Positions 1 to 64,000 of a stretch of DNA of 64,000 nt are shown piece after piece. Below the pieces are notes generated by a model, which was given only the letters and a program-made list of their open reading frames with translations, had not been told where the DNA came from and ran no database searches. Numbering within the stretch: position 1 is the first letter of the stretch; every line of letters begins with the position of its first letter. Origin of the DNA: Endocalyx cinctus (taxonomy: Eukaryota > Ascomycota > Sordariomycetes > Amphisphaeriales > Apiosporaceae). The DNA lies in NCBI GenBank assembly GCA_001600455.1, contig BCKC01000005.1, positions 434,001-498,000 on the forward strand, written 5' to 3'. Made by a program: the position numbers and the translations under genes.

Positions 1-63
1 ATCCCATACGGTTAGCAAGGTAGGTCGGTAGGGTTGGTCACGATAGCGGTTGGAGTAGCATAC

Positions 64-234
64 CCATCAAGCGTGCCTTCGTCTATGAGTTTGAGGTAGC
101 GTTCCCAGAGGTCTCCAGTGACCTATTCAAAATAAAGATATTAGCATCCAATACATGGGTATTGATATTTATAGATGTTGCAAAAAAACTGGACTTACCT
201 TTCCACAGGAAAAGCATCGAATAGGGACAATCAT
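64..234 (-). CDS. RPB10: RNA polymerase subunit Rpb10 (RPABC5), 5' part; gene runs off the left edge
   Basis: Rpb10 is the roughly 70-residue zinc-binding subunit shared by RNA polymerases I, II and III. Exon 1 (234 to 199) encodes MIVPIRCFSCGK, the family's invariant N-terminus with the first zinc pair CxxC at residues 7 and 10. A GTAAGT donor and a TAG acceptor remove 76 nt. Exon 2 (122 to 64) then continues VTGDLWERYLKLIDEGTLDG, which matches the family directly. At 63 a GTATGC donor starts a second intron that extends past position 1, so the C-terminal exon with the second zinc pair (normally CCRR) lies outside the window. Without splicing, the frame would run into a non-homologous tail and stop near base 10, so truncation is an edge effect and not decay. 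The gene is divergent from the UTP17-like gene that starts at 679. Confidence 0.93.
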
Positions 235-273
235 CTTGTCTCTTGATTATTTCGCTAGAAGTCGAAGGATGTA

Positions 274-310
<37 letters not shown>

Positions 311-678
311 AGGCGCAAAAATAATTGTAAGACTAATTGTCGAAGAAAATATATTAGACAAAGACGTAGACAGAGAGAGAGAGAGGTGGGATGTAGAAAT
401 GTTTAATACAAAGTGACAAAAGTTTATCATAGCAAGGATTCACGTAAAAAAAAAGGAGCTTACCTAATTGTGGATAGGCGTTACCTAGGTATTCTCTTTA
501 GAAAAAAAAAATGTTTATCGCTGTTTCTTATCACTCTTATCGCTCTTATCGGTGTGGGGCCTTTCAGCAAACATTTTGATCCTTACTTTCGTCGACTAAC
601 TTTTTTTTTCCTATGTTAAAAGTGAGACATAGCACTTCACGGAAGGTCAAGACAGAACTTCTTCAACAGTAAATCAAG
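235..678. promoter_or_regulatory. Shared promoter between divergent RPB10 and NAN1/UTP17
   Basis: This 444-bp spacer separates the start codons of two divergent genes, a common polymerase subunit and a rRNA-transcription/processing factor. It holds an uninterrupted run of 29 T (276-304), a short GA repeat near 373-384 and one ACCTAGGT palindrome (483-490). Poly(dA:dT) tracts are known to disfavour nucleosomes, so this one could be the shared open region. That role is inferred. A 68-codon open frame at 413-619 is rejected as coding because it lacks homology and is rich in homopolymer-encoded Lys, Leu and Phe. Confidence 0.5.
276..304. repeat. Poly(T) tract, 29 nt
   Basis: An uninterrupted T run lies 42 bp upstream of the RPB10 start codon, or A on that gene's coding strand. 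It is one of many homopolymers in the spacers of this window. Confidence 0.9.
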
Positions 679-3600
679 ATGCCTTCCGTGACAGCTAACG
701 ATGTAAGGGATAATTGTCTAATCTTAGATTTATGCATTTATGCCATTGACTAACAATCTATATGTGTCAGTCCATCGCAAACAAAAGGAAATTGGAGCTT
801 CCTGAACATGAGAAGCGGAAGAGGAGTAGACGAGACCGTACCAGACCGCAACAAATCGAGATTAATGGAAACTCTACGCCAGAAAAAGACGGTGTCATAA
901 CACCTACAGCTCACGAAGATGACAACAGCAAGTCATTAGCTCTCGTTGACTCGAACGGTACAACGAAATGGGAAAAAAAACGACAGAAACATGCCAAACA
1001 GAAGCAACTCACATCAGTACCCAAACCAAGACCACAGCCTTCAAGGTGGACAACTTCAAAGCCCATGGGCGGAAGGATATTAGATATTGACCCTATATTG
1101 ACCGAGAATGAGAGGTACGTATATGCTCGTCATTAATTATTATCTATCACGTACGCAACTAGAAACTAACATCTAGCCGCAGAAATCTAATAGTTGCCTA
1201 CAATACATCTATTCAAGTATACTCGACAACCGACTCCCTCTTGGTCCGTAAAATCTACTTGAAATCTTCCAAGAAAACGAAAATCCCGGTCCAGATTACC
1301 TCGATCTGCCTCTCTGCCGTAGACCCCAACCTCGTTTGTGTAGCCTCGTCGTGTGGTCAACTTTGGTTAATTAACTGGACTACTGGCGAAGGCGCCGAGT
1401 CGTCTCTATCTCTGGAATGCAGCTCCATTCTGGATGTATCTATTGATCTGATCGAGATCGACAATGTTCTCCAAGATGTCGTATTTGCTTCCATCAAAAT
1501 TCGTGATAGTTGGCACATCGTCGTTTTCGACATCTCTTCTGGAGATGTTGAGGCATCCAAGATAATCTTTTCCCAAGACTCGCCCATTCAAAACCTGCGA
1601 TCTAGTCGCTCTAGTCAAATACTTTCGGCCTCGTCGGGTTCAATTATTTTCCTTGGTAGTCGTGCGTCTAAAACATTGGCGAGACTCGGCGATTTAGATT
1701 ACGAATTCTTCAGTTTCGACGCAAGCGACGATATTACCTGTTTCGACGTACGAGTTGCTGACCGTGTACACCTAACTCGGAGTTCTGAGGAGGAGATGGG
1801 GGACACCCCTGTCGTTGAAATTGTCGTGGGCTGTGCAAGAGGTGCTGTCTTTTTCTACAACGACCTCATACCTCAGATTCGTTGGTTAAAAGGCTCCAAA
1901 AGCCGTGGCGGTCGGTCTCTTCAGCCGCGGAAGTATCATTGGCATCGTAAAGCCGTCCATGCTGTAAAATGGTCCCGAGATGGTAAGATATATTTCCCAT
2001 CATACCTGCACGATTCACCGGTCTAACTTGTAGTATAGGACAATATATCATGTCCGGAGGTTCAGAGTCCACTCTTGTTCTTTGGCAGTTGGACACTCAA
2101 AAGGTGGACTACTTGCCTCATCTGGCTGCTACAATCGAAAATATCGTGGTATCCGCGCGTGGTTCTGCTTTTCTTCTTCACTTGGACGACAACTCAGTTA
2201 TGATCCTTTCCACGGCGGAGATGAAGCCTACCGCGTATATATCCGGGATACAGACTCTTCTTTATCCTCCACCTTCCTCCAAGGATAATCTGGTCAGACG
2301 AGTTGGGCAATTTTCTCATCACCGCCTGTTCAAAACACCCGTTGTAGTCGATCCTGCAAAGAAGTCGCATTTGCTGATGTGCGTGGGCAATGGACAGCAC
2401 CCAAGTTACGCGGGGAGCGGCCCATCTACACCGCTGATACAAAGGCTTGATTTGACCACGATGCAGAGTGTTTCGAAGCAAGCCCTGACTAGGACGAGTC
2501 TTACAGACTTAAACGTGACGAGTAAAGGATATGCCGTAACGGAACCGCGAATCACTCGTATGGCATATTCGCATGACGGCCGGTGGCTTGCCACCACAGA
2601 TGAATGGCAACCTCCTTCGCGCGACGTGAACCTGCTCGATGGTTCTGCTTCGGAGAAGCGTGAAGTTTACTTAAAATTCTGGGCTATTTCAGCTAATGAG
2701 CAAAACCCCAAAGATAAAAAAGATAAGGCTCAAGACGATGCCGAGGCTAAAGATTCGAAGGAGGAAGACGTCAAATCTCAAAATTTTGAATTGGTAACTC
2801 GTATCAACGCGCCACACAGTACGAACCAAAAGGAGGCCATTTTTGATATTGCCGCAGACCCTAAAACCGAGCGTTTTGCCAGCGTAGGTGAAGATGGAAT
2901 CATTCGGTTCTGGCAGCCAACTATTAGACAACGCGACGGTGTACTGATAAAGGGTAAACTGGGCCGCCAACTGCATAGTTGGTCATGTTCACAAACTATC
3001 TACTTGTACGGAAATGAGGCCACCGGAGAGATGGATTTTCCAGCCGTGCCAATCAAGAGCTCTGGTAGTCTCGCCTTCTCCGAGGATGGCTCTGTTCTAG
3101 TTTGTGCCGTTAACCACGAGCACAGATCGGCGATTCACATCATCGACACAGAATCAGGTAAAATTCGCAAATCTCTTAGCGGTCTGATACAAGGTGATAT
3201 TCAAGGTATCAAGGCACTTTCAACGTCTCTGATCGTACTTTCTGACGTTCTGATGGTGTATGATATGGTTCTCGACGAAATGCGATATGGAATTCAACTA
3301 AGAAATAACGAGGGGACCCGTGGACCTGGTGCGGCCATATCGGCTCAGCTCGCGGTGGATTACAAGACAGAGCGGTTCGCTGTCACCGTATCTCGCTACA
3401 AGCCAGACCAAAAAACGTCACGTTCCGAACTAGCCATCTTCACCACCGAACATCCCGAGCCTGAGCTACTGCAGAAATTTCCTTATCCTATCTCATCTCT
3501 AGTACCATCATTAGGCAGTAGTGGTTTTCTCGTCTTGGATTCAGCTGCGCAGTTATGGTCTGTGGGTGAGATATTGAACGGCAGTCTCCTGCCTTTTGCT

Positions 3601-3903
3601 CAGCCGTTGGTCGATCTGAATCTCGACGAGGAAGAGGCGATGGAATTAACAGAATCGCCGAAGTCCAAGGATGCCGCGGCCGTACTTGTTGATGAGGATG
3701 ACGAATTTGTTAGCGGTGATGAGATGGACGTTGATGAGACCGATGTGAATCTCGAAAAGGGGGATATATACCCTGCCGTGGTTGCCCCTCAGAAACTCGC
3801 GGAGCTCTTTGACATGGCACCATCTTTCGCCATGCCGCCCATCGAGGATACATTTTATGAGATTGCAAAGTTGTTCTCGATGAAACCACCAGTACCTGCG
3901 TAG
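679..3903 (+). CDS. NAN1: WD-repeat U3 snoRNP / t-UTP subunit, NAN1/UTP17 (WDR75) homologue
   Basis: This is the predicted nucleolar t-UTP protein that couples Pol I transcription to early 18S rRNA processing in the SSU processome. Four exons (679-702, 771-1114, 1183-1982, 2039-3903) join in frame to give 1010 residues. The N-terminus is basic (residues ~10-30), as expected for a nuclear protein. WD/beta-propeller repeats run from about residue 120, for example the WSRDGQYIMSGG blade across the third intron (residues ~386-397) and ASVGEDGIIRFWQ near 2880-2915. An acidic stretch lies near residues 915-965, and a C-terminal helical tail ends near MPPIEDTFYEIAKLF. Introns have GTAAGG, GTACGT and GTAAGA donors with CTAAC branch sites. 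At intron 2 the acceptor at 1182 is preferred over the one at 1176, which lies only 6 nt past the branch site. Family length and tail match WDR75-type proteins. Confidence 0.88.
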
Positions 3904-4882
3904 CCTACACAGTTAGATAGATTCAGGAAAAGATACCCATAATAAAAGTCATGCTTAAATTAGCGTGCGGTTTTGTAACAATGAATTGTCTACATGCTAT
4001 TTCTCGCAAAAGAGCGTCCACGAATATGTTAGATACCCGACCGCTCAGTTGTCTAGTGCAAGACAGTCACTTTCAGCCAACGCTATGGTAGCTCTGAATG
4101 ATAGCATATCGAGCACATACGAATAGATAAAAACGTGTTTGAAAAATCTTCGCATTAACGTAGATATAATTATTGTGCCAAAATTATTAGCTCAACCTCC
4201 AAATCAAACTTCGCCCTCCACACAACCGTCTACCCTTACTACCACCCCGTCCATTACCGCCGCAGTCCAGCTTGACCTATATCCCCTTATATCAAAAAAG
4301 GGGAGAAATCGAGTATCACGCCAAACTCCGACATTCTAATCGTTCTGATAAAGCAGACGGTTTAACTCATCGCCAAAGAAGAGATGCTCCTATTTCGACG
4401 GATGACGAATATAGGAAATTGAAAAAGAAAATAAAAGAAGAAGTAGAAAACATATTTCCCGTCGCTGATGCTTTCAAAACGATGCATGGTGAAGGAAAAC
4501 GGGTATAAATTTGATCGATGGAAATAAATCAGATTTAGAAGAAGAATAACATTATAAAGAACTACTACAGTTAAAAAAAAGCATGAAAATAAGAAGAGAG
4601 AAAAAAATAAGCCCAATGATATGAAGTCGAAGTTTGAAAATCGAGGGAAATCCACTCTCGTCATAGTTATCATTATCAAGCTTCGCAACCAAGTATCAAA
4701 ACAGAGATAAAAACGTTCCTGATAATTTCAAAGAGAAAAAAAAGTGATCTAACATATCTATACGCTAAGATGATGATGAAGAAGAAGAAGAAGAAGAAGA
4801 AAGATAACGTAGAATAAGATTTTTTTTTCCCCATTCTTTAGCACTTCTCTTCCTTCGCCGAGAAAGTAGGTAGATAGTTACT
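3904..4882. other. Convergent 3' spacer, A-rich
   Basis: This is noncoding sequence between the converging NAN1-type gene and the Gln-rich gene. It is AT-rich and ends in a (GAA) run. Open frames at 4139-4339 and 4272-4508 (66 and 78 codons) have no recognisable domain, overlap each other and sit in homopurine sequence, so I do not call them. Confidence 0.6.
4770..4802. repeat. GAT/GAA trinucleotide repeat
   Basis: Two GAT units run into about eight perfect GAA units on the plus strand, in the 3' spacer near the end of the minus-strand Gln-rich gene. Confidence 0.85.
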
Positions 4883-7800
4883 TTACTGACGAGGAGGTGG
4901 CAATGACGGCTGCGCCGGCGCTCCCTGCCAGAAAGAAGAACCAGAAGGGGAAGATAAAGATGCTCCAGCGAGCAAAGAAAGAGGGTGTATAGTACCTTGC
5001 TCTTGCTGTTGTTGTGGCTCGTCTCCTTTTCTCTCTTCCCTCACACCCCGCTGTTGCTGCTGTTCCTCCGGGATAGAAGGGTGCAAGATAGTAGAGAACC
5101 AAGGGGAGGCCGAGACCGCCGGAACCACCCCATCCCCGGCCGGAGCAGACGTCGATAAACCGTTCATCATCGTCGTCGGTTGCTGCGGGCGGGGACGTAG
5201 GTGGTGGTATTCCTGCGCGTTTAATAAACAATCGCCGTCGTCTAGCAGAGAGGAAAGGGGAGGTAAGGGCTCCAAGAAAGAACCGTTACCACCACCGCTA
5301 CCTAACAACGCTCTTAAATCGGACTCGCCTAAAGGGTGGGACGTCGAAGATGGTGAATACGAGGATGAGGATGATGATAAGGAGGTGGAGGGCGGGGAGA
5401 GGCATGAGCATGAACACCATTCTCCTGGGGCGTGTTGGCGGGTGCATTTGCAGGTGCAGGGACAGGGATGCGCTGATGATGAGGGGGAGATTTCTTGGTT
5501 GCGGTGTTGATATTGATATTGAGGAGGAGGGGCAGCTCCGGCTGGTGCGGAGGGAAAAGAAGATAGAGGAGAGAAGTTTGTCGTAAGAGCGGGTTGTTGT
5601 TGTTGTTGGGGCGGTGTCTGATTGGTATTGGTATTCATATCTAGAAGATGAGGGAGAGGAGGAAGAGGGGGGTAATTGAGCGGCTGTGGTGGGTAATAAG
5701 CAGAGTGGTGATGATACAGCAAATTTTTCGGATCCGTTGCTGTGATAGGAGCATTAATCTCTTCTGCGGTACTAATCTGCTGCTGGTGCTGGTTCTCTAT
5801 AGCAATATTATTATTATTGTTATTATGAACAGCAGCGGCAGCAACTCCATCATGCACATTAGAAGCATTTTCCAGCTCGGAAGGGGCCAAGGGAGAAAAT
5901 AAAGAAGTGAAAATATCTTCGAAATTATCTCCTCTTCTTCCTCCTCCTCCTACTTCCCTCTCCCCTCTTAACTTCATATCGGCAGTACGTCGACCCGCGT
6001 CTACTAAATTCCCGTCCGCGCCGCATCCGCTAGGTAAGGACTGTGAGTGGTGGAGGTGGTGTTGGTGGTGGTTAGGATAGTCCGGCCCGCCATGACCATG
6101 CGGAACAGACAGGACCTAACTGTCGTGGCTCGTCAACAAGGGGTGGTGGTGGGTTGCGGTGGTGGCGGCGGCGGCATCGGGCGGGGAACGGCGTCGACTC
6201 GTTTCTCTTTCGTTACTTTCTTTTACTTTCTTTCCTTCTTCTTCTTCTACTTCTTCTTCTACTTCTTGGACTTGTCGCGCTGCTTCTTGATCTTTTTTAT
6301 CTTGCGTGGTTTCTTCTCGTAACATCTCTAGTATCGTCATCATTCCACGTTCGTCATCATCATCACCTTCTTCTTCCTCGTCCTCTTCCTCTTCTTCTTC
6401 TTCTTCATCTTCATCTTCATCTTCGCCATCTTTCTCGTCCTCGTCTCGGGAGTCTTTAACTGTATCCGTCACCTTGAGCATCGACTCCGTACCGGAAAAT
6501 CCCGAGTCGGCGGCGGCGGTGGCAGCGTCGTCGGCGGTGCTGCCGGTGACCAAAGACGAAGCGAAACGAACGCGCTTCGCTGGCCCGGGTGAGGAGAGGC
6601 CGTTCAAGTGCGGCAGGGAAGTACGAGGTGATGCGGAAGAGAAGGAACGCTTCCGGAGGACGGAGGTGAGTGCCGGCGAAACAGATTGCGAATATGATTG
6701 ATGTCCCTCTAAGCCGATGGGCCTCGAAGAAGGTTGTTGCTGTTGCTGCTGCTGTTGTTGTTGTTGGTAGTGATACTGAGTCCGATACTGATTGAGCAGC
6801 TGCGACTGCGGAACTGAATTGTATCCTACTAAGGTAGAAGCAAAGGGGTAGAAATTCGGTGTCCCCGTCCCCGCTCCTCTTGGCGCGGCTGGGCTCGCGG
6901 ATTGATGACGTTGAGATGGTAGCTGAATCCGGGCTCGTTTAGGCGTGGCTACGTATTGCTGTTGCTGAGGCTGATTTTGTTGCTGTCCTTGAGCGGAGAG
7001 AGAAGAATACGTAGCAAAATCTCTCTTATTAGTTTGCTGTTCTTGTTGTAGTAGCTGTGGTGTTGTACCCGCGTTACCGGCAGGTTGTTGAATGATAAGA
7101 GGAGTATTGTCATTATCATAATGTTGAGCCTCTCCATAACGAAAATCGTGAGCTACCGGTATAGCCAGTCTATTTTGTGCCCTATCTACTCCTACCCCAC
7201 CGCTGTCGTGTTGCTGCTGTTGGTGGAGATTTGTATTAGCGGTAGCGACTGCGGCTAGGCGTTGCAAATGTGCAGAGAGTTGTTGTTGTTGGTCTTGTGG
7301 CTGGTTACCGATAGCCTCCTGCTCCATTAGAGGGGAAGATACGGACATCGGCGCGACATGTGCCCGTCCTCTATCCGCTGTATCGTCACCGAGAGAATAT
7401 CCTAGGCTTAGCGTATTGTCTGAGTCCTGGATTATCGGGGATACCGTTGTGCGAGGGGCGTGAGGTGGGTAAGCTAAATGACCGGTTCTTTGTTGTCCAA
7501 TACCACCATCGCCAACCACCCGTCTCTGCGGCTGCGGCTGTTGAGGGCGGCGGTGGTGATGGTGCTGGCGGGCAGGATGTTGCTGCACGGCCGAAGCCGA
7601 AGCCACCTTCGCCTGACGCGGCGTCCTTCTCGGCCGATGTACGGCGATGACGCCCGTGCCGCTGCACTCGTCGCAGAGCGAGTACTTCCCTTGCTGGCGG
7701 GAATTCAGCACGCGGCGGGCCGCCGCCGTTAGCTCCAGGAGCGGCGATCTCGCGTAAGCCGGGGAAGAAGAAGAAATAGAAGGGGAAGGGTAACGGATGA

Positions 7801-8330
7801 TGGTGGGGGGCGAAGGCATCGTCTTGACGGCCGCGGGTAGCTGGGGCTCGAATTTGGGCACGAGTTCGGGCTCGGCTCGGCTCGGCGCGTGGAGGGATGC
7901 CCATCGGTTTCTGCTTTTTGGAGGATTGTTAGTACGTAAATTAATTATTTATTGTGCAGATACTTAAGTTATAGGGGAGGGGTCCCGGAGTAGGTAGAAT
8001 GTCTCCATCACGCTATTGATCACTTGATAAGGTGTCCGTCTATATAAGAGACAATGTAGCATAAACCGGGATAGGGGGTAATATATTTTATGAAGTGAAG
8101 CTGAAAGAGGAAAAAGAAAAGATTACTAACCCGTAGTTAGGATCCGACCCGTACCGTTCCGTCACGTAGCGAACCTGGTTAAGTCCGAATTCGGGTTTGT
8201 TGAACGCCTCCCGGAATTCATTCACCGTCTGTAAGTGGACAACGGCCGTCTGCCCTCGAGTAATTTCGCGAACGGTCCGGTCAAGGATAAAGTTTATTTC
8301 CTCATCGCTATACTTGGATGTTCCAACCAT
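4883..8330 (-). CDS. Large Gln/Glu/His-rich protein with conserved-looking N-terminal domain; internal in-frame TAG
   Basis: Function is not recognised. Exon 1 (8330-8131) encodes a compact, non-repetitive N-terminus (residues 1-67, YSDEEINFILDRTVREITRG, then a Tyr/Arg-rich helix). The donor is GTTAGT at 8130 and the acceptor CAG ends at 7911, with a CTAAC branch site. Exon 2 continues GNRWASLHAP and becomes low complexity: polyQ (about 6725-6760), a Glu/Asp block (about 6360-6430) and His/Pro/Ser stretches. The frame meets TAG at 6118-6116, giving 664 residues. The same frame then stays open for another 411 codons to the stop at 4883, with similar composition. A further intron spanning the TAG could join both parts (about 1070 residues): CTAAC plus CAG occur at about 6070 and 6040, and weak donors lie upstream. 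Readthrough, sequencing error and recent mutation are the alternatives. The composition suggests a nuclear regulator, which is an inference only. Confidence 0.6.
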
Positions 8331-11064
8331 CTTTTCTCTCTTTTTTTTGTTCCTTTTTAATTATCTGTCCTTGCGGTTGTCTATTGTTGTAGTTGATATA
8401 AATAAGCGTGTCTGATTGACTTTTATCGTCGTCTGTACTACCGATAATCTAATATATTTATTAAGCTGGAGATGATAAGTAAGTTAGTCTAGTTATGCCA
8501 GGACAGTATAACACAATATATTTCTATATTAAGCGAGCTATAACACCTAGGGAGCGGCGTCAAGGCAATAAAAAGATATTAAGAACAGTCAAGGGAAAAA
8601 ACAAAATCTGTGCCTGAAATATCCGCTTTGCCCCAGCAAGGGCCAGCATACATGATATGAAAAGGGTAGAGAACAGGGGGTGTTAACTTACTTGAAAGTT
8701 GTCATCGAAAACAATATTGTTCTTTGTCTATTTCTCGGTTCTTGCCGATATCATTCATACTGGTATATATGTACAATGAACAGTGTCAAGAAGAAGAAGA
8801 GAGGAATCAACTTTATTTTTCCCAAGCAGGATTGTAATAGACACTTAAGTAGTTTTTTCCCCGTATCTATCCTTCAATTCAGTGACTCGGAGGGAATGGT
8901 ATATTAACCGCCTGGGGAGGAAAACGAAAATAACGGATGATACAGTGATCACGTACGTTGGGTTCGCAGAGGAAAACTACATGTAAATGTTGATGTTGTT
9001 AGGAGCAACCTGTGACACTTGTCATAGCCTAGTCACTGGTTGGCTCATATAAGTATGTATACTCAGTGACGGGGCGGGTGAATCTGAGATATTGTTTATT
9101 AGAGGTAGCTTCCCCTCTATTTTGGCGTGACTTATACGTGTGTTATTATTGGGATGAATTAGGTGTGTATCCCGAGGAGAAGAGGGATCCGAGTAGGCCT
9201 TTTTGGTGACCGATAATCGAGAGCTTTGAAGAATGGGAGGAGGGGAGAAAATATCATGTGAAGAAGAAAATTCGGGTGTATCACAGCGGGCATATGCAGA
9301 AGAATCTGGCGTGAGAGAGCTAAAAGATTCAAGATTCTATGTCGACATGAAAAATTGAGTTAAACCAAGCTATACTGGACCAAGTTCGTAAGTAGATATA
9401 TATAACCAAAAAGAAGAATTCCGTACTGATATTTTGGAAAGCACGTTTTTAACTACGATTTCCTGGGGAGCTTCGGTTACATATTAACGGTCTCGGCCCG
9501 GAAGCCATTGTGCCGTCTATCGCTCAAACAACAAGGGCGTCTCGGACTAGACAAGGAAAGGCGGGGGCAGGGAAGGACAAGAGGAGATGGGACGAGGACG
9601 GGGATAAGAAGACGAAGGGGTAAGCGATGACTCCGAAGTCGAGATGGAAATTCTTTATAGTACCAACAACTGCGCAAGCAAACTTCTCTAAAGAGGGATT
9701 CAAGTACAAGAACCAGAGGTTTCTAGTCCATCGAGGGCTAGGTTTACGTATACCTTCCCTGTATGTCGTCTTTCTCTATCTATATTTTCTAACCCATTTC
9801 ACGAACTTCGTTCATACAGTCTTCTTCGGCAGTCCCCAAAACTGGAAAAGTACGAGGGTGATAGGAGCAAAAGGATTAGCGTGAGAGTGCTAATCTATTT
9901 TTCTGTGACTATAACCGTGACTGTATAGAATATAGCGGATGAATAGGCGAGCGAACATACGTGGGTAAGTGTTGGTGAATATAAGGATAATAATAACCCT
10001 AGTTGATCTATGTAGTCACGTACCTATCAAGTGCTCACCGGGAACGACAAATACTACTTAATGTAGTACTCAAGAAGTCATCATTCCTAGTTACTCACGA
10101 GATCTAATATCAATCGTCATCCGAGTCACTTTAAATAATGGTGAGAAATTCTTGATGATACGTGCAACGAGAAAAGCATGTGAGCTACCCCATGATACCG
10201 GGACTTGTTGATTGTTTGTTTCAGGAGATAACTTCAACGATTACTCACCGCATAAAGACAAAGGCTTAGTTTGACTCGAGAAGCGATACTCGGTGTAGAT
10301 AGTTCAGATGATTTCTTTTCTCTCGCCGGTCCCCAAGAGTGGTAAGTGATATACCTTATTACATAATTAACTAAACATCTTCGTTTGGGAATGTAAAATG
10401 TTGGGTTTTCCTCATCCCCACTCCCGTAAATTCATAGAGACAATTTCCTCGACTGCAATTACATCTCAGAGTTTCGGTGACTATTTGGTGTGGTGAATTT
10501 CGCGGTATTTATCTTTCTCCTTGTTTCCATTCTTCATAAACTCAAGCACACTAGACCCGGGGGATAGAAATATCATGTAGGCATTTCATGGAATTTAGAC
10601 CATAAGAGATTTAAAATTGCTTTTTCTCGTCAAGTACATAATTCCATTTAATTTCAGGGGCTAATATTGCTATTTATTTCTCTTTATTTTATTTTTATTT
10701 ATCTTCCAGTTCCTATGTATTTTTTAGATATTGGAAATAACCAACAGAACTGTTCTTGCATGATACGATGTAGATAATGTCACCTGACCCTCCCTGACAC
10801 CCATTGTCGTATTGAAGCGATCCCCATCGACTTCTGACGTGTGATTAGGTAATCACGTGAACAGGTATGTAATTCCTTAGGTATCGATTCAGCCATTCTA
10901 TTTTTACTTCCAGCTCAGGCTTTTGAGCTATATAGGATATTCTATTGATTTCAGATAATTTTGTCGTTTCATTTACCCACCATTGGCGCGAGACGTCAAA
11001 TCATAGGACTGGGACCAATTGTGGATTCAATATATTGACTCCCCCGCTATATGCTGGATCTGAG
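8331..11064. other. 2.7-kb spacer upstream of the Gln-rich gene
   Basis: This is the 5' region of the minus-strand Gln-rich gene and the 3' flank of the thiolase gene. Several frames of 60-85 codons occur (for example 9627-9884 plus, 9477-9709 minus), but they overlap on opposite strands and lack domains or matching splice structure. No RNA gene was recognised. Long 5' regions are usual for regulators in filamentous fungi. Confidence 0.55.
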
Positions 11065-12497
<1,433 letters not shown>

Positions 12498-14229
12498 GTT
12501 TGAAAATTATAAACAACAACAGAATACCTTATTACCAGTTGATTGACTTGGTATTGAACTTTGTTTGTTTCTGAAAAACAACAATGTAGAATAATGAGAG
12601 AAGAGAAAGACAGAGATAGAAGAAGAAGAAGAGAAGGAGAGGGAGGTTCGAAATAATAAGTGGTTCACCGCTGGTAAAATATACCTACTTAGGTAGTCAG
12701 ACTTGTCAGGGTCAAGCTCATTTGAAATCCTACTTTACACATGCACTACATAGTATACTGGACACTACTAAAAATAAATAAAATAACCACTAATGTTAAA
12801 GAGATACTACTGTAGATATTAAATTACATACCCATATATGAGAGCCAATGTCGGAATTGGTATTTTTTCACGTAAGAGTACATGACCAACGGGTATGTAG
12901 GTGTGTGTATCCAATACTAGGGATGTACGTAAGATCGTGATAGGCGGGAACAGGAAATGGATAGATTTATTGATCGGTATTGACAGGAAAAGCCCCGCCC
13001 TAAGCTATTTTCTATTATTTTCTTTGGAGGGGTTGATTAGAAGGGTCTTGCTTGTCTTGCTTGTCTTGCTTCGTCTAGCCGTGCCTGCAATGTACTTGCT
13101 TCCTGCAGGAGTAGATAAGTTGTATTATGCTTATATGCATATGATTTAATGATTTCTATTGGTTCGTTAATCAAGCAATTACCCACTTATTCAGACTCCC
13201 CTGGAGCTCTTTAGTGTATGTCTTAAGCTCTCTTACTGGGCCTCGCATCAGTAATCAACCACACCAAATATATACTTAGTACCTATAAACCGTATCTTTA
13301 ATTCCTTCTCAGTAATTCCGTACCTCACCTACTACTAAGTACGGAGTACCTTAGGTAGGTAAGTATTTATTTACCAATCAATACTATGTCATACGTATGG
13401 ATATAAAAAAAAAAACGAAGAGCAGTTTGAGATTTCGGTAATATCCTGAAATAGTAATGACCGATTGATTATAGTTCAATTCTCTACGGAATATGAATAC
13501 ATAGTATATATATTCATATACTTGTATACTCTTATATATTTAAGTAAACTTAAGCCCCTCTTCTGCCTCTGCTTCTACACTACGCCTACTAGCTTCAAGC
13601 TTACCTCCAGTAACTAAGTTTCGAATCAATTTCAAATTTACGATAATAGTGGGACAGCGACAGAAACTTTTTAAAGCCAGCAAAGAATTAACCTTGTCCG
13701 ACTGGATACGTAGAAGACTCCATGCTGGATAGAATACCTGAGAAATCCAAGCATATACAAGGTAATCCGTACCCAATTCCGTAGCTGTAATCCGTACGTA
13801 AGTTCTTACACTCCCTTATCAGCCTGTCAAAACTTAATGTTGGTAATAATGTATTCCGCGGAGTATACAGAGTAGTAGTTGGATACACCAGAATACGCGC
13901 TATTGAAATCCATTCTTATAGCTGACTAGTTGCTTTTGCCGTTGTGGATTTTAAGTGGAGAATTACTAAGTAAATACTTACCTAATTACTGTTAATTTCT
14001 ACCTAATAATTCACCTCAATAGCCTTGCATATCTACTAGGATCACCGAGCCTATAGAATCTTAAACTAGTGTAATGTACCCACTAATATTTTTTATCAAT
14101 ACTTTTTTTTTGACATGAGGCTGGCTTCGAAGTAAACGGTTCAGTCGCGAACAAGAGAAAAAAAAAAGAGACCACTGCCTTTATCAGTTTTTAAAATAAT
14201 TCAACATCTAACCCATTATATCAGACGCC
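12498..14229. other. Divergent spacer between ERG10 and SNU114
   Basis: This is an AT-rich 1.7-kb intergenic region between two divergent start codons. It contains a 27-bp perfect tandem repeat (13045-13071), a TACGGAGTAC motif near 13338, many TACCTA/TAGGTA fragments and a TATATA-rich patch around 13500-13540. No open frame has support. Confidence 0.6.
13045..13071. repeat. Three perfect tandem copies of GTCTTGCTT
   Basis: The 9-bp unit GTCTTGCTT is repeated exactly three times head to tail in the ERG10/SNU114 spacer. The unit length is a multiple of three, but there is no coding frame here. Confidence 0.9.
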
Positions 14230-17200
14230 ATGGATGACCTCTATGATGAGTACGTTATTCTATCTAATCGTAAATCAATGATCTTTTCCCGTTATAATAT
14301 AGTAACTAACTAACTCTCTTGAATAAAATAGATTCGGCAATTTTATTGGTGAGGATGCCGAAGCATCTGAGGAAGAGTCCGAACATGGCGTCGATGCGGG
14401 AGCTTACCTCGATGACGAATATCCCGAGGAAGCCCCCGAAGGTACAGGTCAAGAATTGATGGAACTCGACGACGAAGGTCCATCCAATGCCGTCATATTA
14501 CACGAGGACAAACAATATTATCCTACCGCGCAACAAGTATACGGAGCCGATGTCGAAACTATGGTACAGGAGGAAGATGCGCAGCCACTCACACAACCTA
14601 TAATTGCCCCCGTCGATGTCAAAAAGTTCTCCGTCGAAGAAGCCGACCTCCCAAATGTCTATTTCGATCGCAATTTCATGACCGATCTCATGAACTTTCC
14701 CGATCAGATACGCAACGTCGCCCTCGCCGGTCATCTACACCACGGAAAGACCGCGTTTATGGACATGCTGGTTCTAGAGACACACGATATAACCGACAGA
14801 TTAGAAAAAATATCCGGCAAGAAGAGGGAAGAGCAGTTGAGATATACCGATACCAGCATACTGGAAAGGGAAAGAGGTCTATCCGTCAAATCTGCGCCTA
14901 TGAGCTTGGTACTCCAGAGCACCAAAGGGAAATCCCATCTTTTCAACATTATTGACACTCCGGGACACGTAAACTTCGTGGATGAGGTTGCCGCCGCCCT
15001 AAGATTAGCCGATGGTGTTGCTTTGGTTGTCGACGTGATCGAGGGTGTGCAGGTCAACACAGAGCAGATCATCAAGCATGCCGTACTTGAGGATATACCC
15101 ATGACCTTAATAATAAATAAGATGGATCGCTTGATATTGGAGCTTAGACTTCCCCCGAGCGATGCTTACTTCAAGCTGAAACACGTCGTCGAGGAGGTTA
15201 ACACCGTCATCGAGAACACCAGACCTGGATTGGGGGAGAAGAAGAGGCTGAGTCCGGAAAAGGGCAATGTTCTTTTCGCCTGCAGTGATATGGGCTGGTG
15301 CTTCACCTTACAATCCTTTGCTAAGATGTATGCCGACAGCTTTCCTGGCGTCAACACGGAGGAGTTTGCTCGACGATTATGGGGAGATGTTTACTTCAAC
15401 CCGAAGAAGAGGACTTTCAGCAGGAAACCTCTACCCGGCGAGCTAGGCGCAAAACGATCATTCGTACATTTTGTTATGGAACCCATTTACAAACTATTCT
15501 CTCAAACCATCAGCCAGAACCCGGACGAGCTCAAGTCGGTATTAGGTAACTTAGGCATACACCTGAAGCCGTCTCAATACAGGGCCGATGCCAAAGTACT
15601 ACTAAAGCTAGTATGCGAGCAGTTTTTCGGACCCTCGAATGGCTTTGTCGACATGATCGTCAATCACATACCGTCTCCACTAGAAGCTGCACAGCACAAG
15701 TTGGAGCAATACTACGCTGGACCCCTGGACACGAAAGTTGCCGAATCTATGAAGAACTGCGATCAGGACGGGCCTCTGGTCATGCATGTCACAAAATTAT
15801 TCAACTCGGTAGACGCGAAGAGCTTCTACTCTCTTGGTCGAGTGATGAGCGGGATTGCTAGGCCCGGAATGCAAGTACGCGTTTTGGGTGAAGGCTATTC
15901 GATAGACGACGAAGAAGATATGGCAATGGCGACTATCGAAAACGTGTACATTGCTGAAACGAGGTACAACGTCCCCACAGACGGCATACCTGCCGGTAAC
16001 TGGGCTCTCTTAAGTGGCGTTGATAATTCTATTGTGAAGTCCGCTACCATTATTCCCCCGAAGCTAGAGGACGATGAGGAGGCGTACATTTTCAAACCGA
16101 TCACACATTTCACACAATCCGTCTTCAAAGTTGCCGTAGAGCCGATCAACCCTTCAGAACTCCCTAAGATGCTTGATGGGTTGAGGAAAATCAACAAGAG
16201 CTACCCTCTGATTACAACTAAAGTGGAAGAATCCGGAGAACATATCATTCTAGGCACGGGAGAGCTGTATATGGACTGCGTCCTTCACGACCTTCGACGG
16301 CTATATGCAGATATGGAGATAAAAGTGTCTGATCCTGTAACTCGCTTCTGCGAAACGGTTGACGAAATGTCCGAACACAAATGCTACGCGATAACACCAA
16401 ACAAAAAGAACAAAATTACGATGATTGCAGAACCCCTCGACGATGGGATCGCCGAAGATATCGAGAGCGGCAAGGTCAAGATGCAAGACGGTGCCCGAAA
16501 AGTTGGCAAATTCTTCCAGGACAACTACGGATGGGACTTACTCGCAGCAAGGAGTATTTGGGCATTCGGTCCCGATGATATAGGGCCAAATATTCTACAA
16601 GACGATACAATTTCCACCGAAGTAAGTGAATAAAAAAAAAACAGTTCATTTCCCATTATCATTTCCTCCTAGTGCTCCCGACTTATTCATCACTTAACCA
16701 TCCCGGAGGTGAGCGAAATATCGTCGGAGGTTTCCCTTGAGAGTTTCCACATGGGGCAAAATGTCTCATAATTCTCAGCCTCAATTCTAGAAGTATCACA
16801 TTAAAGAAGTTTTGAATGTCACCTAATGTTTTCGGCAGGTTGATAAGACGCTCCTCAGAAGTGTGCGGGAGACGATTCGCCAAGGATTTAGCTGGGCAAC
16901 CCGTGAAGGGCCTTTGTGTGAAGAACGTGAGTCTACCTTTTTTTTCGGTCTTTTTTTTTAAAATTATTGTTCCCTAGTGCTCCGATGCCTTTACATCGTA
17001 GTTCTAGACTCCTTCCCCAGCTTTGTCGCTTTTCATCTCTCCTCGCGTCGTCACGGTCACATCTACTTAGGACGGTAGTTTGCCGAGAAAACGATATATG
17101 AGCTCGTTCATTATTTCCATTTACCTCGGCGAAATGATTTCTCCATGCAGTACCCCCCCAATATGGTAATTAGCATCGACTATTCCCAATGGACAGGGAC

Positions 17201-18402
17201 CCTGATCACGCACACCCTCCTTGTTTGCTTAAAGCAGCACGCTCACAATCAGGGGTGTTTCCTTTTCCCATTTAACCAAAACTGAAAAATAAAAAAAAAG
17301 GCCCATCTGTTACCCGGTGGGGCGAGGTGGTACTCCTCCCAGCGATCCGCACGCTTACTTCGTAAAGTGTTCATGCGTTCCTGGTTTTCCTCCCAAGCAA
17401 AATTCTTGATTTAATTCAACTTTTTCTCGGCAAATGCCGCGTCAACTCAACAGACCCCCAATTCGCCTCCGAATCGCATTCTGCAACTCAACTCGTATCT
17501 TTCTAGGTCTTAATTGATTCCTAAAAAGGACGACTGATTGCTGGGGTAGTCCCCTGACCTTCCTAACTTCTTTGCACATCGTGACAATGATGATTACGAT
17601 CCCCCATCGCTTTTTTAGCTAGTCGATAAATTGTTTTTTTTTTTTGCCCACAAAACCTTCCCGATTGGGACGATGCATGGCAAGCGGAGCACACGTGGGC
17701 GAAAGCCGAAAAGCCGACGACTATCCTGCATTCCCTATACCTCCTTTTTTTTTTCTCATCTACCTACATACGACCCCGGTCGTCCGTATACACGTGATAT
17801 GATTATATGCTAACTATCGTGGTGTTTGTTTTTGTCACTTAACAGCAATCCGCAATACCAAGTTCCGCGTAGTAGACGTCGAGCTAGCGCAGGAAGCAAT
17901 CTTCAGGGGAGGTGGACAGATCATCCCAACGGCGCGACGGACATGCTACAGCTCGTTCCTGATGGCGTCGCCGCGCCTCATGGAACCGCTCTATGCGTGC
18001 TCGATGACGGGTCCCCAGGACGCGGTGCCTATCCTGTACAACGTGCTGGCGCGGCGAAGAGGCCACGTTCTCGCGGACGGGCCCATCGCGGGTACGCCGC
18101 TGTATAGAGTGCACGGTCTCATCCCCGTCATCGACTCGTTCGGATTCGAGACGGACGTCCGGGCCCAGACCCAGGGCGCGGCCATGATCTCGCTCGTCTT
18201 CGACAAGTGGCAGAAGGTTCCCGGCGATCCCCTCGACAAGGACGTCATCCTCAGGCCCATGCAGGCGGCGGACGCGCAGGCTACGGCGAGGGACTTCGTC
18301 CTCAAGACGAGGAGGCGGAAGGGTCTCAGCGAGGACGTTAGCGTGGCTAAGTTTCTCGAGCCCGAGTTCTATCAAAATCTACCTGATAACGGAGATCTTT
18401 AG
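14230..18402 (+). CDS. SNU114: U5 snRNP GTPase Snu114 (EFTUD2 / Cwf10), EF-2-like splicing factor
   Basis: Snu114 is the EF-2-like GTPase of the U5 snRNP that works with Prp8 and Brr2 in spliceosome activation and disassembly. Four exons (14230-14249, 14332-16621, 16839-16926, 17846-18402) give 984 residues, the family length. The start [15 protein letters not shown] and the acidic N-terminal extension are typical. GTPase motifs are GHLHHGKT (P-loop, residues 140-147), DTPGH (215-219) and NKMD (269-272). EF-2 domains II-V follow, and the last exon carries the conserved block around [19 protein letters not shown]. The plain open frame runs past a GTAAGT donor to a stop at 16633, but family alignment requires the last two exons. 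Introns are 82, 217 and 919 nt, and the last is exceptionally long for this kind of genome. Phases agree at every joint. Confidence 0.95.
16927..17845 (+). other. 919-nt intron 3 of SNU114
   Basis: The donor is GTGAGT directly after the codon for Glu-Glu. A GCTAAC branch site lies near 17809 and the acceptor is AACAG at 17845. The flanking exons join in phase and restore the Snu114 reading (CEE-PIRNTKF). The intron has T-rich tracts and some GC-rich parts, and an 11-mer CCTAGTGCTCC (16973-16983) that also occurs in intron 2 (16668-16678). Its frames are short and I found no convincing snoRNA box pair (an ATGATGA lies near 17587 with no CTGA at usable spacing). Confidence 0.8.
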
Positions 18403-20049
18403 GTACATACACTTATTTTTCTAAAGGTGTATGTCAGAGAGAGAGTGTGTAAGTAAGTTGTTGAAGAACAGGGCGAAAAGGGGGTGGACAGTCCACGTAT
18501 GCATCACTGCTAGTCTTACTATTCCTCATTTGTACGGGTAATAGGGGACCTAAAAGAGGTCTTGAATAATATAATAAAAATGCGATCTCAAGGCAATTTG
18601 CAGGAATGTGTGAATAAGTATCTACGTATCTTCTAGGTGTCTCGGCGTGAAGTGTTTTACATACGCTCGTTTTTTTTTCCCTAGTACAGACAATCAATAG
18701 ACAAAGTAACAAACCAAGAGACGATGAGATCACGTGTAAAGAATGCTCAACACCGATGGATTCCGTAACATCCCCCGTCACTCGTTAACAAGAAATGGCG
18801 GTAACAACGTAAGGTGAGGAGGGGGAAGGTGACAACACAGGGAGAACAGTGGCGAGCTTTCCCGGAAGGATTGATGAGTACCAGAGGGTAGGGGTGTTTT
18901 TTTTTTTTTTTTTTTTTTGAAAAAAACGAGGTTGCATGGATTTCAACTTTGCTTCGTATAGAATATGCCTAGGCTGCGTGGTCAAGCAAGCTATTGCATC
19001 TACATATCTACCTACATATACATACATATATACATACGTAGACAGGTAGATAGGCATGATAATCTACATAAACGCTAAGCACGCATACGTGAGTGATAGA
19101 TACTTGTCTGTGCAGACGGTCGTTACCTACCTACCCACGAGGAGGTTGAGTTATGACGACGACAAACCACCACCACAATAACAAAAGAAAATATTACCAC
19201 GTATAGGAAATCCCCCCCAACACGACCCAGATGGGTAGGTAAAAAAAAAATAAAGATGGGACGTGGGATGTTTCTTTCTATGTGTATGTATGTATCCTTT
19301 ATTTCCTATTCCCTCTTCTATATTACGAGTCATGGAATTTCAGAAGCTTGATGTTACCGAGTTATCTCTTGTCATGTTACATATATCATGTCATTTTCCC
19401 CAAAGATACACGAGATCGACCACAGTAAAAGTTGATTATTATTTAATAATTCTTGGGGTTGGAAAAAAAAAAAAGTGTCATATAAATGAGTGAGTATACA
19501 ACCTATTATGTATATACCTACCAGGTATCTATCTGGTATTGCTCGTGCATTATCTAGCATGATATATACATTGCATTACATTACATATAGAAAAAGGAAA
19601 ATGAGTGGGATGAAAAAAATTATATCGTGTTGTGCGTGTGTTGTTCTCTTCTTTTCTTTTTTTTTTTGATAGCAAAGAGATTTCCTTTCCATCCTCGTGA
19701 TTGGTTCATCCGGGAATCAACGGCCAAATAGCCGGAATCAAATGGCCGCCTTTCGCCGGGTTTTTTCACTGTCACGTCTTTTTTTTTTCTGTCGATCAAC
19801 CAAGTTTACTTTTTGGAAAAAAAAGTACCTTTGTTTTAATATTTGCCCTTCTCGGGAATTGAAAGATAAAAAAATATTTATAATATATACATACATAGTA
19901 GTGTTTGAAACATAATAGTATGGTTTATTAAGGTAAGGGGTGTATGTGGACGAAAGAATTCTTGAGAAGCTTCGTAGAAGGTTTTGTTATTATGCACAAT
20001 AGCTGTAAAAAAATAATTATTCGAACTTTGCGTCTTTACTAGGTACAAT

Positions 20050-20081
20050 CCCCCTCCCCTTCCCCTTCCCCTTCCCTTTCC
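20050..20081. repeat. Imperfect CCCCTT-type pyrimidine repeat
   Basis: Imperfect CCCCTT units form a strand-asymmetric C/T tract. The unit differs from the TTAGGG/CCCTAA telomere unit used by most filamentous ascomycetes, so it is read as a simple repeat and not an internal telomere block. Confidence 0.75.
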
Positions 20082-21363
20082 AGCGTACATATACGCTTGG
20101 TGAAGATAAACTACATGTAGGTAAGTAGACTGCAGATGGATAGATTTTACGGTACGCCAACAGCCCCGGCGTAGCCCTGGTTTTCTTACGTCACAAATCT
20201 CACGCAAGTCACACCGGGTCACACAAAGAGAGTCAAGGTATCATACAAATTTTCTTTGCTTTTCTCTATTTCTTTTTTTCTTATTCTTTTTTCGTCGAGG
20301 ATCCAAATTAGTGTAAGTAAGGGGGTATATGGAAGTAGGCTACGTAAATGGGAGTGAGGGAGGGAGAGGGGTGTGAGGTGTGTAAGGGGGGAAAAAAAGG
20401 GAAACAATTAATGTATCGGCATATACCTCTTCTCTTCCCTCCCCCCCTTAACACGTTTATGAGTAAAAGGAAGAAAAAAAAGAAAATTCTCAATGTTACC
20501 AGAAACACGCACAAAAAAAAAAAAAAACAAGAAATCAAAAGGGGAAAATAGGAGAAATAAAGAAGACGATGATGATCATCATAATCATAAGAACAGATCT
20601 TATTAGGTATATCATTTTACTCATGGTATATATGTCCGAATACAAAGAGCATGAATGAAACGTCCGAGTATACTCTAGTAGATACCTAGTGTAGAAAGCA
20701 ACTTGGTCATGAATGAATGATATAGTAACGCGTTACTCAATAGTGGTCTTGCGGTGGCGATATCAGAGAAAAATTTTCTATAATGTAGGAATACTGTTTC
20801 CGATAGTCCTCCCAATAAGGAATAGTTATTTTTTCCTTTTTTTATTTTTCTCTCTATTCCTTATTGATAATTTTCATCTCAAGTTTCAATATATTAACGT
20901 GTCCTGATATATGAAGGCATGATGATGATGAGTTGTTGTCATTTTTTTTTACACTATGATGGAGTCTAGATCCCCCCCTACTCCCTCCCCCTTTCCCTTA
21001 TTAGGGTATCATACTATTCAGGTACACGCAGGTACCGCATACACGCAATGTCAAAAAAAGAATGTGTTTGCCGCATGAAATTTTCAATGCAAAAATTATA
21101 CAGCTATGACAGATTCCACTCATCCGCATTGACATGTAAATATATATAGAACTGTAGACACGTATGCGGGTAAACGCGTCTGTGGGTTAACTTAAGAATT
21201 GACTGCCCCCCCACCGGGTTATTAGTGTAGTTTATTCAAGGCAGCACAGCCCTACCTACCGTGGACGCTCGCCTGCTCTCGAAGACATCACGTAGTGTAG
21301 TAACGTAAAAGTTTTGATTGGTGGAACCAACGGTGTGTGATTGCCGGCCGGCAGATCTTGACC

Positions 21364-21424
21364 TTCTTTTCTTTTCTTTTTTTTTTTTCTTGGGGGGGGG
21401 GGGTTAAAAAAAGAAAAGAAAAAG
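21364..21424. repeat. Inverted repeat with poly(G) loop
   Basis: A pyrimidine arm of CTTTT units (21364-21391) is followed by 12 consecutive G (21392-21403) and a matching AAAAG purine arm (about 21406-21424). The arms are near-perfect reverse complements and could form a hairpin. The G run sits in the loop. It lies 120 bp past the stop codon of the CIA2 gene. Confidence 0.75.
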
Positions 21425-21544
21425 AGACGTTGGATAATACGAAGATATAATACGCATTGTCCTCAACACGTACTAGTAGATACTAAAAAGAAGGAGATGA
21501 ATGAAGATCATGATATGAGGCAGGTGGGCTTTCTGCGTCTTTCC

Positions 21545-22586
21545 TCATACGCAAGTTTCCAACATCTTGTTCAAGACCCCCCTGAGCGTATCGTTCTCCA
21601 AAGCGGCGGCAACCCTCTCCTTGTCGGCGAGCTGCTTGTTGACCTGATCGTCCTGGCTGTGAGTACCCGCCTTGATGACGACGTCGACCCGATAATTCGG
21701 CGGCAGCGCTTGCTCTAGGCGAACCCTGACGCCCAGGCCAATCACGGTCGCTAAGGAACAGTGGGTGATGGTTGGCGTGATCTCGACGAGGACTCTCATC
21801 AGCGTGTTGCTATCGTAAGAATCCAACGAGGCCGACCCGGAAAAAGAGGGAGACGATGAAGAAGGTGAAGGGGTGATGTGTATATCTGGTAGGTTCACGA
21901 CCGCCAGCTGACCCAACGATAGAGGGTGTTCGGGGTCGGATATGGTTGAGATGAGGTCTGTGAAACGTCAGCTGTCTGATGTTCTTCATGGTTACGGGTG
22001 AGAGGGGGGGCGGGACTCGAATTGGAGCAAAAATCGATGGGCAAAGGCAAAAAATAAATCGTGCCGACTCCGACGGAACAGGAGAACCATGGAAGAGGCA
22101 AATTATAGTATACATAGCGGTTTTGAGTGTATTATTAGATATGTCATTTTCTTCTTTCAATCTTTTGGCGTTGCAAAATATTTTACGTTTATCCTTTTAT
22201 CCCTTAACCCCGATGAAACACTTGTAAAGCGATAGAGGGGTTTAAACGACAAGAGTAACAGAGCAGAACCCGTGGAGTTTTGTAGCATTTAAAGTAAAAT
22301 AATTGAATTAAAAGGTATTCTTACCGTATATTTCTTGCTCGTCGATAGGTTCAACGGTATATTCATCATCAGATGCCGAGTCCGGGTCGGACCAGGGGAC
22401 TTCGATATCGTCAAAAAGCGATTCCAGGTACTCCGGTTTTCGCATAACCTTCTTCACTAAAGCCTCGCCATTATCAAACGCCTTAGCAGATTTCTTGCCC
22501 GCTACTTTCCTCCCTTTCTTCCCCTTGTGTCTCGTAGGAAGTTGTTCGGTGTTGAGGATAGTGGGGTTTGCATTATCTTTCTCCAT
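21545..22586 (-). CDS. CIA2: MIP18-family cytosolic Fe-S assembly protein Cia2
   Basis: Cia2 (FAM96B/MIP18) is part of the CIA targeting complex with Cia1 and Mms19, which delivers 4Fe-4S clusters to DNA-metabolism and other cytosolic/nuclear apoproteins. Exon 1 (22586-22325) carries a basic and acidic N-terminal extension, then PIDEQEIY. Exon 2 (21957-21545) continues DLISTISDPEHPLSLGQLAVVN, the family hallmark, across a phase-1 junction. The total is 224 residues. The reactive-Cys motif THCSLATVIGLGVR is present (C154), and the C-terminus KERVAAALENDTLRGVLNKMLETC is typical. A Ser/Pro-rich insertion (residues about 116-136) lengthens the loop between the two beta strands, as in other filamentous fungi. 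The intron (367 nt) is long, with donor GTAAGA and acceptor ACAG. A 116-codon frame inside the intron has no support. Confidence 0.93.
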
Positions 22587-25500
22587 CTTTGTAAATGTTT
22601 CCCTTTTGTTAATGTTACGTGATCTTTGCGTTTGCGGGGATGAAGAGATTGTTGTAGTTGAAGATTAGATACGTTGAAAATTCAAAGAATAACGCTTGGC
22701 TTTGGTGGCGGTGTTTAATTGAATAATGTGGTGTAAACCTGCAAAAAAAAAAAAAAAAGAGCCTTTTACCGTCTTTCTTACCTATTCAGCGTACCTACCT
22801 AGGTACCTAAGCTGCTAAGGTATGCTAGGTACGGAGTAGTGTATACTGCTACGCAATATGTATAAGGTACATAACGTAGCTACAAGCTAGTGGATAACTT
22901 TATTAAGGCAGAACCTGGTAAATCGAACTAAATCAACATTACCTAACCGTTCCGTCGGGATTTGAATTTATCAAGGGTTATACCTAGGAATATGAGTTAT
23001 AGGTACATCAGTTAGGTTACATGGGCTAATTAATTCGAATTTCATGTATTCTTTAGCGTAGTTAAGGTGTATCACGCTACTGTACTCTGTACTGTACACT
23101 ACTATGTATGCTGCACCAACTACCTAGGTACCCACCTAGGTATATACAGTACTATGTATAGGCAGATAGGTACAAATACGCTATGCTAGATTTAGTCCCT
23201 CCTTGATATACAACCCCCCCACCGTTACACTTACGCTAGAATACCATGCGTGATTGAGATATGCAAAGTCCGCTGTATTTCAGCTGTTATATAATCACTT
23301 ATTAAGCCCTACTGGACAACCTAAGTAGGCACTACTGTGTACTTAAATAAGTACCTAGGTAGGACTGGCTGGCTGGTAGGTTACGCGGGATATTATACTA
23401 CCTGGTATATATTCTTACCTAGTAGATACTAGATGATGGTTAATTTCAGTATCAAAGCGTAAGAAAGTGAGAAAGTGGGAGAGACAGACAGAAAGAGAGA
23501 GTCGGATATGTCAATAGCATGGTTGTGTGCAATACGTACAGCTTAATCCCTATTGCCGAGGCTGTTGTTATTAAGAGACTCTACATAGTACACGTAGAGA
23601 TTCATTTTCCACTTCCACTTCAACTTGATGCAAGTATATCCTTCGTCGTACTGAACCAACGAAGAATGGTTTAATCTACCCCACAAAGTTTTTCAGCTTC
23701 TAGAATAAATGAATGAGTGAGTGACCTTGCATGAAATGCATGAATATCAAGCTATTAAAATCGAAAACGATGGATCTACCATCGTACCATTAATCAAACT
23801 ATCTTTTTACATATACTTATATATAAATAGGAAAGCCAGTCTATAAGATGGACCTCGCGTTTTTAATATAGCAAGATACCGCGTCGCCGGCGCATCATCT
23901 AATCTCATCTCGCAGCCCTTCCTTAATCTTGATCGGATGTACGAGAAAGAGGAAATCTTCTAGATCTCTCCTCTCCAATTTATTCGCTGTTGTTCCCAAA
24001 TTTGGATCTCGACCGAGATAACCGGCCCCGGAGGAAGATACCAGATAGTAGTATAGTGCATTATCTTATTTTCCCCCTTGAACAAATCAGAAAAAGAATA
24101 TCAAAAAAGAATAAAAACAAAATAAATAAATAATAATAACAACCCATCAAATGCCCCCCTCCCTCCCCCGATTCCCGATCCCCGAAGATCTACGTCGTGT
24201 ACCTTAATCAACCTACGTACATCGGCCAGGCTGCCTAAAAAGAGGTATTACCTTCGGTCCTGCCCACTTCATCAGGCAAAAATCATCTGAAGATATATGT
24301 AATTTACAAAATTGGCATCTGTCAAATCTTGATCTTTCCCGGCTCCCGATTAGAAAAGCCATATGCACGTGTCATACAAGCATCCATGGATCCCCTTAAA
24401 AAAGAATAAGGAATATATAAAAAAAGGGGACCCTATCTGCCAGGTACCCGACTCGGGACGCCACCGTGAATCGCTATATATCAAGCAATATACCCTGAGA
24501 TAGAGTACGTAGTGTAGATGACGACAATACGGGATGTAGCTCAACTCGGGCGTATGGTAGTAATAGTTAATGATCGACGACATTGAACAAGATGCCTTGG
24601 TTTTTAACTTGCGTAGCCAGCCGCAATACGAACCGGTAATTTAATGCATTTTCATATAGTGTAATATGCCTATCTTATTCACACATCTTTCAATATCTAT
24701 CCATTAACTTATGGGATGGTTGTAAATGACGAGTACGCGTATTCAGGGAACAAACTGGCAATAAAAGCGAAGAGGCTTTCGGTCCTGCTTGTCAGCGGCA
24801 CGACAGAAAAAAAACAGGTTCCGTTCATGAAAAGATTTGCTTATGTTAGAGGGGGTTACGAATATCCATGTGTATTTTACACTACACCACACTACATCAC
24901 ACTACCCTGACTTACAGACCAACCTTCGACCTGCAGCCGGCTTAATAATACTTGAACCTCATGCAGCTTGTGATTAGCAATCCTCGCTTCTAAGTAAGCT
25001 CTGCATGAAAGGAACGTGATAAGTTAAAGGACAAGCCTAGAGGGATGGAAGGGCGTTTAAACTTCCGATGTGGGGAGTTTTTTGAGAATTCAACGTATGG
25101 CAATTTTACGCGGAGATGCACGCCAAGGAGGTAACTCTGTAGCGTATAATACCCAGTAAAGATTGCAGGTATAATGCAGACGATTCAGAGAGCATTACTG
25201 CATACATAGACAAGCTACAAGGGGTTAATAAGGAGAGAGGAGAAAAGAGATGGTCAAAAAAAAGTGAGAGCTACACGCGTCAGTCATGAAAGTATCGCGC
25301 GGCAACAAGGAGCTTTGAAGTGTGATATAATTTTCTCTCTTTCGAGGCGCTACCATGGAACGGCAATTAGCGAAAAAGGTACCGAGAAAATGCCACCAGT
25401 AACAAGCGATCACACTAAGAAGAAAAAAAGGCCGTCATTCGTGCATTACGTACCTAACCTTGTAAAATTATAGCGCACCCGCAAAACATCTACTAAATTC

Positions 25501-27838
25501 TCCCTGCATACGTAGAATTTGAAAGTGACTTTTACTGTACAATTTTCACATGTATACACGTAGATTTTAATTCGAAAAGCTCTCCGCGAGTCCGGTTACA
25601 AGGTTTCGTCCTGTTAGACCTTTTTTTATTCTCTTTCGTCCTTTCTTGGCTCTGCCGCTTATCCGTCCTAGCCGGTCCGTTATGGGTTCGGAATCGACGT
25701 AGCTGACGCCTAGCTCGTCATAGTTCACCTCACGTAAAGCATATCTTCACCTATCAAGGGAACGTGTACGGTCTTTTTTTCGGGGGGCCATCATAGCGTA
25801 TCGCAACACAAGTCAGCGTTTCGAACATGGCGAGGGCATAGATACAGGACCACTGCGTATGTACTACGTTAGTATGTGATAAAAATAAGCATGAGGTAAA
25901 AAAGCTGTCAATTCCTGTACCTAATACAATTTCAGAAACGATAGGCGTGATACATGCAGCATATGTCATGTTCGGACCGCGTTTTGCTTCCTTCTCATGC
26001 GAAGTGATGCGATGATTCAGATGATAGACATATATTGACAGCGGGAGAAGCCTCCTTGACCAGGGAGACTCGAATTGCGGCGGTAAGTGGGTTCGTAGCG
26101 ACAAGAAGAAGAAAGAGACAGAGATTAACATACGCGTCTGCTTATTTCAGCCCAGCTTCCCTCTTTACATACTATGTAGTATATTTGTCCATCATGAGTA
26201 TACACTTGTAGGTACTGTAAAGTGTATCATCCAGCCGTAGTAATAGACATTTCCAACTTGGGAAGAGGAGTGGTGGTGATACAAACCCAACCCGGCAGAA
26301 ACAGAGGCAAGTATACGTAGCTACATATTGCATATGCTAGGTTAGTACTTTACTTTTAGATAACACCACATCTACACGCTACATGCCTCCATTACATGAT
26401 GCGGGTGGTCACTGGAAAGTGGTTTTGTTAATTAACGAGCTGCCTCATCGGTCTTTGGGGTAACACGGGACTAACCAACCAACCAACTAATCACCCACCT
26501 CTTTTTTTTTTTTATTTCTTCAACGCCAGCTTACCTACTTGAGGGTACTTTATACATCAAGCGGCGCCGTCCGATGAATAAACAATTTACTAGGTATATA
26601 TCTCTACTTACTGCACAGTAGTGTAGCGGTGATAGTTTATGAGGGTGACCCTGTAGAAGCTCTGGGCAAGCGCTAAGACTAGGTTACTAGGCAGATCTAG
26701 ACAATCAATTCACTTCGGTACGTGATCTGGCGTGGTTTTCTGACGATTCGCTTGCCTATCTGGTGCAAGGCTACTAGCTATTACTTACTAACAAAAAAAA
26801 AAACATACCATGAGGAATAAATTAAAAAAGCACACGGTGAAAACCTGCTTTACGTCGATCAATAAGCACGCAAAAGACGATAGGAGAAAGCAGACTATAT
26901 TATGTACGTTGGTCCATCTATGTATGTGTATCAGGTGAACAATCCTTCGCACATTCTAGTGTATAGTGTTATTGGCAAAGGTTGGATTTTTTTTTTTGAC
27001 ACATAAAATGGAATAATAAAACAAGAGACAAGAAGGAAAGAAATAAAAGCAATAAAATAAAACAATTAATTAACCCGATTAAGCGGTCGTGGTAAAAATA
27101 AAATACGCTAGATATTCCAAGGAATCATGATGGAATGTTCTAATGTCATTTAGTGAGACCCAACCCCAATTGATTGGGTCGTCTGGTAAGTTTTGCTGTA
27201 AATATACTGCGTATTCGTACATGCAAAGATGATGAAGAGAATCTTCGGTTAAGTATTTATGCATAGTATACAACATATAATATATAAGTAAAGTACCTTA
27301 ATAACTTCTTGTTATTATATAGAACTACTATGTAGATAGCCCTCGTTAAAGTTGTATGAATTGCCGTAATTGGCTTGCGTATACTGATCAGCCATTACTG
27401 TATACCATGGTAGCGAATATATGTATGTACTGCTCCATCCCTGAACGTGCCGTGCTTCTTGTACTTACAATGTAATGATACTCTCCCAACTACACTACTT
27501 TACATACAGAGTATACATGAACGCTAACCTATGAGAACTGACAGCATTTATTATACTACCATCTGATACACTGCGACATTAGATAGATAGTATGTGTGAT
27601 ACTTCGATGTATGCAAATATGTAAAGTACTTTAACTTGTTTCCTCCTCCCCCTTGCTCTCCACCAACCTCTGACTTATCCCCATCTCGATATTTCTTCTT
27701 CCCCCCCACACGCTGTAACTGCAGGAGATGTGCATAACAAAGACAAATTTCCACAATTGAGAGGATTCGGTTAAGCAAAATTACATATCTGAGGTGCATG
27801 AATAGCATACATATATGCGACACGCACACATACATAGT

Positions 27839-27862
27839 ACACACACACACACATACACACAC
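27839..27862. repeat. (CA) dinucleotide repeat
   Basis: About a dozen CA units with a single CATA interruption, in the gene-poor stretch. Confidence 0.85.
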
Positions 27863-28399
27863 GCAGCCTTACGTATAATAGTCTACTACTTGCTTTTACC
27901 TTATCCGCGAGTTGGAGAAGAAGAAAAAAAGACTAAGGGGGGCCGACTCGTCGAAGTCAGGGTTGAGTGATATGAACAAGTTTTTGTCTACTGATAATCC
28001 CTCGAACAATTTCCAAACGAGAAAAAAAAAACATACATATCCCGATTCCCATCCCGTCAGTAGCTATTTAGCGACGGAACCTAGGTTGGGTGCACTTTAC
28101 CAGAGAAGAACCTCCTGCGGGGCCCTTTTCTCTTACTACAAACCCATGAGATCACTACCCGATACGCCTGATCAGTCCTTGGTGGTTTCAGCCTATAACA
28201 GAACGTATTATTAGAGATCCACAATAACGCCCATGTCTACCACACACAGCATGATACTTGTGTCGAGGGTAATGTAGTAGTAGTGTACGCTATCCTGAAG
28301 CCATGTGGGAAACAGGTTCAAATGAGGCGAGGTATTTATTTGGGGGTCAAATTAACCATCTTTTTCTCGTTTTTCTTTTCGATTCTCTCCACAAGTATC

Positions 28400-28440
28400 T
28401 TTATTTATTTATTTATTTATTTTTTTTTTTATCTCGTCTT
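28400..28440. repeat. (TTTA) tetranucleotide repeat followed by poly(T)
   Basis: Five TTTA units run directly into a T tract in noncoding sequence. Confidence 0.85.
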
Positions 28441-30378
28441 CAGATAACACGAAGTATACGAGTTCGGACTAAATTTGTGATAAACTGGACCTTCAGTATC
28501 TATCTGTGGGATGTACATGTAGCGTAGTCAGTGTTAAAAAACTTGACGTGGGATATGCAGTAGTAAGTATTACCGCAAACCCATACGTACTCTGGGTTGG
28601 TGATTACAAGCCGAGGATTTTCAAGGTCGGCGATACCAAATCCTACCCGAGATCCAGGAACTGGAATCTTGGAAATTTGGTATGACCAGATCACTACCCT
28701 CCTACTTAATACAATCTGACAGTTACTATGTATTTGTGATGTAAGACGTTGACCGATAGTTAGCATTCGATACTTAGGGTTAACGTTGTTTTTGAAGGAA
28801 AAAAAAAAATGAAACTCTTAGCCGCCACTTTCTTTCCTCTCACTTATTATAACTACATCTACTAAGGAATTAGTATAAGCACTAAATTGTATAACAAGCA
28901 CACTCGGAGCCCCGGAGCATAATGTATACACACGATTTAAATTTGTGAGTGGAAAATCTCACTGCTACAACAAATTGTGTTGGTTCTTAACGCAACTTAT
29001 CCAGTAAGTTATTAACTCGGTTCCGAGATCAATGTCAATTTAAACGAGTACTCGTATATGTTCATTGCCTATCAGTTGATCTGAAGTACTCAACTTGAAG
29101 TAGCCATGTCAGATATAAACAAGGTGAGTAAAAGTACCAAGTACTTTGTACTGAGTATTTACGTGTAGTAGGTAGATGGGTTAAGGAACTTGCCGTGTCT
29201 TCTTCTTCCTCTTCTCCCTACTACACTATTACTAGTGTATTAGCCCCCGTTATATGTAAGAAATAACGAGGTACAAAGTGGAATTCACTACTAAGCGATA
29301 TGCTACTAAATAAATAACTACGGTACCTGAGTAGGTAATTAATTACCCAAAGCTTCTAAGTGTAGTATGGTATAAGCTTAAAATAATATTTTAAGCAGGA
29401 TAATATGTATGGAAATTAAGTGTAGGTATATACCTAGGTATATATTATAGATATATGTAGTCACCTAAGCAGCTAAGGCCTTATCACTTTAGTGGACGTT
29501 GGGTTCTAGGCCTGCATGTGTAAGTGTTGTTAGGCGTTTCAATAGGTACACCCGAGCCTAAGAAAAAGCCACTCGCCGCTATTTTGTCAAGTACTGTACT
29601 ATGGCACGCTACGCTAGGTAAATCGGCTCACTATCTCTTCGCATTTAAGGCATTTAGGACTTTAGACAGGGGATAGTGACAGGGCATTATAGTATAGCGA
29701 CAGGGTAAAAGACCGGCAGGGGTTCAAACGGCATCCACTATGTATTACACTACCTAACGCTAGACAACCCCCTTCCTTCTCTTTTTTTTTTCTCTTTGAT
29801 GTCTCCAAAAGACCTCCCTCCAAGCCATCCTGACTCCATCTACCCATCCCATCCTCCACTCCACTTTGCTTAAGGGACCAGGGACCTTCAGGCCTGGCAG
29901 GGGCGCCTGTCCCCTCATCGAGAGTTACCTGAGTACCGGGTACTCCCTAGTCATCCTTCATTTCTATCTGACGTCCGTCCGTCCCAACTCCCCTCAGCCT
30001 GCAGAAGTATCTTAAGAAAGCCGTTTAACTGTGGCGCGAGCCCACGTCTAAGAACACTACCCTTCTTCACACTACTTACTACTTACTTTCCTTTTAATAT
30101 ATACTCTTACCTATATTTCATTCGTCAAACTAAGAAAAGATATTTCCGACCTATACCTTAATTCTTTTTTTTCCCCTTAGGATATAATCTTCAACATCGA
30201 ACTACGACGAAAGCGGGAAACGACATATAGATGGTCGCTGTGATTGTGGTCGAGGGAATCGGTTCATGAGGATTGCAACCGAAATCGGGCGTAGAGGGTT
30301 TCGAACCCACCAATACAGCATAGATACGATATGTCAAACGACCCTTCAGTTCGAAGGCTTCTGCCACAAAATTCCCAG

Positions 30379-33300
30379 ATGAATTCTTTCTCTTTTGCGC
30401 CGCCGGCTTACCAGCCCCCAAGAGAGACACAGAAGAGTGCGCGCGCTTCCCGTCTCTTCGGACATGTCACGGACTTATAATTCTAACATTGGTACAATTG
30501 CAGACTATGTCTTCGTAGACGAACACAACAGGCATAAGCGCCTTAAGGGTACGATTTACCATTGTTGAAGAAGTAGCACCCGCGGAACTTGGTGAACGCG
30601 ACGCTAACAAGGGCTTAACTACGACAAAAATAGTGATGCGAGCATGCGAGGGTTGTAGGAGGCGTAAAATCAAATGCGACGCCGCAACGACGAATACCTG
30701 GCCGTGTTCGGCATGCATCCGACTCAAGCTTCACTGCGTTCGCCCCAATGGACAGTACGAGACATCGCCGACGGAGACGCAGACTTACGAGACCACGAGG
30801 GCGGATTTCGAGGCTGGCCAGAATAGCTTCAGACAATTGCAGATGCAGTCTTCCCAAGAAAACTTCCTTGCTAGTCAACCGAAACCCGGAATGTACCCTT
30901 CGCCCGGCCCCTACGCCGAGCACCAAGGCCTCTACACGCATGTACCGTACGGCGACGCATCCTCGTCACAGCAGCACATGGGCTATGGCGCCGTTCCCCC
31001 GGGCGGTCTTATGGATCAGCCTTATGCGACAGCCAGTGTTTTCCCGACTCCTCCAATGACTCGTTCGTCCGGACCCCATTCCGAGCCATCACCTGAATCT
31101 TACCAAGCGGATTCCTATGGCCAGCAGGATTTAGCGGACCTCTTAGGTTCGCTTAAAGTGGATGAGAGAGGCACAGGTTCGTTGTTAACCGTAAGATATA
31201 GAATAGCTAATGTGCTAACTTTACAACTTCAAAGCACCGTATATAAACCATAAGATCGCGCTATCAAGTCTTGAGGAGCCTCCTATAGAAGAGGTGGACG
31301 ATTTCAAGAACGCCTTACCTCCTATGATCACAGGTCCAGGGTTGAAGATTAGAATACCGCCGGAGCTTATGCCCGATGACGACACCGTCCTGCAATATTT
31401 CGATCTATACTTCGCAAATGTGCATCCCTACGTACCAGTTCTTAACAAAACTCAGCTATATCAACAGTGGCATACGAACCGAGAGTCGATATCACCCCTC
31501 CTGTTGGAAGCGATATTTGCCGTCTCTGGGCGACTTGCTGATGAACCGGCGCAAGGGCAGCAGTGGATCGCACTAGCTTCGAGTAAGACTTAACTTTTTT
31601 ATCTAACCATAAGAGGTTCGCAACTAACAGTGCACTAGAACACGCTGATTCGTTCATGGATGTGCCGCGGTTGAGTACGCTCCAGGCCTTGTTGATCATT
31701 CTCAAGGCCAGAGAAGCTGTGCCTAAACGCGGATATTATTACCGCTCCTGGATGTCTATCGTCCATTGCGTAGCCATGGCGAAGGACCTAGGTCTCGACG
31801 ATCATTTCGAACTCCACAGATCCGGAAAGTCTTGCGGTTCAACTCCCACCGAATGCATGACAAAGAACCGCGTGTGGCAGACTATATTCGTTTGCGAGAC
31901 TATGATAGCAGCGCCTCAAGGTATGAGTGGAGTCGATGACGCATTCGCGGTTTGTGATGTTCATGTCTTTCTGACGATTATCTAGGTCGAGATGATTTAT
32001 CGGTGGAGTTGGATACTCTCGATTTTAACGTTCCTAGGCATATCACCGGAGGTGATGAGTATGAGTATCATACTTCTCGCAACTTCACATATTTTGCTCG
32101 AATTGTCCGCAACATACACCGCATGAACACCATCTATGGCAGGATCAAGAAGAAGAAGGACTGGGGTATTGATCCCGAGTTCGTTCAGCTCAACCCCGCG
32201 CTCAGTTCTTGGTTGAACGATCTGCCGCCAGACATGCGTATCACATACCCACCCGATGGATCACCCCCGTGGCTCCCCTCCCATTACATCGGCAACCTTC
32301 ATTCATACTATCATCTCGCCATCATCCTACTTCATCGCCCTCAACTCACGTTCCTCGCACCCATGGGCAATGATGGAAAGTGGAAGTCGCACATGATGCT
32401 CTGCTACTCGTCAGCAAAGGCCTTGTGCCGAATTCAAGAATCGATGCTGCAATCGTTTGGTCTAAGCGGACTACAGTGCATGCAAAGAGGCATCAGTTTC
32501 ACCATATACGCTATCCTTGGTTGCATCGTCCTCCATCTTGTGCGTCTAGATCTTACACTTTCTCGTTGATTTTTTCATTCGCTGAACCTGACTAATTTTG
32601 ATGTTTATAGGTTGCTCTGACGTCTCCCGACCCAGAAATTAACGTCGATGCGCGAGATTACTTTACGAGGCATATGAGAATCTTGGAGAAGACTATGGGA
32701 TCATGGCCCCTTCCTGAGATGCTGAAGCAAATAGATGCGGTCAGGGAAGCTTTTTCGGCGGATACTAGGAAACCGTTCATGCTGAAGCCAAGCTTCCCTT
32801 ACGGAAGCCCGCATCCCAGCAATAGTTCGAGCCCACCTCGATCAAACACGTTCAAGCCGCCGATGCTCAGGACGACGTCCTTAGACCCGAGCCTGGATAC
32901 GCACGGCTCACATGCGCAAGTCAGTTATGCCAACCACCCCATTACACCCATATCTGCCGGTTCTGGGGACCATAAGAGTGACTCTCCTTCCATACAGTCG
33001 CTACCCATGATGCCGACGGGACAAGCCACGCCGGCGTCCGCGCTCCCACATAACATGTCGTTGGCCGATCACCCGACCTGGAATCCGTCCAGAATATTTG
33101 AGTAAGCAATTTTCTCTTTTCCTGCATACTAGTTGTCCACTTGGACATAAAAGAATCTTATTACGCAGTTACTAACGCAACCCCCCAAAATATAGTCAAT
33201 GGAATAGCACATTTGGTACGCAACAAGTTGATCCTCAGCCAACATCGGCCCCTCCACAAGCAAGTTCTCTAAATATTGGTTCATCATCAGGTGCCCCCGA

Positions 33301-33529
33301 AGTTCCGACATCCCAGGATATTCAGATCGCCACCGCTTCTCTATCGGCAGGCGGATCACAAGCCGCCATGCCCCCTCAGCAGTATTCAGCACCTCCCTCG
33401 ATGCAAAACTTTGTCACTCCGGCCATGTGGCAGGAATCGGTGGCTAGTGTGTATGAGGGTGGTCTAAAACGCGCTTGGGATTATGATGGTGGCGCATCCA
33501 TTGCCGAGGCGATGCACAAACGACGCTGA
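30379..33529 (+). CDS. Zn2Cys6 fungal-specific transcription factor (8 exons)
   Basis: This is a predicted nuclear, DNA-binding regulator of 884 residues; the target pathway is unknown. Exons: 30379-30436, 30504-30548, 30634-31176, 31235-31582, 31639-31920, 31986-32539, 32611-33101, 33196-33529. All phases agree. Exon 1 reads MNSFSFAPPAYQPP and joins to NYVFVDEHNRHKRLKV just before the binuclear cluster. The cluster Cys are C39, C42, C49, C59, C62 and C69 (CEGCRRRKIKC, then CSACIRLKLHC). The fungal_trans middle homology region covers about residues 240-600 (YFDLYFANVHPYVPVLNKTQ, then NRVWQTIFVCETMIAAPQGR). A Ser/Pro/Gln-rich tail ends GLKRAWDYDGG and MHKRR. The first exon rests on a weak GTGCGC donor, although intron 6 uses the similar GTGCGT. 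An alternative start at ATG 30465 is possible but would use the branch-site region as coding. Confidence is high for the family and moderate for exon 1. Confidence 0.9.
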
Positions 33530-34643
33530 TTTCTCGATGTTTTCACATCCCCTGTCTCTCTGTACCACCAGCGGTATGGTCAATGAGTCAGGGATGGGAG
33601 ACAGTAAGAGGTCAAATTCGGATTGCTGCCGCCTTTTTTTTTTCTTTGATAAAAAAAAAACAAGGGGAATATCGGAAGTTTTTATGAACTCAAATACCCG
33701 TCGGCGTCAGTCCCGACTTGCCTAACCATTTTAATTTTCTAACGATTTTCTCTTTCTTTCCTTTTCTTCCTCTTTTTTTCCCCTTCCCCGGATTTGATGA
33801 CTAGCGAGCCAGCACGATACACACACACATTCTTGTATAATAGAGAAATGGTCAACGATAGGGGGGAGAACATAGCAGATACCACTTACACAGCAGACGA
33901 CAGGTTGGGAGGTTTCATAGGAGTAGCGGTTTTTTATCTCTTGGATGCAGATTGGGATAATGATTTTTGTTTTTGTTTAAAGCTATATCGAAGAGAATTG
34001 AAACGAAGATGAAGAAATGGCACTTTTTTTTAAGTTTGTTTTCTTATCCCCCCCCCCCTCTATCTCCTTATATTTCTTTTACCTTTTTTTTTTTAACGTT
34101 AAATGCATGGGTCTATGATGAGCACACAAAACCAAGAGAACAAATGAAGACGTCTTGAATTCGGGAAATGAGAAGAAAAAGGACACAAAATCAGCTGCAT
34201 ATTGTACGAGTAGTCAAAAAAAAAAACAAGAGGGCTCCAAAGTTTATTAGAGCTGGCCTGGTGACCACCAATCCTATCATGGTCATGGTCATAACATGTT
34301 AAAAGGGGTTAGGAAAAAGAACACAACCAAAAGGACGGCAAGGGGGGGTTTTAAGCGAAACTGGTTGGCCAAAGTATACCTAAGCGAAAAGGAGAAAGGG
34401 GTGTTTGGTGAGAAATTTAACATAACAAGAATTCATCATTTTTATTTATTTTTTTGAGTCAAGTGTGGAAAGGGATTTATTATAGATTTTGATTCTGGTA
34501 TTTCTGAAATTATTGGGAGTTTTTGTTTCCCCTTCCCCCCTCTTCTCTTCTTATTCCTTATTATTCCTTATCGGCGTCGCGACCCCTCTGTCTCCTCGCG
34601 CAATACCTATAGTTCTTTATATAACCGCTAAGCAAGTATACCC

Positions 34644-34671
<28 letters not shown>
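34644..34671. repeat. (AT) dinucleotide repeat
   Basis: Fourteen uninterrupted AT units in noncoding sequence. Confidence 0.9.
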
Positions 34672-34674
<3 letters not shown>

Positions 34675-35615
34675 TAAAAGAAAAAGTATTCAGACGTATG
34701 TTTCAGGAAATTGAATTCTTTCCTTTTTTTCCCCTTTTTTGTCATGATGGGGATGTGTCATAAAAAGCTGGGTTTATACTTCTTCGGGCTGCCGGTTTTT
34801 TCGCTTTTCGAATAGTTTGGATTCCTGGTGCTGTTTTTTTTTTTTTTTGTTTCATTCTTTGACTCCTCGGTCTGAGAAGTGGTTAGGAACACCGAAAAGA
34901 GTTCTCTTCTATGCATCGGCCGGATGAAGATGTGAGAAGGGTGGTGGAGTGAGAAGTAGAGAAGCGTTTGGTCGCGTCATATCGAGCTTCTCTATCTCTT
35001 GCTTGGGTTTACCTTACGTTGCTTAGAGCAATACCTCTAATCTGAAACTAGTTACTGTAATTTTAGTTGTATGCTTTGCGAGTTGGTGGATGAGAGACAG
35101 AAACGAGGAGGCGAGGGGAGCGAAGAGAGGTGGGGAGAAGGGGAAAAGGGGATAGGAGGTTCTCACTTTCCTTTTGGCGTATGGTTATTTTCTTCGAGCT
35201 TGACATCGAGTCTTCCTGACGTAAGTGAGTTTAAGGAGTTTCTGGATTCAATGTCCCTCTTTTATAAAAGAATGGCCTATAGGTTAGTTAGTACCTGAGG
35301 TTTGGCATAATAAACTCACTTTGGAATAATACGTGTTTTCCTATTTGCATAAACGCTGCCGGCATGATCCTATCATTTCTTGATACGGGGTTTACAGTAA
35401 ATTTCTAAAATCGATTTTGAGAATACAGTAAAAGACACATTTGAAAGCTGGTGTGATGACCACGACTGTAGGAGGTGACTGATGCGACTATCTCGAACAG
35501 ATACAAACTCTCTACTAGCCGTCTGGCACGAATACCAAACTATCATACCTTTCACCAAGAGAGGCGTCAAGCACTTCTTAGATAGACAGTATCAACCTTC
35601 GTGCCACTGCGGTGA

Positions 35616-35647
<32 letters not shown>

Positions 35648-35673
35648 GAGCAGAGAGAGAGAGAGAGAGAGAG
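35616..35673. repeat. T16A16 self-complementary block followed by (AG)n
   Basis: Sixteen T (35616-35631) are followed directly by sixteen A (35632-35647), a perfect inverted repeat without a loop. A GAGC joint then leads into about eleven AG units (35652-35673). Confidence 0.9.
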
Positions 35674-36748
35674 CCAATCTTCCCTTCGTACCTTCAACCA
35701 GTTGGGCCGCCCGAGATGGAATCCGAATAATAGCTCAATTTGGTAAGTTTCTATCGGATTTTATTCCATCACCATATATTTACATTTGCCATAGTACGAT
35801 TGATAGATGGTGGTGCTAGTTTGGCTAAGGTATCTATTTGCTTTTCGCTAGGGAGAAGGAATCACAGATATGTGATTATGTCTATATAAATTTGGGCTTT
35901 CCATATTATGACCACACCGCCCATTCAAGAACGAATCGTACCCGAAAAGATGTGAAGTATACAGTGCATATTTAGAATGATAGTAGTAAATGACTCCCAG
36001 TTATCAGTCTATATCCTGTTGTTAGTTCGTAACGTTCACTGACTCCTCATTATATTAAGTTGTTATCCCTACGAACACCGTATGTCGTAGTTCAAGACTC
36101 TATACGGGTAGAAGTTTAAGTTCGTGATTATGACGGAAATTTTGACTTGATACGTGGTCTACGAATCTCTTATTACTCACTGATATCAGAGATTAACGGA
36201 TAATGAACATGGGATCAAATGGAATGGATATCTGTACATATACCCGTGAGTAATTAGCTCCAGCATTGAACTCATCCCCTATTATTCATAAACTCCAATG
36301 ATTCACAATATCATACCCGCCACTCACCAAGTCCATTCATGCTGTTTGAACCGCCGAATAAAACGAGTGTATGGCTAAGAGAGGTTATCAACTTGATTAA
36401 CAAGTAAAAGTCATGTCATACTTAATCGCGATTGACTCAGTCGCGACAGTTAATCGAACCTAAGTTATATCCTCAAATCGATCTATAAAGCTATCGGTAT
36501 CTTCCTCTAAGATCCTAAAGCTGGAATCCTCTCATCTATCACTCAAACCATATACTTCTTCACATAAGACATCAGCTGTGCTTCTCTTCGACCAGACATA
36601 TACGCGAGTTATTCCTCACACTTTCTCATTAGAAAAAAAAAAATTTGATTCTTATCATTGCACGTAGATATATACAGTTAAATCTTTCTCCTCACCATTA
36701 TTCATTTAATCAACCCACCCCCACCTCGAACCGACTTTTTTTTTCAAA

Positions 36749-38250
36749 ATGGGTCATGGAATTAGCAAGGCATGTCGGCAAGCCTCAAGCGATGAGGAAG
36801 ACTCGTGTTGTCTCGACGAAACCCCCCAAGTCAAGATTCTCGATAAAAAGGGTGATCTGACTCTAATCGTCGGCACTGCCGCCTGCTTAGACTACAACGA
36901 TCCTGTCAATTTATGGGCGTGGGAAGATATCTGGAGAACGCGTACTCCGGCCAACCCGGATAGGAGTAAGCACGGTCACTCGGTGTGCTTTTCCATTCAA
37001 ACGGACGCCAAGCTGCTCGCCGAGTTCTCCCCCGTGTTCAAATCCATGCTGTCTGGGAAGTTTGAAGAAGGCAAGCCTTGGAAAGGTAAACGCCAGGTGG
37101 TTAAGCTCCCGAACGAAGATGCCGACGCCGTGTGCGTCCTCTTGTGCATGCTTCACAACGACACCGAGAGGTTCCCTCGGGGAAGGGATATATTTCACTG
37201 TCCCAGGAAAGGGTACGACGATCTGCACCTCCTGTTCAAGATCGTAGTGACGGCGGACAAGTATCAGTTGGTAGAGCTACTGCGTCCTTGGAGCGAGGGG
37301 TGGAGTGACGGTTTGAAGGAATATCTGGACCGGACGGATATGAGCTTTGCGACTCAGAGAACGGCTACGATTCGGAGGTCCCTTTGGATCGCTTGGGTAC
37401 TCGGGGATCGTGGCCTATACTGCTGGTTGATCACTTCGCTGGCGAGAACGTGCTGGATCGGGCCGGATGGAAATTTAACAAGCAACGCGAAACTAATTAA
37501 CAACGCCGTGTTTGAATTTGACGGAGACTTGGACGAGATACCGGAGCCGCCCAACCTTTTAGGTATGCTTTGAACCACGTACTATTATGAGTCGAGCCAC
37601 TTAGCTAACTGAATGTAACAGAGACGATTAGAACATCACGACGGTCATTAATTCATCGCTGCATCGATATTATCAACGACAAGTGGAGTATACTGTCTGC
37701 GTATCGAGGTTATAAGGAACGATGCCCAGACAACGACGATTTAGACAGCACTAAACCAGCCAACGACAGTTTTGTCATCGATGAGATGATGTATCATCTC
37801 AGTCGTTGCGCTCCATGCAAAGCGCATCTGGAGAACGAGACCATGCTGAAATCAGGGGCGCACGAGCACATAAAGAAGCTGCACGAGAATCCCAATTATT
37901 TCAAGGAAACTGCCGCGAAGGTGCTGAGCGACTTGGCCGTGATCACACCAGCACCTTTAGGTCCAGAGGCGGAAGTCCGATGCAGCCCCCAATGCTTTCT
38001 TCAGCTGATGAATTTTTTGCGACACACAGACGATCGCGGGATGACGTGGGGGTGCTTTTGGGAGCTTGCGCTGTTCAGGCTCGATCGGGAAATATACGAA
38101 TATGATGCCGACATACCTGAAAGTGACGAGGAAATACTCAAGGCGCGTGCCTTAAAGGCAGGCCTCGAGCGCTGTCCTCGTATCTATAAGTCTAGCCGAG
38201 GGTTGGACGACGCGTATTTAATCAACCCACGGCTCTTCAAGCTGTACTAG
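36749..38250 (+). CDS. BTB/POZ-domain protein
   Basis: The product is predicted to be 480 residues from two exons (36749-37562 and 37622-38250) with a phase-1 intron (GTATGC donor, AACAG acceptor). Residues about 40-175 look like the fungal BTB/POZ fold. VCFSIQTDAKLLAEFSPVFK (about 79-98) is the strand/helix that opens the domain, followed by MLSGKFEEGKPW, a strand VVKLPNEDADAVCVLLCMLH and the helix KIVVTADKYQLVELL. BTB proteins dimerise and often serve as Cul3 adaptors; no Kelch, BACK, MATH or zinc-finger partner is visible, so no specific function is claimed. The second half is Cys-containing (ERCPD, SRCAPCKAH, RCSPQC) but not a recognised domain. An N-terminal MGHGISK could be an N-myristoylation sequence (Gly2, Ser6), which is an inference. 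The start is the first ATG in a clean leader. Confidence 0.8.
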
Positions 38251-40730
38251 GGCTCACGGCGGCAGGGAACTCGTGTTGGGCGCAGCAGGTAGTTGACAAG
38301 TGGCGCGCGAAGATATCGACGAGAAGCAGTCTTCTCGGGATATGGTTTGGGGGATAGATACTACGGGGATTGATAAGAAAATGGAGGAAGTATATTTGAA
38401 CGAATGGACACTTAATCAACCATCTCTTTTGATTTACAGATGTCAATGTGATCTTGTTAAACTTGCCTAAATATATGTGTGTATGTCAGATATATACACC
38501 GTCGCTTACATATCTGGAAATATCTTTTTATCTACTCTATGCTCAACTCGTGAATGTTCGTCGTAGTAACCTAGGTACCTGGGCCTGCTAGGTAACAACT
38601 TGAAGTCGGAATGACATACACTTTCGTGTTGACGGTATTCAAGTTATTCCGTTTCCGTATTTGGATGATTACATAACAGTCAATATCGGGGAATTCGTGG
38701 GCTTATTGTTCTGAATTTATGGGTCCACGTCACATCACACGTCAAGTTTTGTATCAACTTAAAAAGATGAGACGAGGTAGCTTTCTGTTTCGCTTAGGCG
38801 CTGATTTTTGTCCCCCCCTTTTATCATCTTTGGTTCATTTCCTCCACGTAATGTACCTGTAGTACCAAACTATGTACGAACTCTCTGCATAGTACACGTA
38901 CATATAGAATATATTTGGATCTACTATGTAGGGCAGCTTAACTTCTTATTTTATCACATTATCGATTTACCTACTTGTAGTTATGCGTCGACAAAGTACT
39001 ACCAGACTGCGTACCGGAGTAAAAGTTTTGTTTAATAATATAAATTCTCCACCAACGGCCCTTCGCCCTAAAAGATCCAGCAAGCGCCGATATGTTTCTT
39101 GGCAGTCAATTTTCTCCTATAAATCCCATATGTACGTATTATCCTTTGTCTTTCTCTGAAACCTCTTTAGCTTAAGAAGTCTTCAGATGATCATGCGACG
39201 GGCGGCCTAGACGATAGGATTTATTCATTTGAACTTTTAGTCTTCGGCCAAGCTAAGCCCAGCTGTTTTGAGCCATCATTTCGTAATTTACCGTTGGAGA
39301 TAGGGAAATCTATTTCTTCAATGAAAGGGTTTCCTTAAATCTAATAAACAACAGTTACCTATAGCTCCGTTTGATTTAATTCACCATGAACCATGGCTAT
39401 TTTTGTCCTGTCTCCATCTCGTTTTCTTTCTTCGCGGGTTGACTCGCATGAACCAAACCACCTATCGGCGATCCGGTAAATAGTAGACGGATCAATGGAT
39501 CAATGATTACTTAGTTAATAATAGATGATGATATTGATCTCACATCCCATGACGAAAAAGAAAAGAAAAGGAACATACGCGTTGCTATGCTTCAGGTTAT
39601 ATGCCTCATTTTTAGCTTAGGTATTGTACGTGTAAGTGTTCTTTACCGTCTCTGTTAACTTTCTGTCTAGCCGTATTCTTTTATTCTGTACCAACTTCTC
39701 AAACACTTGTCGTCAGGGTGTTGTCTCAACCCTGGCCTCCGCTAAAACGAGATCCCTGCTATTGCCAATGCATCTTACTTTGAGCCTCAGCCCCGACCAA
39801 TGAGAACCCGCCTGTGAATTGTCCGAGCTGTAATGCAACGTCCTTTACCCACATTAGACACGGCTTGCTGGCCCAAATCTGGCCTAAACCTATACCGAAA
39901 CTCTTCTTCATTCTAGCACTAACGTGGATTGAACGCCTGGTCGGCATCCAAACGTTAGATGGATGAAGATGGGAGTCTCTCGATCGTGTACTACCCCAGT
40001 CGAAACCATCATTAAACCAGGTATGCCCGTATTATCTCTGATACTCTGCATGGTATAGTATTACTCGCTCCCATTTGCACATGGGCTCTATCCCCTTTAT
40101 TGTCCATCCCCACTGTCGATGACCTGAAAGAAAGACCTTTCTTCTCCCGTTCCCTCTCTAAAGTACTACCGTAACGTCCTTTTTTCTTCTCTTTCGTACG
40201 AGTTTTGCGTTATCGTAGTCGAATGTTTCTCCTCATGGCTGCAGCCCAGGTCTAACATATCTTTGTGTTTTTTTTTTTGTGGGAATTCCATCTGTGTTTG
40301 ACGTTTTGACTAACGCCCTGTCGTCGCTCTTTTTTTATTCTCTCACTTTTCATTCCTTTCGCCTCGTGTGCAATCAAGTGGGCTTACGCCACCCGATGTT
40401 TTGAATCGTCACTTCGCATCTTTCCTGTTCAGGTTTTCACTCCTTTCAAACTTGATACGTAGTTTTCTTCCTCTTCTTTTCGTTCCTCACGGCAAGAAGA
40501 AAAAACGAAAGCTTCCGGAGTGCGATTTTACTTTCTCTTCTAGGGTTGATCCCATTGAATCAATATAACGGCTGGTCTGTTTTTTTTTAATACATCTTTT
40601 GAATAATCATCAGATATATTATTATTACTCTATATTATCGATATTCCTATATATTTACGACTTCGAGAGGAACACGTCAAAAACTTTTTAATTTGCGAGG
40701 GAGCAGACAATCCCATAATCTTACCTCAGG
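38251..40730. other. 2.5-kb spacer upstream of the secreted protein gene
   Basis: No supported gene. One ACCTAGGT palindrome lies at 38569-38576. The last 700 bp before 40731 is pyrimidine-rich, as in many fungal promoters and leaders. Confidence 0.55.
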
Positions 40731-42004
40731 ATGAGGGCACCATATTCGGGATTTCTTCTTATCGCCCTGACGCTCCTGTCGTCGTTGGTTCAGGTGGGTT
40801 TTATTTTGGATAGGAGGGATTCAAGAAAAAAAAAAAAGGAACAGATGAACGTCGAGGGATGATTTGGAATAGGATGCTCATCAAGTTGAAAATATAGGCC
40901 GATACGTACACGTACTACAACCAACCCGCGAAGCGAAGCCTGCTGGATCAGATATTGGGTCTTCTTAACGGCAATGGAGGAGCGGCGGGTGGCAGCAGCG
41001 GCAACGGCGCCGCCGATGGAGCGGCAGGAGGAGCGACGGTGACGACGACGGTGCGCGAGACCATCACCGTCGGCGGCGCAGGGCTTTCGGGAGGAGGACT
41101 CAACGCGACGGGGGTGGCGCAGACGGTAACCAAGACCGAGACGAGGGCTCAGGTTCTCACCGTCACCTCCGCCATGACCGTCATGCAGGTCTCGACCGTC
41201 ACCATGGTGCAGATGATCGCCTGCGGCACCAGCACCGGCGTCGCCGTCCCGGCCTCCGAAGCCTCCGCTATCGCCTCCTCGGCCGCGGCCGTCGCGTCTT
41301 CTAACGCCGCCGAAGCAGCCTCTTCCAGCACCGTCGTCGCAGCGCCGGCTGCTCCCGTTACTTCTTCTTCTTCTTCGGCCGTCGTCGCGACAACTTCTAC
41401 GTCATCTACCGCTGCTGCCGATGCTGCCACTTCCGCCGTCGTAGCGGCTCCGGCTGACTCGTCGAGCTCAAGCTCAAGTTCTGGTAAGGAATAAAAATCA
41501 AGTGGAGGGGGAAAACAGCTTGTATGATGAATTTTTAAACTAATTTAAATTACAACTTTAGCAGCCGCAGTCGTATCGACGTCATCATCATCAGCCGCAG
41601 CCGAAGCCGCGCCAGCCACTTCTTCCTCTTCTTCATCATCATCCTCGTCATCAGCCGCAGCCGAAGCCGCCCCAGCATCGACGACAACCACATCATCGAC
41701 GGCAGTAGCGGCGACAACGACGGAAGCAGCGACGACAACCGCCGCCGCCGTCACGGCACCGGCGGGCGAGCAACTTTCGCTGACCCTATCGCAACCGACT
41801 TCGGTGGTCCAGTTCCCGGCCGCCGCCGTACCCGCCGTCTCGGACGCCCCGACCGTGAACAACGGCGCCGCCGTGGCTATCCCTAACGTCAACCCCAACA
41901 CGGCCCTCACGGCGACCACCTTCGCCGGCGCTAACGAGGGTTCTCCTATCAACTTGTCCGGTCTGGCTCTTAGCAGCGCCGTGAACTTGGGTGCTTTGGG
42001 TTAA
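40731..42004 (+). CDS. Secreted Ala/Ser/Thr-rich, wall-type protein
   Basis: No known family is recognised. Exon 1 (40731-40793) is a signal peptide (MRAPYSGFLLIALTLLSSLV), split from the mature part by a GTGGGT...TAG intron. Exon 2 (40898-41483) starts ADTYTYYNQPAKR; the Lys-Arg pair could be a Kex2 site that releases the mature chain. A Gly-rich stretch, a Thr/Val block (TVTTTVRETITV, TVTSAMTVMQVSTVTMVQM) and Ala/Ser runs follow. Exon 3 (41565-42004) has two copies of an SSSAAAEAAPA unit and ends SPINLSGLALSSAVNLGALG. The total is 362 residues. The composition suggests heavy O-mannosylation. No clear GPI-attachment tail is visible, since the last segment is only weakly hydrophobic. Acceptors at 41561 and 41564 (NAGNAG) would change the product by one Ala. 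It is convergent with RPP1. Confidence 0.75.
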
Positions 42005-42898
42005 AAGAAAGATAATGGGAACCTTTTTTTGTTTTCTTCGATCCTTGGTTCTTTTTCCATCGCAAATTTTGATTCTTTTTTTTAATGGATGGAATTGTAT
42101 GGGATGAAAGAAAAAAAAAAAAGCGAGCGTTCCCTTTTTTTCCCTTTTGTTTTGGACTTTTTCTACGTATGGGAAATGAGGAGTGGAAAAGCGTAGGAGT
42201 GTTGAAGAAGTGGAGGTAGAGAAAATAGCGACGTGGTGGAGGAGGGTAATTATATTGCGGGTAGTAACTGGCGATTTCTTTATTTTATCTTATTTTATCT
42301 TATACTTTTTCTCTTTTATATTTTGACGTGTATTGTACTGTCCTGTTTTTTTCTGTCTCTATCTTCTTCAAAGGGAAAGGTTTCGTTATCTCTCTTATCC
42401 TCTGTTTATTTTCTTCTTGATTTTCCTTTTGGGTCTTAACGTACCTGAAGATAATTAGAATTGAAAAAAAAAACAGTTTAAATAAATGAAATAAAATCAA
42501 AATTCAAGTAAAACAGGAAGATTTATTATGACTTTTTTTCTTAATTCTTGAATATAATTGGGAATTATGTACACAAATATCGTCCCCTATTTGATGATAA
42601 ACACGTGGAGATGGGTTTGGAGGTAGAGATATATCTGATATACAACAACTGTATGCATATTTTACTTAATGTATATATTCGAATCATTGATTTGTTTTAT
42701 TGCAAGTTTTTCTATCATCTAGTCTTCGTTGTAACAATGATGCAAATTAGAAAAGGGGGTATCATTAAATCAATCCATCATGCGCCCATGTCCCTTTTTG
42801 CCTTTCGCCGTAGTAGATGTTTTATTGAGTAAGAAGTATGAGGACAGGTATAGGAACCAACTCATATTTCTTTGCCAGATAAAAATGTCTGGCTCCAA
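42005..42898. other. Convergent spacer
   Basis: T-rich 3' flanks of the secreted-protein gene and RPP1, with TTATTTTATC-type repeats near 42280-42300. No coding frame is supported. Confidence 0.6.
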
Positions 42899-43981
42899 TT
42901 AAGAATTGGCCCCTTTCCCCGTAGAAGCCCCTTGTTGCTGTTGCTGTTTTTTCAATTTCTTCGCCTGTCTTTTACTCATAGTGGTCGAATCTTGCTGCTG
43001 CTGCTGCTGCTGCTGCTGTTGTTTCTGGTTTTGCGCCACCTTACCAGCACCGCCGTCTTCCTCCCCCATCTTCCTTTTCCTCTTCGTCGTCCCATCCCCC
43101 GCTCCTCCCATCTCCGTATCCCCGTCATTGTCTTCTTTCTTCTTCTTCTCCGCCGCCTGCACGATATCGACGATCCCTCTAAACCCGGACCTCTTGATCC
43201 CCTCGTTCACCACGACGCCGCGCGGCACGGCCCTCAACCCTTCGAGGGCCTTCTCCGACGGCAGGCCCCACACGTGCAGGAGGTTCACGACGTCGGCGGG
43301 GGCCCTGATCCCGGCCGCCGAAGCGGCCTCGCTGCTGACCAGCAAGCCGCGCCCGCGGGTCGCCCTGACCAACTGAGTGACGTTTCCGATGAAGGCGGCT
43401 CGTCTCGCTTTTAGTTCCTCCGTACCGGAACCTCCCCCGGAAGAGGGAGAAAGCGCTTGCGCGTAGCAGATCTCGAACCGCACCCCGCGCTTCACCGCCG
43501 CCATGCACTGCTTCGGTTTAAAATAAAACGGCTGCCGGACGCCGAGGTCGAGCGAGATGACCGAGGCCTCGGTCACGCTCAGGCACGCGGCCGCGAAGGC
43601 CGGCTCGGTCGTCGGACGCACGGCGACGACGTCGAATTCGGGGACGAGCTTCGGGAGGCGGTAGTCGCGGCCCGGGTCCGCGAAGGCGACGGTCGCGCGG
43701 CGGAGGATGGTGGGGTAGATCGGTTTCTTCCCGTTCTTTTCCGGCGAGGTATCCTCTCGCGGCGCGTCGTTGTTGTTCTCCTTGTAGGACGTGCGTACGG
43801 AGGAGGTGGAAGGGTACGCGGGTATGGGGTTCGTTAATGTGTTGATCGACGGAATCTGCGTTATGAGGTGGTTGAGGGCGACGACGTTGTACCCTTGCGA
43901 CAGGCTGAAGCGTAGGGTGCGATCCAACTCGGCCGCGGCGTTGGGACCTGGGGACCAGGCGATGTTGAGGTCGTAAAGCAT
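42899..43981 (-). CDS. RPP1: RNase P/MRP protein subunit Rpp1 (p30)
   Basis: Rpp1 (human RPP30) is a TIM-barrel-like protein subunit of RNase P and RNase MRP, acting in tRNA 5' maturation and rRNA processing. The single exon encodes 360 residues from the ATG at 43981; an in-frame GTG two codons upstream is ignored. The start MLYDLNIAWSPG matches the family's first beta strand. Further signatures are GYNVVALNHLI, FDVVAVRPTTEPAFAAAC, VISLDLGVRQPFYFKPKQ, RGVRFEICYAQAL and the C-terminal ADVVNLLHVWGLPSEKALEG. After residue about 285 there is a low-complexity tail: a Lys-rich segment, an 11-Gln run coded mainly by CAG, and a second basic/Gln patch (KRQAKKLKKQQQQQ), probably nuclear/RNA-interacting. 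A linker of about 25 residues (NNNDAPREDTSPEKNGKK) interrupts the fold near residues 68-84, common in fungal homologues. Confidence 0.93.
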   Translation of the reverse strand: MLYDLNIAWSPGPNAAAELDRTLRFSLSQGYNVVALNHLITQIPSINTLTNPIPAYPSTSSVRTSYKENNNDAPREDTSPEKNGKKPIYPTILRRATVAFADPGRDYRLPKLVPEFDVVAVRPTTEPAFAAACLSVTEASVISLDLGVRQPFYFKPKQCMAAVKRGVRFEICYAQALSPSSGGGSGTEELKARRAAFIGNVTQLVRATRGRGLLVSSEAASAAGIRAPADVVNLLHVWGLPSEKALEGLRAVPRGVVVNEGIKRSGFRGIVDIVQAAEKKKKEDNDGDTEMGGAGDGTTKRKRKMGEEDGGAGKVAQNQKQQQQQQQQQQDSTTMSKRQAKKLKKQQQQQGASTGKGANS

Positions 43982-45566
43982 TTTCACCTCTTCTTTCTTC
44001 CTCCGCCGTTATTCCGTTTCTACGTTGTATAGTTTGTGGTGTTATATATGTAATATAATAGTAGTTTGTATGAGGTTGTATTTAGAGAGAGGCAGATATA
44101 TCAAAGCTTAAGATGGTGGTCGTTGAAGGTTTAGAGATGGGAAAATCAAATAAAAAAGTTTCGATAAGATAGGAGATAGCGGGATGATCTCGCAGTCTCG
44201 GTACCTAAATAGGTATACTAACCCAACTAATCTAGGCCTGTATAAGCTAGGCTGCTAGGTCATGATTAGCAGCCTTTACCCACAATAGCAACCCCAACTG
44301 CCCCAATCGTGCTACAAGTCACTTCTGCTACAAGTCACTTCTCATATCAACTTATAAGTGTTTATCGATGTGGTAGATATAGAAAGGCCTCAAAATCCCA
44401 TCATCTACTTCCACATTCACTTATATACTGTTCTAAACAGAACATACTATGTAGGATATGAATGAATTTTCCGGCAAACGGTGGATCGGTCTCTTGATGA
44501 CTTGCCTTGGACTACGGGAAACTGGCTGATATGCCTATTCCCCTCGCAAATAGAGCAGAATTGTTCTCGAGCTTCGTCGACCGGTTTCCTGCCGTGGTAG
44601 GTAGTCACGCGTGTTATAAGGCAAGATGTTTCTAGGATTGAAGGTGAAGCACGTTCGAGAAGAAAACTTTCGCCGCACCATATGCTGCTGGAGAATTTAA
44701 CGTAAGCGTTGAGATTTGTTGATATCGACAGTCCGGTCCAAGCCTCCACCTCCCTCGGACGACTACCCTATGTATGATATGGCTATGATCCCCGTCATTC
44801 CGATCTAGTCATACACAGTAGTATGTAAATGTTCTAGGTTTCTTTACTAACCGGCTAACACTAACATGTTCTCGGTCAACTGATTGATTTAGATTTCCTT
44901 AATCTTATCTAAAATACTTCTAAGCTTGCGGGGAGGACTGACTACCGTAGATCCACGGGGTACTGTAGGTATTCCTGAATGGACCCCATTAAAAACTTAA
45001 GTGACACGCGCCGATCAAGGAGTTCGGGGCGCGCCCAGCTTTTTTGCACAGCCCCGTAATGACGAATGGGATTGTTCGTACGACCTTTGTGCCTTTTTTT
45101 TTCTTTTCTTTTCTAAAAGACTACCTAAAATATATGTTGTTGGTGTTAACTTATTTAAAACACCGACATCCTTCACCTTTACCCTCACCTAATAGCTAAG
45201 CTTTAGTGATTACTTTCACCATTTCGCGAAAATAGACAGAGAAGAGAACCTGTTAATTCATTTACCGAGTTTATGAATTAATCCTTCGTTTCTACCTAAT
45301 CTACCTACTTTTACATCCACTACAGATCGTCGCATCCCGTTTCCATCAGTACTACAACAATATCTTCCCGTTTTATCCGAGACGAGTAAAAAAAATAGAA
45401 TCAATACTAGACTCCGCTCAAATACAAACAACTTAAAAACCCGAGCGCAAAAAAAAGAAACCGACCAGAATTCATCACAGCGAAGGGAACTGAAAAGGAA
45501 AAGACCACAGCTAAAGAAGCTACGGAAGGAAACAAGAAAAGGACAGAAAAAAAAAACGACGCCGTC
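43982..45566. other. Divergent spacer between RPP1 and the zinc-ribbon gene
   Basis: A 1.6-kb AT-rich spacer with CTAGG/TAGGT fragments around 44200-44270. A 100-codon minus frame (44749-44447) contains a CxxC (FCSICEGNRH) and could be a decayed gene fragment, but it starts only at GTG and has no supporting splice sites, so it is not called. Confidence 0.5.
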
Positions 45567-46040
45567 ATGTGTTTCGTATTTACGTGCGGAGAGCATACCT
45601 TCAGGAAAGAAGTCGAAGGCTACGAAGGAGTCGTATGCCAATGTCACAACTGCGGTAACTGGTCCGCACGCGTGATCAAGAGTAATCCTTGGTTTACGTT
45701 TTGTTTTGTTGTAAGTTTCTTCTCTCTCCCTCTCTCTCAAGATTTCCCCATTGGAATAAAAAAACAATATGCTAACCCTTAAAAAAAAACCAAAAAAAAA
45801 AACCAGCCCGTATTACCTCTCTCGATGCGCGGATACCACGACATATCCTGCAACATCTGCCACTTCAACCAACCCCTCGAGAACCGACCGGACGTCCAGA
45901 ACATGCGCAGAGGAGGACCCGGACAGGGACAGCAAGGGCAGCAGAATATACCGATGCAGAATTATCCGCCCGGACAGCAACCGCCTCCCGGCTGGGGACA
46001 GAATCCCGGAGGACCGAATCCGCCTATGCAGTATAAATAA
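45567..46040 (+). CDS. Small zinc-ribbon protein
   Basis: Two exons (45567-45710, 45807-46040) join in phase 0 to give 125 residues. Exon 1 has the CxxC knuckle CQCHNCGN (C26, C29) and ends NPWFTFCFV. Exon 2 continues PVLPLSMRGYHDISCNICHF with the second CxxC (C63, C66). This layout of a first CxxC, an aromatic FTFCF-PVLPLS segment and a second CxxC matches the small fungal zinc-ribbon family (zinc_ribbon_15 type), whose function is unknown to me. The last 50 residues are Gly/Pro/Gln-rich and probably disordered. The intron is odd: between the GCTAAC branch site (45771-45776) and the CAG acceptor the sequence is almost only A instead of pyrimidine. The neighbour downstream is convergent SIN3. 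Confidence 0.85.
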
Positions 46041-47263
46041 GACCGGAAAGGGATAATAAATAGTGCTCTCTTGGGATCCGAGAGCATGTTGTGAAGACAT
46101 ACATATATATGTCACGACGAAATTTCATTATGGGCGTTTTTTTCTTTTTTTCTCGAAGAGAGGAAAAGAAATATGCAACGGAAACGAAATACACGATACC
46201 TACCTACCCCGAACCATAAATCGGACCGGGAATGACTTTTTTTTTTTTTTTTAAAGGATGCGATGGGATACCTCTTTGTAGTTGATTCAACCGACTCGAG
46301 TGTCGCGTGTTGGCGTCGTTTGCCCTGATCTACATAGCTAGTACTAAGTAGTTTACGAACTTGTAATTATATTTAATGTTCCAGAGTTAAACCATTCAAC
46401 TGCGTATTCAACAATATTGTCGTAAGCTCATACGTACCGAGTTACTTTCACAGTCCTCTCAGGTAGGTAGAGCATATCATTCATTCATGTTTCCACTCAC
46501 TATGTAAACTGTCGTTATCTACCTGGGAATCACGTCGTCATAACCATAATACAAAAATCGATCTACTGTGTAAACTCTTTAATTATTTTTATCGCTTAAT
46601 TCGCTAGCTTCCTAGCTAGATAATCATCTAGCTATACGCATTCGGCCTGCTTTTCTTGTTCGAACGTCATCTATAATACATGCTGAATTGTATGAAGAAA
46701 GACCGGGAAAAAAAGAATAAAAAAAGACACAAAACATAAAAAGAGAAAAAAAAAAGGGAAGAAATGCGAAATACTATGACATCTTTTGGAAGAAAAAAAA
46801 ATAAAATAGAAAAGAGAGAAAAAATAAAATTCGATAGGCCTTCCAATTGAGAGCAGAAATTGACATGGCCCTGAGTATGCTTTGCCGTTGGGTTCGATAA
46901 CCTCCCTGCTTGTCAAGTTCCAACTTCTTCCATGCCATTCATGTCATATTTGGGGTCAATTGTCTTTTACCTGTGCCAAATTATTGTAAGAAGTTGGCAT
47001 GAAAAGATCGGTTTGGAAAGATGGCAGTATGTAAAGATGTCTTCGACACATAACGAACTTTCATAACGCCTAACGCCTCCGGCTATGGGATAATTCTCCT
47101 CGGTTCTCCCCCTTTTTCGAAAAGTGATGGTATCAATTTACTGGAATTTTCATTATGTCGCAGTGACAATGCATGCTTTGAAGGATTTATAAAAATATGA
47201 CGAAATAGGTCGAGCGTCGAAGGAGTTTTGTACACTGGAATGGTCAATAGGCGGTCCTATTCA
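46041..47263. other. Convergent spacer between the zinc-ribbon gene and SIN3
   Basis: AT-rich noncoding sequence with A/T homopolymers. The only longer frame (46671-46916 minus) is driven by poly(A) and is not called. Confidence 0.6.
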
Positions 47264-50200
47264 TTAAATACTTTCCATCTCCTCACCGCCGTCGGCACGG
47301 ATGTTGGAAGTGGCAGGATTGACCCCGTCTTTAAACCAATTCTGGAATTTCTCGTTCACCTTCTGGACTTCGTCTTGGCTCATGCCGCGCATCCAAGCAT
47401 TGTTCATCACCATCTTCTCTCGGAAGCGTTGCTCGCGATGCTCCGTTATAACGCGAGCGTGTTCTGCCGCCTGCGCGCGTTCCTCTTCGTCACCAGGCTC
47501 CGTGTTGTAGATGGAATACTCCGACGTGTCCTTCTCGTACACAATCCGGTTTGAGTTCAGGCAGATGCGTAGCACTAACCCTTCCTCATACTTCAGGGGT
47601 ATCGGAACATTGCCATCGTCAGAATCGACATCACTGCTGGGTAAATTTCGGGCAAGAACGGTCTTTCGGAGTTCAGTTCTATTGACTCCTTCCGTGGGCT
47701 CGACCCGAATATAAGAGGATATATAATACTGCCAGCGCTCGCGGAGTTCCATCTCGTCCATGTAAAATGTCGTATCATCACGCTGCAACCAACGGACGGT
47801 CAGGTTATGTTGGTTAGGGAACTGAAAATGTACATAGTTAGCGGTTAAGTTATAAGCCTTTTTTGATTTCTTTTGTGTCTGAAAGACATGTCTAGGGAAT
47901 CGGTTACGTACCCAGCAAAGCACAAACATCTCGCCATCCTTAATGCACTTCTCAGCGAACTTGCGAGCACTTATCTCGTTCTGATAACTGGTTTCTTCTT
48001 GCTGACGGCTGTCAAGGAACTGCTTAATAAGTTCCGGCGTTTTCTCTTTCGAGTCCGAATTATTACAAGTGAGAGATAGGCGGCACAGATTCTTGAGTAG
48101 ATCCATGATTGTGTATAAAGACCAGCCCTTCTTAAGGTAGTACTGCCGTAGGATATCCTGGTATCTAGACTCCTCGATCTCTCCGGTGATGAACTCTTCG
48201 ATGAGTTCCCTCGTCTTAGGCCAGAACGATACTGGGTCGTCTTCGTCAAAGTAGTTAATCTCGTTGACGGAAATACCGATCTCCTTGGCTGGTTTCTTAC
48301 TCCTTAGCCTGCTGATGGCCTCCGAGACGCTGCCGGTGCTGTCTTTGACATCTTTCAGTCGCTTGTACAGAGTCTGGAATATGTGAAAGAACACATATAT
48401 TGTCTGGTTACAATAAAAGTTGTACCACGGTCGCGGAAAGAAACCATCAGCCTTCAACTCGCCCTCGTCGTTCAATAAGGGGTTGTCGCCTTTGGTGACC
48501 GTGGCGAGTGGGATTATCGGAAGCCACCTGTCGTTGGAAGTTTCCGCCGGCATGGATTCTTCTTGCGCATCACCCATCTCTTCTTCGTTAGATGAGCCCA
48601 CATCAGGAGTTGTTTCTTTACTACCCGAGGCGGTGGTGTCTTCTTTCTGGTTGCGAGTCTTGGTTCCATTACGACCAGGATCAAGAACCCCTCGCAGGAG
48701 ATTTGACTTCTTGTCGCTTCGTCGTGAACGACCATTGGTCAACTCCGCAGGCTGTTCGTCGGCATCTTCTACGCTCGACTCTCGTTCAACACCATCCAAA
48801 CGCTCCTGCACCTTGTCCATTGGCAAATCAAAAAACTGCGGTATGAACGTCTCGAAAAAGGTAATTATGCGTTCCTTTTCGGCAGTACTGTGCTGACCAT
48901 TGTGGTGGCCATATATGACCATCAAGCGGAGGAGATCGAGAACAACGTCCTGATCGCTGATTTCGTGGGAGTATTGGTAGCGAGGCACCTTACTCTTCGT
49001 AGCACGAAGCCGTCGCTGTTCTTCGTGCTTAGTACGGATGGCGTCAACGAGATGTTTGGCCGAAAGATTGCGTTTGTCGGTCGATTTGACTTGGATGCCC
49101 ATATGGTCAAGACTTTTAATGTGCATGGTTTCGGTCTGAGTTTGCCAAACTTTCTCCCACTCTCGTTGGGTAAAACGCCACTCTTCGTCCTTCTGCTTGA
49201 GTCTCGCAAGTACGATTGGAACTACGCTGAAGGGATCCTGGAACATGTCGTTGACCACATCGACTCCCTTTTCAGGGCCGTAGATCTTCTTGAGGACACG
49301 CTTGTATATCGAGGTGCTTGAACCTCCCAGGGCGGCTGGCATTTGGAAATTAGCCCGTTCGTGGGGAGTCAAGTTCAGCATCTGCTGTGCAATCGGTTCT
49401 AGCAGCTGAATACACTTCACGTTGGCCTCGATATTAAAGTCGTAGTCGTGACGCTCCTCCTCAATGCGATGCAACCCTTCTTCGTAAGCATTCTTGCGAT
49501 GGGCAACAAACCCAGAATCCTCAGAAGCCCAAGTAGGATGCGAAGCCCATTCATCATTCAGAACGGCATTGCACATCTCGTCACGACCACCACAAGGTCG
49601 AAGTTTCTCCTATGAAATAAATTAGTATATATCCTCCAATACGCCATGTGGCATGGTCTAAGGAATGCGGGTATAGGCACTTACTCTTCTAGGTAGCAAT
49701 CTATAACTCGGTCCACAACCGCGACAGTTACTTAGCGATACTTTTTCGCTAGGTGGACGAGGGCGGTTTTCAATCACCTCGTCGGAAGCTTCGTCACTAA
49801 TGAAGCCCCTAAACCAGGTCATGAGTTCGGGATTGCCGCCAATGAATTGGCTTGCCTTATGAAGAAGATCGCTAGTGTCGATCAAGTTCTGTGAGTACAT
49901 ATTGCACAGCTTCAAGAACTCATTCATCGTCGCTCTATTACCAATGTGTTTCTTAACCTTATCAAAGAACGCGATATCTTCAGGGGACGCGCTTCCTGAA
50001 GAGGTAGGAGCAAGTGGTTCTGGATGAACTGGAGTAAGAGTTGGCTCAATAGATGGTGTATCATTGGGGAGGGGTTTATGATTGAGTTTGGGTCTCTTGT
50101 TGGGAGCTCCGGCAGGTATCGAGCGGGCGCCCGGAGCAGGACTATCAGTCATCGTCGTAGGTGCCGAGGAAGTAGGAAGTTTGTCGTTGCGAGGTCGCTT

Positions 50201-52497
50201 CTTATCTTTGCTGGCGCTGGCTGGTGGAGCAAATTGACCGAGAGCTGGCAAACGTTGGCTGTCGGATCTCATCGACGGGCCAGGCTGGGGAGTAGTCTGA
50301 GAGATGCTTGTGATGGCTAGAACGTTTTCTGATTGTGCTCCGTTTTTGTTTGACGCAGCAGATTCTGGGAGGAATTGTTTAAAATCCTCTAGCAGATCGG
50401 GAGCTGTGTTGAATAGGCTCGTGACTTGGGCGTATACGTCTTGTATAGGTTTCTGCTCTCGTTGGTAGGTCTGCAGAATCTCCAAGAATTGTTTGTAAAT
50501 TTCTGGTTTATCTTGAAATCGATTCTGCAATAAAAACACTAACGATTAATCACTGCTGAAATAAGAAAATGATGTTCCCAAAGAAAAAGAAAAAATCCAA
50601 GTAGCGTTCTCTTGATATTTTTTATCTTATCTTAAAAGACAATCGATGAAAGCCTTGGAATACATTAAATAAGTGGTGAAGATGAAAAATGACAGAAAAA
50701 AAAACAAAAAAAAAAAACAAGGAAGGTACATGTCAAAGTGTAAAATTATTAAGTTGAAAAATGGAAGGAGGTAGGCTTCCACTTGTATCGCCTCCCACTA
50801 AATTAAATCTTCTAGACATAACGGGCAAAGCAAATAAATAAAGTGATGAAGAAAGAAAATCAAATTTGCTGACCTTGATTTTATTCACGTAGCTAATAGC
50901 GTGATTGAACTCTACAGGTCCACGCTTCTCCATGTTCGCCTGTTGATTCGCACTTCCGTTAGGTATTCCAGGAGCAGAACCTGGTGTCGGAGTTAGAGTG
51001 ATTCGTGCTGGTGGCATATTCGGAGTAGTTGAAAGATTTTGAGTTTGTCCTTGTCCTTGTCCCCTTGGTTTTTGACCAGAGTTGGGAGCTTCAAAAGAAG
51101 GACCTTGAGTTTGACCATTAAATTGATTAGCCCCGTTGGTCGCTACAGGTGCGCTAAATGTAGTTTCTGGACTTTCGATGCTATTTTGTGGCTGAGATTG
51201 TTGTTGCCAATTATTCGAACGATGACCAAAGAATGGAGCACTGGAGCCAGTTTGACCATGCACACCTTCACCTTGAGTTGCTCTTCCCGTAATGGACTGA
51301 ACGGTTGTGCCCATTGGTGTCGTCACACGAATAGTATTAGGATCGTTACCCGCGCCGCATTCAATTCTGTATCCTGGAGGTAGAAAAGTATTGAATCCTT
51401 GGATGAGATTAGGGTGGCCTGCAAAAAGTTCCGATACACGGTTTATTACGCCAGGAGTGTCGATTCTATTCACAGTGAATGTTAGCACCAATGTTCACTT
51501 CTTCTTTTTTTTTTTTTTCTTCTTCTTCTTTTTTTTTTTCTTCTTCTTCTTTTTTTTTTTTTTTTTTTTTTTCTCAACCCCGCTCCTTCGATTATTTGTA
51601 CTTCGACTTTGTGTACTTACGTCTGACTTTTAAAATCCTTCATGATGTCCAGAAATCTATTATATACATCTGGCTGATCGGCGAATTGGACTTTGACCTG
51701 ATCCAGGTAACTTAGAGCGTCCTATAATTCGAGTTAGTCTCAAGCACCACGAAGAGGTAGGCAAACTTGTCACCGTAGGTGGCGAGATGGAACAAAAATC
51801 AGATTCAACAAAACATAAACAACATCATCAATGGATTCGCGATACATAAAAAGCTAGGGTTGGGTAGAGATGGTCCACCTCAGGCAACCCAAAATAAAAG
51901 CAATTATGGATTGATACTCACGTTGAGAATCGGCTGTTGGCCTTGGGGTAACCCTCCTGCGGCGGCAGCAGCAACGGGTAATGGGTGGTTTCCACCAGAC
52001 ATGGTAGTACCAGGACCACCATTGGTACTTCCTCCATTTGCTGCTCCTCCATTTGCACCAAAAGGCACAGATTGATTCAGATGGTTATTCTCCTGCGGTT
52101 GTAGAGGACCTCCAAACAGAGGACCCGGTCCTCCAGATGTTCCCAGTGGCGCATTCTTGGTACCGCCATTGGTAGTATTCGTCCACAAAGCATTCGATGA
52201 ACTCTGAGCATTGTGTGGAAGCGCGCGATTCGTTTGGTCCTGAAGAGGACCGCCGAATGTGGTTATGGTTCCGGAGGGACCACTGCCGAGATGAATAGGG
52301 GGACCTGAGCCTCCATGGTTCGCGAGCAGACCACCGGGACTATGAATAGCACCTGGCAGACGCGATGCGACAGGTTGATGGATATGTAGGGATGCGGTGT
52401 TGCTCTGGTGAGGAGTACTCGCCTGGTATTGGTCGCGATGGTGTCTTTCCGCCGACTCGCGATCTCGCAGCGAGATTTCGTCTGGATGGGAGTTCAT
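47264..52497 (-). CDS. SIN3: Sin3 transcriptional co-repressor scaffold
   Basis: Sin3 scaffolds the Rpd3-type histone deacetylase complexes in the nucleus. Five exons (52497-51922, 51721-51621, 51465-50874, 50524-49685, 49609-47264) give 1484 residues, the usual fungal length. The N-terminal ~190 residues are Gly/Pro/Asn-rich and disordered. PAH1 is at about 193-262 ([20 protein letters not shown]), split by intron 2. PAH2 is at about 408-480 ([20 protein letters not shown]), split by intron 3. PAH3 is at about 612-680 ([20 protein letters not shown]). The Sin3 HDAC-interaction domain begins at about 690 ([20 protein letters not shown]) and spans intron 4. The C-terminal Sin3a domain fills exon 5. 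Donors are GTGAGT, GTAAGT, GTCAGC and GTAAGT; the GTCAGC of intron 3 is unusual but required by the PAH2 reading. Intron 2 carries a long poly(T)/TTC tract on the plus strand. Confidence 0.95.
51499..51573. repeat. Poly(T)/(TTC) tract within SIN3 intron 2
   Basis: About 75 nt of T with interspersed TTC units (A/GAA on the SIN3 coding strand) occupy half of the 155-nt intron between the two PAH1 exons. Confidence 0.9.
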
Positions 52498-53772
52498 CGC
52501 TTCAGGTAGGCATGAGTGAATCTGAAGATGAGCATGATTTAGTTTTATTGATCAAGATATGTTGGATGTTGAAAGAAGGATCTGGTACAAAGTGGGAGGA
52601 AGAAACAATGTGTCGTCTTTTCGCTCAGGAGATTGGCGACCGATCAACAATCTAAGAAAAAAAAAGAAAAGCAAAGAGCTACAGACAAACAAAACAATAT
52701 CTGTTGTATATCAGAATCACGACGACTTACATTCTACATCAGAGCCTATTATAAATACAACTATAATCAAATAACTAAGAAGCTTCAAGAGAAAAAAATA
52801 GATTAAAAAAGTGAAGGGTTCGCAGCTGACTTGGTGGGAAAACTGAAGATCAGAAAGACCCAAGCTATCTATCGGTCGCGCAGTTATGGAACTCCAACAA
52901 GTCGAGACTAGGGCCAAGCGTCACCAAGAACGTTAATTACGGCCTTATCGCTGTTTGCGATAACGATAAGATCGGAATAATGAGTTTCCGTTCCCGTGAA
53001 TCACTTTAATTACATTAAGTCCGGAGTCTTATTTTAAGAAGTCTATCATTGGTTACTACTCATATCCTTGTTTGGCATGACAAGATCTCAAATCTACTCA
53101 AACCAAGTTCTCCGGCCTAGTCCCAGTGAACGCTCGGTTTGTTGTACAAATTATAGATTAGTATGAATCTATCTATCAAGAGGGGTAATGAGTTTTTGAT
53201 TCTCAATAGTCTATCATCTAAAGTTGTTGATAATAGAAAAAGACGGGTTTCAGGTTGTAAGTCATGGTTTTATGACACGCAAAGTCTCCATAAACTATCA
53301 CTGAGTAAGAAAGAGTCGAGTTAAAGGATATATATATGCGCTATATAGACAAGTTACATAAATATATACATCGTGTTTAGTTTATAATAATGAAAGAATC
53401 TTATTATGCATATATATATATACCAAAACTAGGGATGTTAAGGCACGTATGAATCCATATATCTATCTCAATGTTTTCTGGAAACATACCTGGACATCTA
53501 TCTGATGGATACCAGAGCGTAAAAGAGTTTTCGACCTTTTGTTAGATACCCAACCTGCCCCACCTTCAAGACACAAACATTGCGATAGTCTAACATATCA
53601 CACAATCATAATGGCTTGTAGCATACTAATATGTTTCCCAAATAAATTATTCCAGTTGCGCCAAAGCAAGCCGTACGATGTTTAGTGTTTAGTCTAAATT
53701 CAATCCAGTGTCCGTGAACCATAGCCATAACCATAACCATTAAAAGTATACACTCCTCGTTCCGATCATAAT
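52498..53772. other. Spacer upstream of SIN3
   Basis: Noncoding 1.3 kb between the SIN3 start and the 3' end of the fasciclin gene. TATATA-rich patches lie near 53325-53425. Nothing else was recognised. Confidence 0.55.
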
Positions 53773-54505
53773 TTATACATAATTCCGTACCCCTTTCAAA
53801 ATCCAGACCTCTCCATTACCCACCCGACTAGCCACGGTTTGGACTTCAATATCATCTGGTTTTATCTATCCGATCACAATGTAATGTTAGCATCGATACC
53901 AGCTAAATACAATGTTGTGAGTTTCAGAATTCAAAGTCGAGACTTACCACAATAGCCCCATCACTCTCCCTGACCTCCCACCAAATCTCCCTATCCCCAT
54001 CTAACAGGGACTTCACCTTCTCCCCTTGGTTCCACGGGCTTGTCGGTACTACATGCGCCTCGACGAATCTCTTCACGTTCCTGCGCGCCCTCTCCTGCCC
54101 ATCCGGGCCGTCGTAAGCGTTCATGCCGTCGCGAGGGTCCTCCCAGGGTTTTCGCGGCAGCGCGTCCACCGCCGAGTTAAGAGGCGCCAGCACCGTGCTG
54201 TTGTTGTCCGCGGCGTCGAGGCGCTTCGACACGACGGCCACGTCGCGCGCCAGCCCGGCGAAGATGTTGATGCTGCGGTCGCGGCCCATGACGTCCGAGA
54301 TCAGCACGCCGTTCTGCGTCATCTGCGGTTCGATCTTCTGCGACATGACCGGCGAAGTAGAGGAGGAGGAGTCTGCGAAGAGAGGCTTTTGGTTCTCGAC
54401 AGGAAGCTTTCGCTGGATGCCGTAGGGAAGCACTTCGAGCTGGGTTGATGGGGTAACGGTTAATAGGATTTGGGCGAGGAGGTAGTGAATCGGAGAGAAT
54501 CGCAT
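53773..54505 (-). CDS. Secreted fasciclin (FAS1)-domain protein
   Basis: The 216-residue product comes from two exons (54505-53948, 53865-53773) with a GTAAGT donor and a GCTAAC...TAG acceptor. The start MRFSPIHYLLAQILLTVTPS is a signal peptide; an upstream in-frame extension to 54703 is rejected because it would bury this leader. The FAS1 domain spans about residues 75-210, with SINIFAGLARDVAVVSKRLD, NNSTVLAPLNSAVDALPRKPWED (the H1-type TVLAPLNSAV motif), VKRFVEAHVVP (the helix before the H2 strand), and ESDGAIV joined across the intron to IKPDDIEVQTVASRVGNGEV. The C-terminal VWILKGVRNYV is needed to complete the fold, which supports the second exon. FAS1 proteins act in adhesion or in secretory/vacuolar compartments; the role here is unknown. 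It lies downstream of the HET-ACP gene on the same strand, 405 bp away. Confidence 0.87.
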
Positions 54506-54910
54506 TTTCGATGCTAGATTTTCCGATACCGAAAATTTCGACCGTATAATAAATAAATAAACAGATGATGGGTAAGTCGGTAGATATGCGGTAGACAACA
54601 GCAGTATGGTGAATTGTAGGCAGAGGTGGGTTGAGGTCCAAGAACGGCTGATAAGGTTATCTAAGCTTAAACGTGACATCATCAGAGCGCTAAAGCTTGG
54701 CATCTATTTTGTGTTCACCAGACCGCAGGCACCTGGCGAAATTTAATTGACATGGCCCATGTCTAAACTCTTGAATTCTAAAAATTTGATTCATCATTTC
54801 CCCTACCCCATTAAAGGAGTTTCGCAATGAATCATTTTGTTAACGGTTAGGTAACCAAATAATTTCCTCGTAATGGATTTTCTCTAGTGTATTTCCAACC
54901 CGTATTCCGA
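54506..54910. other. Spacer between HET-ACP and FAS1 genes
   Basis: Short AT-rich spacer that must hold the end of the HET-ACP transcript and the FAS1 promoter. No motif was recognised. Confidence 0.5.
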
Positions 54911-56533
54911 TTAATCATGTTCGGCGGCGATGATATGCTGAATAACATCTCTAAAATTCATGAGAGCAAGGCGTTGCCCTGCAGCAAAGGCATCATCATT
55001 GAAGCCTTCGACAAAACCTGTGACTATTGATACCAGACCCTCCTCCTTACAGGCCGGTTTCTCATATTGTTCGAGATGTTTTTTGAAAGCTCCAACTGTA
55101 TCGTAAAAGACGTCGTGGTGGATATCTATATCCAGCTCTTCGCGTATTCGCCCACAAATTGCTAAGATCACGAGAGAATCAACACCAAGTTCAGTAAAAG
55201 ATCTGTGATCAATAAATTCAGTAAGATCACGACACACTTCTTTCGCAACGATCTCCAAAGCTTGGGACGTAACGCTCTGGGGTGTATGGGCTGGCATCGG
55301 CTTGATAATTGTCGCATTCGAGGATATATAATCAAGGCCACGCAAGTATATATTCATTGGCCTCCCGCTGTCTGTACTGAATGTCCATCTGCGAGGTCTT
55401 TCGCAAATAAAAATAGGATGCCCTTGCAAATCATTCCGAAAAAAATGGAGTTTGAGACTAATCTTCTGTGGTATTCCGTTGTTATCGTTAACGACCCAGT
55501 TGAATGTGGCTTCTGCGTTGTCGCCGCGCTCAAAGTCCTCGTTTCTACCTCTCGTATTCTTCACCGGCAATGTGATATGTAATCCCAGGTTCGTTATGGA
55601 GAACGACGTCCATCTCGTCACCCCCTCGAGGGATAAAGACCCTTTTGGCCGCAGCCTCATCACCGTTCCCGAATTTTGGAAACAATCAGGCGAGTCCGCC
55701 AGAAGACGGTAAGAAGTGCCGTCCGTACGATACCATAAAAAGATACTCTGGTCGGGAGTGTAGTTTATTATCTCACGTTGCAGCCTCGTGAAAGCTTTCT
55801 CCAGACCTTCACCGTAGAGAATAGGCATGCTGATGTCAAAAAGACCCATCAAACTGTAAGCCCGATCTTCTGGCCTTGTAGTCACTCGGCGAGAAGCCCA
55901 AAACATGCGTTGAGCTACGCATGCTTGCGAAAGATTTTTTCTCCCGTTTAGAAAGTCTGTTGGAATACCGGTGATTGTCGATAGTTCTTCGTAGAGGTTA
56001 AAACGAGCAGATGATCCGGTTGAACCAGGCTTAGGATCTAGTCCGATAATTCCAATTTTCTGACCGCACTTATAGCCGATGGTTACCCAATTACGGTCGT
56101 AGAAGACGATATCGCTCGGGGCAAGTAACTCCTGTAGCGTCCATCCTCGTTCCAACCACCGACATCTCCTGAGCATCTGTATAACGTCTGACCCACTAAC
56201 AACATCTGAAAGATATGCGTAGCAGCGACCAGCCGTCTTGTACCATTGGAACATAGAGTTTATGGCTTCTGATAGCTCGGCACTGCTACGCTTATCAATG
56301 CAGCAGGTATCAACCCACGCATACTCGAATCCATCAACCCGCGCTTGTACACAAAGGTTTTCGATCTTGCGGAACCCATCTTTGAGGCGAGCTTTCTCTC
56401 GGTGTTTCGGCTTCCGCATCTCAACAAAGGATACCTCCTCTGCTCCCCATGTGTGCGAAAGGATGGCGTAGGCGGGGATCTTATCGCCATCGAACTCCCT
56501 CAGCTCTAGGTCTTGAGTGCGTAGGAGCCACAT
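54911..56533 (-). CDS. HET-domain protein fused to a PKS-type acyl carrier (phosphopantetheine-binding) domain
   Basis: A single exon encodes 540 residues. Residues 1-165 form a complete HET domain: AYAILSHTWGAEEVSF (21-36), YAWVDTCCIDKRSSAELSEA (71-90) and CRWLERGWTLQELLAP (124-139). The usual post-HET block follows (RPEDRAYSLMGLFDISMPI, then YGEGLEKAFTRLQREI). HET proteins mediate heterokaryon incompatibility and NLR-like cell death in filamentous ascomycetes. After a linker (about 410-425), residues about 425-495 read as a polyketide-synthase acyl carrier domain: ALEIVAKEV, the attachment motif FTELGVDSLVILAICGRIRE (Ser453, codon 55177-55175), DIDIHHDVFYDTVGAFKKHL. A tail of about 45 residues follows. 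The frame has no stop or splice signal between the domains, so the fusion is encoded as such. The start MWLLRTQDLELREF is the canonical HET start. No KS, AT, TE or PPTase gene is visible nearby. The fusion's role is unknown. Confidence 0.88.
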   Translation of the reverse strand: MWLLRTQDLELREFDGDKIPAYAILSHTWGAEEVSFVEMRKPKHREKARLKDGFRKIENLCVQARVDGFEYAWVDTCCIDKRSSAELSEAINSMFQWYKTAGRCYAYLSDVVSGSDVIQMLRRCRWLERGWTLQELLAPSDIVFYDRNWVTIGYKCGQKIGIIGLDPKPGSTGSSARFNLYEELSTITGIPTDFLNGRKNLSQACVAQRMFWASRRVTTRPEDRAYSLMGLFDISMPILYGEGLEKAFTRLQREIINYTPDQSIFLWYRTDGTSYRLLADSPDCFQNSGTVMRLRPKGSLSLEGVTRWTSFSITNLGLHITLPVKNTRGRNEDFERGDNAEATFNWVVNDNNGIPQKISLKLHFFRNDLQGHPIFICERPRRWTFSTDSGRPMNIYLRGLDYISSNATIIKPMPAHTPQSVTSQALEIVAKEVCRDLTEFIDHRSFTELGVDSLVILAICGRIREELDIDIHHDVFYDTVGAFKKHLEQYEKPACKEEGLVSIVTGFVEGFNDDAFAAGQRLALMNFRDVIQHIIAAEHD

Positions 56534-57570
56534 TTGGTTTCAGGTTCATTAGATCAATTTTAGGGAAATTTTTGTGTAGGATTGCAGAAAAGGCTGGATT
56601 AGGCTCCAGGATGTGAAAAGTAAATGTGAATACAAGGATATGGCTTAGTAGCCAAGGCGTTATCTCTCGTAACTGTTCTTTTCCTAGATGGGAATACAGC
56701 TGACTGCAGGTATAAGCAGCCACTGTGGTTCCGCTTTGCTGTCATGATATCGGTACTATTATATTAAGCCACCGCCAAGTAAGAAAAGAAAAGAAAGAAA
56801 AAGGCAGGGGAAATGATATAATGTGTGTTTTTGATGTCGTTGCCCCCGCAAAGAAGATGAGAAGCTAATCGATTGATCTGAATTTCTTGATAAAGTCATT
56901 GGGTTCGGGGACCAACTACTTTCCTGAATTACTGTAAAAAGTACTTCCGTCTCCTATCTTAAATATATCTCTTTGGAGCGACTGGGACAAGCTATTCTCT
57001 GATCAGCTAGGGTTCCTTAGCCGACAAGTTACAAGACACTTCTAGGTACAGCTCTCTGCCCCAAAGATGGCTTATTGTATACCCAGGTCTAGGCTGCATA
57101 TTCGTGCTGTGTTGTAGGGATTGTGGGGGAAATTTTCTATATCCGTGAAAATTGTATTATTGATCTTGGGAATCAAGATGGGAAGTCTAGAGAGCTTCAT
57201 CTTGTCGGGTAACACTTTATATAAAAGGTAACAGACAGCATCAGCCTTTGCAGATTGGTGCGAACTTCTTCGATTATTTTGCTAAGTTAATAATAATGGT
57301 ATTTTGCATAATACCGATATACGGATTACTCAATATTACTTATTATATGCATGATCCTTTTAACATTGCGGGGCACTTCAAGCTTTGAAAGATGTCTTGG
57401 AATTTGATAACTAACTACATCAAATCACCACAACAATACTGCTTTTTGTGAGGAATTCATTGTTCATTCTCCAACTAGTGACTATTTCTCATTCCTTCTG
57501 TGTTATTGTTTATATCCATTTATCTCTCTGCTATATAAAAAGCCGGCACCTTGTGGTACCTTCAGTCAAT
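56534..57570. other. Divergent spacer between HET-ACP and NAA38
   Basis: A 1-kb AT-rich region between divergent start codons. An 80-codon frame just upstream of the HET gene (56481-56723) overlaps its 5' end in another frame and is not called. An upstream extension of the NAA38 frame to 57448 lies before its preferred ATG. Confidence 0.55.
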
Positions 57571-58126
57571 ATGCAAGCCACCACCGACCTGCTCAGTCAT
57601 ATGAGCATGGATTCCACGGCTCCAGCTGAGAAGGCCGAATCTGAAGTCTTCCTCAGATCTCTACTCAACAAAAATCTCCGTATACATACCACGGATGGTC
57701 GTATGTTTATTGGGACCTTCAAGTGCACCGATACTGTTCGTTAATCCTTTCCCCTGCTCGGTAGTACCAAGGTGCTAGCTCGCTAACTTGAGACACTCCT
57801 TTCTTTCTTGCTTTTTTTTTCTTCCAAATTAGCAATGCAACATTGTTTTAGCGCTTACCTACGAGTATCGCCAACCATCTCAGCAGCAATTAGCGGAAGC
57901 TGCCGCAGCTGCTCTTGAGTCGAACAGCCAGACATTCAAGGCGGACATGGTGTCGAGATACCTAGGAATGGTGGTAGTCCCAGGGAAACATATCGTAAAA
58001 ATAGAAACGGAAGAATTCGTCAGCCAGGCGAAGAAGCCTCGGTCTATCTTTGATAGGGCTGATATCTATGGGGGCCGAACTACGACCACCACCACGGTCA
58101 CCACGATAACTGGCGGCGCGAACTGA
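57571..58126 (+). CDS. NAA38: LSM-domain auxiliary subunit of NatC (Naa38/Mak31)
   Basis: Naa38 (LSMD1, yeast Mak31) is the Sm-like auxiliary subunit of the NatC N-terminal acetyltransferase. Two exons (57571-57735, 57833-58126) join in phase 0 to give 152 residues. The Sm1 motif is FLRSLLNKNLRIHTTDGRMF, then IGTFKCTDT. The intron (donor GTTCGT, acceptor TTAG) falls in the loop before QCNIVLALTYEYRQP. The Sm2 motif YLGMVVVPGKHIVKIETEEF follows. Typical Lsm proteins have RGNNI in Sm2; the VPGKHIV form here is characteristic of the Naa38 branch. An Ala/Gln-rich loop (residues about 73-90) separates the motifs. A Thr-rich tail ends TTTVTTITGGAN. The start at 57571 is chosen over an in-frame upstream extension that would add an unrelated hydrophobic segment. 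Confidence 0.88.
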
Positions 58127-58881
58127 CTGGAAACGTCAAGTCCTTACTCACTTCCCGGCATCTATATCTTGTGAATACCGCATAAACAAGTGAGTAAACC
58201 AGCTTTTAAATCTTTCCTTGTAGTATAATTAACGCTGATCGTGTCTAAAGATGATACAAACTATTGTTTTTATTATGCAATATGACAACTAGATTGTCTA
58301 GCCTGCTGTGGCTTTGGCTAGGATATGAATAGCGTATGGGGACGCCATCTTACTTTCCTATAATCCCTCATACAATCATTTTCTTCCACCTAAAAGGCGG
58401 GAGACCGGAAGTCATGGTCACATTAAGTCAATCCTAAGTACATTGTGAAAGCTCGCACTCTCTCGGGTCGCACTGACCGCAGTCAGTGCAACGTTGTACA
58501 AGATCTTGGGAACATATGGTTGGCGTCTAATTATAAACACCAACTCAGCCCCCCGAGCCCCTGAGAGGACTTCAATTTGTAATTTGCCTTGTATTTTATT
58601 TTGTGGCTTGGGTTTCTTCGAGTAAAATGAAATTGCATCTTTCTTGTAAAACCTTGAGGTTGCATCTTAACCCCAAAAGGGGGCGGCAAAGGATGGAGAA
58701 GAACTGAACAGAGTACGTATGGGTATCCAACGCTCATTGCGTGCCTCCTCCGGGTGATAACATCATGGAAACCAAAGCTATTGCAATTCACTACCATTAC
58801 AATTAATCCAAACAATTATCATTCGATCCAATGTTGTAGATTATTTGTATGATATATTCTAGCTACCTGAAGTAGTATACA
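58127..58881. other. Spacer between NAA38 and the Cys-rich membrane protein
   Basis: Noncoding 0.75 kb. The 94-codon minus frame at 58531-58815 has no support. Confidence 0.6.
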
Positions 58882-59943
58882 ATGAGTATGACTCCTCAAA
58901 CGTACCAGAGCCGTTCTTGCCTGGCCATCTTTTCCGTTCTACGTCTTGTCGCCGTCTCAGTCCAAGACACGAGCCCTTGCTACGACACCAATGGCATGCT
59001 TCATACTACATTCTACCCATGTAACACATCGGCCGAGGTCAGCGTTTGCTGCAGCGACAGCGATTACTGTTTAGACAACGGCCTCTGCCTCGACGCCTTT
59101 GGCGACAACGAGTTCACGGTGCAAGGTTGCACGTCAAAAGACTGGGCGCCGCCGTGCGAACAGTATTGTCCCAACGAGGGTCGTATGTTCTTGTCCTTAT
59201 TTTATTCATATATATCTCTTTATTTTTGTCCTCGGTCCTTCATATATGAAGAAAATAAATAGAAGTCCAAAAAAAAAAAAACTTCAAACAACTTCCACAT
59301 AGCATAAAATTTACTAACCATGACCCCAAATATTATTGAAAATTTAGAAACCTATAATTTGTACCAGGTCCTCACCCTCTGCCGGACCAACGACCGCCAA
59401 TCAGGAGTCTACTGCTGTGGCGAAACAGCTGACTGCTGCGGCGAGGACGACAACGACAGCGGGAACGGCAATAGCACAACCAGCAGCGGCGGCGTCTTCA
59501 CCTTACCGATATTCAAAAGCGTCTTCCAAGCGGCCTTCCCGACATCACCTACCACCGATCCCAGCCCTACGACCGCCAGCGACGGTAGTAGCAACGGCGG
59601 TAACGATAGCAGCGCCAACCGCAACGGCAAACTCGCCCTCGGACTAGGTCTAGGCCTCGGTCTCGGCCTACCTTTCCTCCTGACGTTAATCGCGCTCGCT
59701 TACCTACTATTAATCATCTTCCGCTCGCCGGGGAAACTCCGTCCGCTCGCGGTTGAAAACCCGGAAACGACGGACGCGTCACCCGGCTTGGCGACCGTTT
59801 CCTCTTCTTCCGCTTTCGTGCCGGGGAATAGTCACCCCGCGGCACCGTACTTCCCGCCGCAAGAACTTGATTTTAGCGTTCCCGCCAGAGAATTACCCGT
59901 CGGGGAAGGTTATGGAAATGGTGAGGGGAGGTGGGTGGCTTGA
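58882..59943 (+). CDS. Cys-rich single-pass membrane protein
   Basis: Predicted 298 residues from two exons (58882-59182, 59348-59943), with donor GTATGT, a CTAACC branch site near 59315 and acceptor TTTAG. A signal-anchor or signal peptide is at about residues 13-28 (CLAIFSVLRLVAVSVQ). The extracellular part is Cys-rich: SPCYDTNG, YPCNTSAEVSVCCSDSDYCL, NGLCLDAF, VQGCTSKDWAPPCEQYC, then TLCRTNDRQSGVYCCGE and DCCGED. A Ser/Thr/Asn-rich stalk precedes one transmembrane segment at about 196-223, with a repeated Gly-Leu pattern (LGLGLGLGLGLPFLLTLIAL). The cytosolic tail is Pro/Ser-rich. This layout is common among fungal orphan surface proteins (Mid2/WSC-like in outline), but no named family is claimed. 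The exact exon joint is uncertain: the chosen phase-1 pair gives NEG-Q-TYNLYQVLTLC. Confidence 0.7.
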
Positions 59944-62900
59944 ATGTTGAGTGGTTTGTGGGTTTAGGAACGGAGGATAACTACTTCAGCTTTTTTTTTT
60001 TTCTCATTTTGGAAAAAAGGGGGAGGAAAGGAGGATGGAGGAGAGGAGAGGGATTAAAGGATTTCTTCCCTGACAATTCCGGGATCGAATATGTATCTCC
60101 TCGCCAGCTCAAGACGGCGGGTTCTCACCGGTGGGACATATCTTAGGAAGGGTTCGGTAGTATCTCCTCGTCCTATTGGTTTGTGCGACGCTGAAGCCGT
60201 CGATGAGTTGATTCAAGAACGAATATAAAGACAGGTAATGGGGAAGAGTATTTAAAGGAGCGTGGGTGGGTGGGTAGGAACGATCGCTCTAATCTCGTGG
60301 GGGAAAAGGGGGAAGAGTAATAATAGAGAATTGATATATACGGCGAGCTGTAGGGATATCGTCGGCTGCCCCACGATTTTGATTATCTAGTATGGATCAT
60401 AGATCGGATGGCGAGCGATGTCCTACTAGTTAATCCCTGCCCTCTTTGCACCGCAGGGTTATAAGATCTGAGGAGGGTAGTACAGCAAGAAAGAACGACA
60501 AATCAAGGTCATTTCAGCTCAAGGAACAAAACACGTGAGATCGCCTTGGTAGGATGGTATACATAATGTTAAATAGCTACTTTTCGCTCTTAGTGAGTGG
60601 TTGGATGGATTTATTAACAATGACGCTGCCTATGATATCACCCGAGGATATAGAATAATACTCTCACTACTACTATTCGTAACGTCTTATAATTACTACA
60701 ATAGTCTACAAGTCCTCATTTTAGTGTTGTTTTCAATACATATAGGCATCGAACTGTTTCGCGGATACGAGTACGCGCTGACCGAACTTCTTTCATTTAT
60801 CTACTTGTCTCCATCAGAGACATATATTACTGATCATAGAAGTACTGGACGTAAATATAATTTACGGCTATAAAGTTTGGTCGGATATCTCACGAATTTA
60901 CTTGAGGGATTTTGTCACTACTAGATATTGCCACAGGAGAGTTTGTTTGGACCAATGGGATGTACATGAATACGGCCCAGATGATGATCTGCAGGAGAAC
61001 AATCTTCAAGAAATGTTTCTAGCCGAGCGTTTTTTTTTTACTCACCTCGACTTGAACATCCAATAGTCTAGCTGCAGTTAAAAATTACGAGCATCCTAAG
61101 AGGTCAACTCGTGTTTTTGTTCGACATCTCGACACCTCCATACCTCAACAACAATCGAGGCCCAACCCCTCTACCCGAGCAAATGCGAGATGCGCGAATT
61201 ATTACACTCGTACTAGAAGAATGTATTTTATTTCTCTCTCGCCTATTCCTAAGAAGATTGGGCTTACCTCTTTCAATGCGGAAAATACCGACCATTGAAG
61301 CTGCGGTGACAGGCGACGAGCAGGTAAGTGATAGCGCAGTGTGACGTGGGTTGGGTAAGCCATTCAGGGGCCGGGTACCTACAGTAGGTGCGTCTCATTC
61401 CTGTACTCACCCGACTTGGCATGTATCTGCCGGTGCTGAATGAAAGGCTAATGCCGGTACGAGGGGAAAAAAAAAAGAGAGAAGAGGTGACGACGACTTT
61501 TCGGGACTTGGGGGACAGAAAAAAAAGAGGAAGAGGAGGGGAGGGTGTGTGAAGTTCTCATTGTACTATCATCATTCTCGCTCTTCTCATTTACGCCTCA
61601 CGAATAGACGATAGGAGAGACGATGACGGAAAGTATATAAACGGCAGCAATGGACGTGTGTGGCGCATTCATACACACTTGGCGAGCTATCTCTGCTACC
61701 CAATGATGACCCCCGATACTATCTCGATCGCTGAGCGGCCGACTTGGCACGTTCTGGCTCGCGAGAATTCGCGCTGCTTCCGCCGTCGCGTTTACTTGAC
61801 ATCTCTTCCCTTGCGCGGGATGCGTGGTGTGGTGTGCGTGCGTGCGTGTGTCTATATGTGGCATGTCTTGTGTGATCTAGAGATGCCCCGGTCTGCGAGG
61901 GAGATTCCGGGTGCATAAAACCAGCGTTTACGAAGAACAGATACAAAGGAAGGGGGGGGCGTGTGTGGTTACACTTCCAAACGGGAGGCTGGATGGAACA
62001 TGCAAGACATGCATATACATAACTCGGTCTCGATCGCTCAACCCCGGATTTATCTTATCAGATCAGGAAGTACCATTGTCTAGGGAGGTTTTTTTGTTTT
62101 CTTTTCTGTCTCTCGTTTCCCCCGTACATGCGGACGTTGTCCTCGGTACACGTGAACAATTGGTTGTGGAGCCATTCCCTCTCTCCTACGCGGAGGTGGA
62201 ACCAAGGGTAAATGGAAAAGCCAAGAATATACCAAGAACGGGACGAGTAATATCAGATAGGCAATGTTTTACAGCCTACCTATGCTGTCAGACTACGGAT
62301 GGAATCAGAAAAAGATCATTGGCTGCTCGGTATCGGTAACGTGGTCTGATTACATGTACGGAATCGAGAATCTGAAAAAGAGGCAGCCAACAACGTTCAT
62401 AGAGGATAAAACGGCAAGATGAGCTGAAAAGGAAAGTAAAAAAGGTGACGTGAAAATTGAAAAAGAGTGGTAGGATAAGGTAAGAAATTGCCGCAGGAGC
62501 CGTGATCGGTCTTTACTTATTGGACAAGAAGGATATTTCGGAATGTCACTCTCTTGAACATCAAAACCATGGTGAGAAAAAAAAAATAGAACAATGATTT
62601 ATTGACTCCAGACACTGGTCGAACATCTTGCGGCTTTCCGAATAAAGAAAGAAAAAGTGAAAAAGTAAAAAACCCCTCTTTCTATTCCTGAAGTTATGCT
62701 CCGGACCGAGTGGGTCATAAGAATACAAAATAGAATATAACGAAACGAAACGAAACGAAAGGCCAACATCACACTAAGAAAAACCAAGAACTGGGGAAGC
62801 TGAAAGTAGTCAGGGGTGTGGGTGTGAAAGGAAAGTTGGGTTAGCGTTGGTAACTCAGTAACCAACTTAACTAACTGCTCAGAGTGATCGATCTAGAAAT

Positions 62901-64000
62901 AAGGAGATGCATGGTTGGAAGTATCATCTGTATAGAAGAAATAATAATAAAAATAACAGGCAATCATGATCTCGTATTTCTTTTCTTTGACAAACCGGTC
63001 CTTGTGTACTGGATTAAGTTGTATTGCGTAGAATTATATAGTGTGCCGTTGCTATTATCTTGGCTCTTCTGAGGCGAAGTTGAAAGAAAGAAATTACCAC
63101 CCACTCGCAAAACATCCGAGGCCTCCCAAGTAAAGCGGGGAACCGGACGCGGAGTTGCATCCGATGTGTTCTGTGGACCGGAGCTGACGTATAACGGTTT
63201 AAGCCCGACGTGGAGGGAGTGTGAAAAAAAAAGGAAAAAGAAAAGAAAGTTAGATGAAAAAGAAGTAAAAAAAGCCGAGTGTGTGTACGAGAGAATTGGT
63301 GTATCCATATTCATCCAATGTTAGGTAGTACCAAAATATCAATCACTAACCCAGAGATAAGGGAGAGAATATGCACAGACAAGGTTAAGCTGGAAACCTT
63401 GAAAAAGTCCAGATCATTGTGGAAACTCTGAGATGTCCCACCCCCGAACTGCCCGAGGTGTAAGAGACCCATCACCTAATCTAAATTCGAGACTGTAGTG
63501 GCTGAGTATATGTTTGTGCATATAGTAGTGTATGTGTATGAGACGTTTCTGGTTGAGGAGCTAGGAAAGGGGAGTGGGCACGGATTGGTTTATTGTTCAT
63601 ATTACCACTCAGCCACTACTACAACTACATATGACCGTGACAAGGACAATTACCTAGCATTCTACTACTATAACTACACGTACTTAGTAATTACCTACCT
63701 ACATACATATATGTACATATATATGTACGTACATATTTATGCCAAGTTGGCTTGTCATTCCTTGGCTCTTGGGTTCAACTTTTACCTATTGGTCCTAGTT
63801 GCCTGCCCGAGTATCTCTTTTTTTTATTTTATATATATAACACCATCGTATCACGATTTACGTACAACTGACTCGATCGTAACCCAATCATATTTCTGTG
63901 CCTTTGCCCTTTCACGCCCTCTCGTCTTTGACCCCACAGGGTTTCTTACTACCATAGTACAACTTGTGGGGAATCGTAATGGCGGAGAGTGGGGACGGGG
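59944..64000. other. 4-kb right-hand region without a supported gene
   Basis: AT-rich sequence with simple repeats: CGAAA units at 62741-62760 and self-complementary ACATATATGT patches near 63700-63736. Two open frames are worth a note. The one at 61111-61344 ends with a good GTAAGT donor (61323) but starts without homology. The one at 61911-62339 is 142 codons from a GTG. Neither shows a domain. An ATG at 63979 (Met-Ala-Glu-Ser-Gly) could open a gene that continues past the right edge. Confidence 0.5.
62741..62760. repeat. Four perfect CGAAA units
   Basis: Pentanucleotide tandem repeat in noncoding sequence. Confidence 0.9.

Follow-up and report, generated by a model that had tools for sequence, protein, structure and literature searches.

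A fungal HET protein bearing an acyl carrier domain of the melanin polyketide synthase type: a candidate cell-death receptor

Few domains are as frequent in filamentous fungi as HET, yet the roles of HET genes are known for a few incompatibility loci and hardly beyond (available parts of PMC10890737 and of a 2023 review). What might an acyl carrier domain be doing behind a HET domain in a gene of Endocalyx cinctus? The gene lies at 54911..56533, on the reverse strand, of the stretch of DNA analysed here (64,000 nucleotides of contig BCKC01000005.1, hereafter the window) and is a single open frame of 540 codons with a TAA stop. An initial annotation, made from the sequence alone, read this frame as a HET domain joined to a polyketide synthase (PKS)-type carrier, and both the DNA frame and Pfam bear the fusion out. 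A chance or mis-framed fusion was considered and rejected, the frame being open in the DNA and carrier following HET sequence in 33 aligned relatives.

The HET domain (residues 1-255; 55769..56533, reverse strand, as for all parts below) was correctly recognised from its motifs: it matches PF06985 at 48.5 bits against a cut-off of 22.5, and the columns of AILSHTWG (residues 23-30), AWVDTCCIDKRSSAELSEAINSMFQWY (72-98) and ERGWTLQELLAP (128-139) are conserved in the alignment, with Glu135, in the last of these, being glutamate in 66 of 66 alignment rows. In the predicted structure this block has pLDDT values of 92-98, except at residues 151-180. The beta-rich middle region (residues about 256-400; 55334..55768), with model strands between residues 312 and 398, resembles in place and strand content the HET-associated domain (HAD) of het-B as portrayed in the available part of PMC10890737, and is called HAD-like here on that footing. 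Residues 420-489 (55067..55276) form the carrier, for which the PF00550 profile match and the structure model agree with what had been expected: a four-helix fold is predicted, and Ser453 (codon 55175..55177), the predicted 4'-phosphopantetheine acceptor, is the first residue of helix II. The C-terminal tail (residues 490-540; 54914..55066) is helical by prediction, at low confidence (pLDDT 46-57), and its 51 residues matched nothing better than E 1.5 besides themselves among the proteins and loci compared; most relatives stop sooner past the carrier. Pfam found no NACHT, NB-ARC or WD match in the protein (E <= 1), and no KS, AT, SAT or PT domain. GC3 falls from 0.51 in the front of the gene (55314-56533) to 0.33 in the ACP and tail (54914-55313).

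The fusion recurs. The best homolog listed for the window protein is 57% identical over 91% of its length, and in our census (the best 120 of 8000 scored homologs, and therefore a lower bound) at least 30 proteins have a PP-binding domain in their precomputed annotation, which for 25 of these shows a HET domain as well. We aligned the window protein with 33 relatives, namely those 30 together with P0013, P0023 and P0038, in which a carrier is visible in the alignment. Hosts named among the matches listed are Durotheca, Rhypophila, Podospora, Cladorrhinum, Pyrenophora, Lophiostoma, Coniothyrium, Didymosphaeria, Paraphaeosphaeria and Cadophora, and members span three classes according to the four hosts whose lineages were checked: Sordariomycetes (Durotheca, Podospora), Dothideomycetes (Pyrenophora) and Leotiomycetes (Cadophora). 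The initial annotation knew of no described HET-ACP architecture. This holds for the open-access literature (PMC, as distinct from subscription papers and preprints), in which we found no such fusion described, but not for the databases, where such proteins stand under automatic names, making this a conserved family and not a one-off. A homology search with the ACP alone gave 25 candidates and three matches, none with a listed HET domain; it shares too few words with its targets to serve as a census. In one protein, P0042 (779 aa), HET was matched in two stretches.

On a tree of the HET and middle parts (111 rows), the window protein and 29 of the 33 relatives fall inside one group of 42 rows with support 99, and a careful HET tree of 52 rows returns the same group at 99/99 against 10 chosen outgroup rows; P0020, P0029, P0044 and P0050, being incomplete, were omitted from these trees. 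Such a grouping is expected if there was one capture followed by losses. The carrier is absent from 12 of the 42 rows and its label changes six times on the HET trees, counts which by themselves do not separate gain from loss; the simple reading would be one gain of the carrier and several losses, but some of the 12 rows may be truncated gene models.

The carrier had been assigned to the non-reducing PKS type, and rightly so; the most informative fact, absent from that annotation, is that it is of the melanin-PKS type. A whole-protein search of the genome to which the window belongs (44.76 Mb in 15 contigs) found matching carriers at four places outside the window gene. The closest is the ACP1 of a PKS on contig C7, at 43% identity, and the other three, one on C11 and two on C2, reach 33-35%. 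The C7 frame holds an SAT end, KS, AT, a dehydratase-like match in the product-template position, two ACPs and a TE, and KS-AT-ACP-ACP-TE is the order of a DHN-melanin PKS (PMC4738786, part available). Its 120 listed relatives include two named 'PaPKS1 melanin biosynthesis polyketide synthase' and one named 'melanin synthase'; the best matches on that list, about 75-82% identical, belong to Hypoxylon, Xylaria and their kin (the two species checked are Xylariales), an affinity that makes Xylariales the probable placement of the source fungus. The genome also has scytalone-dehydratase family matches on C2, C4 and C11, and PPTase-family matches on C1 and C8.

When ACP1 and ACP2 profiles built from 120 melanin-type PKSs were scored on the 34 rows, the window carrier gave 65.8 bits with ACP1 and 23.0 with ACP2. 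ACP1 was the better fit for 30 of the 34 rows (weakly, at 10.2, for P0013), while P0004, P0014 and P0015 fitted ACP2 and P0021 had one copy of each kind. Judged by profile and homology search, the carrier is thus kin to the ACP1 of melanin PKSs. The ACP tree (70 columns) places P0004, P0014, P0015 and the second P0021 carrier with PKS ACP2 at 100/99; the ACP1-like HET carriers form no single resolved group in it, and P0028, P0030 and P0031 fall on long branches among other carriers, although ACP1 still outscores ACP2 for them. Of the two carriers of P0021 (563 aa), the ACP1-like copy lacks the serine and the ACP2-like copy is intact.

A TE follows in six of the 34 rows (P0004, P0020, P0023, P0025, P0026 and P0038; HET-ACP-TE proteins of 704-831 aa) and is missing from the other 28. 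P0020 is 57% identical to the ACP2-TE of the C7 PKS over 356 residues, the next ACP-TE match standing at 32%; its carrier itself scores as ACP1 (76.9 vs 24.4 bits), so that the TE must drive this match. On the TE tree the HET-TE proteins need two changes, with long branches, a pattern that would fit one origin as well as more than one. The simplest history would be that one ACP1-ACP2-TE tail was captured behind a HET protein and that different pieces were then lost, the window gene retaining ACP1 alone; no TE remnant was found beside it (tblastn of four TE domains against 53801-56700; best E 0.096). Pieces of the PKS tail may also have been captured repeatedly, since P0014 and P0015 nest deep within PKS ACP2 on a long branch. 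Public databases label four of the six HET-ACP-TE proteins (P0004, P0023, P0025 and P0038, 791-831 aa) 'conidial yellow pigment biosynthesis polyketide synthase'. A ketosynthase is not among the Pfam matches of these entries; the name is an error which can mislead PKS counts.

Within the family, conservation is lowest in the carrier, with a mean column identity of 0.44 (0.77 for HET residues 1-110, 0.52 for residues 290-400). Between the window protein and P0003 of Durotheca, identity is 65% in HET, 51% in the middle part and 35% in the ACP; for the melanin PKSs of these two fungi the figure is 88-89% in ACP1, ACP2 and TE. The ACP is the least alike part in five of six pairs with the window protein, the exception being P0008 (carrier 46%, middle domain 41%). 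The window protein and P0003 may not be orthologs, and the fast carrier divergence may reflect old paralogy. RIP was rejected as its cause, the indices of the ACP and tail pointing the other way (TA/AT 0.59 vs a window mean of 0.91; substitution index 1.38 vs 1.04).

Through this drift the site of the arm is kept. Residue 452 is aspartate in 33 of 34 rows and residue 453 serine in 31 of 34, the exceptions being P0013, P0024 and the first P0021 copy; as the second P0021 copy is intact, two of the 34 proteins (P0013 and P0024) lack a pantetheine serine. In 120 melanin ACP1s there are 31 columns with an invariance of 97% or more, and we scored these in 31 HET carriers, the three ACP2-type rows being dropped: Asp452 is retained in 30/31, Ser453 in 28/31 and Gly450 in 28/31, and with 452 and 453 set aside the 29 columns left are retained at a mean of 47%. 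The pantetheine serine is, as far as alignments tell, selectively retained. In all six HET-ACP-TE proteins the TE has its Ser, Asp and His, which we take to be the catalytic triad (alignment read by eye). That the Asp-Ser pair and the triad are kept while the rest drifts suggests that a chemistry is being preserved on a drifting scaffold; retention of the TE residues is also compatible with an enzyme.

The nearest known likeness is to the het-B locus of Podospora anserina, where, in the part of PMC10890737 available, BH1 is described as HET up to residue 240, then a HET-associated domain rich in beta strands as far as 380, then a C-terminal domain that is divergent, and the BH C-terminal domain sets recognition specificity. 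With BH1 and BH2 as so described the window protein shares a single exon, an N-terminal HET of about 240 aa, a beta-rich region to about 380, HAD-like in the window protein, and a divergent C-terminal domain of a different origin, in a non-NLR build. Domain order, borders and strands agree (HAD being placed by position and strands), and in both families conservation is lowest at the C-terminal domain; the fold of this domain differs, being that of a lectin in het-B and of a melanin-PKS-type carrier here. The HNWD family HET-D/E/R (HET-NACHT-WD40) has the N-terminal HET effector in common with the window protein, which differs in having no NACHT or WD match and in possessing the HAD-like region, said to be lacking from NLR-type HET proteins (PMC10890737, same part). 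To the tail of a DHN-melanin PKS (ACP1-ACP2-TE, e.g. PaPKS1) the likeness lies in carrier sequence and fold and, in the six relatives, in a TE with its triad. Unlike such a PKS, the window protein has HET and the beta domain in place of KS, AT, SAT and PT: of the order SAT-KS-AT-PT-ACP-ACP-TE an ACP1-like fragment is all that is found.

From the fusion, the predicted carrier fold, the kinship with melanin ACP1, the recurrence within one HET group and the retention of the serine, we propose a HET-type cell-death receptor built like het-B, whose recognition domain is a captured DHN-melanin PKS carrier, a proposal that we hold with about even confidence. Because het-B BH1 appears to have the same build, the carrier is read as the recognition domain, controlled by the pantetheine arm or by whatever binds it. 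A phosphopantetheinyl transferase would load the arm onto Ser453; the state of the carrier (holo, acylated, or engaged by a melanin PKS or PPTase that may be cognate, foreign or attacked) would either hold HET off or switch it on; and HET would then kill or seal the cell, perhaps through TIR-like NAD chemistry. The initial annotation suggested that a cell-death switch could have the arm as its sensor or its effector; a serine kept on a decaying background and the het-B-like build are consistent with that. The TIR-like nature of HET comes from published work, including the available part of PMC10890737, and our own fold-match list (VIA) was filled by carrier matches, with residues 1-416 hardly probed. 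An incompatibility role is proven for 4 of 132 HET genes in P. anserina (same source, same part), so that 'cell-death receptor' is something we infer for any single HET gene. The 12 carrier-less rows, and the missing serine of P0013 and P0024, suggest that the arm is dispensable for some members, unless those models are truncated.

A narrower form of this explanation is that the ACP is an integrated decoy, baiting an attacker of the melanin PKS tail (a foreign effector, a foreign PPTase or another agent) whose modification of it triggers HET. The C-terminal domain appears, by its sequence, to be derived from a melanin-type PKS, different members hold different pieces of the supposed target (ACP1, ACP2, both, or ACP-TE), and active residues are kept amid fast divergence, all of which would suit a bait; an attacker of this tail is not known, however, and we consider the idea unlikely. 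To our knowledge, no integrated decoy has been reported for HET proteins, and the accessible portions of the open-access literature on decoys and heterokaryon incompatibility yielded the plant case only, in which NLRs use integrated decoys. More broadly, and still tentatively, the family might be an ascomycete surveillance receptor that monitors the melanin synthase: its HET death domain, coupled to a PKS tail copy which can still be loaded, would answer tampering with the melanin machinery or its PPTase, or a foreign version of either, with regulated cell death, lineages retaining different tail pieces as bait; we think this somewhat improbable in its entirety.

The same conserved pantetheine serine and TE triad, on a carrier of melanin-PKS type, would also be expected of a melanin-pathway accessory, in which HET has no death role and the ACP (with the TE in some members) acts in trans with the melanin PKS as a stray acceptor, an off-loader or a dominant-negative brake on the polyketide chain. 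This is doubtful, as the HET motifs are conserved as well (Glu135 in every row), HET diverges more slowly than the carrier, 28 of the 34 rows have no TE, and the gene lies on contig C5 but the PKS on C7. Decidedly improbable is an evolutionary relic, a chimera produced by recombination with the 3' end of a PKS gene, in which the carrier is tolerated and functionless: the rows without a carrier, the loss of the acceptor serine from P0013 and P0024 and the lower GC3 of the ACP and tail fit such a history, but the retention of Asp452 and Ser453 far above that of the other PKS-invariant columns does not, and nor does the occurrence of members in three classes.

If the receptor reading is true, fungal immunity would be linked to melanin, a pigment both conserved and protective: through the fusion, a cell-death switch may perceive or watch over the enzyme that begins black melanin synthesis. 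The domain in the sensor position here has a traceable origin, a known chemistry and one modifiable residue, which reduces the question of HET perception to a single-residue experiment. Available parts of two earlier studies touch on the pairing of these domains: the genes induced in incompatibility are enriched both for PP-binding and for HET genes (PMC3689799), and in the neighbourhood of one type III PKS clade no domain is more frequent than HET, without statistical enrichment (PMC6985275).

Among 20 window ORFs chosen for Pfam scanning there was no PKS gene near the HET-ACP gene and no linked PII-like gene, the partner gene of the het-B type (spliced genes may escape such a scan); the window holds further ORFs of at least 170 aa, and stops 7.5 kb past the gene on one side. 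The 20 comprise EFTUD2, thiolase, Sin3 and PAH, RNase P p30, a Zn-cluster protein and unknowns, with weak WD and Rpc31 matches. A second HET-ACP gene in the genome was sought by eye among 141 HET and 107 PP-binding matches, a procedure which intron-split genes may escape, and rejected: three pairs lie within 5 kb, and the sole same-strand, same-frame pair is that of the window. At C11:902009-904802, an open frame of 423 aa on the forward strand bears a carrier and has other forward-strand open frames upstream of it; some 2 kb away there is a HET match on the opposite strand.
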